In this document: piece by piece, positions 1-20,070 of the stretch | How the letters are laid out: the number at the start of each line of letters is the position of its first letter | Numbering within the stretch: the first letter of the stretch is position 1 | IMG/VR virus record: IMGVR_UViG_3300028600_000022 | Coordinates: 1-20,070 of that record | DNA: 20,070 nt | DNA from: a virus | Reading direction: 5' to 3' (one strand) | The notes under the pieces: generated by a model | The model's database searches: none | Seen by the model: only the letters and a program-made list of their open reading frames with translations | What the model was told of the DNA's origin: nothing | Translations under genes and position numbers: made by a program

Positions 1-25
1 GGGGAAGAAGCTCGCTCGCTTTTCG
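1..25. other. cos: candidate cos (cohesive-end) site, left copy
   Basis: The first 12 bases, GGGGAAGAAGCT, are identical to the last 12 of the window. From memory, lambda's left end also begins with a 12-nt cohesive sequence starting GGG and ending CCT, followed by CGC and, shortly after, TTTTCG. Here CTCGC occupies the same positions (11-15) and TTTTCG is at 20-25. The site is about 75 bases upstream of the small terminase gene, as in lambda-type phages. Filling in 12-nt 5' overhangs would give this terminal duplication. An assembler overlap is the alternative. Confidence 0.5.
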
Positions 26-86
26 TGTTTCCGGGAGCCCAAAGTGACCGACACTAAACTACAGTCCGGACCGAGGGCCGACCCGC

Positions 87-689
87 GTGGCGCGTGAGAT
101 AGAAACCGACTTCGTAACCGACCGCGCTGGCATGGCGCAGATCTTCGGATGCTCGATCAATCACATCAACAAGCTGGTCACCCGGGGCCTGCCGCGGCGC
201 TCGCGCGGTCAGTACAGCATCCCGGAATGCGTGCAGTGGGCCATCGCTGATGCCACCACGCGCTCGGGAATCGATCCGGATGAGCTGCCAGCCGTGGTCG
301 AGGCGCGTACGCGACTGTACGTCGCACAGGAGCGCCACAAGCGGCTGGAGACGCGGCGCCTGGAGGGCGAGCTAATCGAGCACGACGAGGTGCGCAGCTC
401 GCTACTCTCGCTCGCGCACGTGCTCGTGGGCTCGCTGGAGGGCCTGCCCGTGCGCCTGGCTCAAGATTTCGCCAACGCCCGCACGACCGCGGAAGCCGCG
501 GCCATACTCAGGGAGCATTGTGTTGCTGCACGACAGGAGCTTGCAAAGCGAGTCGCCGCACTGGGCGCGCCTATGGAGTCTGACGGCGAGGTTAATCGAG
601 CCGCCGCCGATCAGGAGCGCGGCGGCGTGGGCGGACGCCGAGCGCGTCGAGCCGCCGGAGAGTCCGCGCCCGGGCCGGTGGTCAACTGA
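87..689 (+). CDS. terminase small subunit (Nu1-like)
   Basis: A 200-aa protein expected to recognise the packaging site and recruit the large terminase. Residues 16-36 form a helix-turn-helix (AQIFGCSINHINKLVTRGL) like the winged-helix head of lambda Nu1-type small subunits, followed by a charged helical stretch around 66-110. Length is near that of lambda Nu1 (181 aa). The GTG start has GAGGG at 73-77, and the frame is closed upstream by TGA at 45-47. Position directly before a GpA-type large subunit supports the call. The last 57 codons overlap the large-subunit frame by 170 nt, and this tail (residues 145-200) is rich in Arg, Ala and Gly, so its end may be less constrained. Confidence 0.85.
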   Translation: MAREIETDFVTDRAGMAQIFGCSINHINKLVTRGLPRRSRGQYSIPECVQWAIADATTRSGIDPDELPAVVEARTRLYVAQERHKRLETRRLEGELIEHDEVRSSLLSLAHVLVGSLEGLPVRLAQDFANARTTAEAAAILREHCVAARQELAKRVAALGAPMESDGEVNRAAADQERGGVGGRRARRAAGESAPGPVVN

Positions 690-2427
690 TTACACGCCGT
701 ACTTCCGGCCAATCCTCGAAGCGGCGTCGGATCCCAGGACGCGCCAGATCACCGCGATCACCGCGAGCCAGCTCGGCAAGACTGCGAGTCTTTTGTCGCT
801 GATAGGCCATCGCTTCGCGGACGGTCCGCGGGTGCCGACGCTGTTCGTGCTGCCGACTCAAAAGCTCGCCGGCTCGATGAGCGCGGATCGGGTGTCGCGG
901 CTGCTGCGCGAGTGCGACGCGCTCGATGAGATCCACGCCAAAGGCAAGGCGGATTCCAAGTTTGAAAAGTGGCTTGGCGGCGTGCCGCTGCGCTTCGCCT
1001 GGGCGGGCTCGGCGACCGAGCTGGCCGCACATCCGTGCGGCCTGGTACTGATCGACGAGCTGGATCGCATGGGGCGCGACGTCTCTGGCGAGGGCGACCC
1101 GGTGACGCTGGCAAAGGCGCGCACAAAGAATTACCCCGCGCCCCTGGTCGTGGTGACCAGCTCGCCGACCATCGAGGACGCGAGCCCGATACAGCAGCTA
1201 TTCGACCAGGGCTCGATGGAGATCTGGGAATGGCCGTGCCCGCATTGCGAGGAGTATCACAGGCCGTTGACGATGTACCTTCACTGGCCGGAAGGGTCGA
1301 CACCGGACCGGGCGGAGCTGGAGGCGCTCTACCATTGCCCGCACTGCGGGGCCGTGATCGACGACGTCCAAAAGGGCGAGATGATCCCGCGCGGGCGGTT
1401 CCGGGTTTACAGGCGCGACCCGGATGGAGACTACGTGCCCGACACCATGGAGCTCGCCGACTACCGACACCGGTCGTTCTGGGTGTCGGGCTTCGCGTCG
1501 CCGTGGGTCACGTTCCGGGAGCTGGCGCGCGAGCTGTGCGCGGCCTACCGGACCCGCGAGCCTGAAACCATCCAGGCGTGCCTGAACACGTACAGCGGCG
1601 AGCTGTGGCGCGTGCGTGGCGATGCACCGGACTGGCAGGAAGTGAGCCAGCACCGCGGCGACTACAACCTGGGTGAGATCCCATTCGGCGTGCAGCGAGT
1701 GACCGTCGGCGCCGACGTGCAGCAGGACCGGATTTACTACGTGGTGCGCGGCTGGGGCGCGCAGAACGGACCGAATGAATCGTGGCTGATTGACCATGGC
1801 GAGGTGCTCGGGCGGACCGATCTCGACGATGTGTGGGTTAGCTTCGGGCAGATCCTGCGCCGGCACGAGCTGCGGGTGAATCGGGCGCTGATTGATAGCG
1901 GGTACAAGCCGGGCTCGGACTTTTTCAAGCGACCCGACCACGCGGTGTACACGTTCTGCCGGCGGATGCAGCCGATCGCGTTTCCGAGCAAGGGGTACGA
2001 GAGCCGCGAGAAGCCTGTCGACACCGGTTTGATCGACGTGTCGGCGGGCGGCGTGACCATCAAGAACGGGGTGCTGTTGTTCCGGATTGATACCGGGTAT
2101 TTCAAGTCGTGGCTGTACAGCAGGGCTTCGCAGGGCGCCGAGGACGAGCCCGATCTGTGGCATTTGCCACGGGACGTCACCGAGGACTACATGCGCCAGG
2201 TGGTCGCCGAGGAGCTGGTGCGCAAGGCGAGCGGTCACATGGTCTGGATCGCGCGGCGCTCAAGACCGAATCATTACCTGGACTGTGAGACGCTGGCGAC
2301 GGCGGCGGCGCACTCGCTGAACACGTACACGCTCGGGCCGCTGAAAAAGGTCGAGAGCGCCGGGGCGGCACCGATCAAGCCAGCGCCACGGCGACCATCG
2401 GGGCGATTCACTCGGAGGCAGTTGTAA
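520..2427 (+). CDS. terminase large subunit (lambda GpA family)
   Basis: The ATP-driven packaging motor and nuclease that cuts concatemers and fills proheads; 635 aa, close to lambda gpA (641). The conserved GpA opening WADAERVEPPESPRPGRW lies at 37-54. A deviant Walker A, TASQLGKT, is at 81-88; Walker B LVLIDE at 175-180; a VVTSSPT motif at 211-217. Two CPHC pairs (240-243 and 273-276) form a probable zinc finger. The nuclease region has GADVQQDR (397-404, aligning with lambda AGIDSQLDR), LIDSG (457-461) and YLDC (586-589). The GTG start at 520 has AGGGAG at 510-515 and lies inside the small-subunit gene. A later start would shorten the overlap, but the conserved region from about nt 628 must be translated. 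Confidence 0.95.
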   Translation: MLLHDRSLQSESPHWARLWSLTARLIEPPPIRSAAAWADAERVEPPESPRPGRWSTDYTPYFRPILEAASDPRTRQITAITASQLGKTASLLSLIGHRFADGPRVPTLFVLPTQKLAGSMSADRVSRLLRECDALDEIHAKGKADSKFEKWLGGVPLRFAWAGSATELAAHPCGLVLIDELDRMGRDVSGEGDPVTLAKARTKNYPAPLVVVTSSPTIEDASPIQQLFDQGSMEIWEWPCPHCEEYHRPLTMYLHWPEGSTPDRAELEALYHCPHCGAVIDDVQKGEMIPRGRFRVYRRDPDGDYVPDTMELADYRHRSFWVSGFASPWVTFRELARELCAAYRTREPETIQACLNTYSGELWRVRGDAPDWQEVSQHRGDYNLGEIPFGVQRVTVGADVQQDRIYYVVRGWGAQNGPNESWLIDHGEVLGRTDLDDVWVSFGQILRRHELRVNRALIDSGYKPGSDFFKRPDHAVYTFCRRMQPIAFPSKGYESREKPVDTGLIDVSAGGVTIKNGVLLFRIDTGYFKSWLYSRASQGAEDEPDLWHLPRDVTEDYMRQVVAEELVRKASGHMVWIARRSRPNHYLDCETLATAAAHSLNTYTLGPLKKVESAGAAPIKPAPRRPSGRFTRRQL

Positions 2428-2431
2428 GGCT

Positions 2432-2587
2432 ATGGAAAAGTGGTTATTTCCTGAGCATTTTAGTCAACGCCAATTGGCACATATAGCCCGCTGTAAACGG
2501 CAAAACTTTTGGTGGAAGGTTGTTTCTGTCGGGGTCGCTTACGGCTTCCTCATAAGCGCGATCATGTGGGCCATCATCAAGTTATAG
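2432..2587 (+). CDS. small single-pass membrane protein, moron-like
   Basis: A 51-aa ORF starting four bases after the large terminase stop. Residues 1-26 are charged and aromatic (MEKWLFPEHFSQRQLAH at the start), then one hydrophobic helix spans about 28-49. I do not recognise a family. By my count 72 of 156 bases are G or C (46%), well below the flanking genes; for example, 41 of 60 bases at 1021-1080 are G or C. It sits between two conserved head genes and is followed by a strong hairpin, the usual form of a phage moron. Possible roles are a holin-like peptide or a host-membrane or exclusion protein; the sequence does not decide. SD-like GGAGG is at 2414-2418, rather far from ATG. Confidence 0.5.
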   Translation: MEKWLFPEHFSQRQLAHIARCKRQNFWWKVVSVGVAYGFLISAIMWAIIKL

Positions 2588-2593
2588 GGTCGA

Positions 2594-2614
2594 GGAGGGG
2601 CTTTGCGCCCCTCC
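2594..2614 (+). terminator. strong hairpin 1 of 3, possible terminator without U-tract
   Basis: GGAGGGGC (2594-2601) pairs perfectly with GCCCCTCC (2607-2614) across a TTTGC loop. Two further pairs form beyond one mismatch (2591-2592 with 2616-2617). No T-run follows, so intrinsic termination would be weak; a processing or stabilising hairpin is equally possible. Confidence 0.45.
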
Positions 2615-2630
2615 CCGTGCAGGTGGCCTG

Positions 2631-2650
2631 GCAATCCCGGTCCGGATTGC
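2631..2650 (+). other. hairpin 2 of 3
   Basis: GCAATCC (2631-2637) pairs with GGATTGC (2644-2650) around a six-base CGGTCC loop. It lies in the noncoding gap between the small membrane gene and the gpW-like gene, between two other hairpins. Confidence 0.45.
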
Positions 2651-2661
2651 ACGAAACGGCT

Positions 2662-2699
2662 GGAACCTCAACTGCGCTGGATCTGCAGTTGAGAGTTCC
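2662..2699 (+). promoter_or_regulatory. long hairpin 3 of 3, just upstream of the gpW-like start
   Basis: GGAACCTCAACTGC (2662-2675) pairs with GCAGTTGAG, one bulged A, then GTTCC (2685-2699): 14 base pairs and a nine-base loop GCTGGATCT. It ends 12 bases before the ATG at 2712. That gene has no good Shine-Dalgarno sequence, so the stem may control its translation or mark an RNA-processing site. Confidence 0.5.
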
Positions 2700-2711
2700 T
2701 ATCATCGGCGC

Positions 2712-2957
2712 ATGGCTGCGACAACGGGTGTCAACAATCAGGCGGACGCGCAGACGCGCTTGCAGCTCTGGCTGAATGCCGAGGAGGCGGTCAGCTCAGG
2801 GCAGGCGTACGCGATAGGTAATAGGTCGCTGACCCGCGCGAACCTGTCCGAAATCACGGAGCGGATAGGCTACTGGCAGCGCCAGGTGCAGGCCTTCCGC
2901 GGTCAAGCCGCGGGCGCGAAAGCTCCGGGCGTGAGGGTTGTCAAGTGGGTGGGCTGA
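2712..2957 (+). CDS. gpW-like head-tail joining protein (DUF6148-like)
   Basis: An 81-aa helical protein expected to sit on the portal ring and seal the filled head. The segment LNAEEAVSSGQAYAIGNRSL (residues 21-40), then an ITERIGYWQRQV helix, matches the two-helix and hairpin pattern I associate with small gpW or DUF6148-type proteins (lambda gpW is 68 aa). It lies between terminase and portal, the same order as lambda A-W-B. It overlaps the portal gene by 13 nt. No convincing Shine-Dalgarno precedes the ATG; instead a 14-bp hairpin ends 12 bases upstream. Confidence 0.7.
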   Translation: MAATTGVNNQADAQTRLQLWLNAEEAVSSGQAYAIGNRSLTRANLSEITERIGYWQRQVQAFRGQAAGAKAPGVRVVKWVG

Positions 2958-4396
2958 TTGCCGCACTGGCTCCGCGCTGGCACCTCAAGCGAGAGCTTGC
3001 GCGCCTGGCGGTCAAGCGGCTCTACCAAGCCGCGCAGCCGTCGAACGCGCGCCGCACGCCGACCGACTGGCGCTCTGGCGATGCTGTGATGGACCAGGCG
3101 CGGGCGAAGCTGCGGCAATGGTCCAGGCACCTCGACGAGAATCACGATCTCTCGCACAGCATCCTGGATACCCTTTCATACCAGTCGAGCCAGGTGACCA
3201 TCGCGCCGCGGGTTATGCTGCGCAACGGTGACCCGGCGGAAACGGTGAACGACGATCTGCGCGCGGCGTGGCTCGACTTCCGGGACGCGCTCGACTCGTC
3301 AGGCCTGATGCCGTGGTGCGTGCTGTCGAGCGTCACGGCGCGAACCTGGCTGCGCGATGGCGAGGCGTTCGCGCAACACGTGCTTGGGGCTGACGTCGCC
3401 TATCCGACCGCGTTGCCTTACATGCTCGAAGTGCACGAGCCCGATCTGGTGCCGTTTGACCTGATCCAGTCGAACCCGAAAATCATCCATGGGGTCGAGG
3501 TCAACCGATTCGGGCGCCCGCTGGCGTATCACCTGTACCGCGAGCACCCGGGGAACAATCTTCGATCCGCTGCCATTTCCACGGGCACCGTGCGGGTGCC
3601 CGCCGAGCAGATGACGCACCTCGCGCAGCGCTCAAGGCTGGGCCAGCACCGCGGCGCAAGCGTGCTGGCGTCGGCGATCACTCGGCTCGCTGACATCTCG
3701 GATTACGAGGAAAGCGAACAACTGGCCGCGAAGGTCGCAAGCTCTTTGTGCGCGGCGATCACGCGGGGTGCTGATTTCACGAGCACTAGCACTACCCTCG
3801 ACACGGACTCGGGCGAGCGGCCGCTGGAGCTGCAAGGCGGGATGATTTTCGACAACCTGATGCCGGGCGAGAAAATCGAAGTGCTCGACACGAACCGGCC
3901 GAATACCGGTCTCGGCGACTTCCGGCGTGCCATGCTGCGCGCGGCCACGGCCGGGATCGGCGTGAGCTACTCGACCGCGACCCACGATTACGACGGAACG
4001 TACAGCTCACAGCGACAGGAGCTGGTCGAGATACGGCAAACGTACGACTTCCTGCGCGAGCACTACCGCGCCGCGTTCCTCAAACCCGTATGGCAACGTT
4101 TCGTGCAGGCGGTGCAGCTCGGCGACCTGGTGACGCTGACCCGTGGCGATCCGAAAACACTGTTCGACTTCGATACAACGCCGCCGCCAGCGCCCTGGAT
4201 TGACCCGGCCAAAGAGGCGAAAGCGGATGAAACGTCGATCCGCGCGGGCATCGAGTCGCGTCACGGAATTATCCGCAAGCGAGGCGGCGATCCTCAACGC
4301 GTTGATGATGAGCGTGAGAGCGACGCGCCCGAACCAGTCGTGACGCCGGCCGCCGCCGACGATCCGCCACAATTAGAGGTCGTGTCCAATGTATAG
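2945..4396 (+). CDS. portal protein (lambda gpB family)
   Basis: A 483-aa dodecameric portal forming the DNA channel at one head vertex. The N-terminus (RRTPTDWRSGDAVMDQARAK, about 36-55) and HLDENHDLSHSILDTLSYQS (62-81) match the lambda portal family opening. Further typical stretches are the RTWLRDGEAFAQHV core and the region with AATAGIGVSYSTATHDYDGT followed by SSQRQEL. The GTG start has GAGGG at 2933-2937 with 7-nt spacing. It overlaps gpW by 13 nt and the protease-capsid gene by 8 nt. The C-terminus is an acidic, Pro/Ala-rich tail, as is usual. It is slightly shorter than lambda gpB (533 aa). Confidence 0.93.
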   Translation: MGGLIAALAPRWHLKRELARLAVKRLYQAAQPSNARRTPTDWRSGDAVMDQARAKLRQWSRHLDENHDLSHSILDTLSYQSSQVTIAPRVMLRNGDPAETVNDDLRAAWLDFRDALDSSGLMPWCVLSSVTARTWLRDGEAFAQHVLGADVAYPTALPYMLEVHEPDLVPFDLIQSNPKIIHGVEVNRFGRPLAYHLYREHPGNNLRSAAISTGTVRVPAEQMTHLAQRSRLGQHRGASVLASAITRLADISDYEESEQLAAKVASSLCAAITRGADFTSTSTTLDTDSGERPLELQGGMIFDNLMPGEKIEVLDTNRPNTGLGDFRRAMLRAATAGIGVSYSTATHDYDGTYSSQRQELVEIRQTYDFLREHYRAAFLKPVWQRFVQAVQLGDLVTLTRGDPKTLFDFDTTPPPAPWIDPAKEAKADETSIRAGIESRHGIIRKRGGDPQRVDDERESDAPEPVVTPAAADDPPQLEVVSNV

Positions 4397-6263
4397 CGCA
4401 CCCGGAATGAATGAGGTCCTGCGCGAAGCGAACACCGTGACCGTCACGGATCACCGTGAGCTGGTCGCGACCCTGGAACGGTCGATGATCGACACGGAAG
4501 AACGCACCGTGCCGGTGACCATCAGTACTGCCGCGGCGCTGCCCGGCCCGTCCGGGATGCTCGAAGTACTACGGCACGACAGCGACTCGATCGATTTCTC
4601 CCGCGCTGAGAACGGATTGCCGTTGCAAGTGGCGCACGACTCGCGGACGCTGCCGGTGGGGCGCGTGGAGCGGCTGCACCTGGTCGGATCGAAGCTGCGC
4701 GGTGTGGCCCGATTTTCCAGATCCGCGCGCGGTAGCGAGGCCTGGCAGGACGTGGTTGACGGGATCCTGTGCGACGTCAGCATCGGCGCGCAGGTAGCGC
4801 GGAACAGTTGGTTACAGGAGGGGGAGACGCTTTTTGCAACGCGTTGGACTCCTTATGAGGTTTCACTGGTCGCGAGCGGGGCTGATCCCGGCGCGGGCAT
4901 CAATCGGGAGCATGAGAAAATGAACGAACCCACGAATGGGACCGGTGGCACCGGCAATGCGGAAAACACCGGAGAGGCGATCGCCGCACTGTTCGCGGGG
5001 CTCGATGGCGAACAGTGGCTGACCATGGAGCGCGACGCGCTGCGCGCTGGCGACAGTGTCGACCAAGTGCGAACCCGGGTGCTCGATGCGCTGAAGGCGG
5101 ATGCGGCGCCGCGCACCTCGCGCGACACCGTCGACATCGTCGCGGGCGCGGATTCCATGGAGAAGTGGACTGATCAGTGCGAGCGCGCACTGGATGTGAA
5201 GCTCGGGCTTCGCAAGTACGACCGCACCGAGATGCAGTCGAACGAGCTGTCCGGCATGACGTTCCGCGAGATGGCACGCGACTACCTGCGCCAGCGTGGG
5301 CTGTCGAGCACCGGTCTAAACGCTGAGAAGCTGATTTCTCGCGCGCTGAGTGTGCCGGCGCTGGTGCGGTCAAACTTCGCGCACAGCACGTCGGACTTCG
5401 CGAATCTGCTCGGCAGCTCGGCAGAGAAGGCGCTTAGCGCCGGATACACCGAGGCGCCGGAGACGTACGCGGCGTGGACTCGTAACGTGAACATGGCGAA
5501 TTTCAGGCAACATACGTTCACTAACCTTTCGCTGTTCGGCGATCTCTCACAGGTGCGACAGCTGGAGGAGTACAAGTCGGGGACGTTCAGCGACCGCGCA
5601 GAGACGGCGACGCTCGCGACCTATGGCAAGCTGTTCGGGATCGCGCGCCAGGCGCTGATCAACGATGATCTAAACGCCATGGTGGACGTGCCGAGAAAGA
5701 TGGGCCGCGCCGCGGCGCGTCAGGTGGGCGACTTGGTTTACAGCATCATCACAACCGACGCGGTGCTCAGCGACCAGGCGGGCGCGACGCTGTTCAACAC
5801 GACGGACGGCACGCTTGCCGCATCGGCCACGGTCATTGACACGGCGAACATGAGCATCGCGCGTACCGCACTGCGCACGCGCACCGATCCGAGTGGTGCC
5901 ACGCTCAACGTGCAACCGGCGTATCTGCTGGTTCCTGCTGCTATCGAGACGGTCGCGCAAGTGTTCCTTGCGACCGCGCAGGCGCCCGGCGGGAGCAATA
6001 ACGACGTCAACGTGTTCGCCAATTCGATGCAGCTCGTGGTCGAGCCGCGGCTGGACGCTGACGATGTAAACGCTTGGTATGTCATGGGTGCGCCAGGCGG
6101 CGAGGTAGAGACCGTTGTGGTCGGATGGCTCGATGGGCGACAGGAGCCGTTCTTAGAACAGGAAGAAGGATTCACGGTCGACGGGATGCGGTACAAGGTG
6201 CGAATAGACTGCACCGCGGCTGCGCTCGATTGGCGCGGCATGTATCAAAACGCGGGAGCTTGA
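4389..6263 (+). CDS. prohead protease / major capsid protein fusion
   Basis: A 624-aa polyprotein. Residues about 40-172 are an HK97-type (U35) prohead protease: VAHDSRTLPVGRV carries the likely catalytic His83, and DVSIG carries Ser131, with YEVSLVASGADPGAGI at 156-171 typical of the family. Residues about 178-330 are a charged scaffold-like delta domain, and about 330-624 are the capsid protein, with a Mu gpT-like or HK97-fold look. The protease would act inside the prohead, removing scaffold and itself. ATG has AGAGG at 4375-4379. An in-frame ATG at 4920 (Met178) with its own GGAG would make a protease-free 447-aa scaffold-capsid form. Family and domain limits are from memory. Confidence 0.9.
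   Translation: MYSAPGMNEVLREANTVTVTDHRELVATLERSMIDTEERTVPVTISTAAALPGPSGMLEVLRHDSDSIDFSRAENGLPLQVAHDSRTLPVGRVERLHLVGSKLRGVARFSRSARGSEAWQDVVDGILCDVSIGAQVARNSWLQEGETLFATRWTPYEVSLVASGADPGAGINREHEKMNEPTNGTGGTGNAENTGEAIAALFAGLDGEQWLTMERDALRAGDSVDQVRTRVLDALKADAAPRTSRDTVDIVAGADSMEKWTDQCERALDVKLGLRKYDRTEMQSNELSGMTFREMARDYLRQRGLSSTGLNAEKLISRALSVPALVRSNFAHSTSDFANLLGSSAEKALSAGYTEAPETYAAWTRNVNMANFRQHTFTNLSLFGDLSQVRQLEEYKSGTFSDRAETATLATYGKLFGIARQALINDDLNAMVDVPRKMGRAAARQVGDLVYSIITTDAVLSDQAGATLFNTTDGTLAASATVIDTANMSIARTALRTRTDPSGATLNVQPAYLLVPAAIETVAQVFLATAQAPGGSNNDVNVFANSMQLVVEPRLDADDVNAWYVMGAPGGEVETVVVGWLDGRQEPFLEQEEGFTVDGMRYKVRIDCTAAALDWRGMYQNAGA
4907..4922 (+). promoter_or_regulatory. internal ribosome binding site and start for protease-free capsid form
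   Basis: GGAG at 4907-4910 is nine bases upstream of an in-frame ATG at 4920-4922 (Met178 of the fusion), exactly at the protease/scaffold boundary. Lambda uses a nested in-frame start (C/Nu3) for a similar purpose. Initiation here is inferred. Confidence 0.5.
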
Positions 6264-6266
6264 ATC

Positions 6267-6629
6267 ATGGCAACGAATTTTCAGCAAAACGGCGCCACCA
6301 TCAACTACACCGCTGCTGCGGCCGTCACGAGCGGGGACTTTATCGCGCTTCCGGCCGCAGGTACGGGGATGAAGATGGTCGGCGTCGCGACGGTGAGCGG
6401 TGTCACCGGAGACGTGATTCCGTTGATGACGGAAGGCGTTTTCACGGTCTCGACGAAGGTCGCGGCGGCGGGCGCCTGGGTGATCGGTGATGACATCTAT
6501 TTGACCGCCACCGGGGACTTCACCGAGACCGCGACGTCCAACGGATACGCGGGCGTCGCCTGGGAAGCGGCGGCGACTTCGGCGACCACGGGCGTGGTGC
6601 GGATCAACTTCGGCGGCGACCCGCGGTAA
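6267..6629 (+). CDS. capsid cement/decoration protein (DUF2190-like)
   Basis: A 120-aa, Ala/Thr/Gly/Val-rich beta protein in the lambda gpD position, expected to stabilise the expanded capsid. The N-terminus MATNFQQNGATINYTAAAAV, the central VGVATVSGVTGDVIPLMTEG and the closing VRINFGG resemble DUF2190 proteins, which typically follow prohead protease or capsid genes. SD GGGAG is at 6254-6258, 8 nt before ATG, and only three bases separate it from the capsid stop. It is followed by a terminator, so it probably closes the head transcription unit. Confidence 0.8.
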   Translation: MATNFQQNGATINYTAAAAVTSGDFIALPAAGTGMKMVGVATVSGVTGDVIPLMTEGVFTVSTKVAAAGAWVIGDDIYLTATGDFTETATSNGYAGVAWEAAATSATTGVVRINFGGDPR

Positions 6630-6653
6630 TACCCCTCCCCCGTAGGGAGCTTG

Positions 6654-6682
6654 TGACCGCCCCGCGCGGGCGGTCATTCTTT
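6654..6682 (+). terminator. rho-independent terminator
   Basis: TGACCGCCC (6654-6662) pairs perfectly with GGGCGGTCA (6668-6676) around CGCGC, followed by TTCTTT (6677-6682). It lies between the capsid cement gene and the next gene, whose AAGGGAG ribosome site begins at 6683. Probably partial, to limit readthrough from head into downstream genes. Confidence 0.75.
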
Positions 6683-6696
6683 AAGGGAGATGAAAC

Positions 6697-7146
6697 ATGG
6701 CACAGGGTGACGTCACCGTATACGACGCCGCGATTTCGGAGTGGTTGCAGGGGAACCTGGGCGATCTCGCTGCCGATGACATTCGGATCGCGTTCACGAC
6801 AAGCACGTTCACGCCCGTTGCGACTGACGCGCTTCCGTACTACACCGGGGGATCGGGAACCACGGCGATCAGCAACGAGACAACCGGCGGGGTGATCAGC
6901 GCGGGCGGTTACGTGTTCACCACCGAGGCGGTCAACGGGATCACCGGGGGCGCGAATTTCGACACCGAGGACATCTCGATTGCGGCGAACGGGGCGAACC
7001 CGTCCGCGGTGCGTTGGGGGTTCCTGTACAACAACACGCTGGCCACGAATCGCGGTTTCGCGTTCCTTGACTTCGGGACCGATCAGAGCTTTGTGTCGGG
7101 TTTCACCATCACGATCAATTCGGGTGGCTGGTTCACGATAACTTGA
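6697..7146 (+). CDS. probable virion protein, function unknown
   Basis: A 149-aa protein rich in Thr, Gly, Ala and Asn, with an N-terminal helix (YDAAISEWLQGNL) and then beta-type sequence ending GFTITINSGGWFTIT. The layout (short helix; DDIRIAFTTSTFTP; a Gly-rich middle; WGFLYNNT; FLDFG; a final strand) resembles small conserved phage structural proteins encoded between head and tail genes, but I cannot name a family. AAGGGAG at 6683-6689 gives a good start. It is the first gene after the terminator, and its stop overlaps the TTG start of the lipoprotein gene (TTGA). Confidence 0.75.
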   Translation: MAQGDVTVYDAAISEWLQGNLGDLAADDIRIAFTTSTFTPVATDALPYYTGGSGTTAISNETTGGVISAGGYVFTTEAVNGITGGANFDTEDISIAANGANPSAVRWGFLYNNTLATNRGFAFLDFGTDQSFVSGFTITINSGGWFTIT

Positions 7147-7250
7147 GACGTTGCGCGCCGATCTTCGCGCTGGGTGTGGCGGTGGGAATGGTTTTGCTTT
7201 CTATCCTCCAGGCGTGCGCCGATCTCTCGATCGCTACGCTGTTCAAATGA
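7143..7250 (+). CDS. very small lipoprotein
   Basis: A 35-aa ORF starting with TTG that overlaps the previous stop (TTGA at 7143-7146), so probably translationally coupled. MRRC begins it; a hydrophobic core spans about 7-22; LQAC at 22-25 is a lipobox with Cys25 as the acylation site. The mature peptide would be only 11 residues (CADLSIATLFK). Gln at -2 is less usual but tolerated. Candidates are a short outer-membrane spanin-like or lysis lipopeptide, or a superinfection-exclusion lipoprotein; none can be chosen from sequence. The gene after it has a clear AAGGAG at 7251-7256. Confidence 0.55.
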   Translation: MRRCAPIFALGVAVGMVLLSILQACADLSIATLFK

Positions 7251-7262
7251 AAGGAGTGCCGA

Positions 7263-7499
7263 GTGGATATTGAATCGACGCACAGCATCGAGTTCGCGGT
7301 CAATATCATCGAGCACGACGTGCCCGATGGGGCCGCGAAGGTGGTCAGTCAACAATTTTGGGGGTTCGATGGCGCGTACGGAAACGTACCGCGCGAGATG
7401 GTCGTCGAGGTGCAGGCGCTCGGCACCGAGTTCCTGTCTTCGCTCGTGGACCTGGGCAAGAGTTACAACTTAGAGAAGCGCGCTAAGAAGGACGCGTGA
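7263..7499 (+). CDS. hypothetical 78-aa protein
   Basis: I do not recognise a family. The protein is soluble, with no signal peptide or membrane segment, acidic in the first half and ending in a basic tail (EKRAKKDA). FAVNIIEHDVPDG and a Phe/Gly-rich centre (QQFWGFDGAYGN) stand out. The GTG start has AAGGAG at 7251-7256 with 6-nt spacing. It sits between a lipoprotein and a holin-like gene, so a lysis-related or head-accessory role is possible but not shown. Confidence 0.65.
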   Translation: MDIESTHSIEFAVNIIEHDVPDGAAKVVSQQFWGFDGAYGNVPREMVVEVQALGTEFLSSLVDLGKSYNLEKRAKKDA

Positions 7500-7501
7500 G
7501 C

Positions 7502-7666
7502 GTGCAAGGCAAAAAGACATACATGCTGGCGCTCGCCGCAGTGCTCGCGGGTATCGCTGGCTACATGCAAGGCCAGCTCGATCTACAGCAGGCGCTCGAA
7601 TCAGTGTGGGCTGGCGGCGTGGCCGCGGCGTTGCGTCACGGGCTCGCGCGTGCCGGGTTGAACTAA
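7502..7666 (+). CDS. holin-like small membrane protein
   Basis: A 54-aa ORF with a GTG start and AAGGA at 7488-7492. KKTYMLALAAVLAGIAGYM (about residues 4-22) is one membrane helix after a basic N-terminus; a second weaker hydrophobic or amphipathic segment (about 33-46) is followed by LRHGLARAGLN. This layout, with a short KGKKTY-type opening, an Ala/Gly helix and an alpha-helical tail ending near RHG, resembles small phage membrane proteins usually annotated as holins or unknown. A role in making membrane lesions for lysis is inference; no endolysin gene is next to it. Confidence 0.6.
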   Translation: MQGKKTYMLALAAVLAGIAGYMQGQLDLQQALESVWAGGVAAALRHGLARAGLN

Positions 7667-7684
7667 TGTGAAGGAGTTGTTCCG

Positions 7685-7987
7685 ATGGCGACGTATGCAG
7701 AAATTGTCAACCTATTATCCGATCCGGCATACCAAGGATTGAAGGACAGAACCGCGGTAGCTTCGAGCGTGAAGGCGCACGAAGTCTCCCAGGCGCCGAC
7801 TCCGAGCGCAGAGGCAAAGGCCTGGGCGGTTCGCGCGCTCACAAATCCGCGCGAAGAGTCGGAAGTGATCATAAACTTCGTTCTGGCCGCGAACGTTGCG
7901 GCGACTGCGACGCAGATATTGACCGCCAATGATGCGACGCTGCAGGCTGCAGTAAATGACGCGGTCGATACGCTTTTGGGGGCCTAG
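7685..7987 (+). CDS. conserved phage protein, function unknown; source of a 91-nt inverted copy
   Basis: A 100-aa mostly helical, soluble protein starting MATYAEIVNLLSDPAYQ, with AKAWAVRALTNP and FVLAANVAATATQILTANDA further on. I recall similar small proteins encoded near phage head and tail fibre genes, with no known function. GAAGGAG at 7671-7676 gives a clear start. Bases 7715-7805 (codons 11-41) occur again, perfectly and in reverse complement, at 19351-19441. Because this gene has the intact family-like frame, it is the likely source of that copy. Confidence 0.75.
   Translation: MATYAEIVNLLSDPAYQGLKDRTAVASSVKAHEVSQAPTPSAEAKAWAVRALTNPREESEVIINFVLAANVAATATQILTANDATLQAAVNDAVDTLLGA
7715..7805 (+). 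repeat. 91-nt inverted repeat, source arm
   Basis: Identical over 91 of 91 bases to the reverse complement of 19351-19441, checked base by base. The match stops at both ends (7714 and 7806 differ). It lies wholly inside the 100-aa gene at 7685-7987. Confidence 0.97.
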
Positions 7988-7989
7988 TA

Positions 7990-8499
7990 ATGGCAACATC
8001 ACAAGCCCAGATCAACGTCGGCACTGGCGTCAAATTCAACGGGGAGGCTGGCGCAGACGTTGCATTCTCTATGGAGGCTGTCGCGTCTGCGGCGGGGCGG
8101 GTTTCTGCGCAATACGATCTTGGCGCGTCGCCGCGGGACTTTCTGTTCATGTGGCACGGCGAGCTGTTGATGCAGGCAACGCCGACGCAGTATCGGACCA
8201 TCGACTTCTATGCAGCCGGAGCTTACGACGCCGATGCGACCATGATATGGGGCGACGTCGGGGCAACGGATGCGGCGCTCGGTGACGAGGACCAGTTGCG
8301 TAATTTGCTTCAGATCGGCAGCGTGGTTGTCGAGGAAGCGAACACGACAAAGATGGTTGGTGGGGGACGGTTCTATTGGCCGCATCGCTACATCAGCATC
8401 GTTGGCTTCAACAACTACACCGGCGCGACAATCAACGCGACTGATTCCAATTTTCTGTTCTTCCTGCAGCCGTACAACATCCAAGGGCAGGCCACCTAA
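7990..8499 (+). CDS. probable virion protein, function unknown
   Basis: A 169-aa beta-rich protein. Features are MATSQAQINVGTGVKFNG at the start, LRNLLQIGSVVVEE in the middle and FYWPHRYISIVGFNNYTGA near the end. The last pattern (P-RY-hydrophobic-V--N-TG) is one I associate with small virion-surface or fibre-associated proteins in phages, without a named function. It begins three bases after the previous stop, and its TAA overlaps the next ATG by one base (TAATG). This suggests coupling with the LamG adhesin, of which it may be a partner. Confidence 0.7.
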   Translation: MATSQAQINVGTGVKFNGEAGADVAFSMEAVASAAGRVSAQYDLGASPRDFLFMWHGELLMQATPTQYRTIDFYAAGAYDADATMIWGDVGATDAALGDEDQLRNLLQIGSVVVEEANTTKMVGGGRFYWPHRYISIVGFNNYTGATINATDSNFLFFLQPYNIQGQAT

Positions 8500-10178
8500 T
8501 GCTCGTCGAGCTTCCTACCGATGACTGGAGCTTTGCGCCGCGCGTCACTGAGGCGCGCATCGACCGCGGGAAGCCGCTTGCCCGGCGCTTGCAGTTTGCG
8601 ACGATACCAGGCGACCGACCGTTTAATCTGGTTACAAAGACGTTCTGCTACGGGGTAAGAACCGGAGCAAAACCTGTCGGCGGTGAGTCAGGTACTGCGC
8701 TGCGCTTTGGCGGTGCCGCGAGTGGCGACAACTTCAGGTTTTCGGACGCAAGTCACAGCATCGGAAGCAAATACACTGGCGCGCAGTCGATTGTGCAGGT
8801 GCCGCATACCTGGGTTTTCCGGTTCAAGGCGCTCGCGGTATCCACGCGCGGTGGCCTGATGCAGTACACCGACCAGGATGCAGGCAACTCGGGGCTGTAC
8901 GCGTTTTTAGAGGGAGCGGACTCTACGGCGCGGTATTCAGTTTCGAACAGCGGTTCAAATTACACGTCAAGCCCCACCTACACACTCAATAAATGGCACA
9001 CCGTCGCGTTCACATACGATCCGGTCTCTAACAAGCTGAACAGCTATCTAGATGGCAAGCGCGGCACAGAGGCGACCGAGGCAAGTCCGACAACGAACAC
9101 ATCAATCTCGCGGTTTTTGATTGGAGACTGCTTCGCTGGGTTCGATCGGGAGCTCGACGGCGAAATTAGTTTATTCGCATTTTGGGACCGCGCGCTCACA
9201 CCAAGCGAAGGCCGCTTCCTGACAAATGGCGATAACTGGCTGACGCTGTTCGAAGGTGAGCAATCGGTATTTTTCCCGGCCGAATCAGCGGGTGCGGGCG
9301 GGTTTACCACGACCCTCGAAACCAAGGCGATCGGCGACCAGGCGCAGATCACCGGGCTGATCTCTGCGCTCGACGTGCTCGCGAAGGCGGGGCTTGTGCA
9401 GAGCACAGGCCTGGTCACCGTGCTCGATGCACTGGCGTCGACCGGCCAGGCTGCCGTGACTGGGCACGTGACGACCCTCGACGCGCTGACGAAGCTCGGG
9501 CTTCAGGCAAGTTTCCCGGGCGTTGCGGGTTTCGCGACCGTGCTCGACGCGCTGACGGCTGCCGGCCAGGCCGCTGGCACTGGTCACGGGACCGTGCTCG
9601 ACGCGCTGACGGCGGCGGGGCTTCAGCAGAACCTGGGCGCGGTCGGCGAGTTCACGACCGTTCTGGATTCACTGAGCGCTGCCGGACAGGCCGCGGCGCT
9701 TGGCCTGATCACCGCACTGGACGCTTTGACCGTCACGGAGCGCGCCCAGGCGCTCGGATTCATCACCAGCGTCAACACGCTGGACGCTGACGGGCTCAAT
9801 CAGAGCTTCGGCGGGGCTGGGTTCACGACCGCCCTGAAGGCGTTAGCGGCCGCTGGGCTCTCCCAGGGGATGACCATCTGGGACCTCGGCGACGCGCTCG
9901 CCGCGGCATATGCCGATCTGCCGGCGTTTTTCGACACGTTCGGATTTTCCGAGCCGGTGGTAGTCGGGGCTGTCACCGTGCGCGGACTGTTCGATGATGA
10001 TTCGGTCGAGAACGGGGAGCTGGCGGGGCCGCAAGTCATGTTGCAGGTGGGCGACGTGGACACGCTCGGCATCGACCAGGGGACAGAGATCACCATACGC
10101 GGGCGGGCCTTCTACGTGGCTGGGGTACAGCGCGACGGGCTTGGCCTGGCGAACGTTGTGCTGCGTGATACTTCCTGA
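8499..10178 (+). CDS. LamG adhesin / tandem repeats / gpFII-like head-tail connector fusion
   Basis: A 559-aa protein with three parts in one continuous frame. Residues about 85-245 look like a concanavalin/LamG fold (WVFRFKALAVSTRGGLMQYT; KWHTVAFTYDPVSNKLNSYL; GEISLFAFWDRALTPSEGRF), which usually binds sugars or surfaces. Residues about 268-457 are around nine 17-23-aa repeats with the core TVLDALTAAGQAA. Residues 458-559 (MTIWDLGDALAAAY; FSEPVVVGAVTVRGLFDDD; GTEITIRGRAFYVAGVQRDG) resemble lambda gpFII-type connectors. The next gene is gpZ-like, as expected after FII. An in-frame ATG at 9870 with AGGGG directly against it could start a separate 102-aa connector. Domain calls are by pattern only. 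Confidence 0.8.
   Translation: MLVELPTDDWSFAPRVTEARIDRGKPLARRLQFATIPGDRPFNLVTKTFCYGVRTGAKPVGGESGTALRFGGAASGDNFRFSDASHSIGSKYTGAQSIVQVPHTWVFRFKALAVSTRGGLMQYTDQDAGNSGLYAFLEGADSTARYSVSNSGSNYTSSPTYTLNKWHTVAFTYDPVSNKLNSYLDGKRGTEATEASPTTNTSISRFLIGDCFAGFDRELDGEISLFAFWDRALTPSEGRFLTNGDNWLTLFEGEQSVFFPAESAGAGGFTTTLETKAIGDQAQITGLISALDVLAKAGLVQSTGLVTVLDALASTGQAAVTGHVTTLDALTKLGLQASFPGVAGFATVLDALTAAGQAAGTGHGTVLDALTAAGLQQNLGAVGEFTTVLDSLSAAGQAAALGLITALDALTVTERAQALGFITSVNTLDADGLNQSFGGAGFTTALKALAAAGLSQGMTIWDLGDALAAAYADLPAFFDTFGFSEPVVVGAVTVRGLFDDDSVENGELAGPQVMLQVGDVDTLGIDQGTEITIRGRAFYVAGVQRDGLGLANVVLRDTS
9301..9868 (+). repeat. tandem coding repeats in the adhesin/connector gene
   Basis: About nine imperfect units of roughly 51-69 nt. 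They encode variants of G-F-x-T-x-LDAL-x-AAGQAA and are visible in DNA as recurrent CTCGACGCGCTGACG. Unit length varies through short insertions such as SFPG and NLGA. They likely form an extended helical or solenoid stalk between the LamG and connector parts, and are a possible site of unit-number change by slippage. Confidence 0.8.
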
Positions 10179-10807
10179 TGGCTTCCAGGACGCTCTCTCT
10201 CTCCCGGGGCCGTGGCGCTGTGTCCGTCGAGCTGCTCGGCGGCGCTGCGACCATCGAGGCGCTCGTGGCGGTAAGCAAAGACGCCGAGCGCTCCCAGGCG
10301 TCGGCCATCCGTGCCGCCGCGGTCACCGCGCGCTCGCTGGTGATCAAGGATCTGGCGAAGCAAACGGGGGTCAAACAGAAGGCGTGGCGCAAGCGAGTGG
10401 GGCAATTCCCGACGCGCCGCGCCCAGGGCCTGGCCGTGCGAAAGCTCTGGGTCGGGCTCAAGAACCCGCCCGGCGCCAGCTCGGGGAAGCATGTCGAGGC
10501 GCTGATCAGGAAAAGCAATCCGGACGCGTTCGAGGCGAAGATGCCGAGCGGGCATCGGGGCCTGTTCAGGCGGCGCCGCAAGACGATCCCGTTCGGGCCC
10601 GGGGCGCGGGACCATCCGAAGGAGCGCCGCAGCCTGCCGATCGACGAGGCGAAGCTGGACGTTTCCGGCGTGGCCGAGCCTGCATTGTTGAAACGTGCGC
10701 GCGAGGTGATGCGCGGGCGTTATGTTGAGGTGTTGGAGAAAGAGTTCTTAAGGCGCACGTCACGGTCAATTTCAAAGAACAAGGCCCGACGCAAACGAGG
10801 ACGATGA
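10178..10807 (+). CDS. gpZ-like minor tail / tail completion protein
   Basis: A 209-aa, very basic protein in the lambda FII-Z position. Typical gpZ features: an N-terminal helix with many Ala/Arg (AAAVTARSLVIKDLAKQTGV), KLWVGLKNP, MPSGHRGLFRRRRK and then RRSLPIDEAKLDVS, ending in a helix and an Arg/Lys-rich tail. Lambda gpZ is 192 aa and is needed for correct tail completion and DNA entry. ATG overlaps the previous stop (TGATG). No separate gpU-like tail terminator gene is visible between this and the tube gene, so this protein may also cover that step; that is inference. Confidence 0.8.
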   Translation: MASRTLSLSRGRGAVSVELLGGAATIEALVAVSKDAERSQASAIRAAAVTARSLVIKDLAKQTGVKQKAWRKRVGQFPTRRAQGLAVRKLWVGLKNPPGASSGKHVEALIRKSNPDAFEAKMPSGHRGLFRRRRKTIPFGPGARDHPKERRSLPIDEAKLDVSGVAEPALLKRAREVMRGRYVEVLEKEFLRRTSRSISKNKARRKRGR

Positions 10808-10808
10808 A

Positions 10809-11192
10809 ATGGCAATTCAAGGCACTGGGATAACTATCAGCTATCAGTCCGGCTTCCTGGCTGAGATCCTCGACTTCACATGGTCGGGCATCTCGCGAGA
10901 GTCGATCGATACCACAAACTTCGCGACCACCGGGGCGCGCGAGTCGATGCCGAGCACGCTCTACGATCCGGGCGAGATGCAAGTCGAGCTGCTTTTTGAT
11001 GCGGAAGTCTCGCCGATCACGGCGATCGCTTCGGCTGCGGAAACGGTGACCGTGACTTACTCCGATCCGGCGCCCGCCTCGACCATGGCCGCGTCCGGGT
11101 TCATGACCGAGTTCGAGATCAACGCGCCACTTGAGGACCGCGTGACCGCTACCGCTACCCTCAAGCTGACCGGCGCGATCACGCACGGGTGA
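10809..11192 (+). CDS. major tail tube protein
   Basis: A 127-aa beta-rich protein expected to stack as hexameric rings around the tape measure. The features are those of short tail tube proteins: ISRESIDTTNFATTGARESM at about 34-53, LYDPGEMQVELLFDAE, then TVTYSDPAP, and a final strand ATATLKLTGAITHG. It is about half the length of lambda gpV (246 aa), lacking the extra Ig-like domain. GAGGA at about 10797-10801 precedes ATG. It lies directly before the chaperone pair and tape measure, the standard order. Confidence 0.85.
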   Translation: MAIQGTGITISYQSGFLAEILDFTWSGISRESIDTTNFATTGARESMPSTLYDPGEMQVELLFDAEVSPITAIASAAETVTVTYSDPAPASTMAASGFMTEFEINAPLEDRVTATATLKLTGAITHG

Positions 11193-11195
11193 TGC

Positions 11196-11501
11196 ATGGC
11201 GTTCAAGACAATGGCCGTGAAGGTCAGCGGGGACGTCTATCACCTGCGTGAGCTGAGCGCGGGCGCTATCGAGTGCGTCGACGACGCGCAAAGCGAGTAT
11301 GTTCAGGCCTTGACCATGGTCGCCTTATCGCTTTGCGACGATAACGGCCTCCCCATGTTCAAGCCGCGCCCGGACGCGGTCGACGCCGCGCTGGATATGG
11401 TGCGCAAGATGCCGGTGAGCCTGGTCCGCGACTACCTGATCCCGGCGGCGACGACGCTCAACACCGAGGGCGGGAGCCTGGACGATGCACGGGGAAACTA
11501 A
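11196..11501 (+). CDS. tail assembly chaperone gpG-like
   Basis: A 101-aa protein that would bind the tape measure and tube subunits during assembly. It opens MAFKTMAVKVSGDVYHLREL, has a helical middle, and ends at TAA 11499-11501. Its position between tube and tape measure, and the slippery G GGA AAC just before the stop, identify it as the G half of a G/GT pair. By a -1 shift about one ribosome fraction would read on into the next frame to give a 212-aa fusion. The start is close behind the tube gene stop, with only a weak Shine-Dalgarno, suggesting coupling. Confidence 0.85.
   Translation: MAFKTMAVKVSGDVYHLRELSAGAIECVDDAQSEYVQALTMVALSLCDDNGLPMFKPRPDAVDAALDMVRKMPVSLVRDYLIPAATTLNTEGGSLDDARGN
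11492..11498 (+). promoter_or_regulatory. programmed -1 ribosomal frameshift site (G GGA AAC)
   Basis: In the gpG frame the codons are CGG GGA AAC TAA, so GGGAAAC is a correct X XXY YYZ slippery heptamer, next to the stop. Lambda uses G GGA AAG at the same place. After slipping, reading continues CTA ACC CGG CCA GTG without a stop into the gpT-like frame, which is open to 11833. Confidence 0.88.
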
Positions 11502-11509
11502 CCCGGCCA

Positions 11510-11833
11510 GTGAGGCAGTTTGCGTTTCGCCTGGCGCTCAAGCTGGGGCGCTGGGACGTGGACGCTTTGCTGGCCGAAATGCCGCGCCGTGCGTTCCTCG
11601 AATGGTTGGCCTATCACGAGATGGAGCCGTGGTCGGAAGATCGCGCCGACGCTCGCGCGGCCATCGTGTCGTGCCTGATCTACAACGTGAACCGGCGCCG
11701 CGGGGCGCCCGCGAAGCGCCCGGGCGATTTCATGGCGTATCGGGCGCCAAAGCGAAAGATGGCGCCGGACAAGCGCGCGCTGTTCCGCAAGATCATGGAG
11801 GGCCTGCCGCGTGCCGACTCTGACCAGTCTTAA
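11510..11833 (+). CDS. tail assembly chaperone, gpT-like extension of gpGT
   Basis: A 107-aa frame in -1 relative to gpG. Its sequence (FRLALKLGRWDVDALLAEMP, then FLEWLAYHEMEPWSEDRADA) is characteristic of the T part of lambda-type G-T chaperones. It is most likely made as the C-terminal part of a G-T fusion from 11196, entering at 11498, rather than from the GTG at 11510, which has no good ribosome site. The fusion would be 212 aa. Its last 23 nt overlap the tape measure start. Confidence 0.85.
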   Translation: MRQFAFRLALKLGRWDVDALLAEMPRRAFLEWLAYHEMEPWSEDRADARAAIVSCLIYNVNRRRGAPAKRPGDFMAYRAPKRKMAPDKRALFRKIMEGLPRADSDQS

Positions 11834-12935
11834 CGTTCTATTGAAGGGCGACGCGTCCGGGCTGGTGAAGGCGACCCGGGTGGGCCTGGGCGCGCTAAAG
11901 GGTTTTGGACGTGCTGCGGGCAAGGCGGTGGCCATCACGGGTGCGCTCGGGGCTGCCGGGATCGGCGGCGCCGCCGCCGGCCTGGTCGCGCTCGGCAATG
12001 CCGCGCGCAGTTCGATCGACGCGCACGCGAAGAACGCGGCCCGGCTCGGGCTGACCGTCACCGAGGCGCAGCGACTCAAGCAAGCCGCAGAGCAAAGCGA
12101 CGTGTCGATGCGGACGCTTAACACGGCGATGGCGGGGCTGACGCGAGAGGCGGGCCTTGCGGCCGCGGGCAGTGCAAAGAGCGCGGCGAAGTTCACCGAT
12201 CTGGGGCTGTCAATGGACGACGTCGTGAAGGCGTCGCCGCTGGAGCTGCTGCAGATGGTCACGCGTGAGCTAGGCGCGTCCCGCAACTTCGCGGATCGGG
12301 CGGCGAAGGGTAATGCGCTGCTCGGGGAGTCGTGGCTCAAGCTGAACCCGTTGATCGAGAGCGGCACGGAAGCGTTCGCCGACGCTGACGTGATATTCAC
12401 AAAGCTCGGGCTCGGGATCGGAAAGAATGCCGGCCAGGTGGAGGTGTTCAATGACAAGCTGGATTCGCTGTCCAGGCTGGGAACCGCGTTGCGTGACAAG
12501 GTGTTTGCGACGCTCGCGCCGCGCCTGGCGGAATTCGCGACGGCACTGTTCGATTCCGCGGCCGCGTTCATCCAGGCGCAGGGCGGCGGCGAGGCGTTCG
12601 CTAACACGCTCGGCGAGGGCCTGGTGAACGGGATCCGCTCGGCTGTCAAGTGGTTCGGGGGGCTCAAAAGCGCGATCGATGGCGTGCTCACCGTGGCCGG
12701 GTTCCTGGTCGACGTGCTGCAGGGGATCGGGACGTTCGGCGCCGGAATTGCGGCGGCTGCGGGCGCGTTGATACAGGGGAATTTCTCCGGCGCCGGCGCG
12801 GTGCTCTCTGCAATTCCCGGAGACGTTGCCGGCCAGTTCGGCGAGGACACCTCAGAGGAGCAACTACAGGAGACAAAGCGCCAGACGACCGTGCTCGAAG
12901 ACATCTTGAGAAACGCGGCGCCGGCCTTCCAATGA
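11811..12935 (+). CDS. short tail tape measure protein
   Basis: A 374-aa protein setting tail length and probably forming part of the DNA-entry channel. Helical, Ala/Gly-rich sequence with a hydrophobic segment near 38-62 and another near 285-315, and long helices between (TEAQRLKQAAEQSDVSMRTL). It lies directly after the G/GT chaperones. GTG has GGAGGG at about 11796-11801. Lambda gpH is 853 aa; scaling by length predicts a tail under half as long. The N-terminal and central pattern (ARLGLTVTEAQRLKQAAEQS) is common in small tape measures. No lysozyme or peptidase domain is seen. Confidence 0.85.
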   Translation: MPTLTSLNVLLKGDASGLVKATRVGLGALKGFGRAAGKAVAITGALGAAGIGGAAAGLVALGNAARSSIDAHAKNAARLGLTVTEAQRLKQAAEQSDVSMRTLNTAMAGLTREAGLAAAGSAKSAAKFTDLGLSMDDVVKASPLELLQMVTRELGASRNFADRAAKGNALLGESWLKLNPLIESGTEAFADADVIFTKLGLGIGKNAGQVEVFNDKLDSLSRLGTALRDKVFATLAPRLAEFATALFDSAAAFIQAQGGGEAFANTLGEGLVNGIRSAVKWFGGLKSAIDGVLTVAGFLVDVLQGIGTFGAGIAAAAGALIQGNFSGAGAVLSAIPGDVAGQFGEDTSEEQLQETKRQTTVLEDILRNAAPAFQ

Positions 12936-13726
12936 CACGCATATCAAAAGACATGCTAGACGGCGAGGTGGTCCTGTCGACCAAGGGCGACCGCGCTAGA
13001 CGATCGTTCCAGGTGACAGAGCTTGTCGGCGCCGACTTCGCGCGCCTTGTTTCGGCTGCGAAGGCAAGCGGATTGCCGCAGAAGGGCGAGCCGCATCCGG
13101 CGCTGTCAGGCGTGCGTGTTCTCGACGTCACCGCGCGACCTACAAACGATCCGTCGATCGCTATCGTGGACGTTGACTATGGCGTTCCGAGCGCGTCGGA
13201 TATATCCAGCAGCTCGGACGGGGCCGAGGTCTCCATTACGGCGAGCCTGATCACCGAGGAGACTACGAGGGACATTTTCGGGAATTTTCTGCGCACGACA
13301 TGGACCTTCCGATTCTCGACGGCCGATCCGGGCGATCCGGACGGCAACCGGTCGATTCAGGAAGCGACGCTAAGCTCGAACATTCATCGGCTGGAAGTGC
13401 AAGTGCCGACGTTTAGCGTTCAGTTTACGCGCATCGAGAAAAGCCCGCCGCTGGCGCTGACGCGCAAATTTTCGGGAAAAGTAAACTCGGGCGCGTTTCT
13501 AAATGAGAGCCAGGACGCGTGGCTGTGCACGATCTCGAGCACGCAGCAGGGGCCGAATGAGCACCGCGTCGTGTATTCTTTCACGTTCAACCGGCGGGGC
13601 TGGCAAGCGATCCTTACCCATACGGTAGACGGCGTGATCCCGGAGGACTTGACCGCGGACGGGGTGCAGGTGAAGCAAGTCTATTCGCGCCGTAATTTTT
13701 CATCGCTCGGGCTTCCAAAGATATGA
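12932..13726 (+). CDS. tail-region protein, function unknown
   Basis: A 264-aa protein, ATGA-coupled to the tape measure. I do not recognise it. It is mainly beta, without membrane segments or signal peptide, with stretches such as GVRVLDVTARPTNDPSIAIV, LRTTWTFRFSTADP and EHRVVYSFTFNRRGWQAILT. From its place right after the tape measure it is the best candidate for a distal-tail or tail-tip protein, a slot filled in lambda by gpM/gpL. It overlaps the next gene by ATGA at 13723-13726. Confidence 0.75.
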   Translation: MTRISKDMLDGEVVLSTKGDRARRSFQVTELVGADFARLVSAAKASGLPQKGEPHPALSGVRVLDVTARPTNDPSIAIVDVDYGVPSASDISSSSDGAEVSITASLITEETTRDIFGNFLRTTWTFRFSTADPGDPDGNRSIQEATLSSNIHRLEVQVPTFSVQFTRIEKSPPLALTRKFSGKVNSGAFLNESQDAWLCTISSTQQGPNEHRVVYSFTFNRRGWQAILTHTVDGVIPEDLTADGVQVKQVYSRRNFSSLGLPKI

Positions 13727-14028
13727 TCATGAAGGCGCCACGGGTGGCGCGCGGGCAGGCGATCACGGCGAACCTGTGGAATGAGCTGGCGGACGCAGTC
13801 GATGAAAGTCTATTTAGCCCGCGTGACATAACAGCAGGAATAACGACGGAAGAGGTCGAGGAGATTGTCACATCGGGCTCGACGTCATGGACTGAGATAT
13901 CGCGCACCAGCGACACGGTACGTGTAGAGAATCCGGAAGACGCTACGCAATTTGTCGACGTCGAACGGATGCGTACAATCGTTTTCCAAGGTGGCGCCGG
14001 GACGCTCACATTCACGTATAAACCGTGA
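13723..14028 (+). CDS. small tail-region protein, function unknown
   Basis: A 101-aa protein starting MIMKAPRVARGQAITANLWN. The GQAIT-x-x-x-WN-x-L-x-DAV opening is common in small phage tail or fibre-associated proteins, where it forms a leading helix. The rest is beta-type, ending AGTLTFTYKP. Both ends overlap neighbours by four bases (ATGA and GTGA), so it is translated as part of the tail block. An exact role cannot be given. Confidence 0.7.
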   Translation: MIMKAPRVARGQAITANLWNELADAVDESLFSPRDITAGITTEEVEEIVTSGSTSWTEISRTSDTVRVENPEDATQFVDVERMRTIVFQGGAGTLTFTYKP

Positions 14029-14855
14029 TGGCAGACTACCGGGAGAATGTGAACCGTATCGTCAGCGTTGGCTGGCCGTCGGGTGTGGAAGTCAAGTATT
14101 GGCAGACTGAGCTTGCGATCGGAATTGGTGATTACTGGACGGGGATCTCACTGGATACACCTGCCGCGGATGTGCAAGAATTTCACGATCAGTTCACTGC
14201 GGGGAAAAAAGTCATTGTGGGAACCGTGTCGGAAACAAGATTCGACTTCTCTCTCGTGCCAGGGCTGGGCCCTGGCGAGTCCCTCTCGAATGATAGCCAG
14301 CAACCTATGGCGAACCTGCCCGTGTACAACGAGCTAGGGAATGTCATCACGAAGGCGGATCGACCAGCGTTTGGCTCGCGAAAGATTCTGTCCGGGTTTG
14401 TGGGAAGCATGATCGGGCTCGACAAATACAGCGCTTACGATTACTCCACGACGTTGACGTTCACGTTTGTAGGTCCGATTGCGCTCGAAGCGGAATTCTT
14501 TCTATCGGTCAATAATAATTTCGGAACCGATCCTGAATTTCACTCTTACTTCGCGTCGAGCGATGCAGGCGACACCGCGACGACATGCGCGACCGGGCTC
14601 AAGGATGCGATCAATACGGGCTCCGTGTTCAATGCGTCGTCGAGCGGCGCTGTCGTGACGTTCGAGCCTGCAAGCGAGGAGGGCGGGCGATTCTCGTTCG
14701 GCATCATCAACAAAGATGGGGACGGGACCTCCGCGATGTCTATTCCCGCGTTTAACGGAACCACGACGGCGTCCGCAATCGAACCTGGGTTTCTATGGTC
14801 GGGCTTTTTTGGCACAGGCGGCGAGCTGATGCGACTTGAGACTCCACCAACGTAG
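14025..14855 (+). CDS. tail-region protein, function unknown
   Basis: A 276-aa beta-rich protein (275 aa if ATG at 14028 is used instead of the GTG at 14025). No family recognised. Notable are YWQTELAIGIGDYWTGISLD near the N-terminus, SLVPGLGPGESLS, and from about residue 160 an Ala/Thr/Ser-rich second half (ASSDAGDTATTCATGLKDAI) that resembles repeat domains of the following fibre (DTATT/ATNL-type helix). It is probably a tail-tip or fibre-anchor protein. It ends ten bases before the fibre gene. Confidence 0.7.
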   Translation: MMADYRENVNRIVSVGWPSGVEVKYWQTELAIGIGDYWTGISLDTPAADVQEFHDQFTAGKKVIVGTVSETRFDFSLVPGLGPGESLSNDSQQPMANLPVYNELGNVITKADRPAFGSRKILSGFVGSMIGLDKYSAYDYSTTLTFTFVGPIALEAEFFLSVNNNFGTDPEFHSYFASSDAGDTATTCATGLKDAINTGSVFNASSSGAVVTFEPASEEGGRFSFGIINKDGDGTSAMSIPAFNGTTTASAIEPGFLWSGFFGTGGELMRLETPPT

Positions 14856-14864
14856 GGTAAGCAA

Positions 14865-16139
14865 ATGGCAACGGTTGTATGGCAGGGCGGCGCCGCAGCC
14901 GTCGCACAGGTGAGCACTGGCAGCGTCGACAGTTACGACGCCGCTTCCACGTACACGGTCACTATCGGGGGTTATCTCGTGAGCGTGGTCGGCGATACGG
15001 ACGTTGCGACGACGGCGACGAACCTACGCGCTGCGCTGAATGCGAGCACCAACCCGTATTTTGCGGCGATCACCTGGTCGGGCTCGACGGGTGACATCAC
15101 CGGCACGGGCGATACGGCCGGGGCGCCGTTCCTGGCGGTGCTCAGCGTCGCGAGTGGCACCGGTACGATCACCGATTTTTCCGACACGACCGCGTGCACC
15201 GGCCCGCATCACGCTAACGTCGGCGTCAACTGGAGCAGTGGCGGGATCCCGACGACGTCGGACGACGTCGTGATCGAGGGCGGGCCTTCGATCCTCTATG
15301 AGCTGGACGCGATCACCGCGGTCGCGCTCGGGCGCGTCGAGGTGCGCCAGGCGTTCGTGTCTAAGGTCGGGCTTGAGCCGTCCGGATTCGCGACGTCGCT
15401 CGACGGCGAAACGGTGGTGAACACCATTCCGGAGTATCGAGGTGCCTACTTCGAGCTGACCGCAGATGAGATTGTGATCGGTGAACACATCGGGCCGGGG
15501 ACGCCATCGGGCTCGGCGCGGATCTGCATTGACCAGAAAAAGGCAGGCGCGAGCACGCTTGACGTGGTCAACACCGGCACCAGCAGCGTATTCGACCGCC
15601 CGGCCGTGCGCTACCTGGCGGCGAATGCTAGTGCGGACATCGTGATCCGCAGCGCTCCGAGTGGGGTCGGCGTGGCGGTCGAGCCTGGCGAAACCAGCAC
15701 CATCGGCGACGTGTTCGTGGTGGACACCTCGACGACGTCGAATTGCTACATCGGGCCGGGGACCACGCTCACGCAATACGAGCAATCCGGCGGCGTGAGC
15801 ACGATCAGCGCGGCGGCGACCATCACGACGCTTAATTGCTTAGGTGGGACGCTGCGGATCGTCGGGTATGACTACCTGATCACGACGCTGAACGTCTATG
15901 GTGGAGACGTGACCGATACGCACGAGAACACCGCGGGAGCGGAGTGGACGACGATCTCGATGTATGGGGGGGCGCTGAGCCTGCCATTGTCGACGGCCGG
16001 CACCGCGCGGGCATTCACGACTGCGAATCTGTACGGCGGCGCGCTCGACGCCGACTGGTCGGGGGTGTCGGGCACGGTCTCGATCCCTACGGACGCTAAG
16101 ATCACGTCGCTTCGCTCTGTCGAAGTGACGCAGCTCTGA
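14865..16139 (+). CDS. probable tail fibre with beta-helix
   Basis: A 424-aa Thr/Ser/Gly/Val-rich protein. It starts MATVVWQGGAAAVAQVSTGS, followed by an ATNLRAALNAS helix; WSSGGIPTTSDDVVIEGGPS near 131-150 and then short repeating strands through to the C-terminus, with LNVYGGDV, ISMYGGAL and NLYGGALD near the end spaced like beta-helix rungs. Such proteins are common at phage tail ends and serve in host-surface contact; a depolymerase activity cannot be claimed because no catalytic motif is evident. It closes the tail block. Confidence 0.75.
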   Translation: MATVVWQGGAAAVAQVSTGSVDSYDAASTYTVTIGGYLVSVVGDTDVATTATNLRAALNASTNPYFAAITWSGSTGDITGTGDTAGAPFLAVLSVASGTGTITDFSDTTACTGPHHANVGVNWSSGGIPTTSDDVVIEGGPSILYELDAITAVALGRVEVRQAFVSKVGLEPSGFATSLDGETVVNTIPEYRGAYFELTADEIVIGEHIGPGTPSGSARICIDQKKAGASTLDVVNTGTSSVFDRPAVRYLAANASADIVIRSAPSGVGVAVEPGETSTIGDVFVVDTSTTSNCYIGPGTTLTQYEQSGGVSTISAAATITTLNCLGGTLRIVGYDYLITTLNVYGGDVTDTHENTAGAEWTTISMYGGALSLPLSTAGTARAFTTANLYGGALDADWSGVSGTVSIPTDAKITSLRSVEVTQL

Positions 16140-16142
16140 TCC

Positions 16143-16463
16143 ATGCCGGCGCCGGGCGACTTGCGGGCACTGGTCGCCGGTGGTCTTTCGGCCGCAGCCG
16201 TCGCCATTGCCGCGCCGTACGCGATCCCAGAGGTGGTGCGCCCCGATCCGTTCCTCGGCGCGGATGCCGAGAAGCTTCGCGCCGAGTTGAGCGAGACTTT
16301 CGAGCTGGAATTACGACTGCTACGTGCCGAGCTGCGGCTTCAGCTCCCACCAGAACCGACGCGCCTTCGAATCCAGGCACTGGAGGATGCCGTACGGGAG
16401 CTGCAGCCGACTTTCCGGCCGCCCACAAGCCGTTTCTCCCGGTGGGGCGGTCCGGACCCGTAG
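16143..16463 (+). CDS. membrane-anchored coiled-coil protein, spanin-like layout
   Basis: A 106-aa protein with one N-terminal hydrophobic helix (about residues 8-26, LVAGGLSAAAVAIAAPYAIP), then a charged coiled coil (about 38-65 and 73-89: EKLRAELSETFELELRLLRA) and a basic end. This is the layout of an inner-membrane spanin (Rz-like), which would complete lysis at the outer membrane, but other anchored coiled-coil proteins look the same. I found no nested lipoprotein (Rz1-like) partner in the other frames here. It begins three bases after the fibre stop, with no good Shine-Dalgarno. Confidence 0.6.
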   Translation: MPAPGDLRALVAGGLSAAAVAIAAPYAIPEVVRPDPFLGADAEKLRAELSETFELELRLLRAELRLQLPPEPTRLRIQALEDAVRELQPTFRPPTSRFSRWGGPDP

Positions 16464-16601
16464 CGGCGACTTGACGCGCTGGATTGCTTGGCGCATGTTG
16501 GCGCCTGCCGTTCCTCGCGGCATCGGCGGGGGCTGTGGGCGGATCTCAGGGGCGCAAGCTCGGGCAGAACGTCTCCAGTCCCTGCCACCTTCGCGGGGGC
16601 G

Positions 16602-16627
16602 GCGTCAATCCATGACGCGAGGAAACG
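16602..16627 (+). promoter_or_regulatory. hairpin overlapping a shared ribosome-site element
   Basis: GCGTCA (16602-16607) pairs with TGACGC (16613-16618) and runs into CGCGAGGAAACG (16616-16627), three bases before ATG at 16631. The same 12-nt element occurs at 17012-17023, again three bases before an ATG (17027). It lies at the end of a 167-nt noncoding stretch (16464-16630) in which I see no other clear feature. Confidence 0.45.
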
Positions 16628-16630
16628 TCG

Positions 16631-16924
16631 ATGTTCTACCCGCTGGTCCCCCTGGAGCGGTCGCTGGATGGCTCCATGTTTCGCGAGCTGCCACCGCTCG
16701 ATGTTCACGTGCTTTTCAACGAGTTAAGTCGGGCTGGCGTGCCCGATGACCGGCTGCGCACGATCTGCGAGCAGCTGGAGTCAGGCGCGACTGTCGATCT
16801 GGCGCCCGCGCTGCGCGCCGCCGGAATGCTCAACATGTCAGCCTGGCTTCGCCCCGCGACGGCGGCGCTTGCGGTCTCCATGGACCGTATCCGGCTGATC
16901 CTTGGCATGGATCGTGGCTCATGA
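16631..16924 (+). CDS. hypothetical 97-aa protein
   Basis: No family recognised. A mixed helical protein: MFYPLVPLERSLDGSMFREL, a helix around DVHVLFNELSRAGVPDDRL, then an Ala/Leu-rich half (LRPATAALAVSMDRIRLILG). No signal peptide. The AGGA of CGCGAGGAAACG (16616-16627) gives a good start. It is ATGA-coupled to a 25-aa membrane peptide. Confidence 0.65.
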   Translation: MFYPLVPLERSLDGSMFRELPPLDVHVLFNELSRAGVPDDRLRTICEQLESGATVDLAPALRAAGMLNMSAWLRPATAALAVSMDRIRLILGMDRGS

Positions 16925-16998
16925 CTGGCCGCGACCTGCTGCTCTCGGGCGTCTACCTGCTGCTGTGCGCCCTGATAATTATGGCTGTGCCCGCATGA
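16921..16998 (+). CDS. 25-aa membrane peptide
   Basis: ATG overlaps the previous stop as ATGA. MTGRD is followed by one continuous hydrophobic helix (LLLSGVYLLLCALIIMAV) and ends PA. It resembles single-helix micropeptides, including toxic or holin-like ones, but no family can be named. Coupling and a clean hydrophobic profile support it as a real gene. Confidence 0.45.
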   Translation: MTGRDLLLSGVYLLLCALIIMAVPA

Positions 16999-17026
16999 TC
17001 GGGCTTGAAACCGCGAGGAAACGGTG

Positions 17027-17338
17027 ATGAATGAAGATCTTGAATACACGAACCTGTGCAAGGAAAGCTCTCTGAAGGGCGCCTATGCCACGTCTGCCCA
17101 GCTGATCCTGGGAGGATGGGATTTCTCCGTTTTCATCGAGCCACTCGAGCGGCCTGGCTGGCTTTTCTACGTACGCAACAAAGACTTGCCGATCATCAAG
17201 CACCGGATCGCGCATGTGACGCGAGTGGACGAGGATGCAGCGCCCTACCGCGAGAACGCGGCCGCGCTTGTGAGAGCCATGGATGGGGTTGAGGGGTTCA
17301 CCACCAGCCCGCCCGCGTCGCGCAAGGTGCGGACATGA
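17027..17338 (+). CDS. hypothetical 103-aa protein
   Basis: No family recognised. Soluble: MNEDLEYTNLCKESSLKGAY, a strand-rich centre (GGWDFSVFIEPLERPGWLFY) and a charged helical C-terminal part. I chose ATG at 17027 rather than the in-frame GTG at 17024. Its spacing from CGCGAGGAAACG (17012-17023) equals that at the 16631 gene. A 17-codon frame, ATGA-linked at both ends, bridges its stop to the replication gene. Confidence 0.65.
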   Translation: MNEDLEYTNLCKESSLKGAYATSAQLILGGWDFSVFIEPLERPGWLFYVRNKDLPIIKHRIAHVTRVDEDAAPYRENAAALVRAMDGVEGFTTSPPASRKVRT

Positions 17339-17384
17339 GCACTCACAGCGCGGCGGCGCTTGTCAAGGCGGCGGGTGCGGCACC

Positions 17385-18173
17385 ATGAGCAACTTATGCC
17401 TAACCTGGGCCTTCGAACAGTGCGATCTGAAACCCCCCGAACGCTTCGTGCTGGTCGTTCTGGCTGACAGGGCGAACCAGGACGGCGTGTGCATTCCTTC
17501 CGTGCGCGACCTATCCCTACGCACAGGGTATAGCCAGCGACGCGTTCAGCAGCTCGTGAAGGCGCTCGTGCGCTACGGCCTGGTCGAGACACTGGAGCGC
17601 GAAGGCCAGCGCGGGCGGCAGACGTCGAACATGTACATCCTGCACATCGAGCGGGGCCGCACAATCCAGGAAGTCGGTCGCTCGAAACAGCGCGTCGCGG
17701 AGTATCACGCGAGCCTGCCACGGACCCCGTCAGACGTCGGGCCGGGGCGTGAACAACCCTGTGGACAACCTGTGGATAACTTACATCCGGAAGGTCCAGA
17801 ATTTCACCCCCCCCCCGAAAAGATTTCGCCCCTGGATGTGTCTGAAATTTCACCCCTTGAACCTCCTATTAACCCTCTTACAGCACACACCTCTGACTTT
17901 GTATCAAGGGCGGGTGCTGTGGATAACCCTCCAAAGGAGTCGCCATCCATGGCGACGAGCACCGTTACGTCGCCTGACGGCGCCGGTGCTGCGGTCACGC
18001 TCTCCGACGATGCACAGGCAAAGCTAATCGGTGAGCGCCCCTCACGGGGCGCTGGTAGAGCCAGCGCGCCAAGGGGCGCGCAAGGGGTTCGGCAAGGTAA
18101 TCAGGCGTACCTGGACGCGCTGCGGGTGGCCGATGAGCTACTCTCGCGCAGCTCGAAGACTGGGGGGGCGTGA
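17385..18173 (+). CDS. replication initiation protein, winged helix-turn-helix (HTH_36 type)
   Basis: A 262-aa protein. Residues about 8-88 are a winged helix: FEQCDLKPPERFVLVVLADR, then IPSVRDLSLRTGYSQRRVQQ with recognition helix about 50-62, and a wing to YILHIERG. Such HTH_36 proteins act as phage replication initiators or regulators, comparable to lambda O. The C-terminal half is low-complexity, with PVDNLHPEGP and VDNPPKESP encoded by DnaA-box-like DNA, so origin sequence lies inside the gene. Start ATG 17385 overlaps the stop of a 17-codon frame. The end is GTGA-coupled to the next gene. A role in loading host helicase is likely but not shown. Confidence 0.8.
   Translation: MSNLCLTWAFEQCDLKPPERFVLVVLADRANQDGVCIPSVRDLSLRTGYSQRRVQQLVKALVRYGLVETLEREGQRGRQTSNMYILHIERGRTIQEVGRSKQRVAEYHASLPRTPSDVGPGREQPCGQPVDNLHPEGPEFHPPPEKISPLDVSEISPLEPPINPLTAHTSDFVSRAGAVDNPPKESPSMATSTVTSPDGAGAAVTLSDDAQAKLIGERPSRGAGRASAPRGAQGVRQGNQAYLDALRVADELLSRSSKTGGA
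17748..17926. other. candidate replication origin with DnaA boxes
   Basis: TGTGGACAA (17760-17768), TGTGGATAA (17771-17779) and TGTGGATAA (17918-17926) match the DnaA box (complement TTATCCACA). CGTGAACAA (17748-17756) is a weaker fourth. The first two are 11 bases apart, about one helical turn. Between the clusters lie three iteron-like repeats and a locally A+T-richer stretch (about 17836-17910). Placement inside the initiator gene copies the lambda ori-in-O arrangement. Confidence 0.7.
17799..17856 (+). repeat. three iteron-like repeats
   Basis: The core ATTTCRCCCC occurs at 17801-17810, 17823-17832 and 17847-17856 (R = A, G, A), starts spaced 22 and 24 bases, close to two helical turns. 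They encode FHP, ISP and ISP. Probably binding sites of the winged-helix protein encoded around them. A run of ten Cs (17807-17816) ends the first unit. Confidence 0.6.
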
Positions 18174-18823
18174 GCGTGGCGTGGAGGCACCCGACAGGCG
18201 GCGCACCGCGTCACGTGGACATGGTAGCGCTCGGGCAGAGCTGCCAGGCCTGGATGCATCACCAGCTGCGCAAGAACCGGCCGCGCGCCGATATCGGGCC
18301 GCTGAGCACGGAAGTCTGGACGGTGAACCGCGGAATACGGCTGTTTGCCGCTGATATGGCGTTCATTCTCGATGAGCTGGACTCCGAAATACAACGCGAT
18401 AAATCGTACGGCGACGCCATCATTAGTTACGAAAAGCCTATTATTACAACGCGTTGCAGTCCGCTCGTGCATACGTCGCAACGGTATCCAGCCGCCGAGA
18501 TACTGGATTGCATTCGGGAGTGGGCGCCGATTGGCGATCCGTACTGGCACAACAGCATCCCGATGATCGTGGCCTATGCCATGTTGATCGGCGTCAAGTC
18601 GATGGTCATTTGGGGCGCTGATTACACGCTGCCAGGTGGGCGGACCATCGAGGACGATCGGGCGAACCTGGAATACTGGATCGGGTTCGCTCGGGCTCGG
18701 GGCATGAAGGTCGGCGTGCCCATGGAATCGACGTTGTTGAACAGTTTGAAGCACCAGGGCGAGTTGCACGTGTACGGGTTGCTTGATCAGGGCGAGGCGC
18801 AGGCCTGGCTGGAGGGGAGATGA
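18170..18823 (+). CDS. Rossmann-like protein, DUF115/MptE-type pattern
   Basis: A 217-aa protein (GTG start, GTGA overlap). The pattern resembles a phage family related to DUF115 / MptE-like folds: VDMVALGQSCQAWM near the start, EVWTVNRGIRLFAADMAFIL, then NSIPMIVAYAMLIGVKSMVI, WGADYTLP and a W-x-G-x-AR-x-RGM-x-V tail. Relatives modify or bind nucleotides or sugars, but no reaction can be assigned to the phage versions. Base composition around 18380-18460 is less G+C-rich than its neighbours. It is ATGA-coupled to the cysteine-rich cluster, with no clear link to the replication gene beyond co-transcription. Confidence 0.6.
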   Translation: MSVAWRHPTGGAPRHVDMVALGQSCQAWMHHQLRKNRPRADIGPLSTEVWTVNRGIRLFAADMAFILDELDSEIQRDKSYGDAIISYEKPIITTRCSPLVHTSQRYPAAEILDCIREWAPIGDPYWHNSIPMIVAYAMLIGVKSMVIWGADYTLPGGRTIEDDRANLEYWIGFARARGMKVGVPMESTLLNSLKHQGELHVYGLLDQGEAQAWLEGR

Positions 18824-19092
18824 CAGACAAAGAAAAAGTGCACTACGCGGGGCTATATCACTTGAAACGCCATCCAGGCAGACCATGCGCGTGCGAGTTC
18901 TCGGACGACAACGGCGACACCGTGCTGAGCTGGTGCGAGTTCCACAAGGAGCTGCGTGAGCGCATCGCGGAGCTGAAGAACATCATTTTAGAGGCACCGC
19001 ACCATGAAGATTGCGCGTCACTAATTTGGGAAAGTGGCACGCCGCGCTCACCGTGCGATTGCTGGAAGCGCAAGGCACTGGAGGACGGGTGA
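18820..19092 (+). CDS. cysteine-rich protein A (one H-C-CxC module)
   Basis: A 90-aa protein. The N-terminal part carries CAC (23-25) and WCEFH (38-42), a possible zinc site. The C-terminal module, about 46-90, is RERIAELKNIILEAPHHEDC, then SPCDCWKRKALEDG: a helix, His61/His62 and Cys65, and CxC at 79-81, a probable metal-binding fold. The same module ends the 252-aa gene downstream (97.8% identical DNA) and occurs in divergent form in its first part. ATG overlaps the previous stop (ATGA) with GGAGG at 18811-18815; its TGA overlaps the next ATG (TGATG). No family name known to me. Confidence 0.75.
   Translation: MTDKEKVHYAGLYHLKRHPGRPCACEFSDDNGDTVLSWCEFHKELRERIAELKNIILEAPHHEDCASLIWESGTPRSPCDCWKRKALEDG
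18955..19092 (+). repeat. 138-nt direct repeat, copy 1
   Basis: Matches 19713-19850 without gaps at an offset of 758 bases, 135 of 138 identical; the three differences lie in the segment gcgtcactaattt versus gcgttactatatt. It encodes the last 45 residues of cysteine-rich protein A and the stop. Confidence 0.97.
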
Positions 19093-19850
19093 TGTCTAGT
19101 GAACTACACATACCGACAGAAGTTGCGGACGCCATGCGTGCATTGCGGCCTGAGCTTAGGAAAAAGCTATCGCTGCGTGACATTGACGATATGACGCGGC
19201 CGTTCCGCAAGCGCATCGAGGAACTGAAGGATGCCATCCGCAAAGGCCCTCACCAGATGGGGTGCCACAGTCTTCAGAAACCGAATACCCCAGGATGGGC
19301 GAGCTTGGAACTATGCGACTGTTGGAAGCGCAAAGCACTGGAGGGCGAGTTCGGAGTCGGCGCCTGGGAGACTTCGTGCGCCTTCACGCTCGAAGCTACC
19401 GCGGTTCTGTCCTTCAATCCTTGGTATGCCGGATCGGATAAGATGTCTCATCGTGACAGGCTAGAAATGTGGCACCTTGCGGTAAGTGAAGGCGAGCCGG
19501 AGCCAGAATTACTCTTTGACCTTGCAGAAAGTGCGGTAGTGCGCATCGAGGAGCTGGAGGCGGCCGCGGATGCTGTGGCGAGAATTGTCGAGTACGAGCT
19601 ACGCGGTAACATGGATTCAGTATGCGATGACCCGCGGTGCCACGATTCGCAGGTGCCGATAGACGACGGAGCGCGGCTCGCTCTATGCGGAAGGTGCGCG
19701 TTGATTCGTGCCCGTGAGCGCATCGCGGAGCTGAAGAACATCATTTTAGAGGCACCGCACCATGAAGATTGCGCGTTACTATATTGGGAAAGTGGCACGC
19801 CGCGCTCACCGTGCGATTGCTGGAAGCGCAAGGCACTGGAGGACGGGTGA
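19092..19850 (+). CDS. fused cysteine-rich protein (two genes joined by an inverted insert)
   Basis: A 252-aa ORF that appears to be two genes. Residues 1-86 hold a divergent module (RRIEELKDAIRKGP equivalent at about 40-53, with H54, C58 and CDCWKRKALEG at 75-85). Residues 87-117 are encoded by the inverted 91-nt copy and are out of keeping with their surroundings. Residues 118-252 start with ATG at 19443 and carry C178/C183, C199-x-x-C202 and a final module (208-252), nearly identical to protein A. Removing the insert gives GAG TGATG TCT, a stop/start overlap like that at 19090-19094. Start ATG 19092 overlaps the previous TGA. Function unknown; zinc-binding is inferred. Confidence 0.7.
   Translation: MSSELHIPTEVADAMRALRPELRKKLSLRDIDDMTRPFRKRIEELKDAIRKGPHQMGCHSLQKPNTPGWASLELCDCWKRKALEGEFGVGAWETSCAFTLEATAVLSFNPWYAGSDKMSHRDRLEMWHLAVSEGEPEPELLFDLAESAVVRIEELEAAADAVARIVEYELRGNMDSVCDDPRCHDSQVPIDDGARLALCGRCALIRARERIAELKNIILEAPHHEDCALLYWESGTPRSPCDCWKRKALEDG
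19351..19441 (-). repeat. 91-nt inverted copy of 7715-7805 inserted at a gene junction
   Basis: 91 of 91 bases equal the reverse complement of 7715-7805. Flanks are unrelated (19350 T against C; 19442 G against T). It sits between the T and the GATG of an apparent ancestral TGATG junction. On + strand transcripts this segment is antisense to the mRNA of the 100-aa gene at 7685-7987. Confidence 0.97.
19713..19850 (+). repeat. 138-nt direct repeat, copy 2
   Basis: The second copy of the repeat at 18955-19092, ending with the same TGA. The bases after the stops differ (TGATG against TGAAC). Crossing over between copies would remove 758 bases and leave one intact module gene. Confidence 0.97.
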
Positions 19851-20032
19851 ACATCCGCGCCATCCTCGAAACCCACGGCATTCGCTGCCCTGAAGACTCA
19901 GGCATGCCATGCGCTGAGTGCGGCTCAGTCGATGCGGTGTGCCCGCGGTGCCACGCCAGCATCCAGGCCACGGTGAGGAAGGCGGACGGGTGGCGTAAGT
20001 GGGAGCAGCGCGCGCTATGGCCTTCACCATAA
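19847..20032 (+). CDS. small zinc-finger-like protein
   Basis: A 61-aa ORF, GTG start overlapping the previous TGA (GTGA). It has MPCAECGSVDAVCPRCHA in its centre: CxxC and CxxCH, a clear four-cysteine zinc ribbon, preceded by IRCPEDSG and followed by a helix and a Trp-rich end (DGWRKWEQRALWPSP). It continues the cysteine-rich cluster. The function is unknown; such phage proteins often bind nucleic acids or host enzymes. Confidence 0.65.
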   Translation: MNIRAILETHGIRCPEDSGMPCAECGSVDAVCPRCHASIQATVRKADGWRKWEQRALWPSP

Positions 20033-20070
20033 AAGGTACTCCTGCCGCCTCTGGTGCGGGGGAAGAAGCT
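20017..20070 (+). CDS. possible 32-aa ORF crossing the genome ends
   Basis: ATG at 20017 (GGGAG at 20001-20005) reads 18 codons to the window end. If the ends are joined through the 12-nt overlap, it continues in frame from base 13 to TAA at 55-57, giving MAFTIKGTPAASGAGEEARS followed by LFVFPGAQSDRH. It would only exist in circular or concatemeric DNA. Short, so it may be chance. Confidence 0.25.
   Translation, partial: MAFTIKGTPAASGAGEEA
20059..20070. other. cos: candidate cos site, right copy
   Basis: The last 12 bases, GGGGAAGAAGCT, equal bases 1-12. A 12-base match exactly at the two ends is very unlikely by chance. It indicates circularity, a cohesive-end fill-in, or an assembler overlap. 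Confidence 0.5.

Follow-up and report, generated by a model that had tools for sequence, protein, structure and literature searches.

A gpFII-type stopper domain sharing one open reading frame with LamG-like and tandem-repeat regions in an uncultivated tailed phage, a possible neck adhesin

The window analysed here is the whole of positions 1 to 20,070 (20,070 bases) of IMG/VR record IMGVR_UViG_3300028600_000022, and it derives from an uncultivated tailed phage. Its gene order is lambda-like, with a small and a large terminase followed by a portal, a protease-capsid fusion containing a capsid protease domain (4389-6263), a cement protein, accessory genes, ORF 8499-10178, a gpZ-like gene, a tail tube gene (starting at 10809), a chaperone and a short tape measure. 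The capsid cement gene (6267..6629; PF09956, E 2.9e-18) forms the left border of the accessory region, in which are found the genes for a phrog_644 protein (6697..7146) and for a cassette protein directly preceding the LamG domain (7990..8499). All three lie on the + strand, as do the following ORF (8499..10178) and the gpZ-like gene (10178..10807). The ORF encodes 559 aa that read as a LamG domain, nine tandem repeats and a gpFII-type stopper. A first-pass annotation of the sequence had placed all three in the same frame, and the frame is indeed single and open throughout. The stopper-encoding ORF is located between the cement gene and the gpZ and tail tube genes, as are gpFII-type genes in general, and the next gene encodes a gpZ-like tail completion or Neck1 protein (phrog_27, E 1.9e-17), in agreement with the syntenic position before gpZ that had been proposed for the connector.

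The stopper, or head closure protein Hc1, corresponds to residues 458-559, including an N-terminal docking helix (9870..10175, +). Phage_attach (PF05354) matches residues 472-551 with E 2.4e-8 in the whole ORF (40.6 bits against a cut-off of 26) and with E 4e-10 when the last 102 residues are taken alone; the PHROG family phrog_82, 'head closure Hc1', matches with E 1.4e-8, and a profile built from the stopper alignment retrieves gpFII (1k0h) with E 9e-12. An AlphaFold2 model built from 23 aligned sequences exceeds a pLDDT of 90 over most of residues 481-559. Its best fold matches in the PDB are the R4C stopper (8gtf, Z 10.8) and lambda gpFII (Z 10.2 for 8k37, and 10.3). These alignments cover 88-94 residues, within model residues 462-559, and start at residue 462-469; the docking helix therefore belongs to the fold match, and by fold comparison the domain spans about residues 463-559. 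Matches to viral 3C proteases, with Z about 6, were attributed to a small barrel of common type and not taken as a sign of kinship. By sequence profiles and predicted fold, the C-terminus of the ORF thus contains a gpFII-type domain, a beta-sandwich with an N-terminal helix, which does not make the protein an ordinary gpFII. The assignment of the last 102 residues in the first-pass annotation is thereby upheld, and the predicted structure, which might have turned out unlike gpFII, resembles it. The known gpFII- and R4C-type stoppers (Hc1; PF05354, phrog_82) share with this domain the sequence family, the predicted fold with its docking helix and the position between capsid genes and gpZ. However, they are usually small stand-alone proteins of about 100-120 residues with only the helix or a short N-terminal extension, whereas the domain of the window follows 457 residues that hold LamG and the repeats.

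The repeats occupy residues 286-457 (9354..9869, +). Nine units of 18-22 residues with an LDAL core can be distinguished, the first eight being 18, 18, 22, 18, 22, 18, 18 and 21 residues long and the ninth running into the stopper. Self-similarity at lags of 18, 40 and 58 residues is 0.82, 0.97 and 0.73, while the maximum of 500 shuffles is 0.18. About nine LDAL-x-AAGQAA repeats had been annotated; the number holds at the protein level, but the full motif fits some units only, and what the units have in common is a T-x-LDAL core. At the DNA level, Tandem Repeats Finder detects no array in the repeat region, which indicates that the repeats have diverged. Modelled alone from a single sequence, they reach a pLDDT of about 46, too low for a confident fold. 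The LamG or concanavalin-like domain is matched by Laminin_G_3 (PF13385) at residues 112-237 (8832..9209, +) with E 1.3e-14 and 55 bits against a cut-off of 27.6. It probably starts nearer residue 95 than 112; in a fold comparison, residues 95-213 match pentraxin and laminin LG domains weakly (Z 5-6.6), with a model of low pLDDT. Pfam searches of the ORF at E values up to 1, from which weak relatives could escape, returned only laminin G, pentaxin and Phage_attach families and no match to BppU.

Relatives were gathered by scans with the capsid protein, which yielded about 90 contigs. An iterated profile found about 66 stopper matches among them, essentially all in stand-alone ORFs of about 90-150 aa. 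Of the close capsid relatives, two, L002 and L003 (capsid identity 67% and 66%), have contigs extending well past the capsid gene, and in both a repeat gene lies directly 3' of a phrog_644 gene. In L003, eight units of a different repeat (ANLAQWSWTPNAA...) run without a stop into VFRTGDAQTQALADLATFIDDTG, which aligns ungapped over 23 residues to IWDLGDALAAAYADLPAFFDTFG of the window's stopper helix. This alignment scores 45, a value attained in 10 of 10,000 shuffles but in none of 1,843 control segments. The contig of L003 ends 30 residues into the stopper, so the fusion is not seen complete there, and that of L002 ends inside its repeats; an exact scan intended to extend L003 found only L003 itself. 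The repeat-stopper joint thus recurs with a dissimilar repeat in L003 and is complete only in the window. Such a shared joined frame with dissimilar repeats in two phages is as expected if selection keeps the fusion.

Adhesin-like genes also occur as neighbours in the relatives: L003 has a separate LamG gene (E 6e-13) and L016 a glycine-rich protein. Among viral contigs and GenBank phages, the stopper and the whole ORF had no close relatives or only weak partial matches, with no GenBank phage matching the ORF, and a scan with gpZ gave only L016 (= L129) and L130. Searches with PF05354 covered about 770 distinct bacterial genomes, in samples of which two overlap almost wholly, and gave about 100 matches in open frames of up to 485 aa. 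No coding stopper fusion was present among the 22 longest open-frame regions inspected; these were out-of-frame read-through of upstream genes, separate stoppers or unrelated proteins. Since the roughly 66 stopper matches among the relatives and the 22 bacterial frames are stand-alone or spurious, such a fusion must be rare, and it may have arisen as an accident confined to this lineage.

The reading that we favour, with somewhat more confidence than doubt, is that the ORF gives one uncut polypeptide of 559 aa, a stopper ring subunit whose N-terminal repeat-LamG part is an adhesin arm, present in six copies per virion. At 8499, the ATG overlaps the upstream stop codon, and its anti-SD pairing amounts to -7.5 kcal/mol, most structural genes having about -6 to -10. 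The codon-position G+C shows a coding pattern in one frame across the whole ORF. The first-pass annotation had pointed to an internal ATG (9870..9872, +) as a separate connector start. Were translation to start there as well, the ring would consist mostly of a free stopper of about 102 aa, long copies being few or absent, and the LamG-repeat region would be a fibre gene that lost its stop. This is rather unlikely. The ATG is indeed placed where the stopper domain begins, nearly all stoppers stand alone, LamG-repeat proteins with their own stop exist as separate genes in the unrelated phages L100, L101 and L132-134, and a mixture of long and short subunits could be imagined to ease steric crowding. 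In addition, a fibronectin-like, beta-rich, fibre-like gene in L130 (L130:2-1347) directly adjoins a stand-alone stopper gene, the stop of the one overlapping the start of the other, an arrangement that is plausible as a step before fusion. Yet the ATG at 9870 has almost no Shine-Dalgarno sequence: its pairing within the usual spacing range is -2.4 kcal/mol, and a G run touches the ATG. L003 lacks an ATG at the joint, where it has just GTGs with a weak SD, and yet no stop is present there; independent stop losses in two phages with different repeats would be unlikely. The idea that this ATG is an ancestral start kept in the alignment was dropped, as stand-alone stoppers mostly begin several residues later. 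Taken together, the start signals and the L003 joint favour one protein over two, the case for which the first-pass annotation had foreseen several adhesin copies protruding from the neck, with some internal initiation being possible from a start that is weak.

A polyprotein that is cut, with the stopper entering the neck and the LamG-repeat part being released or attached elsewhere, for example as a head or tail fibre, is improbable. Phage structural proteins are often processed, the capsid protease domain of the fused gene 4389-6263 would be at hand, and the stand-alone LamG-repeat proteins of other phages fit a separate fate. Against this, no linker separates the repeats from the docking helix in either the window or L003, and a neck protein would be an unusual substrate for the capsid protease. 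That two genes were joined artificially through the collapse of a repeat or an erroneous base is hardly credible, for although the contigs of both L002 and L003 end within their repeats or shortly after them, a region evidently hard to assemble, the same joint is found in L003 from another sample, the codon-position G+C is continuous from repeats to stopper and matches the core genes, and the repeats are too different in DNA to collapse.

If the ORF is translated as a single 559-residue protein, a possible architecture of the neck can be outlined. The C-terminal 97 or so residues would, by analogy with lambda and R4C, form the hexameric stopper ring, and the conserved N-terminal helix would dock this ring on the adaptor ring. 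In R4C, the N-terminal helix of the stopper contacts two adaptor subunits (PMC10276861). The residues before the docking helix would then make up six arms, with the nine repeats as a stalk and LamG at the tip. It is plausible that material before the helix exits outside the neck; the extended shape of the arms, their number, their outward display and the binding of a ligand are what we infer from this arrangement. The LamG fold and the known neck passage structures suggest that the arms may act as accessory adhesins, keeping the virion close to glycans of the host or habitat during the search of the tail tip for its receptor.

Several known systems invite comparison. The arms predicted for the window phage would resemble the neck passage structure (NPS, or collar-whisker) of the lactococcal phages 936 and TP901-1, in which a stalk at the neck bears a domain of carbohydrate-binding type. 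The NPS attaches to cells through many copies of carbohydrate-binding modules that bind weakly (PMC6669499), and its binding domains are exchanged between phages (PMC10684548). The lactococcal NPS, however, is a protein of its own, in a proposed 18 copies, that combines a BppU-like ring domain at the N-terminus with a coiled-coil fibre, whereas in the window phage the attachment ring would be the stopper itself, with the adhesin N-terminal and no separate collar ring. T4 fibritin (wac), the XM1 collar spikes (gp40) and the phi29 appendages (gp12) also are fibres or spikes at the neck or collar, but they are separate proteins on the collar or connector and no fusion to a head-closure protein (PMC10491603). 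In the open-access literature, we found no description of a stopper fused to an adhesin. Neck appendages as such are already known; what would be new is an adhesin built into the stopper, as read from the sequences of one complete and one truncated example. The closest likeness of the N-terminal part is to the cassette proteins of L100, L101 and L132-134, in which a LamG-like domain is likewise followed by repeats of about 20 residues amid the same small cassette neighbours, but there the gene ends after the repeats without a stopper domain.

These cassettes bear on the origin of the parts. The 7990-8499 protein is 71% identical to its counterpart in L100 and about 57% to those of L132-134, phages with portal and capsid genes unrelated to those of the window. 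In each of these four phages, the gene that follows encodes the stand-alone protein (556 or 536 aa), which is LamG-like in its N-terminal part and also contains the tandem repeats; BLASTP no longer aligns it with that of the window. The third-position G+C is 0.66 in the LamG half, 0.82 in the repeats, 0.78 in the stopper, 0.78-0.82 in the core genes and 0.72 in the 7990 gene. The repeats and the stopper thus match the phage core genes, and the LamG half differs. Given this difference in base composition and the 71% identity of the preceding gene to that of an unrelated phage, LamG looks like a later import. The occurrence in L003 of the fusion with another repeat indicates that the repeat-stopper fusion is probably older than the window phage. 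Judged from these sequences, the repeat-stopper fusion probably arose first, and LamG would have joined it later with a mobile adhesin cassette.

The small genes in question, namely phrog_644, a 100-160 aa protein, the 7990 family and the LamG-repeat protein, form a mobile set near head or neck genes in unrelated phages (6697-8499 in the window, L100:6001-9108, L132:8085-11097). Large families of tandem repeats of about 20 residues (DALTLTEFAADVNAE, TPGTWSWSGTTGAF, TEVITLTENAATIN) also lie beside phrog_644 in the environmental phages L096-L117, for example at L115:8836-10335, L105:7740-10371 and L101:6628-8088; no family model assigns a function to them. The three phages L132, L133 and L134 come from the same sample, 3300020045, and have portals that are 95-97% and LamG-repeat genes that are 90-94% identical. 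Their large terminases are only 24-30% alike where alignable, and all end in an IQIPVGSWM tail; terminases have been swapped here next to a constant portal.

A more general proposal, which we put forward tentatively, is that a lineage of environmental siphophages mounts exchangeable neck adhesins on the stopper ring, a conserved stopper receiving dissimilar repeat stalks, with or without a LamG tip, to give six arms at the place where the genome is retained. If this were so, a core assembly protein that seals the genome would also carry an adhesin, the number of arms would be fixed by the ring, and the neck would physically couple adhesion to genome retention. Phages would have, in the N-terminus of the stopper, a natural site that tolerates large fusions, and the fixation of mobile adhesin cassettes in the virion would have an explanation open to testing.

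Some further features of the window concern its tail genes and right end. In the region 10178-13726, the tape measure has just 374 aa and no lambda-type hub or tip protein was recognised, and there is no separate gpU-like gene between gpZ and the tail tube gene; these traits suggest that the tail is short and minimal. Similar small membrane proteins are encoded after the tail genes in the window (16143-16463) and within the head-neck accessory region in L002 (L002:9312-9650) and L003 (L003:7826-8065). From this difference in position, genes seem to move between the site downstream of the tail and the accessory region. At the right end, a direct repeat (18955-19092 and 19713-19850, offset 758) duplicates a short cysteine-containing C-terminus.

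Follow-up and report, generated by a model that had tools for sequence, protein, structure and literature searches.

An exact 91-base inverted self-copy in an open reading frame of an uncultivated tailed phage, perhaps a one-off insertion

A stretch of 91 bases near the right end of the virus record IMGVR_UViG_3300028600_000022 is an exact inverted copy of a stretch 11.5 kb away in the same record. The window analysed here is the whole IMG/VR record, 20,070 bases from an uncultivated virus. Bases 19351-19441 match the reverse complement of 7715-7805 at 91 of 91 positions, and the agreement breaks off at the very next base on each side. Given the length and base composition, about 10^-44 such matches are expected by chance, and a repeat finder returned this pair as the longest inverted repeat of the window. 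The exact inverted copy claimed in an earlier sequence-only reading is thus confirmed, and the feature is truly present in the record. A search with 19301-19491 found no third copy in the record. The insert reads TCGGAG...GATAA and is bounded by GAGT and GATG. The insert lacks terminal inverted repeats and is not flanked by a target duplication, and its joints show no microhomology (0 shared bases at both), in agreement with the earlier remark that no mobile-element ends are visible. We lean towards the view that the insert is a one-off capture of the phage's own DNA in replication or repair, and not a new system. The features discussed below are collected in Table 1.

Table 1. Coordinates of the features in the 20,070-base window
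Feature	Position	Strand	Remarks
Left copy of 12-base terminal direct repeat	1..12	+	read as filled-in cohesive end
Probable donor gene, 100 aa, head/tail block	7685..7987	+	AAGGAG upstream of ATG; fits between neighbours
Probable source segment	7715..7805	+	codons 11-40 and first base of codon 41 of ORF 7685-7987
Paralogous 90-aa gene	18820..19092	+	TGATG junction 19090-19094, model for the uninserted state
138-base module, first copy	18955..19092	+	repeat of 19713-19850
Fused ORF, 252 aa from ATG at 19092	19092..19850	+	two putative former genes and ~30 insert-encoded residues; open frame
Putative left former gene, 86 codons	19092..19350	+	ends ...CDCWKRKALEGE; presumed stop split by insert after T
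Inserted segment, 91 bases	19351..19441	+	exact reverse complement of 7715-7805; no flanking homology
Putative right former gene	19443..19850	+	begins ATGTCTCATCG, ends ...CDCWKRKALEDG
138-base module, second copy	19713..19850	+	repeat of 18955-19092
Next ORF, 61 aa	19847..20032	+	GTG start overlaps fused-ORF stop; five cysteines, two pairs CxxC
Right copy of 12-base terminal direct repeat	20059..20070	+	identical to 1-12

Recipient site and the fused reading frame

The left flank reads ...CTGGAGGGCGAGT and is followed by the insert and then by the right flank, GATGTCTCATCG..., while the uninserted paralogous junction reads ...CTGGAGGACGGGT followed directly by GATGTCTAGTG.... Joining the two flanks gives TGATG, as at 19090: an in-frame TGA stop overlaps the next ATG, and GGAGG lies upstream. 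Overlaps of 1 or 4 bases are found at all four of the other gene junctions in the run 18170-19850 and at 10 of the 29 junctions in our hand-made gene list. Judged from the paralog and from this gene style, the presumed uninserted state is well supported. The flanks and ORF 19092-19850 bear out the earlier description of a precise insertion in a stop/start junction, with the stop lost and the fused frame open.

The fusion carries less weight than that description gave it. Any 91-base insert would shift the frame at this junction the right way, and 18,505 of 39,958 91-base pieces (46%; pieces from every position and both strands of the window, including those that overlap the site itself) keep the frame open at the insertion site. 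The in-frame fusion is therefore no sign of selection: the open frame of 252 residues is confirmed, and as evidence it is worth about a coin toss.

The label "cysteine-rich" given to the two genes is fair for their C-terminal modules, which read PHHEDC...CDCWKRKA in two of the three window copies and PHQMGC...CDCWKRKA in the third. The 138-base modules form a direct repeat of 98% identity with 3 differences, confined to 7 bases (19019, 19024 and 19025). Both copies encode the C-terminus PHHEDC...CDCWKRKALEDG, and the N-termini that precede it differ, as though the module had been shuffled.

The record, its ends and its relatives

By its family matches the window is from a tailed phage with a lambda-type packaging set. 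Matches to PF05876, PF20454 and PF05136 identify a gpA-type terminase and a lambda-family portal, and a family search places protease and capsid matches within one window protein. Further matches indicate a small terminase, a head-tail adaptor, and decoration, neck and major tail proteins; tape-measure matches fall in a 374-residue ORF, and an O-like replication protein is also encoded. At the right end of the record, small genes with cysteine motifs follow one another and overlap. Elsewhere in the window, the 559-residue ORF 8499-10178 matches a tail protein weakly at residues 115-244, looks repetitive in its middle and, at its C-terminus, matches the head-closure family phrog_82 (residues 476-557); a 744-residue ORF of contig L049 is partly similar to it.

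Bases 1-12 are identical to bases 20059-20070. The 12-mer has no further occurrence in the window and none in 2.55 Mb of other loci, and as a background rate 2 of 2,000,000 random position pairs of the window have the same 12-mer. A terminal direct repeat of 8-200 bases was found in 1 of 202 other loci, a set with many cut pieces that gives no fair test of contig ends. The one case is Pseudomonas phage MD8 (KX198612, a linear record titled complete genome), in which the repeat is also 12 bases, the portal protein is related to that of the window and the annotated terminase genes lie at the left end; the other two isolate phages have no terminal direct repeat. In the window the small terminase gene starts at base 87, and a position beside the cos site is the expected one for this gene. 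In our reading the record is a complete genome, about 20,058 bases long, whose 12-base cos ends were filled in during library preparation; it would then probably be a complete and very small phage genome (~20.06 kb) with lambda-type packaging genes. If the cos-end reading is right, the sequenced material was probably linear virion DNA prepared by a ligation method, and random-primed amplification would then be less likely. The presence of both apparent genome ends suggests a sound assembly of unamplified virion DNA.

The regions around both copies have few relatives. As DNA, 18801-20070 and 7663-8002 have no match in phages, in a collection from which records very near the window may be absent, and 7663-8002 has none in plasmids. 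At the protein level, the 18820 gene and ORF 7685 have no relatives in phages at E 1 and none in pattern-seeded scans of viral contigs, in which near-window records are again possibly absent; ORF 7685 has no relative among the ORFs of 199 loci (best E 2.6), and none was found for the 18170 gene. A degenerate DNA pattern matched once in the viral contigs, at 4594-4833 of L005 (IMGVR_UViG_3300012685_000288), which encodes a distant small protein with an HHxxC...CDCWKRKA motif. By capsid and portal the nearest relatives are contigs of 5 to 12 kb, 66-75% identical, and in L007, L049 and L109 other ORFs occupy the expected position of the donor gene. The proposal to look for the un-inserted TGATG junction in related phages has so far yielded neither an empty-site nor a diverged relative by which to date the event.

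Inverted copies of this length are rare in our comparison set of 171 viral loci, which includes the window and comprises 1.93 Mb; 91 of its loci are 10 kb or longer, and it omits L123 and four loci that had been cut out of the window. Exact inverted matches of at least 35 bases occur in 3 of the 171, namely the window (91 bases), L011 and L012 (41 bases), and in 0 of 28 bacterial-genome loci. Exact inverted repeats of at least 42 bases are found only in the window among all 171 viral and 28 bacterial-genome loci, although this control may understate the true rate, since many of the loci are short, some nearly duplicate one another, and long repeats tend to interrupt assemblies made from short reads. 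In three isolate phages, exact inverted matches reach at most 27 bases. L011 and L012, which are 99.99% identical over 13,356 bases, were rejected as a parallel case: their 41-base copies, inverted and direct, are low-complexity intergenic repeats. In L012, a phage contig, simple repeats of the AAGGTTAAAGGT / CTTCAGCC type lie on both strands at 8050-8170, 9820-9880, 13200-13300 and 13650-13740, and the copies at 9831, 13251 and ~13700 directly precede start codons.

Origin of the inserted segment

In the explanation we favour, a break would have opened in the stop codon of gene 19092-19350, after its T and before its GA, and a 91-base fragment or short copy of the DNA of ORF 7685-7987 would have been joined in there, inverted. 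The fragment may have been captured by end joining, or the polymerase may have strayed briefly to another strand; the way of joining, the direction of copying and the setting within an infected cell are presumed. The stop would thereby be removed, GGAGG moved away from the next ATG and a single 252-residue protein made. If a DNA fragment were captured bluntly at a break, a join with neither loss nor overlap would be expected. As an alternative, a polymerase excursion that returned to the exact next base without pairing would be hard to explain. Because the joints show neither overlap nor loss, an end-joining activity would be needed; none is among the family matches of the window proteins. The segment has two properties of a captured or templated insertion: all 91 bases are a copy of sequence elsewhere in the genome, and the rejoined flanks make a sensible junction, the same as in the paralog. 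As an accident, the insertion would not need a function to explain its 91 bases. If it is real, this would be a clean case of a phage gaining new coding sequence in one step, by inserting a fragment of its own backwards, and phage genomes could then be searched for the same pattern, short and exact inverted self-copies at joints where genes overlap.

The main rival, which we regard as a serious though not the favoured possibility, is that the insert is absent from the phage and arose as an amplification, library or assembly chimera at a thinly covered spot near the right end of the contig. The two copies are perfectly identical in a record from an uncultivated virus of which no second assembly was seen, the site lies ~0.6 kb from the contig end and between the two 138-base repeats, and no other of the 171 viral loci has an inverted repeat of this size, all of which would fit a chimera. 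So would the orientation. The parts of the MDA literature drawn on here make inversion the main form of chimera: Lasken and Stockwell found 406 of 475 to be inverted, mostly with an intervening deletion (PMC1855051). The T7 replisome likewise yields inverted chimeras in vitro, in the account we drew on largely by switching to the displaced strand (PMC9484634), which makes a replication-born inverted copy conceivable in the cell as in the tube.

In other respects the insert is not a typical MDA product, because its two joints lack overlap, apparently no base was lost and the parts lie 11.5 kb apart. MDA chimeras of the described kind consist of two segments with an intervening deletion, whereas here the flanks are contiguous by comparison with the paralog. 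Most MDA inversions (337 of 406) span less than 10 kb (PMC1855051), and in a second study, as far as it is drawn on here, inverted chimeras occur mainly within 5 kb and those without overlap amount to 0.4% (PMC5372508). Short overlaps at the joint predominate only in inversions that span less than 10 kb: in the data used here, complementary bases are present at 93.5% of inverted joints under 10 kb vs 34.8% beyond (PMC1855051), so that their absence from both joints of the insert is not odd. A double join back to the exact next base without overlap is not described in those parts of the MDA and T7 studies on which we draw (PMC1855051, PMC5372508, PMC9484634). From what these sources give of their design, one used reads of ~100 bases and joins of two sequences (PMC1855051) and the other kept two-segment chimeras alone (PMC5372508), and a double join around 91 bases would therefore be invisible to both MDA studies. 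The retention of both apparent cos ends also speaks against a chimera, since random-primed amplification would tend to lose them. If the insert is nevertheless an artefact, a contig that otherwise looks complete can carry an internal chimera and, with it, a false fusion gene.

Within the capture explanation, we assign the role of donor to ORF 7685-7987 with moderate confidence, on sequence grounds. Without the 91 bases this ORF would shift frame and end after 30 residues, so the 7685 copy is more likely the original. The opposite direction, with the 19351 segment as the original and the copy in 7685-7987 derived from it, is highly improbable: besides truncating the donor ORF, removal of the segment leaves a normal coupled junction at the recipient site. 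The sole PHROGs match of ORF 7685-7987 up to E 10, a weak one to phrog_13378 (E 0.016), starts within the segment at residue 11 and reaches past the segment's right edge to residue 53, which also argues against this direction. The one point in its favour is a codon score that is slightly higher in the recipient frame (0.078 bits per codon) than in the donor frame (0.006). Both values lie below the mean of 0.375 (sd 0.168) for 30-codon pieces of the training genes, and codon use does not separate donor from recipient. Pfam added nothing for ORF 7685-7987, NCBIfam gave only an unrelated match at E 0.13, and phrog_13378, when sought in 50 of the records from which the loci came, turned up once, as a weak match (E 0.006) interrupted by a stop. 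Structure prediction from the single sequence of the ORF gives a helical model of low confidence (mean pLDDT 52.5). The earlier designation of the source as a structural-region gene is probable: the ORF sits in the head/tail block, but phrog_13378 is its only phage-family match, a weak one, and the sequence searches found no relative.

A function for the 91-base copy is unlikely. The copy might have been kept because it is useful, either as an antisense RNA that silences the 7685 gene in trans through perfect complementarity to its codons 11 to 40 or as part of a fused protein with a new role, and we give this very little credence. With both ORFs on the + strand, pairing of their transcripts over 91 bases would be possible, and the fused frame is open, but an open frame arises for nearly half of all inserts, as described above. 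There is no fold beyond chance (z of -0.30 and -0.78 as RNA, -0.43 and -0.26 as DNA), no Rfam match in the window at the gathering score and no tRNA, and an RNA element is accordingly not supported. Sigma-70-type promoter-like sites in 16000-20070 number 0 vs 0.7 expected in shuffles, which is weak evidence, and no other exact copy of the 27-base core of the segment was found in the viral contigs, a collection that may lack records very near the window. Still harder to credit is a self-derived, built-in antisense device in which the transcript of the cysteine cluster would time or limit the head/tail-block gene, with the same event making the new fused protein.

Comparison with known systems

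A transposon or insertion sequence was rejected, as there are no terminal inverted repeats and no target-site duplication. Diversity-generating retroelements place a copy of about 100 bases in another gene. They too were rejected, since the copy here is inverted, 100% identical and without adenine changes; no reverse transcriptase was found among the window proteins scanned, which represent part of the ORFs. The sequence-only reading had left three causes open. Of these, active conversion finds no support, because donor and recipient have no flanking homology; a recent one-off insertion is favoured; and a chimera is the main rival, of which the typical MDA form fits the insert badly.

Quasipalindrome template switching in E. 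coli and yeast likewise involves inverted copying but, in the accounts drawn on here, needs an imperfect inverted repeat. It was rejected, the flanks of donor and recipient being without homology and 11.5 kb apart. Chimeras of strand-displacement amplification (MDA, and the T7 replisome in vitro) resemble the insert as inverted joins of two parts of one genome and differ from it in the two joints, the return to the next base, the lack of overlap and the distance.

Templated or captured-fragment insertions at double-strand breaks have been described in yeast and human cells, and in the part of the yeast work used here the inverted ones are mostly foldbacks of ~5-34 bp (PMC11724301). A narrow search of the open-licence literature found no such insertion in a natural phage genome. 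Like the insert, these are short and often inverted copies from elsewhere in the genome, placed at a break.
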